From Candidatus Binatia bacterium (lineage in GTDB: Bacteria; Vulcanimicrobiota; Vulcanimicrobiia; Vulcanimicrobiales; Vulcanimicrobiaceae): a DNA stretch of 64,000 bases. Below are positions 1 through 64,000 of this stretch, piece after piece. The notes under the pieces were generated by a model. That model ran no database searches. It had not been told where the DNA came from and was given only the letters and a program-made list of their open reading frames with translations. Each line of letters starts with the position of its first letter. The first letter of the stretch is position 1. Where the stretch lies: assembly GCA_035544215.1 (NCBI GenBank), contig DATKHY010000003.1:310001-374000 (forward strand), in the 5' to 3' direction. The position numbers and the translations under genes were made by a program.

Positions 1-485
1 GCTTCGTGCGCGGGGAGCTCGACGTTCTCGTCTCGACGACGGTCGTCGAGGTGGGCGTCGACGTCGCCAACGCTACGACAATGGTTGTGCTGGATGCCCA
101 CCGCTACGGCCTCGCGCAGCTGCATCAGCTGCGCGGACGCGTGGGCCGCGGCGCCGCGAAGTCGTATTGCGTCCTCGTCTATCCGGACGACGCAGCCGAC
201 CGGGAGCGCCTCGAGATTTTGACGGGGACCACCGACGGCTTCGAGATCGCCGACGAGGATCTGCGTCTGCGCGGCCCGGGCCATCTGGCCGGCACGGTTC
301 AGTCCGGCGCGGCCGACCTGCGCTTCGGCGACCTCGTTCGCGACATCGACGTCTATCGTGCGGCCAAGAATGCCGCCGAGGCGATCGTGGCGCGGGATCC
401 GCAGTTGGGACGCCCGGAGCACGCCGGGCTGCGCCTGGCGCTCGAGTCGCAGCCCAGCACTCGCGCGCTGGTGATCTCGTCATGA
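1..485 (+). CDS. recG: ATP-dependent DNA helicase RecG, C-terminal part (cut by window edge)
   Basis: RecG unwinds branched DNA such as stalled forks and Holliday junctions. The reading frame is open at the left edge, so only about the last 160 residues are seen. They contain helicase superfamily 2 motifs V and VI: a TTVVEVGVDV segment followed by LHQLRGRVGRG, with the arginine finger region. A tail with ERLEIL, FEIADEDLRLRGPG and LAGTVQSG then follows, the order found in RecG. The TGA at 483-485 overlaps the ATG of the next gene (ATGA). RecG beside rsmD and coaD is a common bacterial neighbourhood, although here three other genes are inserted between them. The related helicase Mfd is less likely because the RLRGPGHLAGTVQSG-type ending fits RecG. 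Confidence 0.93.
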   Translation, partial: FVRGELDVLVSTTVVEVGVDVANATTMVVLDAHRYGLAQLHQLRGRVGRGAAKSYCVLVYPDDAADRERLEILTGTTDGFEIADEDLRLRGPGHLAGTVQSGAADLRFGDLVRDIDVYRAAKNAAEAIVARDPQLGRPEHAGLRLALESQPSTRALVISS

Positions 486-3136
486 CCGTTGTCGGCCGGG
501 TGCTGGTCGCCACGGTGGTGCTGATTTGCGCCGCGGTTCCGGCCGGCGTCGGAGCGGCCACCGACGTCGCCCGTGCGACGCTTCCGAACGGACTGCGCGT
601 TATCGTCGTGCGAGACACTCTCGCGCCGGTCGCTACCGCGATGCTCGACTATCAGGCCGGCTCCGACGAGCAGTGGATTCCGGGTTTGGCCCACGCGACC
701 GAGCACATGATGTTCCGCGGTAGCGCGACGCTGTCGTCCTCCCAGCTCATGGACTCGGTCAGCGTCACCGGCGGCGACTTCGACGCTCAGACGCAGCCCA
801 CGACTACGAGCTACTTTTTCACGGTTCCGTCGGTCGATTTGGACATCGCGCTGCGCGCCGAGCGTTCGCGCGCCACCGGATTGTCGATTTCGCCTGAGCA
901 GTGGAATCAGGAACGCGGCGCCATCACACAAGAAGTCCAGCAAGACAACAGCAACGCGTTCTACCGGCTCTTCGTCAGGATGCAGGACCGCCTCATCGGC
1001 GGAACGCCGTACGCCAAGAACGGGCTGGGCACCGTAGCGGACTTCGCCCACACCGTGACGGCGACGCAGATACGCCGGTTTTACGAGCGCTGGTACCATC
1101 CCAACAACGCGGTTTACGTCATCGCGGGCGACGTAGACCCGGCGGCCACGATCGCACAGGTTCGCGCGCTGTTCGGCGGAATTCCGCGGGCGGGGCTTCC
1201 GGCGCGCTCGGCCGTTCGCCTGGGGCCGCTGAAAGCGGCGACGTACCACGATACGTCCGATCAGCCGTTCACCGTCGCCGCGCTGGGGTATCGCTTCCCG
1301 GGCTACGACAGCCCCGATTACGCCGCGGGTCAGATTCTCGGCGACGTGCTCTCGAGCGAGCGCAGCACGTTCGGAGGACTGCCGTTTACAGGCAAGGCGC
1401 TTGCAACGCAGTTCGTCGTTCAAGAGTACCCGAAGGTTGGGATCGCGCTCGCGGCGGGAGTCGTCCCGGTGACGACGCGGCCCGAGACGATCGACCACGA
1501 GATGCGCGCGATACTCGAGCAGTATCGGAGCGCCGGCGTGCCTCCCGATCTCGTCGCCGCGGCGAAGCTTCGCGAAGTCTCGCAGCTCGAGTTCAATGCC
1601 AATTCGATCGAGGGTCTCGCAGAGGAGTGGAGCGACGCCGTCGCCGTGCAGGGGTTGAGCTCGCCCGACGACATGATCGCGCGCTTCGAGAAGGTCACGA
1701 CGGAGGATGTGAATCGCGTCCTGCGGACCTACGTCGACAACGACCGAGCCGTGGTCGCGTATGCCGTACCCAAGAATGCGGGCGCGGCGAGCAGCGGCGG
1801 CGCAATGGCAAAAGAGAACGTTTCCGTTCCTCCCACCACGCATCAGGCGCTGCCGAGCTGGGCGCAGCGCGTCCTCGATCGGCTCGCCGTCCCGGAGCAG
1901 ACGCTCAATCCCGTCGACATGCGCCTCGCCAACGGCATTCGGCTGATCGTTCAGCCCGAAAGCATCAGCCATACCATCGTCGTGGATGGATCCGTCGACA
2001 ACGATCCGGATGTGCAGGTTCCTGCAGGAAAAGATGGCGTCGAGGAGGTCGCAGCGGGACTGTTTGACTACGGAACTACGACGTACGATCGCCTCGCGTT
2101 CGCGCAGCAGACCGATGATATTGCCGCGAGCGTCTCGGGTGGCACCGAGTTTGGTCTGGACGTCCTCAGCTCACATTTCGACCGCGGCATGCAGCTGCTC
2201 GCCGACAAGGAGCTCCATCCGGCATTTGCGCCAAACGATTTCGCTATCGTTCGCGATCAAACCGCGGGCGAGCTGGTCGGTGAGATGACGTCACCCGACC
2301 ATCTCGCGGATGTGGCGCTGAACAAGGCGCTCTATCCTCCCGGAGATCCCCAGCAGCGCTTCGCGACGCCCGCGAGCGTCCGGGCACTTACCCTCGACGA
2401 CGTGAAAGGGTGGTACGCGGCCGCGTATCGCCCCGACCTTACGACGATCGTCGTGATCGGCGATACAACGCCCCAAGCCGCTCGCGACGCGGTCGAAAAG
2501 TATTTCGGGGGATGGCGTGCGATGGGGCCGCGGCCCACGATCGAGCCGCCGGCGGTTCCTCCCAACGCGCCCAGCGCGACGAACGTGCCCGCGACCGGCC
2601 GCGTCCAATCGTCGGTTCGGCTCGAAGAGACCCTTCCGATCGTGCGTGCCGATCCGGCATGGGCGCAGCTGCAGCTGGCCAACGCCGTGTTGACCGGCGG
2701 GTTCTATTCGTCGCTGCTGTTACACGACTTGCGGGAGATCCACGGATATGCCTACTCGGTCGGGAGCCACGTGCGCGCGGGCCGCGTGCGCGCGTCGTTC
2801 AACATCAACTATGCGTGCGATGCGCGCAACATCGTGCCCGCGGAGGCCCAAGTGAAGGCCGTGTTGGCGCGACTTCAGCGCGAACCGATTGAGCCGGAGA
2901 GGCTGCTCCGCTCCAAGGCGCTGCTGATCGGCGGGATTCCGATCCGGGAATCCAGCTACGATGGCGTCGCATCGCAGTTGATCCAATACTCGACGCTCGG
3001 GCTTCCCCTCGATCAAAACCTGCTCGACGCGCGGGCGGAGCTCGATGCCAGCGCCGCGAGCGTGCAGGCCGCGCTGGCTCGATACGTCCGTCCGAACGCG
3101 TTCGTCCGCATCGTTACCGGACCGGCACCGCCCTAG
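482..3136 (+). CDS. M16 family zinc peptidase, two tandem modules, exported
   Basis: This is a predicted secreted or periplasmic metallopeptidase of the insulinase/pitrilysin family, 884 residues. A hydrophobic signal-like stretch covers residues 3-26. The inverted zinc motif HxxEH is at H71, E74 and H75 (HATEH), and a downstream ERGAITQEV segment supplies the likely third ligand. After about residue 440 a second M16-like module begins (LNPVDMRLANGIRLIV) without its own HxxEH, as expected for the inactive C-terminal half of long M16 proteins. The ATG at 482 overlaps the recG stop. An alternative in-frame start at 167 would lie inside recG and is rejected. The substrate is unknown. A second, shorter M16 gene lies at 49181. 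Confidence 0.9.
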   Translation: MTVVGRVLVATVVLICAAVPAGVGAATDVARATLPNGLRVIVVRDTLAPVATAMLDYQAGSDEQWIPGLAHATEHMMFRGSATLSSSQLMDSVSVTGGDFDAQTQPTTTSYFFTVPSVDLDIALRAERSRATGLSISPEQWNQERGAITQEVQQDNSNAFYRLFVRMQDRLIGGTPYAKNGLGTVADFAHTVTATQIRRFYERWYHPNNAVYVIAGDVDPAATIAQVRALFGGIPRAGLPARSAVRLGPLKAATYHDTSDQPFTVAALGYRFPGYDSPDYAAGQILGDVLSSERSTFGGLPFTGKALATQFVVQEYPKVGIALAAGVVPVTTRPETIDHEMRAILEQYRSAGVPPDLVAAAKLREVSQLEFNANSIEGLAEEWSDAVAVQGLSSPDDMIARFEKVTTEDVNRVLRTYVDNDRAVVAYAVPKNAGAASSGGAMAKENVSVPPTTHQALPSWAQRVLDRLAVPEQTLNPVDMRLANGIRLIVQPESISHTIVVDGSVDNDPDVQVPAGKDGVEEVAAGLFDYGTTTYDRLAFAQQTDDIAASVSGGTEFGLDVLSSHFDRGMQLLADKELHPAFAPNDFAIVRDQTAGELVGEMTSPDHLADVALNKALYPPGDPQQRFATPASVRALTLDDVKGWYAAAYRPDLTTIVVIGDTTPQAARDAVEKYFGGWRAMGPRPTIEPPAVPPNAPSATNVPATGRVQSSVRLEETLPIVRADPAWAQLQLANAVLTGGFYSSLLLHDLREIHGYAYSVGSHVRAGRVRASFNINYACDARNIVPAEAQVKAVLARLQREPIEPERLLRSKALLIGGIPIRESSYDGVASQLIQYSTLGLPLDQNLLDARAELDASAASVQAALARYVRPNAFVRIVTGPAPP

Positions 3137-3170
3137 GACCAGGCCGCGTGCGGCGTCGAACGCGCCGAAG

Positions 3171-3872
3171 ATGGATGCGGTTCGCGGGATCGGTTTCGAT
3201 CTCGACCATACGCTCGCGATCGACAACCGGCTCGAACGAGTCGCCTTTCTGCGCCTGCTCGAGCGGATTTTGGCCGAGGGAGGACGCTACGAAGGCACGC
3301 TGACCGACGAGATCGACGGCATCGACGAGCTGCTGAAGCGTCAGCGGAGCGCCGAGTTCTCGATCGACGAGGCCGTGCGCGGCTTCGTTGCAGTGCACGG
3401 AGTCACGCCCGCTACGTCGCACGTCGAATGGTTTCGTCGCATCGCCGTTGCGATGGTGGACGACTTGGTCGTGCCGCTCCCCGGCGTGGCGCAGACGCTT
3501 GAGGCGCTGCGGGAGGCCGGCATCTCCTTGGCCGTGCTTACCAACGGGTGGAACCCGATGCAGCGGCGCAAGGCCGAACGAGCCGGCTTCCGCGAAACCG
3601 TCTTAGTGAGCAGCGAGATCGGGGTGCAGAAACCCGCGGCGCGCGCGTTCGAGATCCTCTTAGACACCCTAAAAACGCCGCCCGGCCAGACGTGGTACGT
3701 GGGCGACGACCCACAGGGCGACATTGAGGGCGCCGCGGCCGCGGGCCTCCGGACGGTGTGGATCGACTGGGAACGCAAGACGTATCCGGCCGGGGTGCCG
3801 CCGCCGGAGCACACCATCGAGCGCTTCGAAAAGTTGCTCGAGTTATTTCCGTCACCGGCGAGAGTGCGATGA
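3171..3872 (+). CDS. HAD superfamily hydrolase (phosphatase-like)
   Basis: This 233-residue haloacid dehalogenase-type protein is probably a small-molecule phosphatase. Motif I is GFDLDHTL near residue 8 with both aspartates present. Motif II is VLTNGW, the conserved lysine lies in QKPAAR, and motif IV is WYVGDDPQGD followed by IEGAAAAGLRTVWID. An all-helical cap of about 80 residues sits between motifs I and II, as in class C1 enzymes such as YjjG and phosphoglycolate phosphatase. The ATG at 3171 puts motif I at the extreme N-terminus, which suits the family; the longer in-frame extension overlaps the M16 gene. Its stop overlaps the next start (ATGATGA). The substrate cannot be read from sequence. 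Confidence 0.85.
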   Translation: MDAVRGIGFDLDHTLAIDNRLERVAFLRLLERILAEGGRYEGTLTDEIDGIDELLKRQRSAEFSIDEAVRGFVAVHGVTPATSHVEWFRRIAVAMVDDLVVPLPGVAQTLEALREAGISLAVLTNGWNPMQRRKAERAGFRETVLVSSEIGVQKPAARAFEILLDTLKTPPGQTWYVGDDPQGDIEGAAAAGLRTVWIDWERKTYPAGVPPPEHTIERFEKLLELFPSPARVR

Positions 3873-5596
3873 TGCGCGGAGTCCTAGCAGCAGGTGCCCT
3901 GCTCGCAGTGCTCGGCGCGAGCCCGCCGGCGCCCTCGGGCTACCAGGGCCGCCTCGTCGATCTCGAGCGCCGTTACACGTTTTGGTCGTTCGCGCAGAAT
4001 CCAACCTCGGCGACCGACGCCGGCATTCACGACTACGACACGAAGCTCGCCGACTATTCGGCCGCGACGCAGTCGGCGCAGATGGCGCAGCTACAGCGTT
4101 ATCGCGGCGAGCTGCTGTCGTTGCAGCCGCCGCCCGGCGCAAGCGCGCACGAACGCGTCGACTATGTGTTGATCCGCGCGAACCTGGAGGGCGACTGGTG
4201 GGGCCGCACGGTCCTGCGCGGGCTGCAGCGCAATCCGTCGATCTACGAAGGCGAGTGCAGCAATGGGATTTTCTCGATCATCAAGCGCCGCTACGCGAGC
4301 GACGACGTTCGGCTTGGCAACGCGATCGCGCGCCTGAAGGATTGCCCGCGCGTGCTCGCGCAGGGGCGCGCCAACCTGACTCAGACCGTGCGCGAGTTCG
4401 CGCAGATCGCGTCGGAGGACATTCGCGACGGTGACTCGCTCTATACCACGAGCCTCGATGAACTGGCGAAGGACGCGTCGCCGGCGGTGCAAGCCGAGTT
4501 GCCGGCAGCGCAGCGAACGGCGCTCGACGCGCTGCACGGCTACCGGGCGTGGCTCGACGCGCACATGAACGGTTTCCGAGCCAGCGGCTTTGCAGTCGGG
4601 CGTAAGCAGTACGATTGGTACCTGCGGCGCGTCTTGGTCCTGCCGTACGATTCATCCGAAGTGGCGCGGATCGGCCGCTTGGAGCTGGCTCGCGACCGCG
4701 CGTTGGAACTGTGGGAGCAGTCGCGCGACGCGCACGGGCCGGCGCCAACGCCGCCGCCGTCTTTCGGCTCGAAGGCCGCGTTCTTGGCCTATTACGAGAG
4801 CAGCCTGCAGAAGCTGATCGCGTTCATCGACTCGCGGCAGATCGTCACGATTCCGTCATACATCGGGCCGTTCCACATCGTCGAGGTTCCCAAGGCGCTC
4901 GCCGCGACGTACCCAGGAGGCTTCATGAATCCGCCTCCGATGTTTTCGAGCGACCCGCAGGGCTTCTACTTCGTCCCGGACTTCAGCCCGAGCAATCAGA
5001 GCTTCTTCGTTCAGCAGGCCCGTCAGTCGGTGCTCCCGCTCCTGGGCCACGAGGGCATTCCCGGACATTTCATGCAGTTCACCTACGCGTTTCACAACCC
5101 CGACTTCGTGCGCCACGTGCAGGGTGACGGCGTGTTCGCCGAGGGCTGGGCCTTCTACGGCGAGGAGATGTTGATGCGCGAGGGGTTGTATGAGGACGAC
5201 CCGGGTGCGCGCAAGCAGGTGATCCACCTGATGCGCCACCGTGCGACGCGCATCGGCGTCGACGTCGGTCTGGCCACGGGCGAGATGACGCTGCCGCAGG
5301 CCATCGCGTACTTCCAGAAAAACGCCGGGATCGACTACGATACGGCGCGCGGCGAGGCGACCCGTTTTGCGATGGGGCCCGGCCAGGCGATCGACTATCT
5401 CGTCGGCAAGACGCAGATCGAGACGCTGCTCGGAATCGTTCGCGATCGCGAGGGTGACGGCTTCACGCTGCGGAGCTTCCACGATCGTCTGCTGTCCTAC
5501 GGAACCGTGCCGTACTCGACGATCCGCTACGAGTGGCTGGGCGACGACAGCTGGCTGCGCCCCGCCCTCGCGCCGCTCGCTCCGATGGCGTTCTGA
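3869..5596 (+). CDS. DUF885 family protein, putative exported metallopeptidase
   Basis: This 575-residue protein has a short hydrophobic signal (MRGVLAAGALLAVLGA), so it is probably exported. The DUF885 hallmark HEGIPGH lies about two thirds along, followed by FAEGWAFYGEEM, which together resemble the HExxH...E zinc site of gluzincin peptidases. The C-terminal part (GPGQAIDYLVGKTQI, then a LRSFHDRLLSYG-type ending) is also characteristic. The family is widespread in bacteria and mostly lacks defined substrates. Two adjacent ATGs (3869 and 3872) are possible starts, both overlapping the HAD stop, and the first is taken. It sits in the recG-rsmD run, which suggests co-transcription but not shared function. 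Confidence 0.85.
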   Translation: MMRGVLAAGALLAVLGASPPAPSGYQGRLVDLERRYTFWSFAQNPTSATDAGIHDYDTKLADYSAATQSAQMAQLQRYRGELLSLQPPPGASAHERVDYVLIRANLEGDWWGRTVLRGLQRNPSIYEGECSNGIFSIIKRRYASDDVRLGNAIARLKDCPRVLAQGRANLTQTVREFAQIASEDIRDGDSLYTTSLDELAKDASPAVQAELPAAQRTALDALHGYRAWLDAHMNGFRASGFAVGRKQYDWYLRRVLVLPYDSSEVARIGRLELARDRALELWEQSRDAHGPAPTPPPSFGSKAAFLAYYESSLQKLIAFIDSRQIVTIPSYIGPFHIVEVPKALAATYPGGFMNPPPMFSSDPQGFYFVPDFSPSNQSFFVQQARQSVLPLLGHEGIPGHFMQFTYAFHNPDFVRHVQGDGVFAEGWAFYGEEMLMREGLYEDDPGARKQVIHLMRHRATRIGVDVGLATGEMTLPQAIAYFQKNAGIDYDTARGEATRFAMGPGQAIDYLVGKTQIETLLGIVRDREGDGFTLRSFHDRLLSYGTVPYSTIRYEWLGDDSWLRPALAPLAPMAF

Positions 5597-6141
5597 TGCC
5601 AAAGATCACCGGCGGATCGCTGGGAAGCAGAAAGCTGCGCTCGCCCAAGGGAACGAACGTTCGACCAACCCCGGGGCGCGTCAAGGAGTCGCTCTTCTCG
5701 ATCCTCGTGCATCGCCTCGAGGGCGCGCGCGTCTTGGATCTCTTCGCCGGTACGGGCGCGATCGGTTTCGAGGCCGCCTCGCGCGGCGCGTCGCGCGTCG
5801 TCTCGGTGGAGGGGCAGCGTGAAATCGCGCACGCGATCGAGGAGGCCGCGAAAAACCTTGGCGTTGACGATGTCGTGACGGTCTTCCAGGCTCCCGCCGA
5901 GCGCGCGCTCTATCGCCTGGAAGGGCCGTTCGACATTGTGTATCTCGACCCGCCGTATGCAGACCCCGTGCCGCTCTCGCTGTTCCGGCTGATGCGCGAG
6001 CGCGAGCTCCTGGCACCTGACGCTCTCGTCGTCTACGAACACGCGGCCAAGCGAATCTTGCCGCAGATACCCGGGTATCGCTCGGTGAGGGAAGAAGTCT
6101 ACGGCGATGTGGCGCTCGCCTTCCTGTCGCCGGAATCTTGA
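5596..6141 (+). CDS. rsmD: 16S rRNA (guanine966-N2)-methyltransferase RsmD
   Basis: RsmD methylates N2 of G966 in 16S rRNA using S-adenosylmethionine. The 181-residue protein has the Rossmann motif DLFAGTGAIGFEA at residues 48-60 and the N6/N2-methyltransferase motif DPPY at 118-121. The N-terminal RPTPGRVKESLFSIL is a family signature. The ATG at 5596 overlaps the previous TGA by one base, and a longer in-frame extension into the DUF885 gene is unlikely. rsmD directly before coaD is a widely conserved arrangement. Confidence 0.95.
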   Translation: MPKITGGSLGSRKLRSPKGTNVRPTPGRVKESLFSILVHRLEGARVLDLFAGTGAIGFEAASRGASRVVSVEGQREIAHAIEEAAKNLGVDDVVTVFQAPAERALYRLEGPFDIVYLDPPYADPVPLSLFRLMRERELLAPDALVVYEHAAKRILPQIPGYRSVREEVYGDVALAFLSPES

Positions 6142-6653
6142 CCAACGGTAAACTTGGACGCGTTACGCGCGCCGTCTATCCCGGATCGTTCGATCCGCCC
6201 ACGAACGGTCACCTGGACGTCGTCGAGCGCGCCGCGCGGTGCTTCGGGGAGCTGCTCGTCGCGATCGTCGTCAATCCACAGAAGCGCGCGCCGATGTTCT
6301 CGTTAGAGGAACGCGAAGACGTGCTCAAGGCGTGCGTTACGAAGCTGCAAAACGTCCGCGTCGAGCACTTCACGGGCCTGCTGGCCGACTACGTGCGGGC
6401 CGCGCGGGCTGACGTGATCGTCAAAGGCCTGCGCGTAGTTTCCGATTTCGAAAGTGAGATGTCCACGGCGCTGATGAATCGCTCGCTTTCCGAGGTGGAT
6501 ACGCTGTTTTTGATGTCGGATCAGAGGTATTCGTTCGTCAGCTCCAGCCTCGTCAAAGAGGTGTTCTTTCTTGGCGGCGACGTCGCCGCGCTCGTCCCCG
6601 AACCGGTGCTTCGCCTGATGGCGGAGAAACGCACAACTTTGCAACGGAGGTAG
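6138..6653 (+). CDS. coaD: Pantetheine-phosphate adenylyltransferase
   Basis: CoaD joins ATP and 4'-phosphopantetheine to form dephospho-CoA, the penultimate step of coenzyme A synthesis. The 171-residue length is normal. The nucleotidyltransferase motif YPGSFDPPTNGH is at residues 14-25 with TxGH at 22-25, and the C-terminal FVSSSLVKEV segment is typical. The TTG at 6138 overlaps the rsmD stop (TTGA). No ATG or GTG lies upstream of the catalytic motif in this frame, so the non-ATG start is well supported. Confidence 0.95.
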   Translation: MTNGKLGRVTRAVYPGSFDPPTNGHLDVVERAARCFGELLVAIVVNPQKRAPMFSLEEREDVLKACVTKLQNVRVEHFTGLLADYVRAARADVIVKGLRVVSDFESEMSTALMNRSLSEVDTLFLMSDQRYSFVSSSLVKEVFFLGGDVAALVPEPVLRLMAEKRTTLQRR

Positions 6654-6655
6654 CA

Positions 6656-7201
6656 ATGTCGGTCTATCGCGTCTTGGACAAACTCGAGGCTTACGTTCAT
6701 GAGGGAACCTGGCTGCCCGCAGGTTACCGCATTCTGTCCGAAGAGCGGCTGCTCGAGCTCGTCGAAAAGGTTCGTGCGTCGTTACCGGAAGAGGTCGGGC
6801 GCGCTAAGGTGATTGCCAAGGACCACGAGCGGATGCTGCGGGCCGCGCAAGAGAAGGCTCAGGCGATCGTGGACGAGGCAGCCAGCAAGCACGAAGAGCT
6901 GCTCGACCAGAACGACCTCGTGCAGCGGGCGCGTGCCGCTGCCGACACGGTCGTGCGCGAGGCTGAGGAGCAGAGCCAGCGCGTCCGGGAGGGGGCAGAC
7001 CACTACGCCTCCGATGTGCTAAGCGAACTGGAAAACCGGCTCTCGGGTGCTCTCGGCGCGATTCGCAAGGGTCGTGACATGCTCGAGCGCCAGCGCCAGG
7101 CGCCGGATCGGCCGCTGGCCGAGGCGGCCGCCAAGAGCAAGCGGGCGGCCTTCGACTCGCAGAACGCGGCGGAGGAGACCGCGACCCTCGAATCCGTCTA
7201 G
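6656..7201 (+). CDS. Coiled-coil protein of unknown function downstream of coaD
   Basis: This 181-residue soluble, highly charged protein begins two bases after the coaD stop, with GGAGG inside the coaD end as a strong ribosome site. Residues about 5-35 form a small N-terminal module (RVLDKLEAYVHEG, then RILSEERLLELVEKVRASLPEE). A long Glu/Ala/Arg-rich heptad region with many QEKAQAIVDEA-type repeats follows, resembling ATP synthase b-subunit or DivIVA-like helices. Comparable proteins annotated as ATPases or DivIVA-like occur next to coaD in several phyla. No catalytic motif is visible. A scaffold or cell-division role would be a guess. Confidence 0.7.
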   Translation: MSVYRVLDKLEAYVHEGTWLPAGYRILSEERLLELVEKVRASLPEEVGRAKVIAKDHERMLRAAQEKAQAIVDEAASKHEELLDQNDLVQRARAAADTVVREAEEQSQRVREGADHYASDVLSELENRLSGALGAIRKGRDMLERQRQAPDRPLAEAAAKSKRAAFDSQNAAEETATLESV

Positions 7202-7232
7202 AACCCTGTCTGCCTGGGGTAAGAATGCCGGC

Positions 7233-7649
7233 ATGAAACAAATAGCAATCGTCCTCGCGCTCGCCGGCTCGCTAGCCGTGCCCGCGATCGCCGACGAAAT
7301 GGGCGGAATATCCGGCTACGTCGTGGATGCGCACACCGGCCAAGCAATGGCTCACGTGCAGTTGTACTATTATCGCGCGCCCTATCGCGACCAGGGCCCC
7401 AACGACATCAAGGTGCTCGAGACGAACAGTCGCGGATTCTTCAGCGACATCACCCTCGAGCCGGGACGCTACGTCGTGATGGCGCGCTTACCCGGTAAGG
7501 TCGAAGGCTGCGCCGTCGACGACGTGATGGGCGGCGAGGTCGCGCGCTTAAAGATCGAGATCGGACACGACGCGATCATGTGCAGCGGTCCCCGCATCCA
7601 TCCGGCACTCGTCGATCCGAACGCCACAGCGAGCATTTATCGAATATAG
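7233..7649 (+). CDS. Small exported protein with carboxypeptidase-regulatory-like fold
   Basis: This 138-residue protein has a clear signal peptide (MKQIAIVLALAGSLAVPAIA) with likely cleavage after the AIA motif. The mature part begins GGISGYVVDAHTGQAMAHVQL, which fits a beta-sandwich CarboxypepD-regulatory or SdrD-B-like domain (ISGYVVD...G.....V...Y). LEPGRYVVMARLPGK is consistent with it. Two cysteines in the C-terminal third could form a disulfide. It is the last + strand gene before a strong terminator. Function unknown. Confidence 0.65.
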   Translation: MKQIAIVLALAGSLAVPAIADEMGGISGYVVDAHTGQAMAHVQLYYYRAPYRDQGPNDIKVLETNSRGFFSDITLEPGRYVVMARLPGKVEGCAVDDVMGGEVARLKIEIGHDAIMCSGPRIHPALVDPNATASIYRI

Positions 7650-7655
7650 CTCCGT

Positions 7656-7682
7656 AAAAAGGCCCCGAAATGGGGCCTTTTT
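7656..7682. terminator. Bidirectional intrinsic terminator
   Basis: A perfect 11-bp inverted repeat (AAAAAGGCCCC at 7656-7666, GGGGCCTTTTT at 7672-7682) has a 5-base loop and ends in T runs on both strands. It terminates the + strand genes ending at 7649 and the - strand regulator gene, whose TAA (7683-7681) reaches into the stem. It is the clearest terminator in the window. Confidence 0.93.
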
Positions 7683-8628
7683 AAACTGGTGGGGCTGGGA
7701 CGTTGTGAGCGAAGGCCTCAAGGCGCGCGCGGTCGATCGCTCGCACTCGTCCCCGGTCCAACTCGAGCGCGCCGGCGTTCTTGAGGCGAAGCAACGCGCG
7801 CGCGGCCATGTCGCGCACGGTGCCGGCGGCCGCGGCGATCTGCGCCTGCGAGAGGTTTTCGACGCCCGGGAGGCCGCGGGCCATCCCGACCGACGCGCGC
7901 GCGTAACCGAGTAAGAACTTCGCGACGCGCTGCAACACGTGGGCGAACGCGAGGTCCGCGATCGTGTCGATCGAACGGCGGCGCGCCTGTGACGACGCGA
8001 TCAGGAAACCCAACGCGAGTTCAGCGTCGTTGCGCGCGGCGTGAATCACTGCCTCGCTCGGCAGCGTCAGGATGGTAACGTCCGTCAGCGCCTCAGCGCG
8101 TGTCGTGGCTCCGCCGCCGTCGAACGTGCCGCTCTCGTTGAGCGTGTCGTGCGTGAGACGTTCGCCGATCGTGTGCGTCTTGCCGTCGGGGGAGAGCAGT
8201 GTATAGATGACCTTGCCGCTCTTTACGATGCCGAGGTACGGCCACGCCTCACCCTCGTCGAAGATCGTATCGCCGGATTTGTACGTGCGCTCCGCCATCT
8301 GGTCGGCGAGCTCCTTGATCGTGTTGGCCTTGGCGGAGGTGAAGGCGGCTACGTGCGACAGAAGAGCCTCTCCGTCGGCGTTTTCGTCGATGCGCTCGAG
8401 GCGAATGGTCCAGCGATTGCCGCCGAGGTTGCGCGCGTCCCATGAGAAGCGGCCGGGTCGCAGCTGGGCCATCTCGTTGCGCAGGGCGCGCGGGTCCGTC
8501 TCTTCGTTGATCTCGAGCGCGGCGCCGATCTGCAGCTTGTCGAACGTTTCGAGAATATGACCGGTCTTCGTCGCAGGTAAAAGCGACCGGGCGTCGAGCG
8601 TGACCGCAGCGGGTCGAGTGATCGGCAT
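7681..8628 (-). CDS. DUF2249-Crp/Fnr fusion transcription regulator
   Basis: This 315-residue protein has three parts. Residues about 8-80 match the DUF2249 pattern (LDARSLLP, LQIGAALEI, DPRALR, LRPGRFSWD). Residues about 105-200 form a cyclic-nucleotide-binding-type beta barrel (YKSGDTIFDEGE, VKSGKVIYTLLSPDGKTHTIGE). Residues about 225-300 form a Crp-type winged helix (LSQAQIAAAAGTVRDMAARALLRLKNAG). No cysteine cluster for an FNR iron-sulfur centre is present. DUF2249 proteins often occur with hemerythrin, heme or nitrogen-oxide genes, so a redox or gas signal is possible but inferred. It is divergent from a thiolase, with a dyad between them (8689-8702). Confidence 0.85.
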   Translation of the reverse strand: MPITRPAAVTLDARSLLPATKTGHILETFDKLQIGAALEINEETDPRALRNEMAQLRPGRFSWDARNLGGNRWTIRLERIDENADGEALLSHVAAFTSAKANTIKELADQMAERTYKSGDTIFDEGEAWPYLGIVKSGKVIYTLLSPDGKTHTIGERLTHDTLNESGTFDGGGATTRAEALTDVTILTLPSEAVIHAARNDAELALGFLIASSQARRRSIDTIADLAFAHVLQRVAKFLLGYARASVGMARGLPGVENLSQAQIAAAAGTVRDMAARALLRLKNAGALELDRGRVRAIDRARLEAFAHNVPAPPV

Positions 8629-8688
8629 GCTCCGCCGGTCTTAGTGACCGCGCGCTACGGCGCCTGCCGGGGACGCCCGCGAGCACGC

Positions 8689-8702
8689 GCGGAATACTCC
8701 GC
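8689..8702. promoter_or_regulatory. Dyad GCGGA-N4-TCCGC, candidate operator
   Basis: A perfect 5-4-5 inverted repeat lies in the 80-bp gap between the DUF2249-Crp regulator and the thiolase, ending six bases before the thiolase ATG. The spacing matches the half-site geometry of FNR-type operators, although the half-site sequence differs from TTGAT. Binding by the adjacent regulator is inferred, and at this GC content chance is possible. Confidence 0.35.
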
Positions 8703-8708
8703 ACCGAT

Positions 8709-9926
8709 ATGAGCAATTCGATTTCGGACAACGACGTCGTCATTCTGGCCGGAGCCCGGACCCCGTTCGGCAATCTGGGCGGCGCGCTGGCGGGCCTCAC
8801 CGCCACGGACCTTGCCGTTTTTGCCGCCGAGGCTGCCATCGAGCGTAGCGGCGTCCCCAAGGATTTGATCGACGACGTCGTCTTCGGCAACGTCATCCAG
8901 AGCAGCGCCGACGCGATCTATCTCGCGCGGCACGTCGGTTTGCACGCAGGCTTGCCGGTCGGCGTTCCGGCGCTCACTGTCAACCGGCTGTGCGGTTCGG
9001 GGCTGCAGGCGATTCTTTCGGCGGCGCAATCGCTGGTGCTCGGCACCACGGCGTACGCGCTGGCCGGCGGTACGGAGAACATGAGTCAGGCGCCGCACGT
9101 CGTACGCGGCGCGCGCAAGGGCTTTCACCTAGGCCAAGACGTGAAGTTTGAGGATTCGCTCTGGACCGCGCTCATCGATTCGTACGGCAACACGCCGATG
9201 GCGATCACGGCCGAGAATCTTGCGAAGAAATACGGCGTGTCGCGCGAGGAGTGCGACGAGTTCGCGCTTGCGAGTCAGGAACGCGCGCTCGCCGCGCAGG
9301 GCAGCGGGTATTTTGCGGAAGAGATCGCGCCGATCGACGTCCCGGGCCCCAAAGGCACGAACGTGCGGATCGATAAGGACGAGGGTCCGCGCCAGGGGCT
9401 CACGATGGAGAAGCTCGGAAAGCTGCCCGCTCGTTTCGTGCAAGGCGGCGTGGTGACGCCCGGCAACGCGAGCGGCATTACCGATGGAGCCGCCGCCGTC
9501 GTGCTTACGACGCGCAAGCGCGCGATCGCCGACGGCCTGACCTGGATCGGCCGCCTCGTGTCGTCCAGCGTCGTCGGCGTCGACCCCTCGATAATGGGGA
9601 TCGGTCCGGCATTTTCCATACCGAGGGCGCTGCAGCGCGCCGGGATGGGGTTGAACGACGTCGCCGTCGTCGAGATCAACGAGGCGTTCGCGCCCCAGGT
9701 CATCGCGTGTCTGCGCGAGATGGCGTCATCGCAGTCCTCCGTTCTGGATGCGCCGCTCAATCCGCACGGCGGCGCGATCGCGCTCGGACATCCGCTCGGA
9801 GCGTCCGGCGCGCGCCTCGCCATCACGGCGCTGCACGAGCTGCGCGAGCGCGGCGGAGGATACGGGATCGCCTCCGCGTGCATCGGCGGCGGTCAGGGAA
9901 TCGCGGCGCTCTTTAGTGCAGAGTAG
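8709..9926 (+). CDS. Acetyl-CoA C-acyltransferase (thiolase)
   Basis: This 405-residue degradative/biosynthetic thiolase catalyses reversible condensation or cleavage of acyl-CoA with CoA. The nucleophilic Cys95 is in NRLCGSGLQA, the GGTENMS motif follows, and NPHGGAIALGHPLGASGAR carries the catalytic His. The C-terminal acid/base Cys is in SACIGGGQG. The protein is full length. Whether it prefers acetoacetyl-CoA (acetyltransferase) or longer 3-ketoacyl-CoA cannot be set from motifs alone. The enoyl-CoA hydratase at 10467 could act in the same beta-oxidation or butyrate-type route. It overlaps the following thioredoxin gene. Confidence 0.93.
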   Translation: MSNSISDNDVVILAGARTPFGNLGGALAGLTATDLAVFAAEAAIERSGVPKDLIDDVVFGNVIQSSADAIYLARHVGLHAGLPVGVPALTVNRLCGSGLQAILSAAQSLVLGTTAYALAGGTENMSQAPHVVRGARKGFHLGQDVKFEDSLWTALIDSYGNTPMAITAENLAKKYGVSREECDEFALASQERALAAQGSGYFAEEIAPIDVPGPKGTNVRIDKDEGPRQGLTMEKLGKLPARFVQGGVVTPGNASGITDGAAAVVLTTRKRAIADGLTWIGRLVSSSVVGVDPSIMGIGPAFSIPRALQRAGMGLNDVAVVEINEAFAPQVIACLREMASSQSSVLDAPLNPHGGAIALGHPLGASGARLAITALHELRERGGGYGIASACIGGGQGIAALFSAE

Positions 9927-10470
9927 CGAACCCGCGCGACGGCCGCTTCCACTCGGGCGCATCTGGGACGTCGTCGCGCTCGTCGTCGTCGCGTTCGCGC
10001 TGTGGAAGATCTTCGTCGCGCCGCGGTCGTTCGCGCCGCCGCGCAGCTTCCCCGCGCCCCACGCGGTCTACGAGCGACTCGATGGAGACGCGTTTCGCGT
10101 GACGGCCGCGCGCGGACGCGTCGCGTTCTTGGACTTTTACGCGACCTGGTGCGTGCCGTGCAAGATCGAGCTGCCGCTCGTAGAGGCGTGGTCGCAAAGG
10201 CATCCCGAGGCCGTCGTCGTGCCGATCGACGTCGGCGAGCCGCGTACGGTCGCGAGCAGCTTCGCGCGCCGCCTTGGATTGCGCGGCGTCGCGCTCGACC
10301 CGGGCGCGAGCGCTGGCGCGCTATTCGGGGTGGAGGGCTTCCCGACGATCGTCGTCATCGATCCGGAAGGCTACATTCGCGCGAAATGGCAAGGCCTCAA
10401 TCCGGCGATCGCGCCGGCAATGAGCAACGCCCTTCGACTCCGCTCAGGACAGGCTCCGTCGAAGGATTAA
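9916..10470 (+). CDS. Membrane-anchored TlpA/thioredoxin-like protein
   Basis: This 184-residue protein has one N-terminal membrane segment (about residues 15-35, VVALVVVAFALWKIF) followed by a periplasm-facing thioredoxin fold. The redox motif WCVPC sits in FLDFYATWCVPCKIE, and a cis-proline loop is seen in VEGFPTIVVID. Such proteins reduce disulfides in cytochrome c maturation or act as oxidoreductases. The GTG at 9916 overlaps the thiolase by 11 bases; there is no later suitable start before the membrane segment. Oddity: the last 12 or so residues (LRLRSGQAPSKD) are encoded by a dispersed repeat (10430-10466), so the native C-terminus has been replaced or extended. Confidence 0.85.
   Translation: MQSSEPARRPLPLGRIWDVVALVVVAFALWKIFVAPRSFAPPRSFPAPHAVYERLDGDAFRVTAARGRVAFLDFYATWCVPCKIELPLVEAWSQRHPEAVVVPIDVGEPRTVASSFARRLGLRGVALDPGASAGALFGVEGFPTIVVIDPEGYIRAKWQGLNPAIAPAMSNALRLRSGQAPSKD
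10430..10466. repeat. Dispersed GC-rich repeat, copy inside a coding 3' end
   Basis: This 37-bp element has terminal inverted arms CCTTCGAC/GTCGAAGG around a CTCAGGACAGG core. It matches the copy at 44544-44580 at 35 of 37 positions, the two differences being C/T in ACTCCG and GCTCCG. It lies wholly within the last codons of the TlpA-like gene and ends just before the convergent TTAA stop overlap. Similar CTCAGGACAGG/GTCGAAGG repeats are familiar in many GC-rich environmental genomes; the origin is unknown. Confidence 0.85.
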
Positions 10471-11252
10471 CGTCCCTTCCAGACCGGCTTGCGTTTTTCG
10501 AGAAACGCGCCGGTGCCTTCGCGAATGTCTTCGGTATCCACCAGCGTTCCGAATTCGAGCGCCTCGAGCTCGAGCGCGTCGTCGATGGCGAGATGCGCGC
10601 CGTTGTTGATGACGCGCTTACACGCAGCGATGGCAAGCGGCGCCTTCGAGGCTATGACTCCGGCGATTCGCTTCGCCTCGGTCATGAGCTCGGACGGCGG
10701 AACGACCCGCACCACCAGCCCGATGCGCAGCGCCTCGTGCGCGTCGATCATCTCGCCCGTGAGGCATAGATAGGATGCCATCGCCTTGCCGGCGAGACGC
10801 GTCGTGCGCTGCGAGCCGCCGTAGCCCGGGATTAGGCCAAGATTGACTTCGGGCTGACCGAACTTCGCGTTTTCACTCGCGATGAGGATGTCGCCGGCCA
10901 TCGCGATCTCGCAGCCGCCGCCGAGCGCGAACCCATTGATCGCCATGATGACCGGTTTACGCAGGCGCTCAATCTGACGCGTGAGGGCCTGTCCGGTGCG
11001 CGCCTGGTCGGCCCCGGACCCGGCCGTCGCCAGTGCGCTGAGTTCGGAGATGTCGGCGCCGGCGGCGAAAGCTTTCTCACCGGCGCCGGTGATGACAATC
11101 GCGCGCACGCTCTCGTTGCTCTCCATGTCGCGCAGCGCGTCGGAGACTTCCCGTAGTAGCTGGCTCCGCAAAGCGTTGAGGACGTTGGGCCGATTGAACG
11201 TGATCATTCCGATCGGCGCCTCGACGACGGTTAGGATATCTTCAAATGACAT
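10467..11252 (-). CDS. Enoyl-CoA hydratase/crotonase
   Basis: This 261-residue crotonase-fold enzyme adds water to 2-enoyl-CoA. Both catalytic glutamates are in the expected places: E115 in GGGCEIAMAGD and E135 in FGQPEVNLGLIPGYGG. The oxyanion-hole segments AGADISEL and ALGGGCE are present, and the CoA/trimer tail KRVINNG...LELEALEFGTL.DTEDIREG.GAFLEKRKP is full length. This points to a true hydratase and away from isomerase paralogues. Its TAA and that of the convergent TlpA-like gene share TTAA at 10467-10470. The upstream region is shared with the divergent phoU promoter. Confidence 0.92.
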   Translation of the reverse strand: MSFEDILTVVEAPIGMITFNRPNVLNALRSQLLREVSDALRDMESNESVRAIVITGAGEKAFAAGADISELSALATAGSGADQARTGQALTRQIERLRKPVIMAINGFALGGGCEIAMAGDILIASENAKFGQPEVNLGLIPGYGGSQRTTRLAGKAMASYLCLTGEMIDAHEALRIGLVVRVVPPSELMTEAKRIAGVIASKAPLAIAACKRVINNGAHLAIDDALELEALEFGTLVDTEDIREGTGAFLEKRKPVWKGR

Positions 11253-11300
11253 GCGTTAACCTTTAATGAATCGATAAAGGATGAAGGTTCTTTCGTTGCA

Positions 11301-11329
11301 TTGCGGGGAAGTGCCCTCCGTCCTATACT
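11301..11329 (+). promoter_or_regulatory. Sigma-70-type promoter for phoU
   Basis: TTGCGG (11301-11306) and TATACT (11324-11329) are separated by 17 bases, close to the housekeeping consensus. The predicted start near 11336 lies after the in-frame ATG at 11333 but before the GTG at 11354, which has GGGAGG five bases upstream. The promoter therefore supports the GTG start of phoU. Confidence 0.6.
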
Positions 11330-11353
11330 ACAATGGAAGTGCGGGAGGTTAGA

Positions 11354-11995
11354 GTGGCGGTTCGGACGGCGTACCACGAGGCTTTGGAAGCGACGAGGCT
11401 CGATGTCGTTCGACTCGGCGCGCTCGTGGGCGACGCGATTCGAGTCGCCGTCGATGCGCTCAACAACCGCGACGCATCCTCCGGGGCGCGGGTTGTGGCG
11501 GGCGATGACGTCGTCGACGACCTCCGCCGCCGAATCGAGGCGCACTGCATCGAGCTGATCTGGCGGCAGCAGCCCGTCGCCGGAGAGCTGCGCGAGATCG
11601 CGGCAATGCTGGAAATCGCGACCGACCTAGAGCGCGTCGGCGACTACGCCGTCGACATCTCGAAGAACGCCATTAAGCTTTCGGACCAGCCCATGCGGCC
11701 GCAGCGCGTCGAGATCGATCGAATCGCTGCCGTCGCGCACGCCATGCTGCTCGACGCCATGCGGGCCTACACGGAACGCGACGCCCAGTTGGCGAGCGAG
11801 GTGATCGACCGCGACGACGAGGTCGACAAGCTCTACAAGCGCAGCATCAAGCTGCTGCAGGAGGAGATGCGGTCGGATCCGGAGATCATCCGCCCCGGCA
11901 CGCGGTATCTGTTCGTGCTCGCGTCGATCGAGCGGGTCGGCGACCGTGCCGGCAACATCGCCTGGCACACGAAGGACATGATCGGCGCGCAGTGA
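11354..11995 (+). CDS. phoU: PhoU-family phosphate signalling protein
   Basis: This 213-residue all-helical protein has two PhoU repeats, each with a metal-binding acidic signature: ATDLERVGDYAVDI in the first half and ASIERVGDRAGNIA in the second. PhoU normally moderates the Pst transporter and PhoR kinase. No pst or phoBR gene is in the window, so it may act alone or with distant partners. The GTG at 11354 is preferred over the ATG at 11333 because GGGAGG lies five bases before the GTG and the promoter predicts a transcript starting at about 11336. The GTG start gives the usual RTAYHEAL-type N-terminus. The stop overlaps the next GTG (GTGA). Confidence 0.9.
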   Translation: MAVRTAYHEALEATRLDVVRLGALVGDAIRVAVDALNNRDASSGARVVAGDDVVDDLRRRIEAHCIELIWRQQPVAGELREIAAMLEIATDLERVGDYAVDISKNAIKLSDQPMRPQRVEIDRIAAVAHAMLLDAMRAYTERDAQLASEVIDRDDEVDKLYKRSIKLLQEEMRSDPEIIRPGTRYLFVLASIERVGDRAGNIAWHTKDMIGAQ

Positions 11996-13140
11996 CGCCG
12001 CCGCTTCCGCGTTCCGAATTTGCGATAACCCAGCGCTACGTCTACCTCAACAACGCCGCCGCCGGCGTCTTGCCGCTCTGCTCCACCGTAGCGATCGAGG
12101 CGTTCGTGCGGAGGCACGCCGACGCCGGAGTGCTCGGTACGTATCCGTACGATGCCGCCCTCCCGGAGTACCGCGAGAAGATTGGACGGTTCATCGGCGC
12201 CGCTGGAACCGAGATCGCGCTCGTTCCCAACACGAGTTGGGCCGCCAACATCGTTGCGCTCGGCGTGGACTGGGAGCCGGGCGACGAGGTGCTGCTCTGC
12301 GACAACGAGTTTCCCGCCAACGCGGTTCCGTGGATCGCGCTGCGCGATCGCGGCGTGGCCGTGCGACAGCTCGCGACCGAACCGGAACGCCTGACGCCGG
12401 ACGCGTTGCGGCGCGAGTTGTCGCCTAAGACTCGTCTCGTCACCGTCTCGTGGGTCTCGTACGCCGACGGCTACCGCCACGACCTCGCCGCGTTGGCGGA
12501 GGTCGTCCACCGAAGCGATGCGCTGTTGTGCGTGGACGCGATGCAAGGGCTCGGCGCCTTGCCGCTCGACGTACGCGCGGCGGGCGTCGACGCGCTGTAT
12601 GCGGGCGCCGCGAAATGGATGCTCGGCCTGCACGGCGTAGGGTTGCTATACGTGCGCAGGCAGTTCGGAGAACGATTGCGTTTGACGATGCCGGGATGGC
12701 GCTCGCTGCAAGACATGTGGGATTTTCACAACTACGACCAACCGTTTTCGAGCGACGCGATGCGTTTCGAGGGCGGCACGCCGAACCTCATCGGCGCGCT
12801 GTCCCTGGTGTCGTCAATCGGTCTGTTCGAACGCAGTGGTCCGGAGGCGATCGCGGAGCACATCCTCGGCCTGACCGACCGGCTGTGCGACGGCCTGCGC
12901 CGCCTCGGAGCGGAGGTCAGCTCCGTTCGCGGCGACGGGACGTCGTCGGGGATCGTCACGTTCCGCCTTCCCGGGCGCGACAGTATCGCGGTTGGGCGAG
13001 CGTTGGAGAAGAAAGGGATTATCGCGACGTATCGCCGCGGCGGTATCCGCATCTCGCCGCACGGCTACAATACTCACGAAGAGATCGACACGGCGTTGGA
13101 AGCCTTGGATCAGCAGATTCGGACGCCGATTCGAGCGTGA
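11992..13140 (+). CDS. Class V aminotransferase / cysteine desulfurase-like PLP enzyme
   Basis: This 382-residue fold-type I PLP enzyme has a normal N-terminal YLNNAAAGVLP, a cofactor-contacting aspartate at D182 (CVDAMQGLG) and the Schiff-base lysine at K208 (YAGAAKWMLGLHG). RFEGGTPNLIGALSL and RGGIRISPHGYNTHEEID near the C-terminus resemble isopenicillin N epimerase and kynureninase-like members more than IscS. The flexible-loop catalytic cysteine of cysteine desulfurases is not evident, so sulfur transfer is uncertain. The GTG start overlaps phoU and its own stop overlaps the next gene, giving a three-gene unit. Confidence 0.82.
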   Translation: MTPPLPRSEFAITQRYVYLNNAAAGVLPLCSTVAIEAFVRRHADAGVLGTYPYDAALPEYREKIGRFIGAAGTEIALVPNTSWAANIVALGVDWEPGDEVLLCDNEFPANAVPWIALRDRGVAVRQLATEPERLTPDALRRELSPKTRLVTVSWVSYADGYRHDLAALAEVVHRSDALLCVDAMQGLGALPLDVRAAGVDALYAGAAKWMLGLHGVGLLYVRRQFGERLRLTMPGWRSLQDMWDFHNYDQPFSSDAMRFEGGTPNLIGALSLVSSIGLFERSGPEAIAEHILGLTDRLCDGLRRLGAEVSSVRGDGTSSGIVTFRLPGRDSIAVGRALEKKGIIATYRRGGIRISPHGYNTHEEIDTALEALDQQIRTPIRA

Positions 13141-13796
13141 CCGCAGTGCTCGCGATGCTCCTCGCCGCGCTGAGCGGCGCGCCATTCCCCGCGCCCGGCA
13201 CGTATCGGTATACCGCGTCGATGAGCGGTCAGCCGGTTGGGTCGTGGTCGGTGAGCGTCACGCAAGACGCCGCGCAGACGACGATCGCCGAATCTTCCAA
13301 CGCCAATGTCATGGGAATGCAGCTCGCCGCGACCGCGTCGCTCGTCCTCGGGCCGGACCTCGCGCCATTGCGCTACGCCGGGCAATATCGAACGTCGACG
13401 CAGACCCCGAGCGTGAGCGTCACGCTGACCCCGAATTTGGCCACCGCCGTCGGCGCCTTGACGCCCGCGCCGCAGCAGCTCACGCTGGCTGCGAACACCC
13501 AGCGCTTCGTGGTGATCGAGCCCGGTTTGCTCGCGGGTCTTTTCGCGCTGCCCGCGCAGATGGCCGCGTGGAAGGATCCGACGGTGACGTGGATAACGCC
13601 GGCGACCGCGCAGGCGCAGCCCTTAACGGCGAGCCCGAGCTCCTCGGAGCCGCGCCCGGCGGGTATTTCGGCACAAGAGGCGGTGCTCTCGATCGATCAT
13701 CCGATCGCCGTCACGATCTGGTACGATTCCGCGACGCTCGTTCCGGACGAGATCTCGGTCCCGTCGCAGAACGCGGTCTTAACGCGCGTCCGCTAA
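13137..13796 (+). CDS. Exported protein of unknown function
   Basis: This 219-residue protein has a hydrophobic N-terminal signal (AVLAMLLAALSGAPFPA). The mature part is beta-rich with many Thr/Ser/Ala residues (GTYRYTASMSG, VGSWSVSVTQ, LAPLRYAGQY). The pattern recalls DUF3108-like outer-membrane-associated beta proteins, but I cannot assign a family. The GTG at 13137 overlaps the preceding stop (GTGA). Its 3' end overlaps the convergent ATP-grasp-like gene by 18 bases. Confidence 0.6.
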   Translation: MTAVLAMLLAALSGAPFPAPGTYRYTASMSGQPVGSWSVSVTQDAAQTTIAESSNANVMGMQLAATASLVLGPDLAPLRYAGQYRTSTQTPSVSVTLTPNLATAVGALTPAPQQLTLAANTQRFVVIEPGLLAGLFALPAQMAAWKDPTVTWITPATAQAQPLTASPSSSEPRPAGISAQEAVLSIDHPIAVTIWYDSATLVPDEISVPSQNAVLTRVR

Positions 13797-15212
13797 GATA
13801 GAAGAAGTCATTACGGCATCGGTCATGCCGTGGATGAGCTTCTTGTCGACCGGTGCGATCGTTGCAAGCACGCCGCCGAGCGTGACGCTGTCCTCGCCGG
13901 TGACGAAATAGTACGGACAGAGCCTCACGCGACCGTCGTACTCGCGGATCTCGTCGTGTTCGCGGTCGAAGTAGCTTTGGCGCACGCGCTTGCCCTTGTG
14001 GAAGCGCTGCAGGATCCACGGGGTGCGCTCGTAGGACGTCAACGCCATGTCGATCGTCGCCTGCCACTCCTCGCGCGTCATGTCGTCGCCGATCTTCACG
14101 CCGCGCGAGCCCCAGGCCAGCTCCGAGAACCCCGACGGCTTTACGACGTAGGCGCGCTCGCTCTTCGGCAAGGCGCCCAGCTGCCGAAAGTCGGAGATCG
14201 GCGCGCCGCCGGCCTCTAGTTCCGCGATGACGCCCTGCGGCGGCATCGAGCGTGGATCGATCACCCAGGTCTCCGGGAAGAGGCCGCGCAGCTGCTCGTA
14301 CGTCTCGTTGCCCAGCTCGGCCCGCCACAGCGACTCCAGCGCGTGATGGTGGAGCAACGCGAAGGCCGACTTCTCTTCCATGGTGGCCTTCGGAGGCGGC
14401 GTCATCTTTACGCGATTGTGACGCGCCGCGTAGAGCATCAGCTCCTGTTTTGGAACGTTGAAGAGATCGAAGAGCTCGAAGTTGCGATACAGTGCGTCGA
14501 GCTTGGTCTCGCGTCCGTCGTCATGACGGATGAAGAGGCCGTCTTCGGTGAACGTCACGTCTTGAGGACGGCGCAGCCACGCGTCGGCGACGTTCAGGCG
14601 GCGCAGCGCCGCCGCGAGCCACGCCATCTCGGCGCGATAGTCGGCCGACTCCTCGGAGACGACGATCGCGACGGTCGGCAAGTCGACGCCGGTCACGTGC
14701 CGTAGCATCGCGCCGAAACCGAGCGGAATGCCGTCGATGCCGCCGACGCTCTCGATTCCGAGTTGACAGTACGCCTCCGTCATCGCCCCGACGAAGCCCA
14801 TGCCGCCCGGAATGCTGTCGAGCTCGGTCGCGACGAAGCCTTCGGCCGTCACGATGAGATCGGGACGGATGACGCCGGGCAGCTCTTGCTTGAAGCGGTT
14901 TTGCCTTCCGAGCTTGACGATCTGCTCCGGCTTCCCTTGATCCAAATACTCCGCGATGAAGGCCGGCGCGGTTCCTCGAGCGCTGCGATTGTACAGGTTG
15001 TTGAGCGCGCGGTAGAAGGCGAGCAGCCGGGACCCGAGACGTTCGATGGCGTCGACCTGATCCGCGGACAATGCAAACGGCTCGGGGCTGACGCGCCAGG
15101 CGATACGCTCGTTTTCGTCTTGAACCCGGAAGAGACCGGGAGGTATCGCTTCGTAAAGGTAGTGCGCTTGCTCGCGAGCCGTGAGGTTGGGAACCGTCGC
15201 CGTACAAGGCAT
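13779..15212 (-). CDS. Putative ATP-grasp-like protein, function unknown
   Basis: This 477-residue soluble protein is not clearly assignable. ATP-grasp-like features in the C-terminal half are AYVVKPSGFSELAWGSRGVKIG (nucleotide-binding lysine and glycine-rich turn), PWILQRFHKGKRV, and a VRLCPYYFVTGEDSVTLGGVLATIAP segment. The last resembles the magnesium and adenine region of circularly permuted ATP-grasp ligases and glutathionylspermidine-synthase-like proteins. The N-terminal half has GFVATELDSIPGGMGFVGAMTEAY. A carboxylate-amine ligase role is inferred only. It is monocistronic, flanked by a convergent gene and by an exported-protein gene in the same direction. Confidence 0.6.
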   Translation of the reverse strand: MPCTATVPNLTAREQAHYLYEAIPPGLFRVQDENERIAWRVSPEPFALSADQVDAIERLGSRLLAFYRALNNLYNRSARGTAPAFIAEYLDQGKPEQIVKLGRQNRFKQELPGVIRPDLIVTAEGFVATELDSIPGGMGFVGAMTEAYCQLGIESVGGIDGIPLGFGAMLRHVTGVDLPTVAIVVSEESADYRAEMAWLAAALRRLNVADAWLRRPQDVTFTEDGLFIRHDDGRETKLDALYRNFELFDLFNVPKQELMLYAARHNRVKMTPPPKATMEEKSAFALLHHHALESLWRAELGNETYEQLRGLFPETWVIDPRSMPPQGVIAELEAGGAPISDFRQLGALPKSERAYVVKPSGFSELAWGSRGVKIGDDMTREEWQATIDMALTSYERTPWILQRFHKGKRVRQSYFDREHDEIREYDGRVRLCPYYFVTGEDSVTLGGVLATIAPVDKKLIHGMTDAVMTSSILADAR

Positions 15213-15342
15213 AAGTGAAGGACGTGCTCCTCTATCGACAGCCGTCGGGGATCTTGGAACTGTTAAAGGCGATGTAGCGCCGGCGCATACTAGGTTTTAG
15301 AGCCCGGGGCCCGGCCATTCGGTTGCACTGCGGCTCGCGAGG

Positions 15343-15732
15343 TCACTTGATCGTGATGGCCCCGGGGGTGAGGAGCGCTCCCTCGACCTGCACGCGGCCG
15401 TCGGAGTAATCCAGCGTCAGGTGCAGCGTACCGGTGAGCCCCACGCCCGTGAGGTCAAGGCTTTGGAGTACGCGCGAGACGCGCTCGCCCGAGAGAAAAT
15501 GGAGCTCCGTGGAGCGCCGCACGGCGCCGCCCGGAGCCGAATACGTCAGCGCGACCGGAACGATGATCTCCGCGGCGCCGTTGGCGCGCGACGCGCCCGT
15601 AACGCAGTAGCCGATCGTCACCGGCGTCCCCTGCACCAACAGCGTCTCCTGGCTGCACGACGGCGCGGGAACCGCCGCTCGAGCGGTGCCGGCCGCCAGG
15701 ACGATGAAGATCGTCAAGGTTCGTGCGATCAT
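15343..15732 (-). CDS. Small exported protein, unknown function
   Basis: This 129-residue protein has a signal peptide (IARTLTIFIVLAAGTARAA) with a good cleavage site. The rest is beta-rich (VPVALTYSAPGGAVRRSTELHF, LTGTLHLTLDYSDGRVQVEG) with two cysteines near the mature N-terminus (PSCSQ and GYCVTG) that could pair. I recognise no family. It is divergent from moaD. The 130 bases between it and the ATP-grasp-like gene show only a GC-rich palindromic patch near 15303-15315 and no clear promoter. Confidence 0.55.
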   Translation of the reverse strand: MIARTLTIFIVLAAGTARAAVPAPSCSQETLLVQGTPVTIGYCVTGASRANGAAEIIVPVALTYSAPGGAVRRSTELHFLSGERVSRVLQSLDLTGVGLTGTLHLTLDYSDGRVQVEGALLTPGAITIK

Positions 15733-15794
15733 CTGGCTATTCTCGAACGAATTCGGTACGCGTTGGCTCGGTACCCGTCGAAGGGGCCGGCTCG

Positions 15795-16040
15795 ATGAGG
15801 ATTCGCGTGCTCGCCTTCGCCCGCTTGCGCGAAATCTTGAACGCGGCCGAGACCGCGCTCGAGCTGCGCGCCGGTGCGCGCGTCGGCGATGCGTGGGCCG
15901 CGCTGGCCGAGGGCTGCCCGGCGCTCGAAGAGCACCGAGCCTCTACACGGGTCGCGTGCAACGGAAGGCTGGTCGCACCCGACCATGCGCTGCACGACGG
16001 CGATGAGGTCGCGCTGCTGCCGCCGGTCGGCGGCGGCTAA
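15795..16040 (+). CDS. moaD: Molybdopterin synthase small subunit MoaD
   Basis: This 81-residue ubiquitin-like sulfur carrier ends in VGGG, providing the C-terminal Gly-Gly that is adenylated and thiocarboxylated. It has the typical MRIRVLAFARLRE start, a central beta-grasp pattern and HDGDEVALLPPVGGG. MoaD donates sulfur to precursor Z in complex with MoaE, which follows. The activating enzyme is probably the MoeB-rhodanese fusion at 17163. A longer in-frame start at 15723 overlaps the divergent gene and is not needed. Confidence 0.93.
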   Translation: MRIRVLAFARLREILNAAETALELRAGARVGDAWAALAEGCPALEEHRASTRVACNGRLVAPDHALHDGDEVALLPPVGGG

Positions 16041-16050
16041 GGACGGACGC

Positions 16051-16470
16051 GTGTTTGCCGTCGTTCGCGAGGCGATCGATCCGCGAACGTTCGAAGGCGC
16101 GATTCGTCCCGGCGACGGCGCCGCGGTCAAGTTTTTCGGCGTCGTGCGCGATCGCGCGGACGACGGGCGGGCCGTGTGCGCCCTCTCGTACGAGGCGTTC
16201 GAGCCGTTGGCCACCGCCGAATTCGAAAAGATCGCGGGCGAGGCGCGCGAGCGATTCGGCGACGTGGCGTTGGCGATCGTGCATCGCATCGGAGAGATCG
16301 GCGTCGGGGAGGTCGCCGTCGCCGTGGTGGCGTCGGCGGCGCATCGAGGCGCCGCCTTCGATGCGTGCCGATACGCGATCGACGAGCTGAAGCGCCGCGC
16401 GCCGATTTGGAAAAAGGAGCGCTATGCCGACGGCTCCGCGCGCTGGCGCGAAAACGAGAACGTTTCGTAG
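16051..16470 (+). CDS. moaE: Molybdopterin synthase catalytic subunit MoaE
   Basis: MoaE forms the molybdopterin dithiolene from precursor Z with MoaD. The 139-residue protein has the family markers VKFFGVVRD, LSYEAFEPLA, IVHRIGEIGVGEVAVAVV and AHRGAAFDACRYAIDELKRRAPIWKKE, including the active-site lysines and HR pair. The GTG at 16051 is the only suitable start after the moaD stop and is preceded by GGACGGA. The next gene starts immediately after its TAG. Confidence 0.93.
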   Translation: MFAVVREAIDPRTFEGAIRPGDGAAVKFFGVVRDRADDGRAVCALSYEAFEPLATAEFEKIAGEARERFGDVALAIVHRIGEIGVGEVAVAVVASAAHRGAAFDACRYAIDELKRRAPIWKKERYADGSARWRENENVS

Positions 16471-17184
16471 GTGGCCAAGGTTGAGCTGTTCCATCTGTCG
16501 GCGGAGCGCAACCCGCTTGCCGTACTCCGGTACGAGCCGCGCCGTCCGTGCGGCGTTACGCTCGTCGCCGGCCACGGCTACTCGTCGAGCAAACAAAATC
16601 TCGACTTTCTGTGTTCGTTTTTGGCCAGCCACGGCTACGGCGTGTACAGCCTGGACTTTCCGGGCCACAAGCTGGGAGCGAGCGGCGGCGAGCTGCGCGG
16701 CGTCGAGGATTGCATCGAAGCCATGCAGCGTATCGTCGCGTTCGCGCGCGAGCGAGGCGACGACGATACGTACACGCTCGGCCACAGCATGGGGGGCATG
16801 ACCGCAATATTCACAGCCGCGCTAGACGTTCAGATCCTCGGGGCGGTGGCGATCGCCACAGGTTACGGGCGTCCCACGTCGCTCGAGGCGCTGCAGAGGG
16901 TCGGAGCCACCGACTTTCGCGCCTCGTACGTTGTCGGCGACACGCTGCCGGAGCTGGTTGCGAACGTCGACGCGCGCTACGCGGAGCTGCTGCCTCGGCT
17001 GGCCGGACGGCCCGCGCTGTACGTGTCTGCCGCCCGCGACGGGATGGTGAGTCCGCGCAGCGTTCGCGAGCTCTTCGAACGCGCGCCCGAACCGAAAACC
17101 TTCGCGACGATCGACAGCGATCACACGTACGCAGCCGAGAACGCCAAGGCGACGGTGTTGGAATGGCTTCGCGAGCGTCGCTGA
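16471..17184 (+). CDS. Alpha/beta hydrolase
   Basis: This 237-residue serine hydrolase has its nucleophile elbow GHSMGG near residue 108, a likely acid in SAARDGMVSP and a histidine in DSDHTYA. The oxyanion region is LVAGHGYSSSKQNLD with a lid of modest size. It is cytoplasmic, with no signal peptide. Its position between moaE and moeB is unusual for molybdopterin synthesis, so it may simply be co-transcribed. A substrate (ester, peptide or monoacylglycerol) cannot be chosen. The GTG start abuts the moaE stop, and its 3' end overlaps the moeB start by 22 bases. Confidence 0.85.
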   Translation: MAKVELFHLSAERNPLAVLRYEPRRPCGVTLVAGHGYSSSKQNLDFLCSFLASHGYGVYSLDFPGHKLGASGGELRGVEDCIEAMQRIVAFARERGDDDTYTLGHSMGGMTAIFTAALDVQILGAVAIATGYGRPTSLEALQRVGATDFRASYVVGDTLPELVANVDARYAELLPRLAGRPALYVSAARDGMVSPRSVRELFERAPEPKTFATIDSDHTYAAENAKATVLEWLRERR

Positions 17185-18287
17185 GTACGCGCGCGCTGCG
17201 CCGCTACAGCCGCCACCTGCTCATCCCCGAGGTCGGGCTCGCGGGGCAGGAACGGCTCGCGTCGGCACGCGTGCTCGTCGTCGGCGCGGGCGGATTGGGA
17301 TCACCGGCGCTGCAGTATCTGGCGGCCGCGGGAACCGGCCGCATCGGCATCGTCGACGACGATGCCGTCGACGAAACGAACCTGCAGCGACAGACGATCT
17401 TTTCGACGGACGACCTCGGGCGCAACAAGGCCGAGGTTGCGGCGGACCGTTTGCGCGGCCTCAACCCGCTCGTCGCGTACGACCCGATTCCGCTGCGCTT
17501 CGCGCCCGACAACGCGCGCGAGCTGGTGCGGCTGTATGACCTCGTGCTGGATTGCACGGACCGCTTTCCGACGCGCTACCTGATCAACGACGCGTGCGTT
17601 CTCGAAGGGCGCGCCGACGTGTATGGATCGATCTTCCGCTTCGACGGACAGGTGAGCGTGTTCGGCACGGGCGGCGGCCCGTGTTATCGTTGCCTCTACC
17701 CCGAGGCGCCGCCGCCCGAGAGCACGCCGACGTGCGCCGAGGGCGGGGTGCTCGGCGCGCTGGCGGGCATCGTCGGTGCGTGGCAGGCCAGCGAGGCGCT
17801 CAAGATGCTGCTCGGTATCGGCGCTCCGCTGATCGGCCGGCTCGTTCTGGTGGACAGTCTGCTCGCGCGCGTTCGCGAGGTCCGTTTCGAGCGCGATCCC
17901 GGCTGCGCGCTGTGCGGCGAACGCCCGACCATCCTTTCCACCGAGGCGCAGACGTATGCGGATACGTCCGAGCCGGCAAACGTACCCGAGATCGACGCCG
18001 ACGGCCTCGACGAGGCGCTGCGCGACGCGGTCTTGCTCGACGTCCGCGAGCCGCACGAGGCGGTGCTGGGTTCGATCGACGGGGCGCTGCGCATTCCCGC
18101 GTCGGAGCTCGAGGCGCGGATGTCGGAGCTCGACAGCGTCGCGCGCTACGTCGTCGCGTGCCGCGTCGGCGCGCGGTCGCTCTGGGCGGTGCGGCGGCTG
18201 CGCGACGCCGGCTTCACTCGCCTGGTGCATCTGCGCGGAGGTCTGCTCGCGTACGCCGCGCGACACGCTGAGTTCGACTTCTTTTGA
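17163..18287 (+). CDS. moeB: MoeB/ThiF-type adenylyltransferase fused to rhodanese
   Basis: The E1-like domain adenylates the C-terminus of MoaD and the rhodanese domain can hand over sulfur. The protein has 374 residues. The ATP-binding loop GAGGLG is at 41-46, the Arg-finger region NLQRQTIF near 73, zinc cysteines at C174, C177, C248 and C251, and a conserved C191. A C-terminal rhodanese domain (about 278-374) keeps its active cysteine C333 in ACRVGARS. This domain order matches eukaryotic MOCS3/Uba4 and some bacterial ThiF/MoeB proteins. It may serve other sulfur carriers too. The ATG lies inside the preceding hydrolase gene. Confidence 0.92.
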   Translation: MASRASLSTRALRRYSRHLLIPEVGLAGQERLASARVLVVGAGGLGSPALQYLAAAGTGRIGIVDDDAVDETNLQRQTIFSTDDLGRNKAEVAADRLRGLNPLVAYDPIPLRFAPDNARELVRLYDLVLDCTDRFPTRYLINDACVLEGRADVYGSIFRFDGQVSVFGTGGGPCYRCLYPEAPPPESTPTCAEGGVLGALAGIVGAWQASEALKMLLGIGAPLIGRLVLVDSLLARVREVRFERDPGCALCGERPTILSTEAQTYADTSEPANVPEIDADGLDEALRDAVLLDVREPHEAVLGSIDGALRIPASELEARMSELDSVARYVVACRVGARSLWAVRRLRDAGFTRLVHLRGGLLAYAARHAEFDFF

Positions 18288-19132
18288 AGGCGCGCGCGTT
18301 CGGCCGCACCGGGATCGATTTGCCGGCGATCGGCCAGGGCACGTGGGACATGCCGGAAGCGGGTCCGCGCTCGCGCGAAGCACAGCGCGCGATTCGGCGT
18401 GGAATCGAGCTCGGCATGACCCACGTCGACACGGCGGAGATGTACGGATCGGGCCGGGTCGAAGAGCTGATCGGCGATGCGCTGCGCGGCGTTCGCCGCG
18501 ATCGATACTTCATCGCGACCAAGGTTCTGCCGGCTAACGCGAGCTATCGCGGCACGCTCGCGGCGGCGGAGCGCAGCATCGCGCGGCTGGGATGCGGCCA
18601 CCTCGATCTCCTGCTCCTGCACTGGCCCGGCTCGCATCCGCTCGAAGAGACGATGCGGGCCTTCGACGACCTGGTCGAACAGGGTAAAGTACGCTTCGTG
18701 GGCGTCAGCAATTTCGAGCCCGACGAGATGCTGGAAGCCGAGTCGCATCTACGGGCGCCGCTCGCGTGCAACCAAGTCCTCTACCATCTCAACGAGCGCG
18801 GCATCGAGCACAGGCTCGTCCCGATCGCGCGCGAGCGCGGCATCGCCGTCGTGGCGTACACGCCGTTCGGGCGAGGCAGGTTCCTGCGCTCGGGCAAGTC
18901 GGCGCGAGAACTGCTCGAAGGCATCGCGCGTAGGCACGGCGCGACCGTCCACCAGGTAGCGCTCGCATTCTTGACCCGCGAGGCGCACGTCCTTGCTATT
19001 CCGAAAGCCGCGAGCGTGGCGCACGTCGAAGAAAACGCAGCTGCAGGAGGGCTCGAACTCGAGCCGGCCGACCTCGCCGAGATCGACGCCGCGTTTCCGC
19101 GCGGCATGGCCGGACCGCTCGCAACGCTATGA
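18284..19132 (+). CDS. Aldo/keto reductase
   Basis: This 282-residue NAD(P)H-dependent (beta/alpha)8 oxidoreductase has the catalytic tetrad in DTAEMYGSG (Asp and Tyr), ATKVLP (Lys) and LLLLHWPGS (His). Cofactor-binding segments GVSNFEP and AIPKAASVAHVEENAAA are present. The TTG at 18284 overlaps the moeB stop (TTGA) and gives a natural KARAFGRTGIDLPAIGQGTW N-terminus. The substrate is unknown, and placement within the molybdopterin run is not explained by any known pathway. Confidence 0.9.
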   Translation: MKARAFGRTGIDLPAIGQGTWDMPEAGPRSREAQRAIRRGIELGMTHVDTAEMYGSGRVEELIGDALRGVRRDRYFIATKVLPANASYRGTLAAAERSIARLGCGHLDLLLLHWPGSHPLEETMRAFDDLVEQGKVRFVGVSNFEPDEMLEAESHLRAPLACNQVLYHLNERGIEHRLVPIARERGIAVVAYTPFGRGRFLRSGKSARELLEGIARRHGATVHQVALAFLTREAHVLAIPKAASVAHVEENAAAGGLELEPADLAEIDAAFPRGMAGPLATL

Positions 19133-19133
19133 G

Positions 19134-20276
19134 ATGAATACGGACGAGCTGATCGCCGTCAAACAACGCGCCGTCCGCCGAGCCGTCGAGCTCGGCGCAG
19201 GCGACGTGCGCGTCGTCGCGGCACGAACCGACGTGGAGTCGCGGCGGCGCATGCAGGCGGCGTTTCGGCGGGGTGACTTGGCGACGTGGGGCTACGACGG
19301 CGAGTACGCGCACCGCGCAACCGATCCGGCGACGCTGCTGCCGGAAGCGCGCAGCGTCGTCTGCGTGGCGGTGCCGTACGCGACCGCCGCGCCGAGCGCG
19401 CCGTCGCGCCTCTGCGGCCGCGTCTCCAACTACGCGTGGTCGCCGGACTATCACCACCGGTTGCGCGCGCTGCTCACCGCCGTCGCGCGCGAAATCGACG
19501 AGTCCGCGGGAACGTGCGCGACGGCCGTCGTCTGCGACACGCGTCCGTTGGCGGAGCGCGCTCTGGCGGCACGCTCCGGGCTCGGATGGATCGGAAAGCA
19601 CACCAATCTGATATCGCCGTCGCTGGGCTCCTTCGTCTTTTTGGGCGAGGTCGTGACGACGCTCGAGCTGCCGCCGGACGCTCCGTCGCGCAAGAGCTGC
19701 GGTGAGTGCCGGCGCTGCGTGGACGCGTGTCCGACGCAGGCGTTGCGCGGCGATTACACGATCGATGCGAACCGCTGCATCTCGGACCTCACGCAGCGCA
19801 CCGATGCGATTCCGGCGAACATGCGGCCAATGCTCGGCGACTGGGTATGGGGATGCGACATCTGTCAGTTGGTTTGTCCGCCGACGCGGTCGGCGCGGGG
19901 CGCGGCGATGTCGCAATGGTCGCCGCAGGACGTCGACACGGCGTGGCCGTCGCTGCCGGAGCTGTTGCGCCTGCGCAGCGGCACCTTCAAGCGGCGTTTC
20001 AGGAAGACCGCGATGGGTTGGCGCGGCGCCGCGGTGTTGCGCCGCAACGCGGCCGTCGCGCTGGGAAACGCCCTGGACCGCTCCGCCGTCGGCGCGCTGA
20101 TCGAGAGCTTGCGCGTGGATCCCCATCCGATGGTTCGAGGCCACGCCGCGTGGGCGCTCGGACGGATCGGCTCGCCGGCAGCGCTTTCGGCATTGCATGG
20201 ACAGCACGGCGTCGAAGACGATGTGGGGGTCCGCGAAGAGATCCGCTCGGCCCTGGAACCGTTTAAAACGAGGTGA
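19134..20276 (+). CDS. queG: Epoxyqueuosine reductase QueG with C-terminal HEAT-like repeats
   Basis: QueG is a cobalamin-dependent iron-sulfur enzyme that reduces epoxyqueuosine to queuosine in tRNA wobble position 34. The 380-residue protein has the catalytic aspartate D135 in VVCDTRPLAERALA, GLGWIGKH, and two [4Fe-4S] sites: C189, C192, C195, C199 and C215, C241, C244, C248. The last 90 residues contain PBS-lyase/HEAT-like repeats (RNAAVALGNALDRSAVGALIE, MVRGHAAWALGRIG). It starts one base after the aldo/keto reductase stop. A cobalamin adenosyltransferase is encoded elsewhere in the window (46536). Confidence 0.94.
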   Translation: MNTDELIAVKQRAVRRAVELGAGDVRVVAARTDVESRRRMQAAFRRGDLATWGYDGEYAHRATDPATLLPEARSVVCVAVPYATAAPSAPSRLCGRVSNYAWSPDYHHRLRALLTAVAREIDESAGTCATAVVCDTRPLAERALAARSGLGWIGKHTNLISPSLGSFVFLGEVVTTLELPPDAPSRKSCGECRRCVDACPTQALRGDYTIDANRCISDLTQRTDAIPANMRPMLGDWVWGCDICQLVCPPTRSARGAAMSQWSPQDVDTAWPSLPELLRLRSGTFKRRFRKTAMGWRGAAVLRRNAAVALGNALDRSAVGALIESLRVDPHPMVRGHAAWALGRIGSPAALSALHGQHGVEDDVGVREEIRSALEPFKTR

Positions 20277-20902
20277 TGATGAGAGTTCTCGCGCCCCTGG
20301 TGCTCGTGGGTACGCTCGCGCTTCCGCTGCGCGCGGCGCCCGCGAGCGACCTTCTGTCGCGGATGAATGCCGTGAATCCGAGCCTGCACGCGTTCACCGC
20401 AACGCTGCACGCTCACGTGTCGATGAAGACGTTTCCGTTTCTCACGGCGGAGCTGATCGGCACCTACTATTACAAGGAGCCCGACAAGACGAAGGTGGCG
20501 TTCACGAAGGGCGTGCCGATCCCCGGCATCGCGTCGCAGTTCGATAATCTGTATGCGCACATCGAAAAGCCGTCGAGGTGGAAGGACGTTTACGACGTTG
20601 CGCTGGTGTCGGACGACGGGAAGACGACGGTATTCAAGCTGACTCCGCGCAAGCAGGGAAACGTCGAGCACATCGACGCGACGGTCGACGACCGGCGAGC
20701 CACCGTGACGTCGATGCGCTGGAACTATGCCAACGGCGGAACTGCAGAGATGACGAACACCTACGGGCGCGTGCAGGGCTACGTGCTCGTCGTGTCGCAG
20801 ACGGGCCGCGTCGACGAGCCGGGATACGTCGCGGACCTGGCGTCGACGATCGACAACTACGCGATCAACCCGACGCTGTCCGACAGCGTGTTTAGTCAAT
20901 AA
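20276..20902 (+). CDS. LolA-like exported lipoprotein-carrier-fold protein
   Basis: This 208-residue protein has a signal peptide (MRVLAPLVLVGTLALPLRA) and a single LolA/LolB-like domain: DLLSRMNAVNPSLHAFTATLHAHV, TYYYKEPDKTKVAFTKG and a beta-rich remainder. LolA-like proteins carry lipoproteins or lipids across the periplasm in diderms. The match is general, so it could be a relative with a different cargo. The ATG at 20276 overlaps the queG TGA, and a GTG three bases earlier is also possible. Its stop overlaps the moaA ATG (TAATG). Confidence 0.65.
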   Translation: MMRVLAPLVLVGTLALPLRAAPASDLLSRMNAVNPSLHAFTATLHAHVSMKTFPFLTAELIGTYYYKEPDKTKVAFTKGVPIPGIASQFDNLYAHIEKPSRWKDVYDVALVSDDGKTTVFKLTPRKQGNVEHIDATVDDRRATVTSMRWNYANGGTAEMTNTYGRVQGYVLVVSQTGRVDEPGYVADLASTIDNYAINPTLSDSVFSQ

Positions 20903-21894
20903 TGGCGATTTCGCTGATCGACGGCTTCAGCCGCCCGATAACCTATCTGCGCGTCTCGGTGACGGACAAGTGCAACCTGCGGTGCGTCTACTGCATGCCG
21001 GACGGCGGCCTGGCGTGGCTGCGCCGCGACGAAATCCTGACGTACGAGGAGATCGAAGCGATCGTGCGCGCCGCCGCGTCCGTTGGCGTTCGCGCCGTGC
21101 GCCTAACGGGCGGCGAGCCGCTCGTGCGTCGCAACTTGAACCGCCTGGCCGGCGCCATCACAGCGGTTTCCGGGATAGAAGATCTTGCGCTGTCCACCAA
21201 CGGGCTGCTCTTGGAGGAACAGCTTGACGAGCTCGTCGCCGCGGGCGTGCGCCGCATCAACGTCTCCCTGGACACGTTGCGCGCCGACCGGTTCCAGGCG
21301 ATCGCGCGACGGCCCGGGCTCGACCGCGTACTGCGTGCGATCGATGCGGCGATCGCCGCGGGCCTGGCGCCGATCAAGGTCAATTGCGTCGTAATGCGCG
21401 GCCACAACGACGACGAGCTGGCCGACTTCGCCGCGCTCACGCGCGACCGCCCGATCTTCGTGCGCTTCATCGAGGTCATGCCGGTACACGAAAACGCCAA
21501 GCTGCAACGGGACGCGTACGTATCGTCCGACGAGATCCTCGAGCGCATCGCGGCGATCGGCGAGCTGCGGCAGGTGCCCGGCCCTGCCGGTAACGGTCCG
21601 GCCCGCTACTTCGCCTTCGCCGGGGCCGCCGGGGCGGTCGGCGTGATCAGCCCGCTTTCGCACGACTACTGCGAGCGCTGCAACCGGGTGCGCCTTACGG
21701 CGGACGGCCGGCTGCGGCTCTGCCTGTTCGGCGACCACGCCATCGATCTTCGCGCACCCTTGCGCGCGGGTGCGACGACGGACCGGATGGCGGAGATCCT
21801 GCGCTCGGCGATGTTGATCAAGCCGGAGCGCCACCATCTGCGGCTCGGAGAGCCGGCCTCGCGGATGCGCGCCTTCTCCGAGATCGGCGGCTAG
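20902..21894 (+). CDS. moaA: GTP 3',8-cyclase MoaA (radical SAM)
   Basis: MoaA converts GTP to 3',8-cyclo-GTP in the first step of molybdopterin synthesis. The 330-residue protein has the radical SAM cluster C24, C28 and C31 (CNLRCVYC), the second [4Fe-4S] site C257, C260 and C274 (CERCNRVRLTADGRLRLC), and the functional C-terminal Gly-Gly (EIGG). TGGEPLVR is the SAM-binding strand. moaC, mogA and moeA are not in the window, so the pathway is completed elsewhere. It is the last moa gene of the run that begins at moaD. Confidence 0.96.
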   Translation: MAISLIDGFSRPITYLRVSVTDKCNLRCVYCMPDGGLAWLRRDEILTYEEIEAIVRAAASVGVRAVRLTGGEPLVRRNLNRLAGAITAVSGIEDLALSTNGLLLEEQLDELVAAGVRRINVSLDTLRADRFQAIARRPGLDRVLRAIDAAIAAGLAPIKVNCVVMRGHNDDELADFAALTRDRPIFVRFIEVMPVHENAKLQRDAYVSSDEILERIAAIGELRQVPGPAGNGPARYFAFAGAAGAVGVISPLSHDYCERCNRVRLTADGRLRLCLFGDHAIDLRAPLRAGATTDRMAEILRSAMLIKPERHHLRLGEPASRMRAFSEIGG

Positions 21895-21913
21895 CGTGTC
21901 GACGGGACGCTAG
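21891..21913. promoter_or_regulatory. Inverted repeat over the moaA stop, before the sigma gene
   Basis: CTAGCGT (21891-21897) and ACGCTAG (21907-21913) form a perfect 7-bp dyad with a 9-base loop, spanning the moaA TAG. It is not followed by a T run, so it is not a standard terminator. It could be an operator or an mRNA hairpin upstream of the ECF sigma gene. The right arm lies in a GACGCTAGG motif also found, with one change, before the photolyase. Confidence 0.35.
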
Positions 21914-21930
21914 GGGACACCGGTCACAGT

Positions 21931-22485
21931 ATGCGGTCGCCGCCCGTTGTCAAGCCGATGGAGGACGTGTATCCCGCCGCTGCGCAGGCCGCCGTCGCGC
22001 GAGCCCGCGCCGAATCGCTGGTGCTGGAGTATCAGGTCAAACTGACCCGATATCTGCGTCGGATGGTGGGCGATGCCGAGGTAGCGCTAGACCTGAGCCA
22101 AGACGTATTCCTGTCCGCGTACCGAATGCTGCAAGCGGATCCGGAGCGCGAGCTGACGGCGGGCTGGCTCTACCGGGCCGCCACCAACGCCGCGATATCG
22201 TTCCTGCGGCGAAAGAAGGTGCTGCGCATGCTTCCGCTCGATCGCGACATCGATCGCAGCACGTGGCGCGTGGACGAACGCAGCGCCGCGTCGGTGGACT
22301 TGCAGACGGCGCTGGCGCAACTTCCGCCGCAACAGTCTGCGGCGCTGCTCTTGACCAGCTACGTCGGATACTCTTCCACGGAGGCCGCCGAGTTGTTGGG
22401 AACGACGTCGGATGCGGTACGGCAGCGAGTCTGCCGGGCGATGCGCGTGTTGAGAACCGTGATGAGCGAGGAGACGACAAGATGA
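21931..22485 (+). CDS. ECF-type RNA polymerase sigma factor
   Basis: This sigma-70 family protein of 184 residues contains only regions 2 and 4. Region 2 is YLRRMVGDAEVALDLSQDVFLSAYRML with WLYRAATNAAISFLRRKK, and region 4 is LQTALAQLPPQQSAALLLTSYVGYSSTEAAELLGTTSDAVRQRVCRAMRVLR helix-turn-helix. Such factors redirect RNA polymerase to stress regulons. The next gene encodes its likely anti-sigma factor, overlapping by four bases (ATGA). A second ATG at 21958 could also start the protein. The photolyase after the pair suggests an oxidative or light stress regulon, which is inferred. Confidence 0.9.
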   Translation: MRSPPVVKPMEDVYPAAAQAAVARARAESLVLEYQVKLTRYLRRMVGDAEVALDLSQDVFLSAYRMLQADPERELTAGWLYRAATNAAISFLRRKKVLRMLPLDRDIDRSTWRVDERSAASVDLQTALAQLPPQQSAALLLTSYVGYSSTEAAELLGTTSDAVRQRVCRAMRVLRTVMSEETTR

Positions 22486-23075
22486 TGACGCGGTGCGATT
22501 GCGCACGCGCCGAAACGATCGCCGGCGCGATCTCGCTGGGCGAAGCCGACGATGCGCAGCGCGACGCGTATCGATCGCATCTCGCTACGTGCGAGCGCTG
22601 CCGCGCCGATCTGGGCGGCGAGCGCGAGATCGAGCGAGTTATGGCGACCGTCGGAGAGGCGCGCGAAGCCGAGCGCTGGGAGCCCGACCTGCGCGCGGTG
22701 CGCATGCGGCCTCGCGAGAAGTATGGCGCGTGGCGTTGGGTCGCCGCGCTGGCCGCGGCCGTCGCTCTGATCGCCGGCCTACGCGCGATCGAGAGACACC
22801 CGAGCACCACCGCCGTAGCGCAAAGCGGCTCGGCGAACGAACGGGCCGCGGCGCGCGCCGTCGCAGCGCTCAACACTCAGACCATGCCGCGGCGCGAGCA
22901 CGAGGCGGAGTCGCTGGCATTCGCGCCGGCCGCGTCGGGCACGATGGAGCTCAAGCTGCGGCTCGACGGCCGCGGCGCCTCGAGCCGGTGCGTAGTGATC
23001 AAGAGCTCCGGCAGTCGCACTCTCGACGAAGCGGTCTGCCGAGCGGCGCTGCGAACCATCTCGACGCGACGATAG
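22482..23075 (+). CDS. Zinc-finger anti-sigma factor with TonB-like C-terminal domain
   Basis: This 197-residue membrane protein has a cytoplasmic zinc-binding anti-sigma module at residues about 1-45 (CDCARAETI, then HLATCERC), the usual HxxxCxxC ligand pattern. One membrane helix follows at about 86-105 (WVAALAAAVALIAGL). The periplasmic tail ends in a segment like TonB C-terminal domains: MELKLRLDGRGASSRCVVIKSSGSRTLDEAVCRAAL, with an extra cysteine pair. The zinc finger should hold the adjacent sigma factor inactive. The TonB-like domain may sense an envelope signal or contact a partner. That combination is uncommon. Confidence 0.8.
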   Translation: MMTRCDCARAETIAGAISLGEADDAQRDAYRSHLATCERCRADLGGEREIERVMATVGEAREAERWEPDLRAVRMRPREKYGAWRWVAALAAAVALIAGLRAIERHPSTTAVAQSGSANERAAARAVAALNTQTMPRREHEAESLAFAPAASGTMELKLRLDGRGASSRCVVIKSSGSRTLDEAVCRAALRTISTRR

Positions 23076-23107
23076 GCTCCCCTAGACGTTAGGCTCCCTA
23101 TAGGGAG
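23073..23107. promoter_or_regulatory. Tandem TAGGCTCCC repeat and palindrome before photolyase
   Basis: TAGGCTCCC occurs at 23073-23081 and 23090-23098, 17 bases apart, and the second copy runs into a perfect 14-bp palindrome CTCCCTATAGGGAG (23094-23107). The first copy overlaps the anti-sigma TAG. The whole lies 31-65 bases before the photolyase ATG, a fitting place for an operator or promoter. No housekeeping -10/-35 pair is clear. Confidence 0.4.
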
Positions 23108-23137
23108 AACGGCAGCGAGCGACCGAACGGGCCCGCC

Positions 23138-24565
23138 ATGGCGGACGGCCCGTTCATCTACCGTTTCGGTAAGGACTTACGCCTCGACGATCACGCCGGC
23201 TTAGCGGCCGCCGCAGCGCACGGCGCGGTGCTGCCGCTGCTCGTCATCGATCCGGCACTGAACGATCGTCTCCAAGCCTCTCCACGCAGGGCCGCGTTTT
23301 TTTGCTCGGCCGTGCGCGGGCTCGACGCGGAGCTGCGCGAGCGCGGGTCCCGGCTCGTCGTGCGCCGCGCGCCGGCGGAGGAGGCGGTCTTACGGGTCGC
23401 GCGCGAGGCGGCTGCGGCGGGCGCGGCATGGAGCGCGTCGTACGACGAGGCCGGGATGCGGCGCGATTCGTCGTTACGCAGCGCGGTCGAAGAGGCCGGG
23501 TTGCGCGCGCTGGTCGTGCACGATGCGCCCGCCGTCGCGCCCGAGGAAAGCGCCGAAGCACGCAGCGCGGAGGGACCCGGATATCGCGCCTTCGCGCCGT
23601 ATTTCGAGGTCTGGCGCGAGCTGCCGATCGCGTCGCACGAGTATCCGCTGCTGCTGCGGTTCACCAGCGGCGACCTTGACGGCGAAGCGTTACCCCAGCC
23701 GCGCGAGTTTGGGGCGGGTGAGGCGCAGGCCGCCGGCGGCTCGGCGGTCGCGCGGCGTCTCTTTCAGACGTTTGTGCGCGAGCGTGCGCCGCAGTACGCG
23801 ATCGACGCCAACGTCCCGTCCGAGGACGGAACGTCGGGGCTATCCGCACACTTGTCGTTCGGTACGATCTCGGCGCGGACGATTGCGCTGGCGGTCCGCG
23901 AGCGCCTCGCCGATCCGTTTGCGATCAGCGAACATCGGCTCTCGCTGAGGCTCTTTCTGCGCGCGCTCGCACATCGCGACTTCTTCCTTCAGCTATCCTG
24001 GTTTAATCCGCAGACGCAGGACTCGTCGCTTCAGACCAAGATGCGCGGCTTCAAATGGGAAGAATCCCATCCCGCGCTGGAGGCGTGGTGCACCGGAACC
24101 ACGGGCTATCCGTTCGTCGACGCCGGCATCCGGCAGCTGCACGCGACGGGATGGATGCATCCGCACGTGCGCGCGGTCGCGGCTTCGCTGCTGTGCTTCG
24201 ATCTGGGCGTCGATTGGCGAGTCGGCCGCGAGCAATGGGACCGCTTCCTGATCGAAGATGACCCGGCGCTCGCGACGGGAAACTGGCAGTGGATCGCCGG
24301 CGTCGGCGCCGACATGGCGCAGTATCCGAGGATTTACAACCCCGAGCGACAGCTGCGGCGCTACGACCCCGCGGGGCTCTACGTTCGGCGCTGGATCGAC
24401 GAGCTGCGGAGCGTGCCGTTCGAGGCGTGGCAGCCGCGAACGAGATCCTCGGCCCAGCTTCGGTTAGCGCTCTTTGCCCAGGGCGAGTATCCGCCGCCTG
24501 CGGTCGACCACGCCGTCGCGGCACGCGCCTTTCTGCGGCGCTATCGCGAGTTCGTATCCCCCTGA
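23138..24565 (+). CDS. phrB: Deoxyribodipyrimidine photolyase
   Basis: This light-driven FAD enzyme repairs cyclobutane pyrimidine dimers; 475 residues. The N-terminal Rossmann-type antenna domain begins FIYRFGKDLRLDDHAGL. The C-terminal FAD domain has LSAHLSFGTIS, a LRLFLRALAHRDFF segment, GYPFVDAGIRQLHATGWMHP and EDDPALATGNWQWIAG, which together form the FAD and dimer pocket with conserved Trp residues. It is of the class I CPD photolyase/cryptochrome type. Cryptochrome-only function cannot be excluded from sequence. Its 3' end overlaps a convergent gene by 25 bases. The upstream repeat cluster and sigma/anti-sigma pair suggest stress control. Confidence 0.92.
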   Translation: MADGPFIYRFGKDLRLDDHAGLAAAAAHGAVLPLLVIDPALNDRLQASPRRAAFFCSAVRGLDAELRERGSRLVVRRAPAEEAVLRVAREAAAAGAAWSASYDEAGMRRDSSLRSAVEEAGLRALVVHDAPAVAPEESAEARSAEGPGYRAFAPYFEVWRELPIASHEYPLLLRFTSGDLDGEALPQPREFGAGEAQAAGGSAVARRLFQTFVRERAPQYAIDANVPSEDGTSGLSAHLSFGTISARTIALAVRERLADPFAISEHRLSLRLFLRALAHRDFFLQLSWFNPQTQDSSLQTKMRGFKWEESHPALEAWCTGTTGYPFVDAGIRQLHATGWMHPHVRAVAASLLCFDLGVDWRVGREQWDRFLIEDDPALATGNWQWIAGVGADMAQYPRIYNPERQLRRYDPAGLYVRRWIDELRSVPFEAWQPRTRSSAQLRLALFAQGEYPPPAVDHAVAARAFLRRYREFVSP

Positions 24566-25113
24566 GGGAACCGCTCGTCGAGCCAGCTGCTCACGATGGG
24601 TACGCGCACGTCGTCCCCGTTCCAGGTCTTGATGCCGTAGTAGACGCTCGCGACTAGGAAGAGCGGTACGAGCAGCGGCACGAGCGCCATCGCGGATATG
24701 CCGAGGAACGGAATCTGCGCGATTAGCGAGAGCAGCGCCCCAAAGCCAAAGATGCCAACGTTGAATCCGAGCGCCTGAATGGCTTGGCGACGCAGGGCGC
24801 GCGACTGGTTGCGATCGAGGAGCGAGATCAGCGCGAGCGGCCACAGCGGATAGCCGAGCGCGACCAGCGCGCGGCTTTCGGCGGAGTCGGGCGCCGTCGT
24901 GACGCTGGCCGTTCCGCGCACGGTCGCGGGCGCGGGGCGCGGCGGCACCGCTCCGGGAATTTGTTGGCGCGTGGCGGTAGCGGCCTCGACCTTAGCCGCG
25001 AGCCGGCAGCTGGGGCAGCCGCCGCGCTCGTCGCGGCACGTGGCGCAAATCGGCTTACCGCATTCGATGCAAGGCGCTGCCGACGGTACGTTCGAGTGAA
25101 AGTAGCAGTCCAT
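24541..25113 (-). CDS. Zinc-ribbon (B-box-like) membrane protein, DUF4870-like
   Basis: This 190-residue protein has an N-terminal cysteine-rich finger C15-C18...C24-C27...C34-C37 (PCIECGKPICATCRDERGGCPSC) like rhomboid-associated B-box zinc fingers. A proline-rich linker follows, then two or three membrane segments (ALVALGYPLWPLALISLLDR, FGFGALLSLIAQIPFLGISAMALVPLLVPLFLVASVYYGI). The arrangement of helices and the ALRRQAIQALGFN motif resemble DUF4870. Function unknown. The ATG at 25113 is chosen because it starts just before the zinc motif; an upstream extension would run into the 5' region of the ABC exporter. Confidence 0.65.
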   Translation of the reverse strand: MDCYFHSNVPSAAPCIECGKPICATCRDERGGCPSCRLAAKVEAATATRQQIPGAVPPRPAPATVRGTASVTTAPDSAESRALVALGYPLWPLALISLLDRNQSRALRRQAIQALGFNVGIFGFGALLSLIAQIPFLGISAMALVPLLVPLFLVASVYYGIKTWNGDDVRVPIVSSWLDERFPQGDTNSR

Positions 25114-25201
25114 TTTGGTTCGTGCAATCCTCCGCACCCTCACGTACCGGGTCGCACTAGGGCAGGTTTCACCGCCGGTGGGCCGCAAGTGCGTGCGGCG
25201 G

Positions 25202-26959
25202 ATGAGCCGCCGCTCGATATTGCACCGCCTGGCGCGTGAGGCGCGCCCGTACTATCCGCGCATCGCGCTGGCGATGGGAATGGGCGTGCTGGCCGGCGTG
25301 CTATCCATCGTCCCGCCGCTGGCGTTCCGGATCATCATCAACCAGGTACTCGTTCCTCGGTCCGGCCATCCGCCGGACCTTAGGGCGCTCTACCTGTCCC
25401 TCGGGTTCACGGCAGTCGCGCTGGTCCTCGCCAACGCGGCGATCTACGGCCAGACCTACCTGACCGCGTGGAGCGGTCAGCACCTCGTCGCGAGGCTGCG
25501 GGTACGGCTGTTCGAGCGCATGCTCAACTTGCCGCTCGGGGAGTTCGACAAGTGGCGCCCAGGCGAACTGATCGCCCGGTTCGCGACGGACCTGCAGATC
25601 ATGATCGACGCGGTGAGCGTGTCGGTGCCCCAGCTCGTCGTGGCGCTGGCCACGTTCATCTCGTCGTTTGCGACGATGATCTATCTCGACTGGCTGCTGA
25701 CGCTCTCGCTCGTGCTCGTCGCGCCTGTCCTCTCGTTCGCCGTGTCGAATTTCCAGCGCCTCATTGCCGCCGGCACGCATCGCGCCCAGCAGCGCATCGC
25801 GGATCTCACCGCAAATCTCTCCGAGATCCTGCAAGGCCAGCGCGTCGTCAAATCCTTCGGCCGCGAGCAGTTCGAGGTGCGGCGGTTCCGCGGCCGCAAC
25901 GACGATTTCTTCGGTGCGTACATGAAGCTGACGCAGTTCATCCAGACACAGCCGCTCGTCATCTCGACGATCATGGTGGCGGCGGTGGTGGCGATCATGT
26001 GGCTCTCGGTGCGCGAGGTTCTCGTGGGCCGGCTCGACATCGGCAAGGTCTTCATGTACTGGGGACTACTGGTGAACCTGATGAACCCCATGAATCGCGT
26101 GGCCGCGTTCTTCGGCGACATCGCCAAGGCGATTGTGGGCGCCGGCCGCGTCTTCGAGCTGCTCGATCTGCCGGTCGAGGTGCGGGACGAGCCCGGCGCG
26201 ATCGCGTTACCCGCGGTGCGCGGGCGCATCGAGTACGCGGACGTGACGTTCCGTTACAACCCGGCGGAACCTCCGGCCCTTCGGCACGTCAACGCGACGA
26301 TCGAGGCAGGCGAGATCGTCGCGCTCGTCGGCCCGTCGGGCGCGGGCAAGACGACGCTCGCGAACCTCGTGCCGCGCTTCTACGAGCCACAGGAAGGGAG
26401 GCTGCTGCTCGACGGCATCGACGTCGCGAAGGTTAGGCTGTCGGATCTGCGAGCCGCGATCGCCATCGTGCCGCAGGACGTGCAGCTGTTTCGTACGTCG
26501 ATCCTGGAGAACATTCGCTACGGCAGGATCGGCGCGACCGAGGCCGAGGTTCGAGCCGCCGCGGCCGACGCGAACGTCGACGAGTACGTGCAGACATTTC
26601 CGGAAGGCTACGCGACCGAAGTGGGCGAGCGCGGCGTGCGGCTCTCCGGTGGTCAGCGCCAGCGCATCGCGATCGCGCGCGCGGTGCTGCGGGATCCGCG
26701 CATCTTGATTCTCGACGAAGCTACGAGCGCGCTCGACAGCCACTCCGAGGCGATGATCGAGGAAGCTCTCGACCGGCTCCTCCCCGGGCGTACGACGCTC
26801 ATCATCGCGCATCGTCTCTCCACGATCCGCCGCGCGCACCGCGTTTTGTTCATCGAGGCCGGACGCGTGATCGAGATGGGGACGCACGACGAGCTGCTCG
26901 CGAAGGGCGGTCCCTACGCGCGCCTGCACGCGGCGCAGTTTTCGTTTAAGGCGCCTTAA
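25202..26959 (+). CDS. ABC transporter ATP-binding/permease fusion (MsbA-like exporter)
   Basis: This 585-residue half-transporter has an N-terminal six-helix permease domain (about 20-310) and a C-terminal ATPase. The ATPase has Walker A GPSGAGKT at 377-384, signature LSGGQ at 481-485, Walker B ILILDE at 501-506 and an H-loop in IIAHRLST. It probably homodimerises to flip lipids or export a hydrophobic substrate, as MsbA and drug exporters do. Substrate is not evident from neighbours. The ATG at 25202 gives the natural MSRRSILHRLAREARPYYPR start; the earlier in-frame start at 25115 is unneeded. About 90 bases lie between it and the divergent zinc-ribbon gene. Confidence 0.92.
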   Translation: MSRRSILHRLAREARPYYPRIALAMGMGVLAGVLSIVPPLAFRIIINQVLVPRSGHPPDLRALYLSLGFTAVALVLANAAIYGQTYLTAWSGQHLVARLRVRLFERMLNLPLGEFDKWRPGELIARFATDLQIMIDAVSVSVPQLVVALATFISSFATMIYLDWLLTLSLVLVAPVLSFAVSNFQRLIAAGTHRAQQRIADLTANLSEILQGQRVVKSFGREQFEVRRFRGRNDDFFGAYMKLTQFIQTQPLVISTIMVAAVVAIMWLSVREVLVGRLDIGKVFMYWGLLVNLMNPMNRVAAFFGDIAKAIVGAGRVFELLDLPVEVRDEPGAIALPAVRGRIEYADVTFRYNPAEPPALRHVNATIEAGEIVALVGPSGAGKTTLANLVPRFYEPQEGRLLLDGIDVAKVRLSDLRAAIAIVPQDVQLFRTSILENIRYGRIGATEAEVRAAAADANVDEYVQTFPEGYATEVGERGVRLSGGQRQRIAIARAVLRDPRILILDEATSALDSHSEAMIEEALDRLLPGRTTLIIAHRLSTIRRAHRVLFIEAGRVIEMGTHDELLAKGGPYARLHAAQFSFKAP

Positions 26960-26996
26960 GGGGCGCCGAAGCCGGGAATCGACGAGCGCGGGGCGA

Positions 26997-27059
26997 AGAG
27001 GCCGCAAATCCAGGGGACATCCTCCTTGAAGTTCCCCCTTTTGAGTGATGGGTGCCTCT
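26997..27059 (+). promoter_or_regulatory. Candidate structured leader of cysC-sat
   Basis: AGAGGC (26997-27002) can pair with GCCTCT (27054-27059), enclosing an AGGGGAC...GTTCCCCCT arm, in the 130-base stretch between the ABC gene and the TTG start of cysC. An outer stem enclosing a multi-part loop before a biosynthetic operon resembles riboswitch or attenuator layout. The bases do not match SAM-I, TPP, cobalamin or c-di-GMP consensus by eye. Confidence is low. Confidence 0.3.
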
Positions 27060-27089
27060 GAAATCCAGCCTCCCAGAAAGGAACTCCAG

Positions 27090-27656
27090 TTGAACCAGGG
27101 ATTCACCGTGTGGCTTACCGGTCTGTCCGGCGCGGGTAAGAGCACGATCGCGGAACGGCTTGCTCCCGAGTTGAGCGCGCGCGGCTGCAGCGTCGAGGTG
27201 CTCGACGGCGACGAAGTCCGGACTCATCTCTCGAAGGGTTTGGGATTCAGCCGTGAGGATCGCGACATCAACATCGGTCGCATCTCATTCGTCGCGTCGT
27301 TGCTCGTGCGGCACGGCGCGGCCGTGATCACCGCGGCGATTTCGCCGTACGCGCAGGCGAGAGCCGACGCGCGCAAGCGAATTGGAAACGAGCGTTTCGT
27401 GGAAGTTTACGTGCGCTGCTCCCTGGACGAGCTCGTTCGGCGCGACGTCAAGGGTCTGTACGCCAAAGCGCTCGCCGGCGAGGTGCAGCACTTCACCGGC
27501 GTCTCCGATCCGTACGAGGCTCCCGAGCATCCCGACGTCATCGTGGACAGCGAGGTAGAAACGGTCGAGGAGAGCGTCTCGAAAATCCTTTCCGAGCTCA
27601 TGCAGCGCGGCTACCTAAACGCCGGCGCGCCGGCCCGCATTGAAGGGGTGTTATGA
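27090..27656 (+). CDS. cysC: Adenylylsulfate (APS) kinase
   Basis: CysC phosphorylates adenosine 5'-phosphosulfate to PAPS in sulfate assimilation. The 188-residue protein has Walker A GLSGAGKS near residue 11, [46 protein letters not shown] and [16 protein letters not shown], all family hallmarks. The TTG at 27090 is preferred because AAAGGA lies seven bases upstream and the protein then begins [13 protein letters not shown] as in other single-domain CysC. ATG 27048 would add 14 residues and lies in a possible leader stem. The stop overlaps sat (ATGA). Confidence 0.92.
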
Positions 27657-28798
27657 TCGCTCCTCACGGCGGAAAACTGATCAATCGATTCGCCGATTCG
27701 CGACAGGCCGAGTCCGAGCTGCGTGAGAGCGCGAAGAGGCTTCGCAGCCTCACGCTTACCGGTCGCGAGCTCAACGATCTCGGGCTGATCGGCAACGGTG
27801 CCCTGAGCCCGCTGACCGGGTTCATGACGCGCAAAGACTACGGGCCCGTCGTCACATCGATGCGCTTGGAGAACGGATTGCCGTGGAGCATTCCCGTGGT
27901 TCTCGCCGTGGACCGCGATGAGGCGCCTGTCGCCGGCACGAGCGCGGCGCTCTACGACGGCGACGGCACATTGCGCGGTGTCATCGACGTCGAGGACGTC
28001 TTCGAGTACGACAAGCTAAACGAGGCGCGCAACGTTTATCGCACCGAAGAAGAGAAACATCCGGGCGTCGCCGCGCTCCTAGCGCGCAAGGACGTTCTGG
28101 TCGGCGGCCCGGTATCGCTGCTTCCGGTGCGAACCGATCCGGAGAGCCTTTCGCCCGCGCAGACACGCGCGGAGTTCGAGCGTCGCGGCTGGAAGACGAT
28201 CGTGGGCTTTCAAACGCGCAACCCCGTGCACAGGGCGCACGAATACATTCAGAAGTGTGCGCTCGAAACCGTCGACGGACTGCTCCTGCACCCGCTCGTC
28301 GGCGAGACCAAGAGCGACGACATTCCCGCCGAGGTCCGGATGCGCTGCTACCGGGCGCTGTTGGAGAATTATTACCCCGCCGACCGCGTGCTGCTCAGCA
28401 CGCTGCCGGCAGCGATGCGCTACGCCGGTCCGCGCGAGGCGATCTTCCACGCCATGATGCGCAAGAATCACGGTTGCACGCACTTCATCGTCGGCCGCGA
28501 TCACGCGGGCGTCGGAAGCTACTACGGAACCTACGACGCGCAGAAGATGTTCGACGAGTTCACGCCGGAAGAGCTCGGCATCACGCCGCTGAAGTTCGAG
28601 AACAGCTTCTACTGCCGGCGTTGTCAGTCGATGGGCTCCAGAAAGACGTGCAGCCACGATCCCGAGAACCACGTCACGCTGAGCGGCACGCAGGTGCGCC
28701 AGATGCTCCGCGACGGCCAGCTGCCGCCGCCGGAGTTCTCGCGGCCGGAGGTCGCGCAGATCCTGATCGAGGCTTCGCGGGAGACGGCCTCAGCTTAG
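27653..28798 (+). CDS. sat: Sulfate adenylyltransferase (ATP sulfurylase)
   Basis: Sat activates sulfate with ATP to APS, feeding CysC encoded just upstream. The 381-residue homomeric type has [11 protein letters not shown] at 187-197 (the HxGH-like catalytic site), [12 protein letters not shown] and a C-terminal Cys/His zinc site [16 protein letters not shown]. It lacks an APS-kinase-like extension, which fits the separate cysC gene. The ATG at 27653 overlaps the cysC TGA. The 3' end shares TTAG with the convergent VOC gene. Confidence 0.95.
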
Positions 28799-29166
28799 GC
28801 GGCATTTTCATGCGCGGGCGGCCGGCGTTGATGCAGGGCAAACCGGTTGCCCTCGGGGTCGCGCGCGAAGCAGCTGGAGCACGCCGGAAACTCGTAGATC
28901 TCGCTGACTTCGACGCCGGCGGCCTGCAGGCGCTCGCGCATCGCCTGCATGTCGTCGACCTCGAAGGCCGCGCCCGTCGACGCACCCGGCTCGAACCCGA
29001 GACCTTCGCCGTTTCCGACTCCAAAGGTTGTGTTGCCGACGTTGAACTCGATCCAGTGATCGCCGAACGCGTCGCCGGGGACCAAACCCAGGATGTCGCG
29101 ATAAAAGTCGCGTGCACGCGGCACGTCTCGGACGGAATAGGCGACGAACGCGATGTCTTTGACCAT
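28795..29166 (-). CDS. VOC family (glyoxalase-like) protein
   Basis: This 123-residue protein has two beta-alpha-beta-beta-beta modules of the vicinal oxygen chelate fold: [27 protein letters not shown], and later [14 protein letters not shown]. Metal ligands are plausible at the DHWIEF histidine and the EGNRFALHQ acidic residues, but the class of reaction (lyase, dioxygenase or resistance protein) cannot be settled. It is transcribed alone against sat and away from csrA; the 116-base divergent gap shows no clear promoter. Confidence 0.8.
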
Positions 29167-29282
29167 TGGCGAATCCTCCCGAAGCCGTCGCTGGCTTCAT
29201 TGGCGCGCGAGGGGCAACCTCCAGCGCTGCGCGAAGAGCACGTTCCCGCTAACGGGTCACGGTCAGCCAGGGAGGGCGTCTA

Positions 29283-29486
29283 GTGCTCGTGCTCAGCCGC
29301 AAGGCTAATCAGTCGATCACGATTGGAAGCGACATTCGCATCGTGGTCGTCGAGCTAGAGCGCGATCACGTAAAACTCGGGATCGAGGCCCCGCGCGGAC
29401 TGCGCGTGCGCCGTTCCGAAGTCCCCGCGAGCCCGGTAGGAAAACAATCGGACGCCGATAATCCCCGTGATGCCGGCGGTGGCTAA
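29283..29486 (+). CDS. csrA: Carbon storage regulator CsrA
   Basis: CsrA is a small dimeric RNA-binding protein that controls translation by covering GGA motifs in leaders. The 67-residue protein begins VLVLSRKANQSITIG and has ...VVVVELERDHVKLGIEAPRGLRVRRSEV-like strands with the conserved RNA-contact residues (R6, and the VRRSEV arginines). The GTG start is preceded by GGGAGGG at good spacing. The C-terminal 15 residues are Gly/Asp-rich and variable. No flagellar genes, its common neighbours, are in the window. Confidence 0.92.
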   Translation: MLVLSRKANQSITIGSDIRIVVVELERDHVKLGIEAPRGLRVRRSEVPASPVGKQSDADNPRDAGGG

Positions 29487-29547
29487 GTGTAGGCAACCGA
29501 GCGTCGGCACGGCTGGCGGGAACAGCCCGCCGGTCCAGTGGAATGTT

Positions 29548-29557
29548 GACCTAGGTC
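29548..29557. promoter_or_regulatory. Palindrome GACCTAGGTC upstream of TauE/SafE gene
   Basis: A perfect 10-bp palindrome lies 28 bases before the GTG of the TauE/SafE permease, next to TTGACC (29546-29551) that could be a -35 element, although no matching -10 is seen at 17 bases. It may be an operator for a sulfur-responsive regulator. The evidence is positional only. Confidence 0.3.
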
Positions 29558-29585
29558 TATCAAATGCCGAGGAGATGACTCCCCC

Positions 29586-30377
29586 GTGAATCTCAGCTAC
29601 GTTCTCGTCGGTTTCGTCGTCGGCGCGTGTACCGCGTACAGCGGTGTAGGCGCCGGCGCGATCACGACGCCCCTTCTCATCTTTCTCGGGGTCGGCACGG
29701 ATAAGGCGATCGGCTCCGACCTGTTGTTCGCCCTCGTCACCCGCATGGTCGCGATGGTCGCTCACGTTCAGAAGCGGACGGTCCAGGGCTCCGTGCTGTG
29801 GCGGCTTTCGATTGGCGGACTTCCCGGCGCGATCATCGGCGTGATCGTCAGCGCCCACCTGCATCGCACGCTACACGTGCATGCGCTCGATAACGTCTTG
29901 CGCATCGCCGTGGCGGCGGCGCTGCTCGTCTCCGCGGCGGGGATCATCTTCAATCGGCGCCTTGCGGGCGACATGCCCGCCGACGGCGATCCGAAGCAGT
30001 TGCCGAGCCTGCGGCTCGCGGCGATCGGGTTCTTCGTCGGCCTGACCGTGAGCATCACGTCGATCGGCGCGGGGTCGCTGACGCTGCCGCTGCTCCTGCT
30101 CGTGGCGCCGGTCGTCGCGCTGCGCCGGCTCGTGGGTACGGATTTAGCCTTCGCCGTAGTCGTGCTCGTGCCGTCGCTGCTGGGTCACTGGCGGATCGGC
30201 GACGTCAATCCGGTGATCGCCGGATCGCTGCTGCTCGGGTCGATTCCCGGCGTCTTCGTCGGTTCGCACTTGGTGACGCGGCTTCCCGAACGCTGGTTCC
30301 GCAGCGCGCTCGCCGGCGTGCTCGTCATCGTCGCGCTCGCGCTACTGCCGATCAACCTTCATCTGCCGCACTCTTAG
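29586..30377 (+). CDS. TauE/SafE family permease (putative sulfite/sulfonate exporter)
   Basis: This 263-residue polytopic membrane protein has eight or so predicted helices in two homologous halves: YVLVGFVVGACTAYSGVGAGAITTP in the first and FFVGLTVSITSIGAGSLTLPLLLL in the second. These are the characteristic TauE/SafE repeats (glycine-rich, with an internal GVGxGxxxxP pattern). Members export or import sulfite, sulfoacetate or related anions. Proximity to cysC-sat supports a sulfur role but is circumstantial. The GTG has GAGGAG eleven bases upstream. Its 3' end overlaps rfbA by 26 bases. Confidence 0.87.
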   Translation: MNLSYVLVGFVVGACTAYSGVGAGAITTPLLIFLGVGTDKAIGSDLLFALVTRMVAMVAHVQKRTVQGSVLWRLSIGGLPGAIIGVIVSAHLHRTLHVHALDNVLRIAVAAALLVSAAGIIFNRRLAGDMPADGDPKQLPSLRLAAIGFFVGLTVSITSIGAGSLTLPLLLLVAPVVALRRLVGTDLAFAVVVLVPSLLGHWRIGDVNPVIAGSLLLGSIPGVFVGSHLVTRLPERWFRSALAGVLVIVALALLPINLHLPHS

Positions 30378-31107
30378 ATCCCTCGAGCTCTGCACGCTCG
30401 CGAGCGATCAGCTCGCCGGCGCGGAAGAGACTCTCGAACGTTCCCGCGTCGCTCCACCAGCCCTCGAGCACGTCGTAATCGAGGCAGCCCTCGCCGATGT
30501 AACAGTTGTTCACGTCCGCGATCTCCAGCTCGCCGCGGGCCGAGGGTTTGAGCGTCCGGACGAAGTCGAAGACGCGGGCGTCGTACATGTAGAGACCGGT
30601 GACGGCGTAGCGGCTTTTCGGCTGCGCCGGTTTCTCCTCGACGGCGACGATGCGCTCGCCGTCGAAGACCGGGACGCCGAAGCGCTGCAACTCGTCGACT
30701 TCCTTCAGCAATATGCGCGCTCCGGATGGCTGATCTGCGAAGCGGCGCACGTAGGGTTCGATGCTGTGTTGGAAGATGTTGTCGCCCAGAATCACGACGA
30801 TCCGCTGGCCGTCGGCGAAATGTTCGCATAGGCGCAGCGCGTCGGCGATGCCGCCCTCGCCTTGCTGGTACGCATAATAGATGCCGCGCAGGCCAAAATC
30901 GGCACCGTTGCCGAGCAGGCGCAGGAAATCGCCCGCGGAGTTTCCGCCCGTCACGATCATCACTTCGCGAATGCCCGCGGCGCAGAGCGTCTGTAGCGGA
31001 TAGTAGATCATCGGCCGGTCGTAGACAGGAAGAAGATGCTTGTTCGTCACTTTGGTCAGCGGATGCAGCCGCGTGCCGAGCCCCCCGGCCAATATCACAC
31101 CCTTCAT
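30352..31107 (-). CDS. rfbA: Glucose-1-phosphate thymidylyltransferase
   Basis: RfbA/RmlA makes dTDP-glucose from glucose-1-phosphate and dTTP. The 251-residue protein has the nucleotidyltransferase start GVILAGGLGTRLHPLTKVTN, with LLPVYDRPMIYYPLQ, VVILGDNIFQ (metal site) and a C-terminal CYIGEG...EGWWSDAGTFESLF. It is somewhat shorter than E. coli RfbA (about 290). The ATG at 31107 overlaps the rfbB stop. The pair is last in a - strand operon headed by a LuxR-family regulator. rfbC and rfbD are not in the window. Confidence 0.93.
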   Translation of the reverse strand: MKGVILAGGLGTRLHPLTKVTNKHLLPVYDRPMIYYPLQTLCAAGIREVMIVTGGNSAGDFLRLLGNGADFGLRGIYYAYQQGEGGIADALRLCEHFADGQRIVVILGDNIFQHSIEPYVRRFADQPSGARILLKEVDELQRFGVPVFDGERIVAVEEKPAQPKSRYAVTGLYMYDARVFDFVRTLKPSARGELEIADVNNCYIGEGCLDYDVLEGWWSDAGTFESLFRAGELIARERAELEGSKSAADEG

Positions 31108-32078
31108 GGGATGGACGTCGCTTTGAGAGGACGCCACCATGACTCGTTGGCGCGATACCACGCGACCGTTTGAGCAATTCCCTCGGCGAAGGGAATCTGC
31201 GGCTTCCAGCCCAGGCCGTGGAGCTTCGTCGCGCTGACGGAGTAGCGGCGATCGTGACCCGCGCGATCCGTGACGTGGTTGACGTGCGTTTCCATCGAGC
31301 GCCCGCAGAGACCCAGCAGCACGCGGGTCAGCTCGAGATTCGTGCGCGGCGCACTGCCCGCGACGTTGTAGACGTTTCCCGGAGCTCCGCGTTCGAGCGC
31401 GTGGAGGATCGCGTTCGCGTGATCTTCGACGTGCAGCCAGTCGCGAATCTGCAGGCCGTCGCCATAGACGGGCACGGGCCGGTCGTCGATCAAGTTCGTG
31501 ACGAAGAGCGGGACGATCTTCTCGGGGTATTGATTGGGGCCGTAGGTGTTGCTGCCGCGCGTGATGAGGACGGGTACGCCGTACGTCACGTGGTAGGCGA
31601 GCGCCATGAGATCCGCCGCCGCCTTGCTGGCGGCGTACGGGCTGCGCGGCGCGACCGGATCGGTCTCGAGGGATTCGCCGCGCGCGACATCGCCATATAC
31701 CTCGTCGGTCGATACTTGGAGGAAGCGCGACACGGCCAGCTCGCGCGCGACCTCGAGCAGCACGAGCGTCCCGAGCGCGTCCGTGCGCAAGAACTCTTGG
31801 GGGGCGAGAATGGAGCGATCGACGTGCGTCTCCGCGGCGAAGTTCAGGATCGCATCTGCGCCGCCCGCCAGCGCCGCGCGCACGGCGCCGGCATCGCAGA
31901 CATCGCCCTTGACGAAGCGGTAGCGCGGATCCGCTTCGACGTCGCGCAGGTTCTCCGGATTGCCCGCATAGGTAACTGCATCGAGATTTACGATTTCGAC
32001 GTTCGGACGATTGCGCAGCGCAAGCCGAATGAAATGAGAGCCGATGAACCCGAGCCCCCCGGTGACGAGCCAGCGCAT
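31104..32078 (-). CDS. rfbB: dTDP-glucose 4,6-dehydratase
   Basis: RfbB converts dTDP-glucose to dTDP-4-keto-6-deoxyglucose, a branch point for rhamnose and other deoxysugars. The 324-residue short-chain dehydrogenase has the NAD motif TGGLGFIGS at 7-15, AETHVDRSI, the catalytic STDEVYGD, and YAASKAAAD (YxxxK). The RGSNTYGPNQYPEKIVPLFV segment is specific to this family. It overlaps rfbA (ATGA) and starts nine bases after the regulator gene, so all three are probably one transcript. Confidence 0.94.
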   Translation of the reverse strand: MRWLVTGGLGFIGSHFIRLALRNRPNVEIVNLDAVTYAGNPENLRDVEADPRYRFVKGDVCDAGAVRAALAGGADAILNFAAETHVDRSILAPQEFLRTDALGTLVLLEVARELAVSRFLQVSTDEVYGDVARGESLETDPVAPRSPYAASKAAADLMALAYHVTYGVPVLITRGSNTYGPNQYPEKIVPLFVTNLIDDRPVPVYGDGLQIRDWLHVEDHANAILHALERGAPGNVYNVAGSAPRTNLELTRVLLGLCGRSMETHVNHVTDRAGHDRRYSVSATKLHGLGWKPQIPFAEGIAQTVAWYRANESWWRPLKATSIP

Positions 32079-32087
32079 GGCCTCGCT

Positions 32088-34865
32088 CTACGGAGGCGCT
32101 TTCGCTGCGCCCTGCTCGGGCGAATCGGCGACGAGCGCGGCGAGCTGCCGCCGCGACGTGAGGTCGAATCGATCGAAGATCGCCGCAATGTGGGTTTCCA
32201 CGGTCCGCTCTCCGATGAAGAGCTCCGCCGCGATCGCTCGATTACTCTTGCCTTGCGCTGCGAGGCGCGCCACCTCGACCTCGCGCGCGGTCAGATGATG
32301 CCGGCCGGGGCGATGGCGGGCGCGTTGCCTCGCACGCGCCAGCTCGCGCTCGGGGCGCACGAATCCCCGACGGCGATAGATCTCGGCGGCGTCGGCATAG
32401 CGCCCCTCGAGCTCCAGGGCTTGCGCCCTCTCCCACGGCCACGCGATCCGCTCGAACTGCGCGGCCGCTTCGCCGGCCAGCGCCTTGGCGTCGGCGCTGC
32501 GCCGGCGACTCGCGACTCGTGCGTCGAAGAGCGTCAGGTATGCCCGAGCGGCGAGGTTGGCCGTATCGCGCGCCGCCGCGGCGAGCAGTTCGCGCGCTCG
32601 GTCGCGCTCGTCCGCGTTTTCGCTGCCGGAAAGCTGGTCGAGAAGCCAAAAGGAGAAATCCACGGAGTTCAGCGCCTGCAGAGCGCGCGTACGCAAAGTC
32701 TCGGCTTCATCGCGCCGCTTCGTCGCGTCGTAGTAGGCCGCGACGCACCCAGCGAGCAGGCCGATTCTCTGCGACTCGCCCGAGGCGAAGGCGAGCTCCA
32801 GCGCTGCGGGCGTTACGAGTAGAGCGCCGTCAGCGTCGTCATCACAGTAGTAGGCGAGACGAACGGCGAGCGCGGTACGCGCCGTCTGCGTCATCGCGAT
32901 GCCCGGAGGCAGCCGCGCGTCTTCGCGTTGGTAGGCGCGCACAGCCGCCAGATCGCCGGCGAGTAGCGCCGCAAACGCAAGGCCTTGAATGGTCGTCGCT
33001 CCGACCTTTCCGAAATCCTGGCTGCGCGCGCATGTCGCCGCTTCGCGATACGCGGCGAAGGCGCGGTCCATCCAGCCGGTCACCATCGCGCGGCTCGCGT
33101 AATTGTTGAGCGTCCAGGCGAGTTGCTCGGGATCGTTCGAATCGCGCGCGATCGCGGCGGCGCGCTCGTATTCTTCGAACGCATCGTTCAATCGACATGA
33201 GGTAGCGGCGATGAGCGCTCGAACCATGCACGCGTTGCGCCGATCGAGCGCCGCACGTTCGCCGGGCGTCTCTTCCGCCGATGCGAGGTTGGCGCTGGCC
33301 GCGTCCGTCGCGCCCTGCAACGCATCGAAATGCGCCAGCGTCACATACGCGCCGAAGGCCACCGGGCCGTGCCCCCCGCTCAAGCGCAGTGCGCGCAGCG
33401 CGGTTTGCGCGGCGGCGTCCGGCCTGCCGCTCTCGTAGACGCGCCGGGAGAGCCGAATGGCTACCGAGGCCGCGTTCGCGTCGTCGCCGGCGGCTTCGTA
33501 GGAATTCACGGCCCGCTCGGCAACGGCGCAGGCCTCCTCGACCTCCCCATTGATCGACAGCGCGCGCGAGAATTTCTCGCAGAGAGGAGCGTACGTCGCG
33601 TCGTCGGGACTTCTCGACGTCGCCGCCCCGCGATAGGCGGCCTCCGCGTCGCGATGGGCGTTGCGCGACAGTGCGTTGTCGCCGGCGAGCTCGTAGGCCG
33701 CGCTGGCGCGCTCACGATCGCCCGCCGCATTCCAATGGTAGGCCAGATCGATCGGGTCGGCATCGCGCTGTTCCAAGAATTCCGCGACTTCGCGATGGAT
33801 GGCTTGCGTCTGAATTCCGAGGAGCTCGCGGTAAAGGATCTCGCGCGTGATCGCATGGCGAAACGTTAGGACGCCGGCGGCCTCGCGAGTCTCTCGCACC
33901 AAGTGCAGGTCGCGAGCGTGCGCGAGGGCGCGAGCTGCGTCGGCGTTTGATGCGGCGCCGACCTGAGCGAGAAGGGGCACGTCGAAGCTGCGGCCGATCA
34001 CCGAGGCGTAGAGCAGGATGCGGCGTTCCTCCGGCGCGAGCCGCTCGAATCGGGCGAGCACGCCCGCGCGGATGCTCAGCGGCGCGTCGACGAAGGGACC
34101 CTCGGGGGCGATCGCGGCGCTGTTGACGAGCTCTTCGGCGAAGTAGGGCTTGCCCTCGGACAACTCGCAGACGCGTTCGATGGCGCTGTTCGGCGCCGTC
34201 GAACGGTCGGGCCAAATGCTGGTGACCAGCCGTCGCATCTCGTCCGCATCGAGCGGCGGCACAGCGACCGTGGCGACACCCTGACGCTCCAATCGGGTCA
34301 ATGCTTCTCGGCGCGCGTGATCGAGTTCGAGCTGCTCCGTACGAACGGCTCCGAGAAAGAGCCACCGCGAGTCGCCGAGCCGCGCGGTCAGGAACGTCAG
34401 AAATTCGAGGGTCGCGTAGTCGGCCCATTGCAAGTCGTCGACGATCAAGACGATCGGGGTGATGGCGGCGGCGCGAAAGGTCTGGGCGGCGCGCAGTAGC
34501 GTGCGATGTCGGGCGGTCTCGGACTGTCCGGCCCCACCGCTCGCGTCGCGGTCCTCAAAGGGATCGGGGATGCCGAGCGCGGCGAATGCTTCGTGCAACG
34601 GCGCGAAGGGCGGACACAGCGACTCGAAACACGACGCGCGGCCGATCTTGGCGCCGAGGGCGACCGCCCGCGAGGCGAACTCATCGAGCAGGCGCGTCTT
34701 GCCGACTCCGGCTTCGCCCCAGAGGAGGGCCGCGGCGCTCGCGCCTTCGGCGGCGCGGCCGTAGAGGCGCTCCAGCAACTCTAGCTGAGTCGCCCGGCCG
34801 ACCAGCGGGCTCCGAGCCGCCCGCGCCGCTCCTCCGTACACCGCCCGATGCAAGACGCTCCTCAC
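32088..34865 (-). CDS. Large ATP-binding LuxR-family (LAL-type) transcription regulator
   Basis: This 925-residue protein is a MalT/LAL-like signal-transduction ATPase. Walker A GEAGVGKT is at 50-57, Walker B PIVLIVDDLQWAD at about 137-149, and a long TPR-like helical middle (about 390-840) would bind the inducer or partner. The C-terminal LuxR helix-turn-helix is about 865-920 (LTAREVEVARLAAQGKSNRAIAAELFIGERTVETHIAAIF). The GTG at 34865 is preferred because longer in-frame starts (up to 35093) would cross the divergent methyltransferase. It sits immediately upstream of rfbB, so it may control that operon or the methyltransferase. The signal is unknown. Confidence 0.87.
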   Translation of the reverse strand: MRSVLHRAVYGGAARAARSPLVGRATQLELLERLYGRAAEGASAAALLWGEAGVGKTRLLDEFASRAVALGAKIGRASCFESLCPPFAPLHEAFAALGIPDPFEDRDASGGAGQSETARHRTLLRAAQTFRAAAITPIVLIVDDLQWADYATLEFLTFLTARLGDSRWLFLGAVRTEQLELDHARREALTRLERQGVATVAVPPLDADEMRRLVTSIWPDRSTAPNSAIERVCELSEGKPYFAEELVNSAAIAPEGPFVDAPLSIRAGVLARFERLAPEERRILLYASVIGRSFDVPLLAQVGAASNADAARALAHARDLHLVRETREAAGVLTFRHAITREILYRELLGIQTQAIHREVAEFLEQRDADPIDLAYHWNAAGDRERASAAYELAGDNALSRNAHRDAEAAYRGAATSRSPDDATYAPLCEKFSRALSINGEVEEACAVAERAVNSYEAAGDDANAASVAIRLSRRVYESGRPDAAAQTALRALRLSGGHGPVAFGAYVTLAHFDALQGATDAASANLASAEETPGERAALDRRNACMVRALIAATSCRLNDAFEEYERAAAIARDSNDPEQLAWTLNNYASRAMVTGWMDRAFAAYREAATCARSQDFGKVGATTIQGLAFAALLAGDLAAVRAYQREDARLPPGIAMTQTARTALAVRLAYYCDDDADGALLVTPAALELAFASGESQRIGLLAGCVAAYYDATKRRDEAETLRTRALQALNSVDFSFWLLDQLSGSENADERDRARELLAAAARDTANLAARAYLTLFDARVASRRRSADAKALAGEAAAQFERIAWPWERAQALELEGRYADAAEIYRRRGFVRPERELARARQRARHRPGRHHLTAREVEVARLAAQGKSNRAIAAELFIGERTVETHIAAIFDRFDLTSRRQLAALVADSPEQGAAKAPP

Positions 34866-34896
34866 ATTGCTATGGTGACCGGGAGCCTTTTCTGCT

Positions 34897-35985
34897 ATGG
34901 AGGACGACACCTTGACTACCAGCGCACTGCCCTGCGATCCCGCCAAGCTCGAAGCCGCGGTCGGACGCTTTCTCAACGACGTCGGAGCGGTTCTGACGGC
35001 ATCGTCGGTCTTGATCGGCGACCGCCTCGGACTGTATAAGGCGCTCGCGACCGACGGAGCATTGACGTCGCGCCAGCTCGCCGACCGAACCAAGACGCAC
35101 GAACGATACGTCCGCGAGTGGCTGGCAAATCAGGCCGCGGCCGGGTATCTCACCTACGATCCGGCGACGGAGCGATTCGAACTGCCCGCCGAGCACGTTC
35201 CCTTGTTGGCCGATGATACGAGCGAGCTCAATATGTGCGGGCTCTTCGGGATGGGACAGCCGCTCTTCGCGGACGAGCCGAAGATCGCGCAGGCGTTCTT
35301 GACCGGCGAGGGCGTCGGCTGGCACGAGCACGATCCGCGACTCTACGCCAACACGGACCGGATCTTCCGTAACGGATATGCCGCGCATTTGGTCTCGGAC
35401 TGGATCCCATCGCTCGACGGCGTCGATGCCAAGCTGCGGACCGGCGCGTTGGCGGCCGACATCGGCTGCGGATACGGCAGCTCGACGATACTTATGGCGA
35501 AGGCCTATCCAATGTCGCGGTTCGTCGGGTACGACTATCACGAGCCGTCCATCGCGGCGGCACGTGAAGCAGCCCGCAAGGCCGGGGTCGAGGATCGCGT
35601 GCGCTTCGAGGTCGTCTCGGGCGACTCGACGCCGAAGCTGGCCTTCGATCTCGCGTGCTGCTTCGACTGCGTGCACGACATGGGCGATCCCGTCGGCGTT
35701 CTCTCGCGTCTGCGCCAGGCACTCAAGCCGAATGGAACGCTCATGATCGTCGAGCCGTTCGCCGGCGATACGCTAGAAGCGAATCTGACGCCGGTGGGGC
35801 GCATCTACTACGCGGCTTCGACCATCCTCTGCACGCCCTCATCCGTCGCGCAAGAGGTGGGGTTGGCGCTCGGGGCGCAGGCCGGCGAGGCGCGGATGCG
35901 CGAGGTCGTGCACCAGGCGGGCTTCGCGCACTTCCGGCGCGCCACGGAGACCCCGTTCAATATCGTGTACGAGGCGCGGCCCTAA
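34897..35985 (+). CDS. SAM-dependent methyltransferase with N-terminal winged helix (Rv2258c-like)
   Basis: This 362-residue class I methyltransferase has an N-terminal winged-helix/dimerisation domain (LGLYKALATDGALTSRQLADRTKTHERYVREWLANQAA), then the SAM motif AADIGCGYGSS at 186-196, GYDYHEPSIAAAREA and CCFDCVHDMGDP. This layout matches Rv2258c-type and small-molecule O/N-methyltransferases; the acceptor is unknown. Two start sites are plausible: ATG 34897, and TTG 34912 with GGAGG eight bases upstream. ATG is used here. Only 31 bases separate it from the divergent LAL regulator, so shared control is likely. Confidence 0.85.
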   Translation: MEDDTLTTSALPCDPAKLEAAVGRFLNDVGAVLTASSVLIGDRLGLYKALATDGALTSRQLADRTKTHERYVREWLANQAAAGYLTYDPATERFELPAEHVPLLADDTSELNMCGLFGMGQPLFADEPKIAQAFLTGEGVGWHEHDPRLYANTDRIFRNGYAAHLVSDWIPSLDGVDAKLRTGALAADIGCGYGSSTILMAKAYPMSRFVGYDYHEPSIAAAREAARKAGVEDRVRFEVVSGDSTPKLAFDLACCFDCVHDMGDPVGVLSRLRQALKPNGTLMIVEPFAGDTLEANLTPVGRIYYAASTILCTPSSVAQEVGLALGAQAGEARMREVVHQAGFAHFRRATETPFNIVYEARP

Positions 35986-36015
35986 CCTGCCGCCCCTCTG
36001 CTCGCCTCGGCGCCC

Positions 36016-36044
36016 TTGGAGCGTGGACGGCCGCGTGATATAAT
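36016..36044 (+). promoter_or_regulatory. Sigma-70-type promoter of the rpsB operon
   Basis: TTGGAG (36016-36021) and TATAAT (36039-36044) are separated by exactly 17 bases, and a TG one base before the -10 (GTGATATAAT) forms an extended -10. It is the best promoter match in the window and fits strong expression of a ribosomal protein operon. Transcription would start near 36051, giving a leader of about 107 bases. Confidence 0.8.
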
Positions 36045-36066
36045 CGCGCGGCTGTCTCACTCACTC

Positions 36067-36135
36067 CACCCCGCACGGAGGCGGGGTGCCGATGGCTCCG
36101 GGACACGGCCGCGATTCCAAGATGGGCAGCGGCCG
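36067..36135 (+). promoter_or_regulatory. Structured rpsB mRNA leader (candidate autoregulatory)
   Basis: Two strong hairpins lie between the promoter and the rpsB ATG. The first is CACCCCGC/GCGGGGTG (36067-36074/36081-36088, loop 6). The second is CGGCCGC/GCGGCCG (36106-36112/36129-36135, loop 16). S2 leaders that bind S2 and repress translation are known in other bacteria, so a similar role is plausible. Sequence similarity to the known rpsB motif was not tested. Confidence 0.45.
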
Positions 36136-36157
36136 GGGGCCAGAAAGGTACACTCGA

Positions 36158-36934
36158 ATGACCGTCGTGTCCATGCGCGAGCTCTTAGAGGCGGGCGTCC
36201 ATTTCGGCCATCAAACGCGCCGATGGAACCCGAAGATGAAGCCCTTCATCTTTCAAGAGCGCAACGGCATCTATATCATCGATTTGGCGCTCACCGTGCA
36301 GCGGCTGCGCGAGACCTACGAGGTTGTCAAGCAGCTCGCGCGGGAGGGGCGCGTCATCCTATTCGTCGGGACGAAGAAACAGGCGCAGGACGTCATCCGC
36401 GAGGAGGCCGAGCGTGCCGGTACGTTCTTCATCAACCAGCGCTGGCTCGGCGGCACGCTGACGAACTTCGCGACGATCCAGAAGCGCATCGCGCGCCTGC
36501 GCGAGCTCGAGAACATGAAGCTTCAGGGCGACTTCGAGCGGCTCCCGAAGAAAGAGGTCGCTAAGTTACAGGACGAGATGAACCGCCTCGAGCGCTTTCT
36601 CGGCGGCATCAAAGACATGCACCGCCTGCCCGACGCGATCTTCGTGGTCGATCCTAAGAAGGAGCGCATCGCCGTCTTAGAGGCACGGAAGCTGAAGATC
36701 CCCATTATCGCCGTGATCGATACGAACTGCGATCCCGACGAAATCGACTATCCGATCCCAGGCAACGACGACGCCATTCGCGCCGTCAAGCTGATGGTCG
36801 GCAAGATCGCCGACGCCATCATCGAGGGGCGCACGGAGAGCGAGAGCTCGTACGATCAGTCGCTCTACGAAGCGTCGCCGCAGGAATATGCCGAGGAAGA
36901 AGCCCCCACGACCATGGCGGAGGCGGGACTTTGA
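36158..36934 (+). CDS. rpsB: 30S ribosomal protein S2
   Basis: S2 binds the 30S subunit body between head and platform. The 258-residue protein has [22 protein letters not shown], the family signature, then [25 protein letters not shown] and [21 protein letters not shown]. The ATG at 36158 has AAAGG upstream, and an in-frame extension to 36086 lies in the leader and is unlikely. The C-terminal acidic tail (about residues 230-258) is variable. The stop overlaps tsf (TTGA). Confidence 0.97.
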
Positions 36935-37530
36935 TTTCCTATCAACCCAGGCCCGAAGAGATCAAGGCCCTGCGCGAAGAGACCAGCGCGCCGATGATGG
37001 ATTGCCGGAAGGCGTTGCTCGACGCGGGAGGCGACGTGGATCGCGCAAAGGCGCTCTTGCTCGAACGTGGCGCGGCGCATGCGGCGAAGAAATCCGAACG
37101 CTCCGCCAACGAAGGGCTCGTCACGAGCTACATCCACGCCGGCGGCAAGATCGGCGTCCTGGTCGAGGTCAACAGCGAGACGGATTTCGTGGCGCGCAAC
37201 CCCAAGTTCGCGGACCTCTCGCGCGACCTGGCGATGCACATCGCCGCCATGTCGCCACAGTACCTGGACCGCGAGGCCGTTCCGAGCCCCGTCGTCGACG
37301 ATCTGCGCGCGGAGTTCCGTGCCGGCGTTCCATCGGGGAAGCCGCCCGAGGTCGCCGAAAAGATCGTCGAGGGGAAGCTGAACAAGTGGTTCGAGGAGCA
37401 CTGCCTGCTGGACCAGGCCTTCGTCAAGGACGACTCCATGACCGTCGGCGACGTAGTGAACCGCGCGATCGGGTCGCTCGGCGAGCGGATTCGCGTGCGG
37501 CGCTTTAGCCGATACGCCCTTGGTGAATGA
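36931..37530 (+). CDS. tsf: Translation elongation factor Ts
   Basis: EF-Ts recycles EF-Tu by exchanging GDP. The 199-residue protein is the short type, lacking much of the second core domain of E. coli Tsf. The N-terminal UBA-like module is [39 protein letters not shown], and the core motif TDFVARN that contacts EF-Tu is present, with [13 protein letters not shown]. The TTG at 36931 overlaps the rpsB stop; no ATG fits. Confidence 0.95.
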
Positions 37531-38281
37531 CCTGACGCCGGGGCGGCCGCGGTTCTCGCGCGTTCTGTTGAAGATCTCGGGCGAAGCCTTTGCCGGAGAC
37601 GGAACCGGCGTCGACGTCAACACGACCCGTATCATGGCGGAGCAGATTGCCGAGGTTAGCCGGTTCGGCGTCTCCGTCGCCATCGTCGTCGGCGGCGGCA
37701 ACATTTGGCGCGGCAAGGTCCACGAAGAGGCCGGCATGGATCGTGCCACGGCCGATTACATGGGAATGCTCGCGACCGTGATCAACGCCCTGGCGCTTCA
37801 GGACGCGCTCGAACGGATGGGCGTAGCCTCGCGCGTGCAGACCGCGATCGCGATGCATCAGATCGCGGAGCCGTATATCCGGCGCCGCGCGATTCGCCAT
37901 CTCGAGAAGGGGCGCGTCGTCATCTTCGCGGCGGGAACGGGCAATCCGTACTTCACGACCGATACGGCCGCCGCGCTGCGCGCCGTCGAAGTGAACGCCG
38001 AGGCGATCTTGAAGGCGACGAAAGTCGACGGCATCTACTCCGCGGATCCGAAGAAGGACCCTGCGGCGACGCGCTTCGAGCGGCTGGAGTACATGGAGGT
38101 CTTGCAGCGCGGGCTCGAGGTCATGGACTCGACCTCGATGGCGCTCTGCATGGACAACGCGCTCCCCGTCATCGTCTTCGATATGACGGTCGCGGGTAAC
38201 ATCCGGCGCGTGATTTGGGGCGAGCCGATCGGGACGTACGTCGGCCGTCGCGAACCGGCGCCCGTGGGAGCGAAAGCGTAA
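37520..38281 (+). CDS. pyrH: Uridylate kinase
   Basis: PyrH phosphorylates UMP to UDP with ATP; it is the bacterial hexameric amino-acid-kinase type, 253 residues. [49 protein letters not shown] and [17 protein letters not shown] are all diagnostic. The start is TTG 37520 or GTG 37523, both overlapping tsf by about ten bases. The order rpsB-tsf-pyrH-frr is conserved in most bacteria. Confidence 0.97.
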
Positions 38282-38284
38282 CCG

Positions 38285-38842
38285 ATGACGGACGCATACT
38301 TCAAAGAGATCGAATCGCGCATGCACAAATGTGTCGAGGCGACGCGCCACGAGTTCGCGTCGATTCGGACCGGCCGCGCCGCTCCGGCGCTGCTGGATCG
38401 TCTCGTCGTCGAGGCGTACGGCCAGCCGGTGCCCGTGAAGCAAGTCGCAGGCGTCTCCACGCCGGACTCGCGCACGCTGCTCATCACGGCGTGGGACAAG
38501 GGCGTCGTTCCGGCGATCAAAAAGGCGATCGAGAAGAGCGAACTCGGGCTGACGCCCGCGGTGGACGGATCGGCGATACGGCTGGTCATCCCGCCGCTGA
38601 GCGAAGAACGGCGCAAAGATCTCGTCAAGCTGATCAAAAAGAAGGCTGAAGACGGCCGCGTCGCCGTGCGCAACGTCCGGCATAAATCGCACGACGAGGT
38701 GCGCGCGCAGCTGAAGTCGCACGACATCACCGAGGACGACGGCAAGCGCATGCAAGAGTCGTTGCAGCGGCTGACCGACAAGTACGTCAAGGAGATCGAC
38801 GTGCTGGTTGCCGCCAAAGAGAAAGAGATCATGGAGGTGTGA
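38285..38842 (+). CDS. frr: Ribosome recycling factor
   Basis: Frr releases the post-termination ribosome with EF-G. The 185-residue protein has the three-helix-bundle pattern and signature RTGRAAPALLDRLVVEAYG, VSTPDSRTLLI, KKKAEDGRVAVRNVRH and a terminal KYVKEIDVLVAAKEKEIMEV. The ATG follows pyrH by three bases. Its stop overlaps the next small ORF (GTGA). Confidence 0.97.
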   Translation: MTDAYFKEIESRMHKCVEATRHEFASIRTGRAAPALLDRLVVEAYGQPVPVKQVAGVSTPDSRTLLITAWDKGVVPAIKKAIEKSELGLTPAVDGSAIRLVIPPLSEERRKDLVKLIKKKAEDGRVAVRNVRHKSHDEVRAQLKSHDITEDDGKRMQESLQRLTDKYVKEIDVLVAAKEKEIMEV

Positions 38843-39051
38843 GCGACGACCTGATACTGATGCCCGAGGTGCAGGCGCGGCGCATCCTCGCGGATCGGCC
38901 GATTCGCCTGCACACGCTGGCCCCCTACGGCTCGTGGATAGGGTGCGGCGCTTTGCGCGTGCTTCGTTTGATCGTTCTCCAAGCTCAGGGTGACGCGGGC
39001 GAGACCGAGGTCGAACTGACCGTCGGCTACGAGTCGTATAAAAACGCATGA
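38839..39051 (+). CDS. Small 70-residue protein between frr and uppS, unknown
   Basis: This 70-residue ORF overlaps frr by four bases (GTGA) and uppS by four (ATGA), so it is translationally coupled to both sides. The sequence LILMPEVQARRILADRPIRLHTLAPYGSWIGCGALRVLRLI has hydrophobic and basic stretches, and the C-terminal half is acidic (AGETEVELTVGYESYKNA). It shows no known domain. GGAG lies too close to the GTG for ideal spacing; ATG 38860 is a possible later start. The tight packing supports a real gene. Confidence 0.6.
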   Translation: MSDDLILMPEVQARRILADRPIRLHTLAPYGSWIGCGALRVLRLIVLQAQGDAGETEVELTVGYESYKNA

Positions 39052-39791
39052 GCATCTCGCTAGCATCCCGCGAGCGGATCGGGCTCGACCTCAATGCCGT
39101 CCCACGCCACGTTGCGATCATCATGGACGGCAACCGCCGATGGGCCCGGGCCCATGGGCTCCCCGCGCTCGAGGGACACCGGCGCGGCATGATTGCCCTG
39201 CGCCGCGTCACGCGCGGCGCGAGCGACCTCGGCATCGGCGCCCTCACGGTCTACGGCTTCTCCACCGAGAATTGGAATCGAGAAGCGCGCGAGATCTCGC
39301 TGCTCTTCGAGCTCTGCGTGCATTTCGCGCGCGGCGAGCTGGTCGAGCTGCGCAGGAACAACGTCCGCGTTCGAGTCATTGGCGAGTGGGAGTCGCTTCC
39401 CGAGGCGCCGCGAAGGGCGCTGGCGGACCTGCAGGAGCAAACGGCCGCGAGCACCGGGCTGCTGCTGAACCTAGCCGTCAACTACAGCTCGCGCGCCGAG
39501 CTAGAGCGGGCCGTGCGCGCCATCGCCCGCGACGTTGCCCGTGGAGCCGTCGCGCCGGAGGCCGTCGACGAAGCGCTGATTGGACGCTACCTGTACACCG
39601 CAGACCTGCCCGAGCTCGATCTGCTGATTCGCCCAGGCGGCGAGCAGCGGCTCTCGAACTTCCTGCTCTACCAGGCCGCGTACGCCGAGCTTATCATGAC
39701 CGACGTCTATTGGCCGGACTTCTCGAAGGATGATCTGATACGGGCGCTGATCGAGTTTCAACGGCGGGAACGGCGCTTCGGCGGGACTTGA
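39048..39791 (+). CDS. uppS: Undecaprenyl pyrophosphate synthase (isoprenyl transferase)
   Basis: This cis-prenyltransferase makes the C55 undecaprenyl carrier for peptidoglycan and polysaccharide. The 247-residue protein has HVAIIMDGNRRWARAHGLP (catalytic Asp in MDGNRRW), TVYGFSTENWNR, and LLIRPGGEQRLSNFLLYQAAYAEL near the end. It sits upstream of cdsA as in many bacteria. Its stop overlaps cdsA (TTGA). Confidence 0.96.
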   Translation: MSISLASRERIGLDLNAVPRHVAIIMDGNRRWARAHGLPALEGHRRGMIALRRVTRGASDLGIGALTVYGFSTENWNREAREISLLFELCVHFARGELVELRRNNVRVRVIGEWESLPEAPRRALADLQEQTAASTGLLLNLAVNYSSRAELERAVRAIARDVARGAVAPEAVDEALIGRYLYTADLPELDLLIRPGGEQRLSNFLLYQAAYAELIMTDVYWPDFSKDDLIRALIEFQRRERRFGGT

Positions 39792-40591
39792 CCGAGCGCC
39801 GCGTCGTTGTGGGCCTGATCGTTGCGGCGATCGGGCTCTCGTGCGTGCTCGTTCCCTGGACTTTCTACGTCCTGCTGCTCGCGATCGGCCTCGCCAGCAT
39901 CTACGAGTTCAACTACATGTGTGCGATCAAAGGGCAGCCGCTCGAGTATCCGGTCGCGGTGCTCGGCGTCTGCGCATACGTCGCGATGGCCGTGTTCGGC
40001 GTGCTACACAAGTGGGAGGGCATACTGCTCGCGGCCATCGTGATCGTTGCGTTCTGGATCGGTATGTACGGCGAGCAAAAGGGCTACTTCGCGCGCACCG
40101 CCTACACGCTGCTCGCCGTACTGTACATAGGCAAGCTGCTCACCTACTTCGTATTCATCCGCCAGATCCCGGTGACGGGCGAATGGCTGACCTTGTACGT
40201 GATCGTGCTGATCGCGCTCACGGACGTATTCGGCATGATCGTGGGCACGAGCTTCGGGCGCCACAGCCTCACGAAGATCTCGCCGAATAAGACGGTGGAA
40301 GGATCGGCCGGATCGCTGGCGATCGTCGTGCTCGTCGCGATCGGCGCGACGTGGATCCCGCAACTGCATCTGCAGTGGTGGCAGGGCGGCGTACTCGGCC
40401 TGTTCACGAGCATAGCGGCGCAAGCCGGCGATCTTGTGGAGTCCGCGTTCAAGCGGGATGCCGGCGTGAAAGATGCGGGTGCCGCGATCGCCGGACATGG
40501 CGGCGTGCTCGACCGTTTCGACTCGTATTTCTTGGGCGGCGTCACGTTCTTCGCGACGCTGCACCTGCTCGGGATTCTGCCGCTCACGTGA
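39788..40591 (+). CDS. cdsA: Phosphatidate cytidylyltransferase
   Basis: CdsA makes CDP-diacylglycerol from phosphatidic acid and CTP in the inner membrane. The 267-residue protein has about eight membrane helices and a C-terminal signature GDLVESAFKRDAGVKDAGAAIAGHGGVLDRFDS carrying the metal-binding aspartates. FGRHSLTKISPNKTVEGSAGSL is also typical. The TTG at 39788 overlaps uppS. The stop overlaps dxr (GTGA). Confidence 0.94.
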   Translation: MTERRVVVGLIVAAIGLSCVLVPWTFYVLLLAIGLASIYEFNYMCAIKGQPLEYPVAVLGVCAYVAMAVFGVLHKWEGILLAAIVIVAFWIGMYGEQKGYFARTAYTLLAVLYIGKLLTYFVFIRQIPVTGEWLTLYVIVLIALTDVFGMIVGTSFGRHSLTKISPNKTVEGSAGSLAIVVLVAIGATWIPQLHLQWWQGGVLGLFTSIAAQAGDLVESAFKRDAGVKDAGAAIAGHGGVLDRFDSYFLGGVTFFATLHLLGILPLT

Positions 40592-41727
40592 GCTCGCGCA
40601 AACGCGTCGCTATTTTGGGTTCGACCGGGTCGATCGGCACGCAGGCGCTCGACGTGATAGCGCGGCATCCCGACCAGTTCGCGGTCGTCGGTCTGGCCGC
40701 GGGGCGCAACGTCGAGCTGCTGCGCGAACAAGCCGCGCGCTTCGGCGTGGAAATCGCGACGACGGCGCAGGACGGACCGGCAGGCCTGCTGCGCGTCGCC
40801 GTGGAGAGCGATCCAGAGATCGTGCTCGCCGCGACCGACGGCTCCGTGGCGTTCGAGGCGGTCTTCGCGGCGGTCGACCGCGGCATCGACGTTGCCGTCG
40901 CCAACAAGGAGCTGATCGTCGCCGCGGGTGCGCTGCTCGTGGCGCGCGGGCGCTCGAGCGGCTCACGGATGCTCCCCGTCGACAGCGAGCACAGCGCGAT
41001 CTTTCAATGCCTCGTGGGCGAGGAACCATCGAGCGTCGCGGCGATCGTGCTCACCGCGTCGGGCGGTCCGTTCTGGCGGACGACGCAAGAGGCGATGGAG
41101 CGCGCGGACGTCGCGTCGGCGCTCGCGCACCCGACCTGGAGAATGGGCACGAAAAACACGATCGACTCGGCCACGATGATGAACAAGGGGCTCGAGGTCA
41201 TCGAGGCGAGCCGGCTGTTCGACATGCCCGGCGAGCGCATCAAGATCGTCGTGCACCCGCAATCGGTCGCGCACGGGTTCGTCGTGTTCAATGACGGCAG
41301 CGTAAAGTCGCAGTTGGCGGCGCCTGACATGCGGCTGCCGATCGCCTACGCGCTGAGCTATCCTAAGCGCCTGGCGTTCAACGGTGCGGCCGGCGACGTG
41401 CTCCGGGCGCTGGGCGCCAAGCAGGGAGACGTCACCCTGCGTTACGACTTCGAGCCGGCAGATCCGCAGCGCTTTCCCTGCGTCCGCCTCGCTTACGAGG
41501 CGCTAGCGGGGGGCGGCACGCTGCCGGCCGTGCTCTCGGCGGCAAACGAAATCGCGGTGGATGCGTTCGTTGCGGGAAGGATCGAATTCGGGCGAATTTT
41601 CGAGGTCATCGAGGGCGCGATGAGCCAAGCGCTGCCCGAGGAGGAGACCCTGCAGGGGATTCGCGCCGCGGATGGCCAGGCTCGCCGGACCGCCGGAGAG
41701 ATCGTCGCGGCTATCGAAGGGCAGTGA
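40588..41727 (+). CDS. dxr: 1-deoxy-D-xylulose 5-phosphate reductoisomerase
   Basis: Dxr performs the second step of the MEP isoprenoid pathway, making MEP with NADPH. The 379-residue protein has the N-terminal nucleotide motif LGSTGSIGTQ, DVAVANKELIVAAG, the metal/substrate site PVDSEHSAIFQCL, GPFWRTT and HPTWRMGTKNTIDSATMMNKGLEVIEA. The GTG start overlaps cdsA. ispG, a later step, lies downstream; together with uppS the operon links isoprenoid supply to lipid carriers. Confidence 0.97.
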   Translation: MSSRKRVAILGSTGSIGTQALDVIARHPDQFAVVGLAAGRNVELLREQAARFGVEIATTAQDGPAGLLRVAVESDPEIVLAATDGSVAFEAVFAAVDRGIDVAVANKELIVAAGALLVARGRSSGSRMLPVDSEHSAIFQCLVGEEPSSVAAIVLTASGGPFWRTTQEAMERADVASALAHPTWRMGTKNTIDSATMMNKGLEVIEASRLFDMPGERIKIVVHPQSVAHGFVVFNDGSVKSQLAAPDMRLPIAYALSYPKRLAFNGAAGDVLRALGAKQGDVTLRYDFEPADPQRFPCVRLAYEALAGGGTLPAVLSAANEIAVDAFVAGRIEFGRIFEVIEGAMSQALPEEETLQGIRAADGQARRTAGEIVAAIEGQ

Positions 41728-41731
41728 GTCA

Positions 41732-42868
41732 GTGAGTTTGTTAGCCGTTGTCACCCTGGTCGGATTCGAGAAGGTTGTTACCTTCCTCGTGATGCTTTCC
41801 GTTTTGATCGTGCTGCACGAGCTCGGTCACTTCGTGCTCGCACGCCGCAACGGAGTGAGGATCAACGAGTTTGCCGTAGGCTTCGGTCCGAAGCTTGCGA
41901 GCTGGACCAGCCCGCGTAGCGGCACGCTCTACTCGCTGCGCATCCTGCCGATCGGCGGTTTCTGCGCCATGGAGGGTGAGGACAATCGCGTCTCCGAGGC
42001 CGAGCAGCAGCGCGAGTTTCGCTCGCAAGGCACCATCGCCCAGAACAATTTTCAGGCGAAGTCTCCGTGGCGCCGTCTGGCGATCATTCTGGCCGGCCCG
42101 TTCGCGAACTTTTTGCTCTGCTACCTCATCCTATTGACGGCCGCCCTCGCGTTCGGCGTCGCGAGCGACAAGGCGAATCAGCCGGTCGTCGGCGAGGTGC
42201 TGCCCGGATCGCCGGCGGCCATTGCGGGGATTGCGCCGGGCGATCGCATCGTCGCGATCGATAACGCCGCGATTGCAAACGGGAAGAGTCTCGTCGACAC
42301 GATCCACAACGCGCTCGGGAAGCGGCTGGACCTTGTCTATGAGCGCAACGGCATACGCACGGAGGTGTACGTCGTTCCGCGCGCGTGTCCGGCGCAGGTC
42401 GGGAGGAGCTTCGGCTGCATCGGATTCTCGCCAGTCCCGGCGTACGAGCGCGTCGGCGTGATGCAGGCGGTGCGCGAGAGTGGCAGCGAGTTCGTCGCCA
42501 TTGCGAGTCAGACGTTCGGCGGCCTCGGTCTCCTCGTGACGCAGTTCGCGAAGTACGCGCCGCAGATCGCGGGACCGATCGGCATGGGCGAGGTCGCGGC
42601 GACCGTGCAGGATTGGGGTTGGGGGCCGTACTTTTCGCTGGCAGCGACGATCTCGTTCGCCCTCGGGCTGTTCAACCTGCTGCCGATTCCCGCGCTCGAC
42701 GGCGGCCGGGCCGCGTTCATCGTCGCGGAGCTGATCCGCGGACGCCCGGTGGATCCGGAGAAGGAGGCGATGGTGCACATCGCCGGCTTCGCAGCGCTGA
42801 TGGCGCTGATCATGCTCGTCGCGTTCCACGACATCGCGCGCATCATCAACGGACAGGGAGTGATGTAG
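41732..42868 (+). CDS. rseP: Site-2 zinc protease RseP (M50)
   Basis: RseP is an intramembrane protease that cuts anti-sigma factors and signal-peptide remnants. The 378-residue protein has the zinc motif HELGH at 29-33 in the first membrane helix, a PDZ domain (about 120-210, VVGEVLPGSPAAIAGIAPGDRIVAI) and the third ligand in NLLPIPALDGGR. The GTG at 41732 is chosen because it places the membrane helix at the N-terminus; the longer frame overlaps dxr. The ECF anti-sigma factor at 22482 is a possible substrate, inferred only. Confidence 0.95.
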   Translation: MSLLAVVTLVGFEKVVTFLVMLSVLIVLHELGHFVLARRNGVRINEFAVGFGPKLASWTSPRSGTLYSLRILPIGGFCAMEGEDNRVSEAEQQREFRSQGTIAQNNFQAKSPWRRLAIILAGPFANFLLCYLILLTAALAFGVASDKANQPVVGEVLPGSPAAIAGIAPGDRIVAIDNAAIANGKSLVDTIHNALGKRLDLVYERNGIRTEVYVVPRACPAQVGRSFGCIGFSPVPAYERVGVMQAVRESGSEFVAIASQTFGGLGLLVTQFAKYAPQIAGPIGMGEVAATVQDWGWGPYFSLAATISFALGLFNLLPIPALDGGRAAFIVAELIRGRPVDPEKEAMVHIAGFAALMALIMLVAFHDIARIINGQGVM

Positions 42869-44028
42869 TGCTGCGCGTCAGGCGGAAGAGCAAGCCCATT
42901 TTCCTTCAGAACAAGACCGGAAAAGCCGACGCGAAGAGCGTGTGGATGGGCGGGGACCATCCGGTCGTCGTGCAGTCCATGACGACGACGGATACCGCGG
43001 ACGCCGACAAGACGCTCGAGCAGGTCTACGGCCTCGCCATGGAAGGCTGCGAGGTCGTCCGCGTGACGGTGAAGGACCCGCCCGACGCCGCGGGCCTGCC
43101 CGCGATCGTGTATCGCTCGCCGGTGCCGATCGTCGCCGATATCCACTTCGATCACAAGATGGCGCTCGCGGCAATCGAGGCCGGCGTCGCGAAGCTGCGG
43201 CTGAATCCCGGCAATATTCGCGATCCCAAGAAGGTCGTGGAGGTCGTGACGGCCGCCAAGGCGCGCGGGATTCCTATTCGCGTCGGCGTGAACATGGGTT
43301 CGCTCGCGCCCGACCTCGAGAAGTCGCTCGGCCACACCTCCGAAGCGATGGTGCTCTCCGCCCTGCGGCACGTCGAGATCTTGGAGGAGCACGGCCACGC
43401 CGACATCGCGATCTCGCTGAAAGCGCACGACGTCGCCACGACCGTCCACGCGTACCGCCTGATGGATCAGCGGCTGCGCGAGCGCGGCACGCCTTACGCG
43501 CTGCACCTCGGCATCACGGAGGCCGGACTGTTGCGGGACGGCACGATCAAGTCGTCGATCGGCCTCGGGATCTTGCTGTGGGAGGGCATAGGCGACACGA
43601 TTCGCGTCTCGCTGGCGGACGACCCGATCGAAGAGGTGCCGGTGTGCTGGGGCATCCTCAAGTCGCTCGGCCTGCGCGAAAAAGGATTCGAGATCACCGC
43701 GTGTCCGTCGTGCGGCCGCGCCGAGATTTCCGTGCTGGAGCTGGGTCGCGCCGTCGAAGCGATCGCCAAGTCGTACAGCGCGCCGGTGAAGGTCGCGGTG
43801 ATGGGCTGCGTCGTGAACGGGCCGGGCGAATCGAAGATGGCGGACGTCGGCGTCGCGGGCGGCAAGGGCAAGGGCGCGATCTATCGTGCCGGCGAGCTCG
43901 TCGGAACGTATCCCGAGAGCGAGCTGTTAGGGATGCTGCGCCTCGAGATCGAGAAGGTGATCGCCGAGAAGTATCCGGCTTTCACCGACGAGATCGGCGC
44001 GCCGGCGGCTGCGGAGCGCGTGGGATGA
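42868..44028 (+). CDS. ispG: 4-hydroxy-3-methylbut-2-enyl diphosphate synthase
   Basis: IspG converts MEcPP to HMBPP with a [4Fe-4S] cluster, the penultimate MEP step. The 386-residue protein has PVVVQSMTTTDTADADKTLEQVYGL at the N-terminal TIM barrel, and cluster cysteines in CPSCGR and GCVVNGPGE plus the conserved glutamate. The GTG at 42868 shares a base with the rseP TAG. dxr-rseP-ispG is a common order. Confidence 0.96.
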   Translation: MLRVRRKSKPIFLQNKTGKADAKSVWMGGDHPVVVQSMTTTDTADADKTLEQVYGLAMEGCEVVRVTVKDPPDAAGLPAIVYRSPVPIVADIHFDHKMALAAIEAGVAKLRLNPGNIRDPKKVVEVVTAAKARGIPIRVGVNMGSLAPDLEKSLGHTSEAMVLSALRHVEILEEHGHADIAISLKAHDVATTVHAYRLMDQRLRERGTPYALHLGITEAGLLRDGTIKSSIGLGILLWEGIGDTIRVSLADDPIEEVPVCWGILKSLGLREKGFEITACPSCGRAEISVLELGRAVEAIAKSYSAPVKVAVMGCVVNGPGESKMADVGVAGGKGKGAIYRAGELVGTYPESELLGMLRLEIEKVIAEKYPAFTDEIGAPAAAERVG

Positions 44029-44498
44029 TCGCGCGGACCAAATGCCTCTACTCGGGGGTACGTTGGCAGGCGCTGCTGCTGATCGCCGTCCTCGCGTTCG
44101 TCACGTCGGCGGCTCTCGCGTTTTCGCGTCCCACAGAGATGCTCGTTAACGGTCAGCGCGTCGACAGCGACGTGCAGCCCGTGACGACGGCGAGCAAACG
44201 CGCCTACGTGCCGCTGCGCACGCTGGCCGACGCGCTCGGCGCCGAGACGCAGGTGGACGACAAGACCGGCAACATCGCGGTGGTGCTCGGCAACACGTCG
44301 CTGCGTCTGCGCGTGGGCGACACGCACGCGACGCTCAACGGCATGCCGCTGACGTTCAAGCACGCGCCCTTCCGCATCCGCGGCCGCGTCATGATCTCGC
44401 TCGACGCGGTCGCGCGAGCGCTCAACGTGCGTGCCCGCTACGACTCGCGTAACGCGCGCATCGAAGTCGTCACGCCCGGCATCGGCGAAACACTGTAA
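44025..44498 (+). CDS. Exported copper amine oxidase N-terminal-like (stalk) domain protein
   Basis: This 157-residue protein has a membrane/signal helix (about 15-36, ALLLIAVLAFVTSAALAF) and one Cu-amine-oxidase-N1 domain: MLVNGQRVDSDVQPVTTASKRAYVPLRTLADALGAETQVDD, and a second half LNGMPLTFKHAPFRIRGRVMISLDAVARALNVRARYDSR. These domains bind surfaces or ligands and carry no catalysis. The ATG overlaps ispG (ATGA). It ends the core operon just before a repeat cluster. Confidence 0.75.
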   Translation: MIARTKCLYSGVRWQALLLIAVLAFVTSAALAFSRPTEMLVNGQRVDSDVQPVTTASKRAYVPLRTLADALGAETQVDDKTGNIAVVLGNTSLRLRVGDTHATLNGMPLTFKHAPFRIRGRVMISLDAVARALNVRARYDSRNARIEVVTPGIGETL

Positions 44499-44512
44499 CC
44501 TCTCTCCCTTTT

Positions 44513-44628
44513 GTCATCCTGAGCGCAGCGAGGCGCAGCCGAGCCCTTCGACTTCGCTCAGGACAGGCTTCGTCGAAGGACGGTGCCGGATCTTAGGTTT
44601 GGGTCATCCTAGCCTGTCGAAGGATGAC
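44513..44628. repeat. Dispersed palindromic repeat cluster
   Basis: The 168-base gap after the core operon holds three repeat segments: a GTCATCCTGAGCGCAGCG half-element at 44513-44530; the 37-bp CCTTCGAC...GTCGAAGG element at 44544-44580, 35/37 identical to that at 10430-10466; and GTCATCCT/AGGATGAC (44603-44610/44621-44628, loop 10). The last could form a hairpin acting as a terminator-like or stability element for the preceding transcript. No T run follows. Confidence 0.8.
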
Positions 44629-44666
44629 GGCTCAGGCCATTGATTATTACGATGACCCGAGCGCCG

Positions 44667-44966
44667 TCACGACGGACGGTTGTAGCCCTCGACAATGAGA
44701 AGATCCGTCGCACTCAGCCGTTGGCGCAACTCCTTTGCGGGAGCGTACTCGGCCGAGTGCCACCACTCGTGGGCTCTCTCGTAGGAGGGGAATTCGAGCA
44801 CGACGATCCGCGTCGGGTCCCACGATCCCTCCAATACGTTCATCTGACCGCCCCGCACGAGGTAGCGTCCTCCATATTGCGCGACGGTTTTCTCGGCCAT
44901 GTCCTTGTAATGCTCATATTCTTGCGGGTGCTGTGTGTCGACGTTGACGATGACATAGGCTGGCAT
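44667..44966 (-). CDS. DUF1330 family protein
   Basis: This 99-residue ferredoxin-like-fold (dimeric alpha-beta barrel) protein starts MPAYVIVNVDTQHPQEYEHYKDMAEKTVAQYGGRYLVRGG and continues RIVVLEFPSYERAHEWWHSAEYAPAKELRQ. This is the DUF1330 pattern, with the YEHYK and EW.S.EY motifs. These small proteins resemble antibiotic-biosynthesis monooxygenase folds, and the activity of most is unknown. It follows the permease gene by eight bases in the same direction, so it is probably in the same transcript. Confidence 0.87.
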   Translation of the reverse strand: MPAYVIVNVDTQHPQEYEHYKDMAEKTVAQYGGRYLVRGGQMNVLEGSWDPTRIVVLEFPSYERAHEWWHSAEYAPAKELRQRLSATDLLIVEGYNRPS

Positions 44967-44974
44967 TTTGACTC

Positions 44975-46501
44975 CTAGGCGTACTCGCTGAGGCCGGCAG
45001 GCTCCTCGACCGGAACGACGTCTGCCGGATTCGATTTTCTGAATCCGTATGCGAAGAAGAAGACGAGCCCGCAGATCAGCGCGATGACGAACCAGGTCCA
45101 GGTCGCTCGCGAGAGACCGAAGATCGCTAGGAAGAGCGAGAAGATGATTCCGAGCACCGGAAAAAGGGGTACGAACGGAACGCGGAAGCTGCGCGGCAGC
45201 TCGGGACGGCGCTTGCGCAGGTAGAGCACTCCCGCGCAGACCACCGAGAACGCGATCAGCGTGCCGATGTTGACGAGGTTGAGCAGGTTGTTGAGCGGTA
45301 CGATCAGCGCCAGGATCGCGACGGCGGCGCCCGTCAGCAGCGTCGTCGTCATCGGCGTCTTGAAGCGCGGGTGCACCTTGGCGACCGCAGGCGGCAGCAT
45401 GCCGTCGCGCGCCATCACGTAGAAGATTCGTGACTGGCCCAGGAGCGACGCGAGCGCCACGCTCGTCGTGCCGGCCAGCACGCCGATCGTGATCACCCAG
45501 GTGAGCGCCGGGATGTGCAACGGCGCGAGCGCATAGACGAGGGGATTCTTGATCGGCACGTGACTCCACGGGACGGCGCCCACGAGCACGATCGCCGTCG
45601 CGCAGTAGATGACCGTGCCGATGGCGAGCGCGCCGATCACGCCGACCGGGACGTCGAATTGCGGGTTCTTGCACTCCTCGGCGGTCGTCGTCGCCGTGTC
45701 GAACCCGATATAGCTGAAGAAGACGTACGCGCCGATCGCGATGATGCCGTAGGGCTGCGCCGTCGACGAATAGTCGGCCATCCCGCCGAAGGGCCGCAGC
45801 GACCCCCAGCCGACGGGATTGAAGTTGTGAAGGTTCGACGCGTGCACGAGGAACGCGCCGGCGATGACGAAGACGATCAGCGCCGAGATCTTCAGGACGA
45901 CGAAGACGTTGTTCGCCGTCGCCGATTCGCGGATGCCGACCGAGAGCAGGACGCTCAGGCCCACGACGAAGAGTGCCGCGATCACGTCGAATTGCGAGTG
46001 CACGAGGTCCCAGCTCGATGGCAGCCACCACGCTCCGTGAACGATCAGGTTCGATTGCGACGCCCACCCGGGCAGCGCGAGGTTGGCGCTCTTGGCGACG
46101 TCCTGGATCGCCGCCGAGAATTGCTGTGCCACCGGCGCGGCGCTGATGCCGTATTCGAAGATAAGCGCGAAACCAATGATCCACGCGAAGAGCTTTCCGA
46201 GCGTCGCGTAAGCGTAGGTGTAGGCGCTGCCCGCGACCGGAACCATCGCGCCGAGCTCAGCGTAGCAGAGCGCGGCGAAGAACGACGTTAGTCCCGCGAG
46301 CAGGTAGGAGATGATGACCGCCGGTCCGGCGCCCTTGACGCCCGTGCCGATGGTCGTGAAGATGCCGCCGCCGATCATGGTGCCCAGGCCGATCGAGACG
46401 AGATCCTTCGCCGTAAGCGCGCGGCGTAGGATCTTGCGCGTGCCGAGCTCGCGCAGTTTCGTAGCGTCCGTGGTAGCGAATAGCTCGGACAGAAACGACA
46501 T
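44975..46501 (-). CDS. Amino acid permease (APC superfamily)
   Basis: This 508-residue transporter has about twelve helices. The N-terminal signature LVSIGLGTMIGGGIFTTIGTG matches the cationic amino acid transporter/APC first helix (GxxIGxGIF), and YCELGAM-like YAELGAMVPVAGSAYTYAYATLG matches helix 3. Length and AEECKNPQFDVP resemble CAT-type permeases. The ATG at 46501 fits the start of the family; a longer frame upstream overlaps the next gene. The substrate is unknown (cationic amino acids are typical of this subgroup). Confidence 0.9.
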   Translation of the reverse strand: MSFLSELFATTDATKLRELGTRKILRRALTAKDLVSIGLGTMIGGGIFTTIGTGVKGAGPAVIISYLLAGLTSFFAALCYAELGAMVPVAGSAYTYAYATLGKLFAWIIGFALIFEYGISAAPVAQQFSAAIQDVAKSANLALPGWASQSNLIVHGAWWLPSSWDLVHSQFDVIAALFVVGLSVLLSVGIRESATANNVFVVLKISALIVFVIAGAFLVHASNLHNFNPVGWGSLRPFGGMADYSSTAQPYGIIAIGAYVFFSYIGFDTATTTAEECKNPQFDVPVGVIGALAIGTVIYCATAIVLVGAVPWSHVPIKNPLVYALAPLHIPALTWVITIGVLAGTTSVALASLLGQSRIFYVMARDGMLPPAVAKVHPRFKTPMTTTLLTGAAVAILALIVPLNNLLNLVNIGTLIAFSVVCAGVLYLRKRRPELPRSFRVPFVPLFPVLGIIFSLFLAIFGLSRATWTWFVIALICGLVFFFAYGFRKSNPADVVPVEEPAGLSEYA

Positions 46502-46535
46502 TCCGGCGTCGTTTCGCAGCGCTCGCCGGGCGGAC

Positions 46536-47138
46536 CTACGCTTCGGGCGGTTTATTCGTTGGGTTCCAGAGGTGATCCGGAGAGCCCAGCGCGTCGTTGA
46601 TCCAGCGCGACCAAACGAAAAGCGCATCGGAGAGGCGATTGAGGAAGCGCAGCGCAGCGTCGCTGGGCGCGCCCTCACGTTCCCGCAGCGTGATCGTGAG
46701 GCGCTCGGCGCGCCGGCAAATAGTCCGCGCGAACTGAAGCCGCGCGCCGGGAATCGATCCGCCGGGATGGATGAAGTTCGCGAGCGCCGGAAGGTCGCGC
46801 TCCGCCTCGTCGATCGCACGCTCCAGCGCCTCGACGTCGGCTGCGCCGATCTGCGGAAACGACGCGTTCGGGTCGGTCCCGGGCGTCGCGAGCTCGGTGC
46901 CGAGGTTGAACAGCGCGTCTTGCGCCCACGCGAGCCAGGCGTCGAGACGGTCCGCGCGCGCGCCGGTCGAGGCCGACTCGCGAAGCTCCGATCGCGCCAT
47001 ACCGATCGCGCTCGACAGCTCGTCCACGGTGCCGTACGTCTCGATGCGCAGCGCGTTCTTCTTGATGCGCGAACCGCCGATCAAGCCGGTCGTTCCGTCG
47101 TCTCCCGTGCGGGTGTAGATGCGCGTGTGTTTCGGCAT
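46536..47138 (-). CDS. PduO-type cob(I)alamin adenosyltransferase
   Basis: This enzyme converts cob(I)alamin and ATP to adenosylcobalamin; 200 residues. The N-terminal ATP site MPKHTRIYTRTGDDGTTGLIGGSRIKK, VDELSSAIGMAR, and a late FARTICRRAERLTI and LFVWSRWIND are family markers (ATR trimer). It is divergent from proS by about 50 bases. The queuosine enzyme QueG and possible B12-dependent mutases elsewhere are potential users. Confidence 0.93.
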   Translation of the reverse strand: MPKHTRIYTRTGDDGTTGLIGGSRIKKNALRIETYGTVDELSSAIGMARSELRESASTGARADRLDAWLAWAQDALFNLGTELATPGTDPNASFPQIGAADVEALERAIDEAERDLPALANFIHPGGSIPGARLQFARTICRRAERLTITLREREGAPSDAALRFLNRLSDALFVWSRWINDALGSPDHLWNPTNKPPEA

Positions 47139-47191
47139 TGCCCAATCCTTACGAGGGTCTGGTGCAATCTCCCGGCGAAGCGGGGCCGGTC

Positions 47192-48652
47192 ATGTCCGAA
47201 GCGCTCGCTCGGGACGTCGTCAAGGAGATTCCTCCGAAGGCGGCCGACCTGTCCGCATGGTACACGGCGGCTTGCCTCAAGGCCGAGCTGGTGTCCTATT
47301 CGCCGGTGCGCGGCTGCGTCGTTTTGCGTCCCTACGGGTTCGGGCTGTGGGAGAACTTGCAGAAGCACTTGGACGAACGGTTCAAGGCAACCGGCCACGA
47401 AAACGCCTACTTCCCGCTCTTCATCCCCGAGAATCTGCTGATGCGCGAGGCGGAGCACGTCGAGGGCTTCGCGCCCGAGGTGGCGTGGGTGACACAGGGC
47501 GGCAGCGAAAAGCTCACCGAGCGGCTCGCAATCCGGCCGACGTCGGAAGCGATCATCGGCGTGATGTACGCGCAATGGATCGAGTCGTATCGCGACCTGC
47601 CCATCCTCATCAATCAGTGGGCCAACGTCGTGCGCTGGGAGAAGGCGACGCGGCCGTTCCTGCGCACGATGGAGTTTCTGTGGCAGGAGGGGCACACCGC
47701 GCACGCATCGGCAGACGAGGCGCGCGAAGAGACGCTGCGGATCCTCGAGCTGTATCGCGACTTCGCCGAGAACGTCGCTGCGATACCGGTGTATGCGGGA
47801 AGGAAGAGCGCGAGCGAACGTTTCCCCGGCGCCGTCGAGACGTTCTCGATCGAGGCGCTGATGCCCGACGGCAAGGCGCTGCAATCCGGAACGTCGCACG
47901 ATCTGGGCCAGAATTTTGCGAAGGCGTACGACATCACGTTCGTCGACGCGGATCGCGCGATCAAACACGTATACACGACGTCGTGGGGCGTCTCGTGGCG
48001 CATGCTGGGTGGCCTGATCATGGTCCACGGCGACGACCGCGGGCTTCGCATCCCGCCGAAGATGGCGCCGATCGAGGCCGTCGTGATTCCAATCGTGCGC
48101 TCCAACGACGACCGCGCGATCGAGGTGAGCCGCGAGACGGCGCGGCGTTTGAAGGAGGCCGGCTTTCGCGTGCGCGTGGACGATCGCGACGAGCAGCCTG
48201 GCTGGAAGTATAGCGAGTGGGATCTGCGCGGCGTGCCGGTGCGCATCGAGATCGGCCCGCGCGACGTAGACGCGCAGACGGCCGTTCTCGCGCGGCGCGA
48301 TCGCAACAGGGACGAGGCGGGTCAGCGGCAGAGCGTCGCGCTCGCGGACCTGCCGGCGAAGCTCCGCGACTTGCTCGATGACGTTCAGGCCTCGCTCTAC
48401 GCGCAGGCGAAGGCGCATCTGGACGCGCACACGTTCGTCACGGCCGATCGTGCGGAGTTCTTTCGGCTTTGCAAAGAGCGAGCCGGCATGATCGACATCG
48501 CGTGGTGCGAGCGCGCCGAGTGCGAGGCGCACGTCAAGGCGGAGACGACTGCTACCACGCGCGTGCTCCGCGCGCTCGACGAACCAGGGGCGCTGTGCGT
48601 CGCGTGCGGAGAACCGGCCAAGGTCAGAGCCTATTTTGCGCAATCGTATTAG
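47192..48652 (+). CDS. proS: Prolyl-tRNA synthetase, archaeal/eukaryotic-like (type 3)
   Basis: ProS charges tRNA-Pro. The 486-residue protein is the short type lacking the bacterial editing domain. It has SYSPVRGCVVLRPYGFGLWENLQ (motif 1), LAIRPTSEAIIG and FLRTMEFLWQEGHTAHAS (motif 2), the GTSHDLGQNFAKAYDI and TTSWGVSWRMLGGLIMVHGDDRGL motif 3 region, an anticodon-binding domain, and a zinc-binding C-terminus (CERAEC...CVAC) ending in Tyr. The ATG at 47192 gives the natural start; GTG 47162 and TTG 47138 are alternatives. Confidence 0.95.
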   Translation: MSEALARDVVKEIPPKAADLSAWYTAACLKAELVSYSPVRGCVVLRPYGFGLWENLQKHLDERFKATGHENAYFPLFIPENLLMREAEHVEGFAPEVAWVTQGGSEKLTERLAIRPTSEAIIGVMYAQWIESYRDLPILINQWANVVRWEKATRPFLRTMEFLWQEGHTAHASADEAREETLRILELYRDFAENVAAIPVYAGRKSASERFPGAVETFSIEALMPDGKALQSGTSHDLGQNFAKAYDITFVDADRAIKHVYTTSWGVSWRMLGGLIMVHGDDRGLRIPPKMAPIEAVVIPIVRSNDDRAIEVSRETARRLKEAGFRVRVDDRDEQPGWKYSEWDLRGVPVRIEIGPRDVDAQTAVLARRDRNRDEAGQRQSVALADLPAKLRDLLDDVQASLYAQAKAHLDAHTFVTADRAEFFRLCKERAGMIDIAWCERAECEAHVKAETTATTRVLRALDEPGALCVACGEPAKVRAYFAQSY

Positions 48653-49184
48653 CACCATCGCCGCGCTGGCGCTGTCGCTCGCCGTTGCGACCGGCGCGGC
48701 TCCGGCCTACGCGCCGAGCGTCGCGGACCTCGATGCGGCGGCGCGCGCGGTGGGAAACCGCCGCGACGTTGCGCAGCGCATCGGGCTGGCCGTGTTCAGC
48801 ACGCGCTGGTCCGCGCAGGTGACGCAGATCTCCGCGAACCAACTGGGCTCGCATCTCATCGTCGGCATCCGCCTGTGGGGCGTGAAGTTCCACCGCCCGA
48901 TCACGCGTGACGAGTTCGTCGGCGAGGTCGTGACGTTGGTGGAGCGCACCTTCGCCGCCGCGCCGGCGACGGAGGAGATCGACGTGTGGGCGAGTGTCCC
49001 GATCGCGGTCGCCAAGGGCGTCGTCGTCAGCGGGGATCTCGCGAAGCCTACGTCGCGCACCGTGTTTAGCCTCACCGTGCGCCGCGGAGAGGCGGTCGGT
49101 CAGGTGCGCGCCCGCGCGAGCGCCGCGAGCGACGGCGTATTCTGGGATCGGCAGTGGTCCCGCACGGCGTTCAAGCCGTCGTGA
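48636..49184 (+). CDS. Exported protein, unknown function
   Basis: This 182-residue protein has a signal peptide (RNRISTIAALALSLAVATGAAPAYA) with cleavage near residue 26. The mature part is unrecognised; LGSHLIVGIRLWGVKFHRPITRDEFVGEVVTLVERTF suggests a compact alpha/beta domain. The TTG at 48636 overlaps proS by 17 bases and its stop overlaps the M16 gene (GTGA), so it is in the operon. It may be periplasmic. Confidence 0.55.
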   Translation: MRNRISTIAALALSLAVATGAAPAYAPSVADLDAAARAVGNRRDVAQRIGLAVFSTRWSAQVTQISANQLGSHLIVGIRLWGVKFHRPITRDEFVGEVVTLVERTFAAAPATEEIDVWASVPIAVAKGVVVSGDLAKPTSRTVFSLTVRRGEAVGQVRARASAASDGVFWDRQWSRTAFKPS

Positions 49185-50440
49185 GTCACCGGAAAACGAC
49201 GCTTCCCACGGGCGTTCGCGTGCTCACCGAGGCGATGCCGGGAGTGCGCTCCGCCACCGTCGGCATTTGGGCGGACGTCGGCTCCAGCGTCGAGAGCCAC
49301 GACCGCCGAGGCATCTCGCACCTGGTGGAGCACATGCTCTTCAAGGGGACGTCGCGCCGCAGCGCGCGGGACATCGCCGAGACGATGGACGGCGTCGGCG
49401 GAAACCTCAACGCATTCACCGATAAAGAGACGACCTGCTATTACGCCAAGATCATCGATCGCCACGTGCCGCTCGCGCTCGACGTGCTGTCGGACATGTT
49501 TCTGCACTCGACGTTTGACGCGCAGGAGCTGAGCAAGGAGCAGAAGGTGATCCTGGAAGAGATCAAGATGTACGACGACTCGCCGGACGAGCTCATCCAC
49601 GACGTCTTCCTGCAGACGATGTGGAGCGGGTCGAGCTTAGGCGAGCCGACGATCGGCTTTGCCGACACGGTCGTGCGCGTGACCCCGGATGACCTCCGCG
49701 CCCACATGCGCGCGCACTACGCGCCGAACTCTGTGGTCGTCGCCGCGGCGGGCAACGTCGAGCACGATCGATTCGTCGAGCTGGTCGCCGAACAGTTCGC
49801 CGACTTCGAGGGCTCCTGCGCCCTCCCCGAACCGGAGGGGCCCGCCACCACGCCGGGCGCGCACGTTCTCTACAAAGACAGCGAACAGGCACACGTCATC
49901 GTCGGAACGCGCGGCATCGACGTCCGCGACGATCGCCGTTACGCGCTGTCGCTGCTCGATACCGTCCTGGGCGGCGGCATGTCGAGTCGTCTCTTTCAGG
50001 AGATTCGCGAGCAGCGCGGTCTCGTCTACAGCGTCTACTCCTTCCAGGCCGCCTATCGTCGCGCCGGGCTGTTCGGAGTCTACGCCGGAACCTCCCCCGA
50101 GAACGTGCAGCCATGCATCGACGTGGTCCTCGAACAATTCGCGCGCGTCCGCAGCACGCCGATCGATGCGGCCGAGTTCGCGCTCGCCAAGGAGCACATC
50201 AAGGGCAACCTCACGCTTTCCCTCGAGTCGACGTCGAGCCGGATGATCCGCCTCGGCCGCAACGAGTTCGCCCTGGGTCGCCAGGTCAGCCCCGAGGAGA
50301 TCGAGCGCCGCATTGATGCCGTAACGCCGGACGACGTCCAGCAGCTCGCGCGCGAGCTGCTTCTCGACGAGAACCTTGGCCTGTGCATTATCGGCCCGGT
50401 CGACGAGTCGGTCATCACCTGGAGGAACGACGCGGCCTAG
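49181..50440 (+). CDS. M16 family zinc peptidase (processing-protease type)
   Basis: This 419-residue M16 peptidase resembles bacterial PqqL/mitochondrial processing peptidase beta-like enzymes. HxxEH is at H47, E50 and H51 (HLVEH), with EQKVILEEIKMYDDSPDEL giving the third ligand. The second half contains GGGMSSRLFQEIREQRGLVYSVYSF, the inactive-domain arginine/tyrosine substrate region. There is no signal peptide, so it is probably cytoplasmic. The GTG overlaps the preceding stop; an in-frame start at 49154 is inside that gene. Confidence 0.92.
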   Translation: MSHRKTTLPTGVRVLTEAMPGVRSATVGIWADVGSSVESHDRRGISHLVEHMLFKGTSRRSARDIAETMDGVGGNLNAFTDKETTCYYAKIIDRHVPLALDVLSDMFLHSTFDAQELSKEQKVILEEIKMYDDSPDELIHDVFLQTMWSGSSLGEPTIGFADTVVRVTPDDLRAHMRAHYAPNSVVVAAAGNVEHDRFVELVAEQFADFEGSCALPEPEGPATTPGAHVLYKDSEQAHVIVGTRGIDVRDDRRYALSLLDTVLGGGMSSRLFQEIREQRGLVYSVYSFQAAYRRAGLFGVYAGTSPENVQPCIDVVLEQFARVRSTPIDAAEFALAKEHIKGNLTLSLESTSSRMIRLGRNEFALGRQVSPEEIERRIDAVTPDDVQQLARELLLDENLGLCIIGPVDESVITWRNDAA

Positions 50441-50442
50441 CG

Positions 50443-51297
50443 ATGCATGCCATAGCGCCGCATTTGTGGTCCGGGAAGCTCATCGCGGCGATGGTGATCA
50501 CGTTCGTCGTGCAGGGCGTGACGATCGGCGCCTATGCGGCACGGCTGGCCGGCGTTCAGACGAAGCGAATCGCGACGTCGATCTCGCTCTTCAATCTGTT
50601 CGTCACCACCGGGCGGCTCGCGAACCTGTTCATGTTGTTCTTCGTGGGCCCGCTCTCGGACGAGGCCGGCAACGCGACCGTCGACGTCGCGGCCTGGCAC
50701 CACGTCTTCGAGCTTCAGCTCCGCCTGATCGTGCTCGCCGGCACCGGCGGCATGGTCGTCTTCGCCCTGCTGTTGCCGATGTTCACGTACCTGTTCCGGC
50801 GCGGCGTGCACTCGTTTGAGGCTCGCGGGTCGGTTCCGCACTCGCTGGCGCGCCTGTTGGCGCCGTCGGTGATCGCCGACGTGCTGCGCGCGCAACGCCT
50901 GCCCTCGCTAGCCGAGGTCCGCTCGTTCGACTGGCGCTCCTTGCCGAAACGCCTCCTGATCTTCAACGTCATCGTCATGTGCGTGTACGCGATCGGCGTA
51001 CAGGCGTCGTACCTCGCCTCGGTCCTCGACGCGAACGTCGCGCGGACCGCCGTCGGCCTCTCGGGCGTGATCAACGGCGTCGGGACCATCGCGTTCACTC
51101 TGTTCGTGGACCCGACCTCGTCCATAATCAGCGATCAAGCGATCCACGGCAAGCGCAGCGTCGACGAGGTGCGGTCGATGGTCTTCTACTTGTCGCTCAC
51201 GGCCATCCTCGGCTCGCTGCTTTCGCAGGTGATTCTCTATCCGGCCGCAGTAATTATCGAAGTGGTGGCTCGATTTGCAGCGCATGTCCATTTGTAG
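50443..51297 (+). CDS. amj: Amj-like lipid II flippase (alternate to MurJ)
   Basis: Amj translocates lipid II across the membrane for peptidoglycan synthesis. The 284-residue protein has about six helices and the family pattern YAARLAGVQTKRIATSISLFNLFVTTGRLANLF, then GVINGVGTIAFTLFVDPTSSIISDQAIHGKRSVDEVRSM and LSQVILYPAAV. The pattern fits Amj (DUF2837-type) well. The ATG starts three bases after the M16 stop. MurJ is not in the window, so whether Amj is the main flippase is unknown. Confidence 0.82.
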   Translation: MHAIAPHLWSGKLIAAMVITFVVQGVTIGAYAARLAGVQTKRIATSISLFNLFVTTGRLANLFMLFFVGPLSDEAGNATVDVAAWHHVFELQLRLIVLAGTGGMVVFALLLPMFTYLFRRGVHSFEARGSVPHSLARLLAPSVIADVLRAQRLPSLAEVRSFDWRSLPKRLLIFNVIVMCVYAIGVQASYLASVLDANVARTAVGLSGVINGVGTIAFTLFVDPTSSIISDQAIHGKRSVDEVRSMVFYLSLTAILGSLLSQVILYPAAVIIEVVARFAAHVHL

Positions 51298-51937
51298 GTT
51301 CGTCGCCGCCGCGTGTGCGGCGACGCTGCTCGCGGGGTGCGCGGGTTCGATCGAGCGCTGGATCGTCAATACGCGCGTCCACCAGGGCGACGTCGCTATG
51401 TTACACGGCGACGTGCACGACGCCGCGCTCGCGTATCGCCTCGCACTTCGCGTCGACCCGAAGGACCCGAAGGCGCGTGCCGGCTACGTCGATGCGGCCG
51501 CAGAAGTGGCGCGGCTGCAGTACAGCAAGGGTAGCTTCGACGACGCACTGGAGACGGTGGACGCCGGGCTCTCGGTGGATTCGCAGAGCGCGCCGCTCGC
51601 GGCGCTCAAGGCGGCGATCGAGCAGGCCAAGCTGCAGCGCGAGATCGTGCTCACGAATTATCCAACCTACCATACGGCCGGACTCGAGATTCAACGCTCG
51701 TACGCGCAGCTCAACTCGATGAACGGCGTGCTGCTGCGAAACCTCAAGCGATTCGGTTATACGTTCGATACCGATCAGCTGACCGCGGCGATCAAGCGCA
51801 GCTACGAGATGGAGCTCGAACTCACCAAAGACACGAATCGCCTCATCGTCTACCGCCAGCTGGTAAGCTCGGGCGTCCCGGAGACGCCGGCGGAATCGAC
51901 GACGTTCGGCGCCGCCTCGCTGCTGCCGCTCCCATGA
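51284..51937 (+). CDS. Lipoprotein with helical/TPR-like repeats, unknown
   Basis: This 217-residue protein has a type II signal with lipobox LAGC (cysteine near residue 19), so it is likely an anchored lipoprotein. The body is alpha-helical with a TPR-like pair (HGDVHDAALAYRLALRVDPKDPKARAGY, YSKGSFDDALETVDAGLSVDSQSAPLAAL). It overlaps amj by 14 bases at its start (ATG 51284; TTG 51275 is possible) and the next gene by four. Its function may be tied to the membrane protein that follows. Confidence 0.65.
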   Translation: MSICRFVAAACAATLLAGCAGSIERWIVNTRVHQGDVAMLHGDVHDAALAYRLALRVDPKDPKARAGYVDAAAEVARLQYSKGSFDDALETVDAGLSVDSQSAPLAALKAAIEQAKLQREIVLTNYPTYHTAGLEIQRSYAQLNSMNGVLLRNLKRFGYTFDTDQLTAAIKRSYEMELELTKDTNRLIVYRQLVSSGVPETPAESTTFGAASLLPLP

Positions 51938-52719
51938 TCGCCTGGCTCGAATCGTTCCCGACGTTCTGGTCGGGCATCGTCGTCGTCGGCGGCTTTCTGG
52001 TGTCCACGCTGTTCGTCGGCTACCTCGTGTCGACGTTCACCTCGCTGGAGGTCCGTGCGGCGCACAACGACCGCGCCGGCTTCATCCTGGCAGTGGTCGG
52101 CGTGATCTACGCGGTGCTGCTGGCGTTCGTTGCGATCGGCGTCTGGGAGCGCTTTCAGCAGGCGGAGGCGCGCACGTACGACGAGGCCGGCTCGCTCGCG
52201 ATTTTGTATCGCGACGCCGGCTCTTTCCCGAGCGCCCGCGACGACCTGCGTGCTACGCTTCGAGCGTACGTGCACTCGGTCATAGACCACGAGTGGCCGC
52301 AGATGCAGCGCGGCGCGCGTTCGCCGATCTCCGACGCCTTGTTGGAGGCCCTGGACCGCGACGTACGCGCGCTGCCCGTTTCGTCAGCGCGACTGGCAGA
52401 CATTCACGCCCAGATGCTCTCCGCGATTGACACCGCGCTGATGGACCGGCAGACGCGCCTCACCATCGACTTCAACGGAATCAACGGCATCTTGTGGGCG
52501 GTGCTGATCATCGGGGCCTACTTGACCGTGGCCTTCACGTACTTCTTTGGCTTCGACCGTGCGATCATGCAGCAGCTGATGATCGGCGCCCTCAGCCTGA
52601 TGATCGGCCTCGTGCTGTTCCTCGTGATGGCGATGGACTTTCCATACCGCGGAAGCATCGCCGTCGAGCCCGAAGCGTTTCGATCGCTGCTCGAGACGTT
52701 CAAGGAGATTGGGTCGTAG
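51934..52719 (+). CDS. DUF4239 (bestrophin-like) membrane protein
   Basis: This 261-residue membrane protein has about four helices: SGIVVVGGFLVSTLFVGYLVST, ILAVVGVIYAVLLAFVAIGVWE, ILWAVLIIGAYLTVAFTYFFG and QLMIGALSLMIGLVLFLVMAMDF. The first pair and a soluble middle with YRDAGSF match the DUF4239 pattern, which is bestrophin-like. Function unknown; an ion channel has been suggested only by resemblance. The ATG overlaps the lipoprotein stop. Its 3' end overlaps the convergent glycosyltransferase by 20 bases. Confidence 0.78.
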   Translation: MIAWLESFPTFWSGIVVVGGFLVSTLFVGYLVSTFTSLEVRAAHNDRAGFILAVVGVIYAVLLAFVAIGVWERFQQAEARTYDEAGSLAILYRDAGSFPSARDDLRATLRAYVHSVIDHEWPQMQRGARSPISDALLEALDRDVRALPVSSARLADIHAQMLSAIDTALMDRQTRLTIDFNGINGILWAVLIIGAYLTVAFTYFFGFDRAIMQQLMIGALSLMIGLVLFLVMAMDFPYRGSIAVEPEAFRSLLETFKEIGS

Positions 52720-54334
52720 ACGTAACGCCGCACACGCCTCGGCGATCCAAGAACTCCCGACCGTTCCCCGCGCGTTGCGCCGTGCGATAAGCGCGCCACA
52801 ATTGATCGCCGCCCGATGAAGCCAGGGCCGGATCCGTTTGGTAGGTCGGCCACGGCGCAAGGTCCGTCCGCAGCGGGAAGCGCTGCAGCCAGACGCACAG
52901 ATCGCTGTTGGCTCGCATGCGCCGGTCCTCAATCGAGATGAAGTAGCGAGCGCCCTTGCGGATCGCGCTCTCCTCGTCGAATGGAGTCCACAGCGCCGGG
53001 TCTTCCTCCCATCCGAAGCGGTCGATGTAGTATTGCACGTTCGGGCCGTAGTGGCCGATGACGATGATCGCATCCTTTGGCAACGCGGCGTTCAGTGCGG
53101 CCGCGCTGCGGTACACCTGCTTGTCGTAGCGGTAGTAGGCGGCGACGGCTGCGCGGCTCTGAACGAGCACGGCGATCGCGATCGCCGGAACGACGGCGAG
53201 CAGGGCGTAGCGCGCGGCCGGAGCGGCGTCGGCGCGGCTTACCGCCGCGACGTATCGTGCCAGGGCGCCTCCGATCGCGAGCGCGCACAGCGGCAGTAAC
53301 GGATAGAGATAGTAGTCGACGCGCTCGACCGTCACGACGACATAGACGTAGGCGAGCGCGCCCGCCAGCCAGCCCCACAGCAACGCCTTGCTGCGCGCCG
53401 CAACCCACGGCAGAGCCACGAAGCTCGCGATGGACATCCCAAACGCGACCTTGCCGAGCATCGTGCCCGGCAGCATGCCGAGCGCCGCGACCCACTGCGA
53501 CGCCTTGGCCGCAAACGCCCCGGCGTGCTCGAACGCCGTCAGCAGCGCGGGCAGCACATGCAGGCGCGTGATCCCGCTGGCCCAATGCCACTCCGCGTAC
53601 GCCGAGACGCGCCGGTCGTATATCCACAAAACCAGCAGCGGAACGGCGATCAAAACAGCGATGGGTAACGGCGGTAGTGCGCGTCGCTCCCGGAAACGCT
53701 GCGAGATCATCCCGGCAAGCGGGGCAAGCGCCAACACTGACACCGGCTTCGCAAGATACGCGAGCGTCAGCAAGACCGTCGGCCACGCCAGCCCGCGTCC
53801 AAAAAGCCGTTCGTCCTCGCACAAATAGCGGGCGCACGCGTAGAGGGCGGCGGTGAGAAAGAACACCATCGCCGCGTCGGGCATAAACGTACGCCCGTAG
53901 TAGACGCTCCCGGGAAAGACGGCATAGAAAAACGCGGCGATCAGCCCGGCGACCGCGCTCCCGAAGAGCCACCGCGCAAAGTACGCGATCGTTACCACAG
54001 TCGCCAAACTAAATGCCACGCTGATCAGCCGCCCAAAGACCTCGTGAATGCCAAAGAGCTTATATAGCGCTGCAGCCGTGAACGGAACGAGCTGCAGCTC
54101 GAGCTCGACGTAGTTCGGCGGCGGCCCGTTGTACATCGTCTGCGGCCGCAAGATGTCGAACTGCAGCCGCACGAAGTTGCGGGCGATTGCGGCGGTGTCG
54201 CCCTGTCGCCAGCCTGGATGATCGAGCAACGGATTGTGAATACCACGCAGTCGCAGCGCCAAGCCGATGAGGACCGCGGCGACTAACCCGGCGTACCAAT
54301 AGAGCGCTTTTAATCGATGTGTCGGAACGTCCAA
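52700..54334 (-). CDS. GT39/ArnT-like membrane glycosyltransferase
   Basis: This 544-residue polytopic protein has about ten helices. The first periplasmic loop carries HPGWRQGDTAAIARNF, the DxD-like acidic site typical of GT39/ArnT-like lipid-linked-sugar transferases. DPGVYYGRTFMPDA-like PGSVYYGRTFMPDAAMVF and VERVDYYLYPLLPLCAL are also characteristic. It probably transfers a sugar from a polyprenyl-phosphate donor to a protein or lipid outside the cell membrane. The TTG at 54334 is the only start upstream of the first helix and overlaps gtrA by 25 bases. Confidence 0.85.
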   Translation of the reverse strand: MDVPTHRLKALYWYAGLVAAVLIGLALRLRGIHNPLLDHPGWRQGDTAAIARNFVRLQFDILRPQTMYNGPPPNYVELELQLVPFTAAALYKLFGIHEVFGRLISVAFSLATVVTIAYFARWLFGSAVAGLIAAFFYAVFPGSVYYGRTFMPDAAMVFFLTAALYACARYLCEDERLFGRGLAWPTVLLTLAYLAKPVSVLALAPLAGMISQRFRERRALPPLPIAVLIAVPLLVLWIYDRRVSAYAEWHWASGITRLHVLPALLTAFEHAGAFAAKASQWVAALGMLPGTMLGKVAFGMSIASFVALPWVAARSKALLWGWLAGALAYVYVVVTVERVDYYLYPLLPLCALAIGGALARYVAAVSRADAAPAARYALLAVVPAIAIAVLVQSRAAVAAYYRYDKQVYRSAAALNAALPKDAIIVIGHYGPNVQYYIDRFGWEEDPALWTPFDEESAIRKGARYFISIEDRRMRANSDLCVWLQRFPLRTDLAPWPTYQTDPALASSGGDQLWRAYRTAQRAGNGREFLDRRGVCGVTSTTQSP

Positions 54335-54735
54335 TATTTGTTCAAAAAGAAATTGACGAAAATGCCGGCTACCGTCGCCACAAACCACGTGCGATGGCCG
54401 TGACCGAGCCAACGGCTCACGAACGCCGAGACGATCAGGCCCACGATCAGTGCGATGGCGGATACGGTCAGGAACTGGGCGCCTTCACGCACGGCGTGGC
54501 TGGTCGAACGGAACGTCCAGATGCGATTGAGGTAGTAGTTGGATACGCCGCCGGCCAGGAACGCCACGGTGTAGATAACGTTATACTGCAACGGTTGCGC
54601 GTGGTTGGGTACGACGCGTTGAAGCAATGTAAAGACGACGAAATTGACGACGAAGCCCGACGCGCCGACGATGCCGAACTTGACGAACTGGCGGACGCCG
54701 CGGCGTTGGGCGACGGAGGCGATCACGCTACGCAA
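54310..54735 (-). CDS. GtrA family membrane protein
   Basis: This 141-residue protein has four helices with the GtrA pattern: FVKFGIVGASGFVVNFVVFTLLQ, VIYTVAFLAGGVSNYYLNRIWTF and VATVAGIFVNFFLNKYWTF. GtrA proteins help move or supply polyprenyl-linked sugars. It lies between two membrane glycosyltransferases in the same direction, overlapping both, so it probably provides the lipid-linked sugar for them. Confidence 0.9.
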   Translation of the reverse strand: MRSVIASVAQRRGVRQFVKFGIVGASGFVVNFVVFTLLQRVVPNHAQPLQYNVIYTVAFLAGGVSNYYLNRIWTFRSTSHAVREGAQFLTVSAIALIVGLIVSAFVSRWLGHGHRTWFVATVAGIFVNFFLNKYWTFRHID

Positions 54736-56248
54736 CCCAGTACCAGTCGGCGAACAACACCGTGAACAGGCCGAGCAACGGGAGCGAGAAGGCGAGGATG
54801 ATGTTGTTGACCCACGGCCGGTCGCCCCAGCGCGCCAAGATCGCGAACATCGGGAAGAGCACGAGTGCGAAGCGCGGCATCGACATGAGGTTCGAGGTCG
54901 ACATCGGCACGAGGATGGAGAGAGCCATGTACGCGATGTACGAGGGCCGCAGGCTGTGCCATCCGGCGAGCAGCACGGCGATCATCAGCAGCGTGAACGC
55001 GATCTCCAGAGACTGATTCGCCGCGAGCTGCCCGCTCGTCGCGTGGATCAGCTTTTCAAACGCGTTGGCGAGGCTGACCCACGGCGGCGCGAGGTGCCGG
55101 TTCCAGTGGATCTGAACGTGCGAGAAGTAGAGCGGGTCGGCTCGTAGGACCCAGAGATAGGCCATGTAGATCGCGAGCCCGAGCGGGATCAGCGCCCCCG
55201 CAGCGAGATCGTAAAGGGCGCGCGGGCGAAGCGGTCGTTCCTGGGTCAGCCACTCGATGATGAACGGAACGAGCAAGAGGACGCCCTCGACGCGCGTGAG
55301 CGCGGCGAAGAATCCGAAGATTCCCGCCATCCACCACTGCCGCGAGCGCATGTAATAAAACGACGCGACGGTCAGCATGAAGAAGAGCGATTCCGAGTAG
55401 ACCGCCGTGAAGTACACGGCCGTTGGAAAGATCGAGACGTAAAAGATGGCCCGTCGCGCGACCGCGCGGTCGTATTCGTGCTCGAGAAGTTTGTACAAGT
55501 AGAGCAGGCCGAAGAAGAAGGACGCGCTCGAAATGAGCAGGCCGGCGATCAAGTGATTACCGGCGAGGGAGCCTACGATTCGGATCAAGAGCGGATAGAG
55601 CGGGAAGAACGCCATGTCCGTTCCCTGGTAGCCGAGCGTGGCGATGTCGAGGTAGTGGACCGCGTCCCACCGGCCCCAGACGGCGAGCAGGATGTGTGAC
55701 GACTCCTGAACGTGCGTTCCGGCGCGCTGGCTGATGATGACCGCCGCGAGCTCGGCGATCACGATGATCGCGAGCCGCGTGGCGGCGAAGTCGATGAGGA
55801 CCTCGCGAACGGTTTGGTTGAACCGAGCGGCGATGAGCACCTTGCCCACGCAGCAGAGTGCGGCGGCTACGAGGAACAAGCGCGCGCCGGTCGTGAGCTG
55901 CGGCTCGACGACGAACGTGACCCACAGAATCAAGAATGGCGGCCACGTGAGCGCGTCGTAGCGCAATGCACGATCGAGCGTTATGCCGGCGCGGAGAGAA
56001 AAGTAGCGCGAGTAGGCCATCCAGGCCGCGACGGCGAGCGCGAGGCCGCCGAGCGTGAAAACCAAGAGCCCAAGCTCGCCGATCGCGCCGTGGTGGCGCG
56101 GGACGATTAGCGCGTACCACGCGAAGAAACCGAGCGTGAGCCCAGCGGCTGCGACCGCGACGAGCGCGGCCCAGCCCGCGATCAGCAGATCGCTCGGGCG
56201 GAAGAGGCGCGAATAGAACGACGGCGAGAGTTGGGTACCGGCGGACAC
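54728..56248 (-). CDS. PIG-V-like membrane mannosyltransferase
   Basis: This 506-residue protein has about twelve helices. WGRWDAVHYLDIATLGYQ, AFFPLYPLLIRIVG and VYFTAVYSESLFFMLTVASFYYMRSRQWWMAG are the PIG-V/GT76 signature, including the aspartate in RWDAVHY. Eukaryotic PIG-V adds the second mannose to GPI anchors; bacterial homologues act on unknown lipid-linked glycans. It starts the - strand trio with GtrA and the GT39-like enzyme. Confidence 0.85.
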   Translation of the reverse strand: MSAGTQLSPSFYSRLFRPSDLLIAGWAALVAVAAAGLTLGFFAWYALIVPRHHGAIGELGLLVFTLGGLALAVAAWMAYSRYFSLRAGITLDRALRYDALTWPPFLILWVTFVVEPQLTTGARLFLVAAALCCVGKVLIAARFNQTVREVLIDFAATRLAIIVIAELAAVIISQRAGTHVQESSHILLAVWGRWDAVHYLDIATLGYQGTDMAFFPLYPLLIRIVGSLAGNHLIAGLLISSASFFFGLLYLYKLLEHEYDRAVARRAIFYVSIFPTAVYFTAVYSESLFFMLTVASFYYMRSRQWWMAGIFGFFAALTRVEGVLLLVPFIIEWLTQERPLRPRALYDLAAGALIPLGLAIYMAYLWVLRADPLYFSHVQIHWNRHLAPPWVSLANAFEKLIHATSGQLAANQSLEIAFTLLMIAVLLAGWHSLRPSYIAYMALSILVPMSTSNLMSMPRFALVLFPMFAILARWGDRPWVNNIILAFSLPLLGLFTVLFADWYWVA

Positions 56249-56302
56249 GCGGTGACTGTGTTTAAGAGGAAATGTGCCGCATCCCTTTGTAGGTCACGGG
56301 CG

Positions 56303-57286
56303 ATGGCACGGTCGATGATGCGGACGGTGCTGGACCACCCGGTTCACTCGCTCGATTTCGTCAAGGTCACCGAAAGCGCGGCGCTCGCGGCGTCGCGTTG
56401 GATGGGGCGTGGCGAACGCGACGCCGCGGACGGCGCCGCGGTGGAGCGCATGCGCGAGGCGCTCGGCGAGATGGAGATTTCCGGTCGCATCGTCATCGGC
56501 GAGGGCGAGCGCGACGAGGCGCCGATGCTCTACATCGGCGAGGAAGTCGGCAGCGGCGGGAAAGAGGTCGACATCGCCGTCGATCCCGTCGAGGGCACGA
56601 ACCTCGTGGCGAACGGGCTCCCCAACGCGATTGCCGTTATGGCCATCGCCGAGCGCGGAACCTTGCTGCACGCGCCGGACACGTACATGCGCAAGCTCGC
56701 GGTAGGCCACAAAGCGGCGCCGTACGTGCACATCGACGCTCCGGTGCGCGAAAACCTCGAGGCCGTCGCCAACGCGCTGGACAAGCCGATCAACGACGTC
56801 TGCGTGATCATCCTCGATCGTCCACGCCATGCCGATCTGATTCGCGACGTGCGCGCCGCGGGAGCGCGGATTCGTTTGATATCCGACGGCGACGTCGACG
56901 CGTGCATCGCGACGGCGATCGAGTCGACGGGCATTCACGTCGCGATGGGAACGGGCGGCGCGCCGGAAGGCGTGCTGGCCGCCGCCGCGATCAAGTGTCT
57001 CGGAGGGAACTTCATGGGGCGCCTTCAACCGCGTAATCCGCAGGAGGCGCAACGCGCGATCGACATGGGCTTCGGCGACCTCGAGCGCGTGCTCGAGCTC
57101 GACGACCTCGTTCGCAGCAACGACGTGATCTTCTGTGCGACCGGAATCACCGACGGCGACCTCGTCCGCGGCGTGCGTTTCTTCGGCAATCAGGCGCGCA
57201 CGCATTCGATCTTAGTCCACTCGAGCGGCACCGTCCGCTTCATCGAATCGACTCACCGGCTCGGCGCGCGTCCGGCCGGGCGTTGA
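56303..57286 (+). CDS. glpX: Class II fructose-1,6-bisphosphatase
   Basis: GlpX hydrolyses fructose-1,6-bisphosphate in gluconeogenesis or the Calvin cycle. The 327-residue protein has a metal/phosphate site DIAVDPVEGTNLVANG, IVIGEGERDEAPMLYIGEEVG near the start, and GTGGAPEGVLAAAAIKCLGG. ATGs at 56303, 56315 and 56318 are possible starts; the first is used. The upstream region is shared with the divergent PIG-V gene. The stop overlaps the next ATG. Confidence 0.94.
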   Translation: MARSMMRTVLDHPVHSLDFVKVTESAALAASRWMGRGERDAADGAAVERMREALGEMEISGRIVIGEGERDEAPMLYIGEEVGSGGKEVDIAVDPVEGTNLVANGLPNAIAVMAIAERGTLLHAPDTYMRKLAVGHKAAPYVHIDAPVRENLEAVANALDKPINDVCVIILDRPRHADLIRDVRAAGARIRLISDGDVDACIATAIESTGIHVAMGTGGAPEGVLAAAAIKCLGGNFMGRLQPRNPQEAQRAIDMGFGDLERVLELDDLVRSNDVIFCATGITDGDLVRGVRFFGNQARTHSILVHSSGTVRFIESTHRLGARPAGR

Positions 57287-58734
57287 TGGAGAGCCGTTCG
57301 CGCCGGCATGAGCTGATCGTCATCGGAGCGGGCTCGGCGGGCTACGCCGCCGCCCGTACCGCGCGCGACGTCGGCTGCGACGTGGCGCTGGTAGACCCGG
57401 GCCCCTTAGGGGGCCTTTGCATTCTTCGCGGCTGCATGCCGAGCAAGGCGCTCCTAGCATCGAGCGACGCCCTGCAGGACGCACGCGACGCGCGCGCGCT
57501 CGGAATCGACGTTGAGCACGTCGGCGTGCGAATGGGCTTCATCGCGGCGCGCAAGCGCGCACTGGTGCAAGAGTTCGCCGACTATCGCATCGAGGGAATC
57601 GAGGAATTCCCGCTATACCTCGGCGCGGCGCGGTTCCTGACGGCGACGCGGATCGCGGTCGGCGACGACACGATCCTGGAGGCGCCCAAGTTCGTCATCG
57701 CGACCGGGAGCGTGGTCGCCCCGCCGCTGCTGCCCGGTCTGGCGCAGACCGGCTACATCGATAGCGACGCGGTGCTGGAGCTCGAAGAGATCCCGAAGTC
57801 CGCGATCGTGCTCGGCGGAGGATACACGGCGTGCGAGCTCGGGCAGTTTCTGTCGCGAATGGGCGCCCGAACGACCATGCTGATTCGCAGCGGGCACCTC
57901 CTGACGCCGAGCGACGACGACGTCGGCGACGCGCTGACGCGCTATTTTCGAGACGAGGGGATCGAAGTCGTGACGCACGCGACGCTCGTGAGCGCGCAGC
58001 GCCGCGGGGAAGAGAAGGTCGTGCGTTACGTCGCGGAGGGCGAGGAGCGGGAAGCGGCGGGTGAGGCAATCTTCTACGCGCTCGGGCGCGCGCCCAACGT
58101 TCATGGGTTGGGCCTGGAGGCGGCCGGGATCGCCTACGGAGCGCGCACCGGCATCACGGTCGACGCGATGCTGCGCACGACGAATCCCGACGTGTACGCC
58201 GTGGGCGACGCGACCGGAGAGTACATGCTCGTGCACGTCGCGATCTATCAGGGTGAGGTCGCCGCGCGCAACGCCTGCACGGACGCCGGCGAGGCCGCAG
58301 ACTATCGTCTCGTGGGAGCGCACACGGTCTTTTCGGATCCGCAAGTCGCCACGGTCGGCAAGAGCGAGAAGGATCTGCGGCGCGAGGGCGTCGCCTACGT
58401 CAGCGGCCGATACGACTTCGCAGAGCACGGCAAGGCGCAGCTCTTGGCCAAGACCAAAGGCTTCGTGAAGATGATGGCCGACAGCCGCGGCGGCCGCATC
58501 CTTGGCGCCGCCGTGATCGGTCCGGAGGCCTCCGAGCTGATCCACGAGCTGATCGTAGCGATGAGCTTTGGGGCCACGGTCGATCAGTTCATGCGCATCC
58601 CGCACCTGCATCCCACCCTCGCAGAGATCTGGACGTACCCGGCCGAGGCCTGCGCGGCGAAGTTGGGCATGAAGATCCCTGGAGACGAACAGATGGAAAC
58701 GGCGACTAGTATCCCGGCCGAGCGCGTGCGGTGA
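57286..58734 (+). CDS. Dihydrolipoamide dehydrogenase-like flavoprotein
   Basis: This 482-residue FAD-dependent pyridine nucleotide-disulfide oxidoreductase has the FAD motif IGAGSAGYAAAR, redox cysteines in LCILRGCMPSK (CxxxxC), an NAD motif VLGGGYTACELGQFL, YAVGDATGEY and a C-terminal HLHPTLAEIW with the catalytic His-Glu. This fits Lpd or mercuric reductase-like enzymes. No 2-oxoacid dehydrogenase E1/E2 gene lies nearby, so the substrate is unclear. ATG 57286 overlaps glpX; TTG 57283 is an alternative. Confidence 0.9.
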   Translation: MESRSRRHELIVIGAGSAGYAAARTARDVGCDVALVDPGPLGGLCILRGCMPSKALLASSDALQDARDARALGIDVEHVGVRMGFIAARKRALVQEFADYRIEGIEEFPLYLGAARFLTATRIAVGDDTILEAPKFVIATGSVVAPPLLPGLAQTGYIDSDAVLELEEIPKSAIVLGGGYTACELGQFLSRMGARTTMLIRSGHLLTPSDDDVGDALTRYFRDEGIEVVTHATLVSAQRRGEEKVVRYVAEGEEREAAGEAIFYALGRAPNVHGLGLEAAGIAYGARTGITVDAMLRTTNPDVYAVGDATGEYMLVHVAIYQGEVAARNACTDAGEAADYRLVGAHTVFSDPQVATVGKSEKDLRREGVAYVSGRYDFAEHGKAQLLAKTKGFVKMMADSRGGRILGAAVIGPEASELIHELIVAMSFGATVDQFMRIPHLHPTLAEIWTYPAEACAAKLGMKIPGDEQMETATSIPAERVR

Positions 58735-59639
58735 GTGAGACTCCCGTTCGTCTGCGCGCGGCCATCCTTCAGACGAAACCGGCGAAAGGGCAATACTCGC
58801 GAAACCTGCGGAGCGCGGCGGAGGCGTTCGCGCAGCTCTCGGACGATCCGCCCGACCTCATCGTCCTTCCCGAGGCGGCGCTCACCGGGTACTTCCTCGA
58901 GGGCGCGGTGTACGACTTAGCGCTGCCCGCGGCGCGCTTTGCAACCGATCTCGCCGAGGCCTGGCGCGGCGCCTGCACCGGCCGCCCTGCGGACATTGTC
59001 GCTGGATTTTACGAGAACGACGCGGGGACGTACTACAACAGCGCGGTCTACCTGCACGTGACCCCGGACGGCGACCGGATCGTACACCTGCATCGCAAGA
59101 TGTTTTTGCCGACGTATGGAGTGTTCGACGAGGAGCGCTTCCTGTCGCGCGGACACAACCTGGGCGTCTTCGAGACGCGCTTCGGGTGCATGGCGCTGCT
59201 GATCTGCGAGGACGCGTGTCACGCGATCGTGCCGACCATCGCCGCGATCAAAGGCGCCCGAGTGCTCATCGTGCCAAGCGCGTCACCCGGCCGCGGTGTC
59301 GACAATGCCGGCGAGCTCGGCAGTATCGCCCAGTGGCGCGAGATGCTGCGGCTCGCGGCGATCGAGCACGGCATCTTCGTGATCTACGCCGGCCTGACCG
59401 GGTTCGAGGGCGGAAAGGGAATGAGCGGCACGTCGTGCGTCATCGATCCGTTCGGTCGCGTGCTGGTGGAGGCCCCGCCGTTAGAACCATGCATACTGCG
59501 CTGCGACCTCGATTTGCGCGAGATCGATGTCGCCCGCGCGAGCCTCCCTCTGCTCGGCGATTTGGGCTCGGCGCTGCCGGATCTCCTCTTGGACGAAGAT
59601 CTGCCGCTGCCGCGAGGCGAACGTGCTGCCGGTCGTTGA
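58731..59639 (+). CDS. Nitrilase-fold amidase (probable glutaminase partner of NadE)
   Basis: This 302-residue carbon-nitrogen hydrolase has the Glu-Lys-Cys triad E48 (LPEAALTGY), K123 (HRKMFLPTYGVFDEERF) and C159 (LLICEDACH). Its size and the CEDACH motif match the N-terminal glutaminase domain of glutamine-dependent NAD synthetases, which shuttles ammonia to the synthetase site. It overlaps nadE by 17 bases. In most bacteria with this activity the two domains are fused. Other amidases or nitrilases cannot be excluded. Confidence 0.85.
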   Translation: MSETPVRLRAAILQTKPAKGQYSRNLRSAAEAFAQLSDDPPDLIVLPEAALTGYFLEGAVYDLALPAARFATDLAEAWRGACTGRPADIVAGFYENDAGTYYNSAVYLHVTPDGDRIVHLHRKMFLPTYGVFDEERFLSRGHNLGVFETRFGCMALLICEDACHAIVPTIAAIKGARVLIVPSASPGRGVDNAGELGSIAQWREMLRLAAIEHGIFVIYAGLTGFEGGKGMSGTSCVIDPFGRVLVEAPPLEPCILRCDLDLREIDVARASLPLLGDLGSALPDLLLDEDLPLPRGERAAGR

Positions 59640-60471
59640 GCCTTCGGCGACGGTCCCGGCTCCTCCGCGCCTCGACGCGGAGGTAACCACGGCATGGCTC
59701 GTCGCGTTTTTGCGCGACGAGCTCGTCGTGCGACGGAAGATTCCGCGGGCTGTGCTGGGACTATCGGGCGGCGTCGATTCGGCGGTGACGGCGTTCCTGT
59801 GCACCCGCGCGCTTGGGCCGGGGAACGTCTACGCGATCCGCATGCCGTACAAAACGTCGCAGGCATCGAGCCTGACCGATGCCGCGCTCGTCGTCGGCGC
59901 GCTCGGAATCCACTGCGCGACGATCGACATCAGCGCGGCGGTCGACGGCTACCTCCAATACGAGCCCAGCGCGGACGCGCGCAGGCGCGGTAACGTCATG
60001 GCGCGGATGCGCATGGTCGCGCTGTTCGATCAGTCAGCGAAGTTGGAAGCGCTGCCGATCGGCACGGGAAACAAGACGGAACGACTGCTCGGGTACTTCA
60101 CGTGGCACGCCGACGACACGCCGCCGGTCAATCCGATCGGCGATCTCTTCAAGAGTCAGGTGTGGGAGCTCGCGCGCTACCTAGGCGTTCCCGAGCGGCT
60201 CATCGAGAAGGCGCCGACCGCGGATCTCGAGGCCGACCAGACCGATGAGGCCGATCTCGGCATCAGCTACCGCGACGCCGACGCGATCCTTAACCTCATC
60301 CTGCTGGGCTATTCGAACGTACAGCTCGTCGAGCGCGGCTTTTCGCCGGAACGGGTCGCTCTGGTCCGCGGGCGTGTCGACGGGACGCACTGGAAGCGGC
60401 ACCTGCCGACGACCGCCATGCTGACCAACACCGCGATCAACGAGTTCTACCTTCGCCCGGTAGATTTTTGA
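59623..60471 (+). CDS. nadE: NAD synthetase (ammonia-type domain)
   Basis: NadE amidates nicotinic acid adenine dinucleotide to NAD. The 282-residue protein has the PP-loop SGGVDS at 48-53, LPIGTGNKTERLLGYFT, GDLFKSQVWELARYLG and KAPTADLEADQTDEADLGISY. It has no glutaminase domain of its own; the preceding overlapping gene encodes one. The GTG at 59623 follows a GAGG at a suitable distance. The stop overlaps the next start (TTGA). Confidence 0.94.
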   Translation: MLPVVEPSATVPAPPRLDAEVTTAWLVAFLRDELVVRRKIPRAVLGLSGGVDSAVTAFLCTRALGPGNVYAIRMPYKTSQASSLTDAALVVGALGIHCATIDISAAVDGYLQYEPSADARRRGNVMARMRMVALFDQSAKLEALPIGTGNKTERLLGYFTWHADDTPPVNPIGDLFKSQVWELARYLGVPERLIEKAPTADLEADQTDEADLGISYRDADAILNLILLGYSNVQLVERGFSPERVALVRGRVDGTHWKRHLPTTAMLTNTAINEFYLRPVDF

Positions 60472-61067
60472 CCGCGCTTGCCATGCGAAGACCGTTTTTT
60501 CCGGTGGGTCTCAATTTGGATGGGCGCCGCTGCGTGGTCATCGGCGGCGCCGACGACCGCGAGGCAATCGAGAAGGAGGCGGCGCTGCGCGAGGCGGGCG
60601 CGGACGTCGCGCGCGTGTACGATCCGTGCGAGCTGCGCGACGCGGACCTCGCCGGCGCGTTCTTCGTGATATCCACGCCGCAAGACGCGACGCTCTCGGC
60701 GCGCCTGCGTGCGCTTGCCGACCGCGATCGCTTCTTACTGTGCTGCATCGATCAGCCCCGCTTCGGCTTCGTGGCGATGGCGGCGATCGCGAAGGCCGGT
60801 CCGGTGCGCGTGGCGATCTCCACGGCCGGCCTCGCGCCGCGCGTGGGCAAGGTCCTCAAGATCGCGCTGCAGCGCGTGATGGACGCCCGCTTCGCGCGCT
60901 TCGTTGGGCGACTTGCGGAGATGCGCGCGGAGACGCACGCGGCCCATCCGCGGCCCGAAGACTCGGGCGCGCGGCGGAGCGCGATGATCGAGGCCGCGCG
61001 CGGATTCGAGGCCGACGTGCGGTTCGAGTATCCGGCTTGGTTCGAGGAGGGCGATGCCGAGCGTTGA
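60468..61067 (+). CDS. Precorrin-2 dehydrogenase/siroheme-type NAD-binding protein
   Basis: This 199-residue Met8/CysG N-terminal-like protein would oxidise precorrin-2 to sirohydrochlorin. It begins FFPVGLNLDGRRCVVIGGADDREAIEKEAALREAGADV, the standard Rossmann start, with FFVISTPQDATLSARL, LCCIDQPRFGFVAMAAIAKAGPVRVAISTAGLAPRVGKVLK. It lacks the CysG SAM-methyltransferase domain. Siroheme serves sulfite and nitrite reductases, consistent with cysC-sat elsewhere in the window. Starts TTG 60468 (TTGA overlap) or ATG 60483. Confidence 0.82.
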   Translation: MTALAMRRPFFPVGLNLDGRRCVVIGGADDREAIEKEAALREAGADVARVYDPCELRDADLAGAFFVISTPQDATLSARLRALADRDRFLLCCIDQPRFGFVAMAAIAKAGPVRVAISTAGLAPRVGKVLKIALQRVMDARFARFVGRLAEMRAETHAAHPRPEDSGARRSAMIEAARGFEADVRFEYPAWFEEGDAER

Positions 61068-62304
61068 GCTCGTCGCCGTCGGCACCGAGATCCTGCTCGG
61101 GCAACTGGTCGACACGAACACCGCGTTCATCGCTGCGCGCCTGGCCGAGGCCGGGATAGACGTCCACGCGACGCACGCCGTCGGCGACAATCGCGAGCGG
61201 ATCGCGGCGGCGATTCGCTCGGCGCTGAACCGGGCCGAGGGCGTACTAACGACGGGCGGTCTTGGCCCGACTATCGACGATATCACCAAGGAAGCGGTGT
61301 GCGACGCGTTGGGCCTCGGCGTACAGCTCTACGAGCCGGCCCTCGCGCACATGGAGGCGGTGTTCGCTGCGCACGGCCGGCCGATGCGCCCGAACAATCG
61401 GAAACAGGCGGAACTTCCGGAGGGGAGCCGGCCGCTCGACAACCCCAACGGAACGGCGCCCGGATTCATCGCGTTCGCCGCTGCCGGCAAGTTCGTCGCG
61501 TGCATGCCGGGAGTGCCGCGCGAAATGAAGCCGATGCTGGAGGGCCAGGTGGTGCCCTTTCTGCGCGCGAGATTCGGCGCGCGCGAACGGATCTACACGC
61601 GCGTGCTGCACACGATCGGAATCGGCGAGTCGGAGATCGATCATCGCATCGACGATCTCTTTCGCAGCTACGAAAATCCGAAGGTCGCGGTGCTGGCGCA
61701 CGACTTTCGTGCCGACGTAAAGATTACGGCAAAGGCCGCCTCAGAGGCGGACGCCGAGGCGATGATCGCACCGCTGCAGGAGGACGTCGAACGCCGGCTC
61801 CTCGGCCATATCTTCGGCCGCGACGACGCGACCCCGGCCAGCGCGGTTCTCGCCCTGCTGCGCGAGCGCGGTCGAACGCTCGCGATCGCGGAGTCGTGCA
61901 CCGGCGGCCTCGTGTCCGCTGCGCTGACGAGCGTGCCGGGAGCCTCGCTGAGTTTCAGGGGCGGGGTCGTCGCGTACGACAACGCCGTGAAGGTCGCCCA
62001 GCTCGGCGTCGATGTTGAAACCCTTGCGACGGCGGGGGCGGTGAGTGAGGAGGCGGCGCGTGAGATGGCGCGCGGCGCGCGCGCGCGCCTCGGCGCTGAC
62101 GTCGGCTTATCGACTACCGGCATCGCCGGGCCCGACGGCGGTACGCCGGAGAAGCCGGTCGGGCTGGTCTGGATCGCGCTGGACGATGGGGAAACGCGCG
62201 CGCACCGGATGCAGCTTCGCGGCGATCGTGACGCAATTCAGAGACGCGCGACCACGGCGGCGCTTGGGATCCTGTGGCGCGACCTCAGCGATTCGCGACG
62301 ATAG
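61054..62304 (+). CDS. cinA: CinA family nicotinamide-nucleotide amidohydrolase
   Basis: This 416-residue protein has an N-terminal molybdopterin-binding-like domain (VELVAVGTEILLGQLVDTNTAFIAARLAE, TTGGLGPTIDDITKEA) and a C-terminal PncC-type amidase (AIAESCTGGLVSAALTSVPGASLSFRGGVVAY, STTGIAGPDGGTPEKPVGLVW). It deamidates NMN in NAD recycling, which fits its position in the operon with nadE. Its ATG lies inside the preceding gene, and its 3' end overlaps the convergent aminotransferase by 20 bases. Confidence 0.93.
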   Translation: MPSVELVAVGTEILLGQLVDTNTAFIAARLAEAGIDVHATHAVGDNRERIAAAIRSALNRAEGVLTTGGLGPTIDDITKEAVCDALGLGVQLYEPALAHMEAVFAAHGRPMRPNNRKQAELPEGSRPLDNPNGTAPGFIAFAAAGKFVACMPGVPREMKPMLEGQVVPFLRARFGARERIYTRVLHTIGIGESEIDHRIDDLFRSYENPKVAVLAHDFRADVKITAKAASEADAEAMIAPLQEDVERRLLGHIFGRDDATPASAVLALLRERGRTLAIAESCTGGLVSAALTSVPGASLSFRGGVVAYDNAVKVAQLGVDVETLATAGAVSEEAAREMARGARARLGADVGLSTTGIAGPDGGTPEKPVGLVWIALDDGETRAHRMQLRGDRDAIQRRATTAALGILWRDLSDSRR

Positions 62305-63556
62305 CTTCTTCGAGAACGTCGATCGCGTGCATCAGCTGCTCCTCGTCGATGACGAGCGGCGGTGAGATTGAGATCGTGTCACCGTCCGTTCCTGATTGCA
62401 AGAGAATGACGCCGCGTGCGAGCGATCGCGCCACGACCGCTGTGGCGCTCGCAGCGGCGGCAAGCTGCACGCCCCACAGCAGCCCTCGGCCCCGAACGTC
62501 GCGCACGTTCTCGTAAACGCGCAGCGTCTGCAGCCTCTTGCCTAAGCCCGCGCCGAGCGTCGCCGCCCGCGCCGGAAGCACGTTTCGCTCCAGCTCGTCG
62601 ATCGTGGCCAACGCGGCCGCGCAGCCGAGCGGGCTGCCGAGATACGTCGACGTGTGCAGCGCCTCGCCGGTGGACGGCGGCCACGCGTCCATCACTGCGG
62701 AACGTCCGACGGCAGCACTGATCGGCATCCCCGATGCCATCGCCTTGCCGATGCACAGGATGTCGGGAACAACGCGCTCGCGATCGATAGCGAACCAATC
62801 GCCGGTGCGGCCGAAGCCGGTGAAGATCTCGTCGACGACCATGACGATGTGCAGCTCGTCGCAAACCGCGCGCAGAGCCGCAAGATAGCCCGCCGGAGGG
62901 ACGACGCAGCCGGCGCGCCCCTGGATTGGCTCGATCACCAGCGCCGCGACGTCGGGGTGCCGCGCGAGGAGCTCGCGCGCGCGGCCGGCGGCTTCGCTGG
63001 CCGAGATCGCTCCGTCGCGGGGATAGTCGAGCAGAAGCGCCTCAGCGTGGAGCGCGCCCGCGAATGGCCGCCGAAAACGTTCTATTCCGCCGACGGCCAG
63101 CGCGCCGAACGACAGGCCGTGGTACGCGCCACGAAACGCAGCGAAGCGCGTCTTGCCGGCCGCGAGGATCGCGGTCTTCAGTGCCGCCTCGATGGCCTCG
63201 GAGCCCGTGGTTGCGAGAAAGGTTTTCTCGAGCTCCGCCGGCAGTAGGCGGGCGAGACGCTCGAAGAGTCGTATGCGCAGCTCCGTGGGATGGACGTCGC
63301 CCATGCCGTGCATCAGGCGGCGCGCTTGTTGCGAAATCGCCTCGGCGACGCGCGGATTGCAATGTCCCGCGTTGGCCACGCCGAACGCCGCGGTGCAGTC
63401 GACGTACTCGTTACCGTCGGCGTCCGTCACGGTCGCGCCGCTCGCCGCCTCCCAGAACACGGGAAAATCGTCGGCCACAAACGTGACGTTGCGCGACTCG
63501 TAGCGGCGCAGGAGGCTTGCGAGCGCCTTGCTGCGCGCGCCGGGTACGTCGCTCAC
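62285..63556 (-). CDS. Class III aminotransferase
   Basis: This 423-residue fold-type I PLP enzyme has DFPVFWEAASGATVTDADGNEYVDCTAAFGVANAGHCNPRV, a PLP aspartate D242 in VMVVDEIFTGFGRTG, and the Schiff-base lysine K271 in DILCIGKAMASGMPI. It resembles acetylornithine/GABA/omega-amino-acid aminotransferases, which accept amine or aldehyde substrates. The GTG at 63556 overlaps the upstream LuxC-like gene (GTGA). The pairing suggests an aldehyde substrate, which is inferred. Confidence 0.88.
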   Translation of the reverse strand: MSDVPGARSKALASLLRRYESRNVTFVADDFPVFWEAASGATVTDADGNEYVDCTAAFGVANAGHCNPRVAEAISQQARRLMHGMGDVHPTELRIRLFERLARLLPAELEKTFLATTGSEAIEAALKTAILAAGKTRFAAFRGAYHGLSFGALAVGGIERFRRPFAGALHAEALLLDYPRDGAISASEAAGRARELLARHPDVAALVIEPIQGRAGCVVPPAGYLAALRAVCDELHIVMVVDEIFTGFGRTGDWFAIDRERVVPDILCIGKAMASGMPISAAVGRSAVMDAWPPSTGEALHTSTYLGSPLGCAAALATIDELERNVLPARAATLGAGLGKRLQTLRVYENVRDVRGRGLLWGVQLAAAASATAVVARSLARGVILLQSGTDGDTISISPPLVIDEEQLMHAIDVLEEAIVANR

Positions 63557-64000
63557 GTCTCGAAGCCGATCCTCTCGTCGCTGATCCAGCGAACGAATTC
63601 GGCGATGCGTGGCCGGCCGCCGTGAAAATCGCCGATCTCCGGTGATTGCAGCAAGCCGAACGCCGTAACCCGCGCGGCGCCCATGCGCGCCGCCGCTTCG
63701 GCGAGGTCGGCCCGGCTGCCGGCGACGGCGAGTGCTTCGACGGAAACGCCGTGGCGGATGAAGTAATCTGCGACCTGCGACGGCGCGTCGACGGAGCGGA
63801 TGGGAAGCATCCGTGAAACGAAGGGCGGCGGCTCGTCCCAGGGTGGATCCATCACCAGCAGATAGCTCGCTGCTGCGTCCGAGACGAGCGCCTCTTGTTC
63901 GGCACCGCGAAAGGCCGCCATGTCGCGCGCCATCGCGAGGCGCGCGACGCGCCGAGCGTCGGGCGGTCCGACCGGAAGATCGACCGCGGCGGCGCACAGT
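63553..64000 (-). CDS. LuxC-like acyl-CoA reductase, C-terminal part (cut by window edge)
   Basis: The frame is open to the right edge, so only the last 148 residues are seen. The segment RLAMARDMAAFRGAEQEALVSDAAASYLLV corresponds to the region after the catalytic cysteine in LuxC/acyl-CoA reductase (PF05893-type). The end AARVTAFGLLQSPEIGDFHGGRPRIAEFVRWISDE matches the usual C-terminal ending of the family. LuxC reduces acyl-CoA or acyl-protein to a fatty aldehyde. The N-terminal NADPH and catalytic region is outside the window, so activity cannot be confirmed. Confidence 0.72.
   Translation of the reverse strand, partial: LCAAAVDLPVGPPDARRVARLAMARDMAAFRGAEQEALVSDAAASYLLVMDPPWDEPPPFVSRMLPIRSVDAPSQVADYFIRHGVSVEALAVAGSRADLAEAAARMGAARVTAFGLLQSPEIGDFHGGRPRIAEFVRWISDERIGFET

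Follow-up and report, generated by a model that had tools for sequence, protein, structure and literature searches.

Proteins with a DUF2249 domain, a family that we take to be the same as COG4309, recur beside genes of denitrification and hemerythrin, with no function assigned to them. As far as the accessible text of the respective reports goes, DrpA and DrpB of Thermus thermophilus are DUF2249 proteins of nitrate respiration and denitrification that change the expression of the denitrification regulators DnrS and DnrT (PMC6282519), in Haloferax mediterranei all four proteins with this domain are tied to denitrification (PMC11218638) and COG4309 adjoins norB (PMC1274295). Furthermore, two annotated DUF2249 genes of a Sinorhizobium plasmid are no more than 12 kb away from norD and an nnrS-family gene, and in the Thermus annotation a Crp/Fnr gene stands beside a GAF gene adjoining nar. 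DnrT is presumably of the Crp/Fnr type. In the Thermus system the DUF2249 proteins are distinct from the regulator, whereas the protein described here holds both in one chain.

For the regulator part of this protein, the best PDB sequence matches, over residues 87-304, were GlxR of Corynebacterium (3r6s/4cyd) and Mycobacterium Crp (3i54). These have the beta-roll, dimer helix and helix-turn-helix in common with it and were 27-29% identical to it in a fold search, but they are without DUF2249 and carry an arginine where it has Ala174. The nitric oxide regulator DNR (PDB 3dkw) matched with an E value of 3.6e-7 over residues 117-306 only.

A DUF2249 domain in front of a Crp-type regulator

The window, by which we mean the whole stretch of 64,000 nucleotides analysed, encodes this protein of 315 residues on its minus strand (8628..7681, with an ATG at 8628). 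An earlier note on this DNA had read it as a DUF2249 domain, expected at residues 8-80, followed by a cyclic-nucleotide-type domain and a Crp helix-turn-helix, and all three scored above their Pfam cut-offs. DUF2249 (PF10006) was found at residues 10-79 (8392..8601, minus strand) with 48.9 bits for a cut-off of 29.5 and an E value of 5.9e-13; the cyclic-nucleotide-type beta-roll (PF00027) at residues 114-197 (8038..8289, minus strand) with 49.1 bits for a cut-off of 27.5; and the Crp-type helix-turn-helix (PF13545, HTH_Crp_2), with T270-V-R-D-M-A-A-R277, at residues 233-305 (7714..7932, minus strand) with 40.1 bits for a cut-off of 27. The two latter matches, together with a fold search topped by Crp structures, place the protein in the Crp/Fnr superfamily. 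As all of its 53 PDB sequence matches start at residue 87 or later, its N-terminal part has no alignment to solved Crp chains and, as the note had assumed, is not an ordinary Crp N-terminus. In a full-length AlphaFold2 model (alignment of 25 sequences; mean pLDDT 88.4, pTM 0.73), DUF2249 appeared as a beta-alpha-beta-alpha-beta-beta unit preceding a Crp-like body. By homology, the protein would thus be a dimeric, DNA-binding transcription regulator of the Crp type with a TusA-fold DUF2249 in front.

Relatives with the same architecture are common. Scanning public genome contigs, we found 77 loci with the fusion, 65-97% identical to the window protein; with the window copy counted in, there are 78 distinct close relatives that are at least 65% identical. 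Two of the 77 loci are labelled Rhodospirillales, several 'bacterium' alone, and the others bear Eremiobacterota-type names. The fusions of the two Rhodospirillales-labelled contigs (L093 and L096) nest within the Eremiobacterota lineage in the tree described below, and these are probably mislabelled or mis-binned MAG contigs.

We also searched 148 genomes of the phylum, 116 in the source's class and 32 outside it, with a whole-protein profile made from 25 fusions. The fusion was present in 113 of the 116 class genomes (best E value at or below 2e-97), the three genomes without a match being 56-72% complete. Among the 32 genomes outside the class, 13 gave no match and 19 matched with E values of 1.7e-21 to 3e-30; all 32 matches in these 19 genomes start at profile position 68 or later, indicating that they cover the Crp part only. 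No full-length fusion was found in the 32 genomes outside the class. In the survey of related genomes that the note had called for, the fusion is a variant within the Crp/Fnr kind that runs through the whole class, and the 78 relatives and 113 class genomes rule out an assembly or frame artefact. None of the 43 plasmid records with a match had any place covering 80% of the window protein. As far as accessible literature on DUF2249, COG4309 and Eremiobacterota Crp proteins goes, a DUF2249-Crp fusion was not found in it, though it may be mentioned elsewhere.

Outside the class, DUF2249 was present in 5 of the 32 genomes (G055, G056, G059, G060 and G063), each with one hemerythrin-DUF2249 protein (at L192, L193, L194, L196 and L148), in which hemerythrin takes the place of Crp; two of these proteins also carry DUF438. 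A second protein of G059 joins DUF2249 to a NifU-like domain, G055 has an additional stand-alone DUF2249, and G056 has another frame with two DUF2249 matches. The seven out-of-class proteins scanned by Pfam (five with hemerythrin, one with NifU, one with DUF2249 alone) included no Crp fusion. The view that DUF2249 normally stands alone or is linked to hemerythrin fits these proteins and, in its accessible part, the literature.

Fold, selection and ligand residues

When modelled alone (pLDDT 82), DUF2249 took up the two-layer beta-alpha-beta-alpha-beta-beta arrangement of the TusA/SirA fold. In a comparison made by VIA-align on Foldseek's best 1000 chains, the top six rows were TusA/SirA-type chains (TsuB, a SirA-like protein and E. 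coli TusA) and HP1264, with Z scores of 8.3-9.7; Alba/IF3-like rows followed at 7.8 and less, only a small gap below. Foldseek alone gave no match under an E value of 0.001 for the DUF2249 model, and many of its rows were methyltransferases. At the sequence level, the top three matches of the DUF2249 profile among PDB sequences were TusA-family chains at insignificant E values (0.13-0.54), and PF01206 matched solo DUF2249 proteins of three genomes, at the same place as DUF2249, with E values of 3e-4 to 5e-4, which is under its cut-off. TusA/SirA sulfur carriers use a catalytic cysteine. This cysteine aligns with a proline in the DUF2249 profile, and the window protein has no cysteine at all. 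It thus has the predicted fold in common with the carriers (PDB 3lvj, 3hz7 and TsuB 8k1r; Z 8.8-9.7), but its DUF2249 is only 8-16% identical to them and lacks their catalytic residue.

Selection was assessed on 77 ungapped relatives, with pairs filtered to a whole-gene dS of 0.2-1.2. The median dN/dS was 0.18 for DUF2249 and 0.21 for the cyclic-nucleotide-type part; the linker had 0.30 and the helix-turn-helix 0.08. These values indicate that the DUF2249 of the window lineage is under purifying selection and has not decayed. Invariant residues made up 22 of the 70 positions of DUF2249 and 3 of the 19 positions of the linker (residues 80-98). Mean identity was 0.73 in DUF2249 and 0.78 in the cyclic-nucleotide-type part.

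Ala174 of the window protein aligns with the GlxR arginine that, as we assume, holds the cAMP phosphate, and an arginine at this position was found in none of 125 distinct fusions. R177, three residues further on, is an arginine in 115 of the 125 and might replace the missing residue. The oxygen sensor FNR binds its Fe-S cluster through cysteines. In the lineage of the window protein (lineage D, see below) no column has a cysteine in 80% of the rows. With no arginine at 174 and no cysteine, we rejected an ordinary cAMP-type Crp and an Fe-S FNR; both cAMP bound in the usual way and an FNR-type cluster are unlikely. The note's idea of a regulator with two sensor domains is not supported for the window protein, as its Crp-type domain shares the absence of Arg174 with all the other fusions, and threonines (T22 and T44) replace the canonical histidine pair of its DUF2249.

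Lineage D has histidines of its own, at position 230 in all 85 of its rows, 152 in 78, 196 in 75, 160 in 74 and 92 in 73. None of these positions reaches 80% histidine in the other three lineages. They sit in the effector domain and the dimer helix.

Four lineages, a histidine pair and probable nitric oxide reductases

The loci examined contained 166 full-length fusions, of which 125 were distinct. In a quick maximum-likelihood tree of these 125 (SH-aLRT only, midpoint root, with long-branch warnings), the rows were grouped by hand into four lineages: A, with 25 rows; B, with 5, including a second fusion of the window's genome; C, with 10, from another family of the class; and D, with 85, including the window protein and four proteins from a second family. 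The second fusion of the window's genome lies at G000:C7:496368-497303 (the same as L002:787-1734 and L150:9363-10310); both canonical histidines are absent from it, and its cyclic-nucleotide-type part was unreported by Pfam at E values up to 0.001. In another genome, one locus (L154, G127:C113) packs three DUF2249-Crp fusions into 13 kb; a tandem pair (9022-10011 and 10485-11489) is among them, with one very divergent member.

Histidine at both positions 22 and 44, the pair seen in DrpA-like proteins, was present in 23 of the 25 rows of lineage A and 6 of the 10 of lineage C, and in none of the 5 rows of lineage B or the 85 of lineage D. In lineage A, these were the only two columns of the whole protein with histidine or cysteine in at least 80% of the rows (position 22 in 24 of 25, position 44 in 23 of 25), which leaves two histidines as the candidate ligands of a metal or heme. 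In the DUF2249 model, position 22 lies near the start of helix 1 (residues 18-31) and position 44 in the loop that leads into helix 2 (residues 47-56), so that both are expected at the same edge of the fold. We only infer, since the tree was quick, midpoint-rooted and accompanied by long-branch warnings, that the pair was lost rather than gained.

The lineage A loci (from 25 genomes, each 3 to 19 kb long, with contig ends limiting some) were compared with 77 lineage D loci (median 11 kb). A gene for a divergent heme-copper subunit I was found at 13 of the 25 lineage A loci and at none of the 77 from lineage D. In 12 of these subunits the motif was legible, the thirteenth being a fragment, and all 12 have an asparagine four residues after the histidine (H-x3-N; GHTFAN or GHAFAN; loci L142, L143, L168, L157, L171, L165-L167, L170, L172, L174 and L175). 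This position is presumably that of the active-site residue tabulated for heme-copper enzymes. Such a residue is tyrosine in oxygen reductases and asparagine in sNOR and CuANor, according to the accessible part of PMC8756737 (Table A4). Judged by this motif, the Asn-type subunits beside lineage A fusions are likely NO reductases, which general oxidase models score poorly: two of them reached 57.8 and 50.8 bits on the NCBIfam oxidase model, for a cut-off of 670.75, whereas the heme-copper protein of L145 exceeded it with 683.7 bits. A CoxB-like second subunit, scoring under its own cut-off, adjoins one Asn-type protein. Within the 3 to 19 kb examined, the other 12 lineage A loci have no NOR-type gene; one of them (L145) has a Tyr-type oxidase and another (L163) an unclassified COX1-like fragment.

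At 13 of the 25 lineage A loci there is also a DUF2249 open frame apart from the fusion (none in the 77 lineage D loci), and some lineage A loci have FeS_assembly_P, hemerythrin or a TIGR04053 radical SAM protein. When the 77 lineage D loci were searched with the lineage A context queries, the only matches were 13 to the DUF2249 of the fusion itself. The likeness to NO regulators of the DNR/NnrR type lies with the lineage A sisters at likely NO-reductase loci. The window copy, unlike these, does not lie at such a locus, and the only PF00115 heme-copper subunit I match of its genome has the motif SHPAVY, indicating a Tyr-type enzyme. A denitrification role for the window copy, which we considered, is therefore unsupported, as no NOR-type gene was found near its relatives or in its own genome. 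That genome has just two DUF2249 domains, both within fusions; of its seven HTH_Crp_2 matches, six were read, and by eye three are Crp-type (two being the fusions) and three GntR- or DtxR-like. The earlier note had proposed to check metal, heme and NO binding of the N-terminal domain: such binding fits lineage A, with its histidine pair and NOR-type loci, but not the window lineage, which has neither. The two larger lineage C loci examined (L151 and L152) were without such a heme-copper gene and 6 of the 10 lineage C proteins keep the histidines, which suggests that the pair is linked to more than NO reductase alone.

Multi-TM proteins of about 400 residues beside lineage A fusions (L140, L142, L143, L145 and L146) had no significant Pfam match, and four of them checked in NCBIfam had none there; an identity as NnrS was thus unsupported for those tested. 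A search of the upstream regions gave no palindrome shared among lineage A or among lineage C genes, and 23 scanned loci of lineage A had no CRP box (TGTGA-N6-TCACA). The FNR/DNR box (TTGAT-N4-ATCAA) occurred in perfect form once in 191 loci (L163:4926-4939), about 20 bp before a lineage A fusion open frame, which is too little to build on.

Possible roles and the neighbourhood of the window copy

We tentatively favour the reading that the window protein is a derived housekeeping member of a family of NO- or respiration-linked Crp regulators, answering a signal other than cAMP. The family would have begun as a regulator of NO or respiratory genes in which the histidine pair at the edge of DUF2249 held a metal or heme; NO or O2 bound at this site would act on the DNA-binding helices by way of the linker and the effector domain. 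The window lineage would be a derived one, devoid of the pair and usually the core copy alongside other lineages, and for this lack of the pair its DUF2249 would probably be a docking or small-ligand module. The window copy most likely senses something other than NO or respiration. A bolder version appears doubtful: that DUF2249 is a TusA-fold sensor whose histidine pair reads NO or a related respiratory signal through a metal or heme, that its joining to a Crp output in this class produced one-chain regulators of NO or respiration, and that the branch including the window protein later lost the pair and took up a new signal as a housekeeping regulator of near-universal presence.

We also considered the possibility that DUF2249 is only a structural or dimerisation module of an ordinary Crp-type regulator that binds its ligand in the beta-roll. 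We hold this to be the less likely case. The histidine pair is absent from the window lineage, DUF2249 is conserved no better than the cyclic-nucleotide-type part, and lineage D keeps an acidic residue at 165 (Glu in 78 and Asp in 7 of 85 rows) and an invariant R177, so that some anionic ligand could bind the beta-roll. Yet the invariant residues of DUF2249 set it apart from a spacer such as the linker, the usual cAMP-phosphate arginine is missing, and the fusion is also found in lineages whose effector domains have diverged, as in the second copy of the window's genome. Alternatively, the window lineage may have moved its metal site to the effector domain, where H92, H152, H160, H196 and H230 would bind heme or a metal and DUF2249 would persist as a remnant or a partner-docking face. 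The high conservation of these histidines in lineage D alone is in keeping with such a move, but they may equally serve DNA binding or packing, and we regard it as improbable. It is more improbable still that DUF2249 acts as a TusA-like sulfur-relay partner, so that a protein donor would inform the regulator of sulfur trafficking or the redox state. The modelled fold, the TusA-family chains at the top of the profile search, the PF01206 matches and a nearby thioredoxin-like gene all point that way; however, the sequence matches are all weak, and the proline in place of the TusA cysteine, in a protein without any cysteine, argues against it.

Whichever of these holds, the fusion is a regulator that nearly all surveyed genomes of one bacterial class carry, and a natural link to a DNA-binding output provides a readable assay for DUF2249, by DNA binding or with a reporter. 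The expectation of the earlier note that the fusion could reveal what DUF2249 senses is borne out for the family, through lineage A, rather than through the window copy: the histidine-bearing sister lineages are the place where sensing of NO or respiration by DUF2249 can be tested.

The regulator gene of the window shares an intergenic region of 80 bp (8629..8708) with a divergent thiolase gene (8709..9926, plus strand), the candidate target. A thioredoxin/AhpC-like gene follows (9895..10470, plus strand; its start is uncertain and, as read, it overlaps the thiolase end), and then an enoyl-CoA hydratase/isomerase gene (10467..11252, minus strand), which is upstream in 55 of 77 related loci. 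Divergent neighbours were counted in the 70 loci with at least 900 bp upstream, 7 more being too short: the thiolase held this position in 48 and a thioredoxin-like gene in 14, while 8 loci had no gene of those in the window within 400 bp. The regulator would most likely control itself and the thiolase gene through their common promoter; where the thiolase is missing, the thioredoxin-like gene may often be the target.

A GGCAGG element lies in the intergenic region (8663..8668, minus strand), 19 bp from the TAA (8641-8643) of a possible -10 element, and recurs upstream in relatives. Of 73 relatives, 37 have it in the 100 bp upstream, compared with 3.5 expected from shuffles, and 32 have it together with a TAA at a spacing like that of a promoter, compared with 0.08 expected, counts that come from non-independent relatives and from a pattern picked after viewing the same sequences. 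The element is possibly a promoter or an operator half-site, both of which fit equally well. In the branch of L081-L091, the thiolase gene was not found at the fusion locus. By eye, an inverted repeat like CGCAGGG-N8-CCCTGCG stands upstream of the fusion in several genomes of this set.
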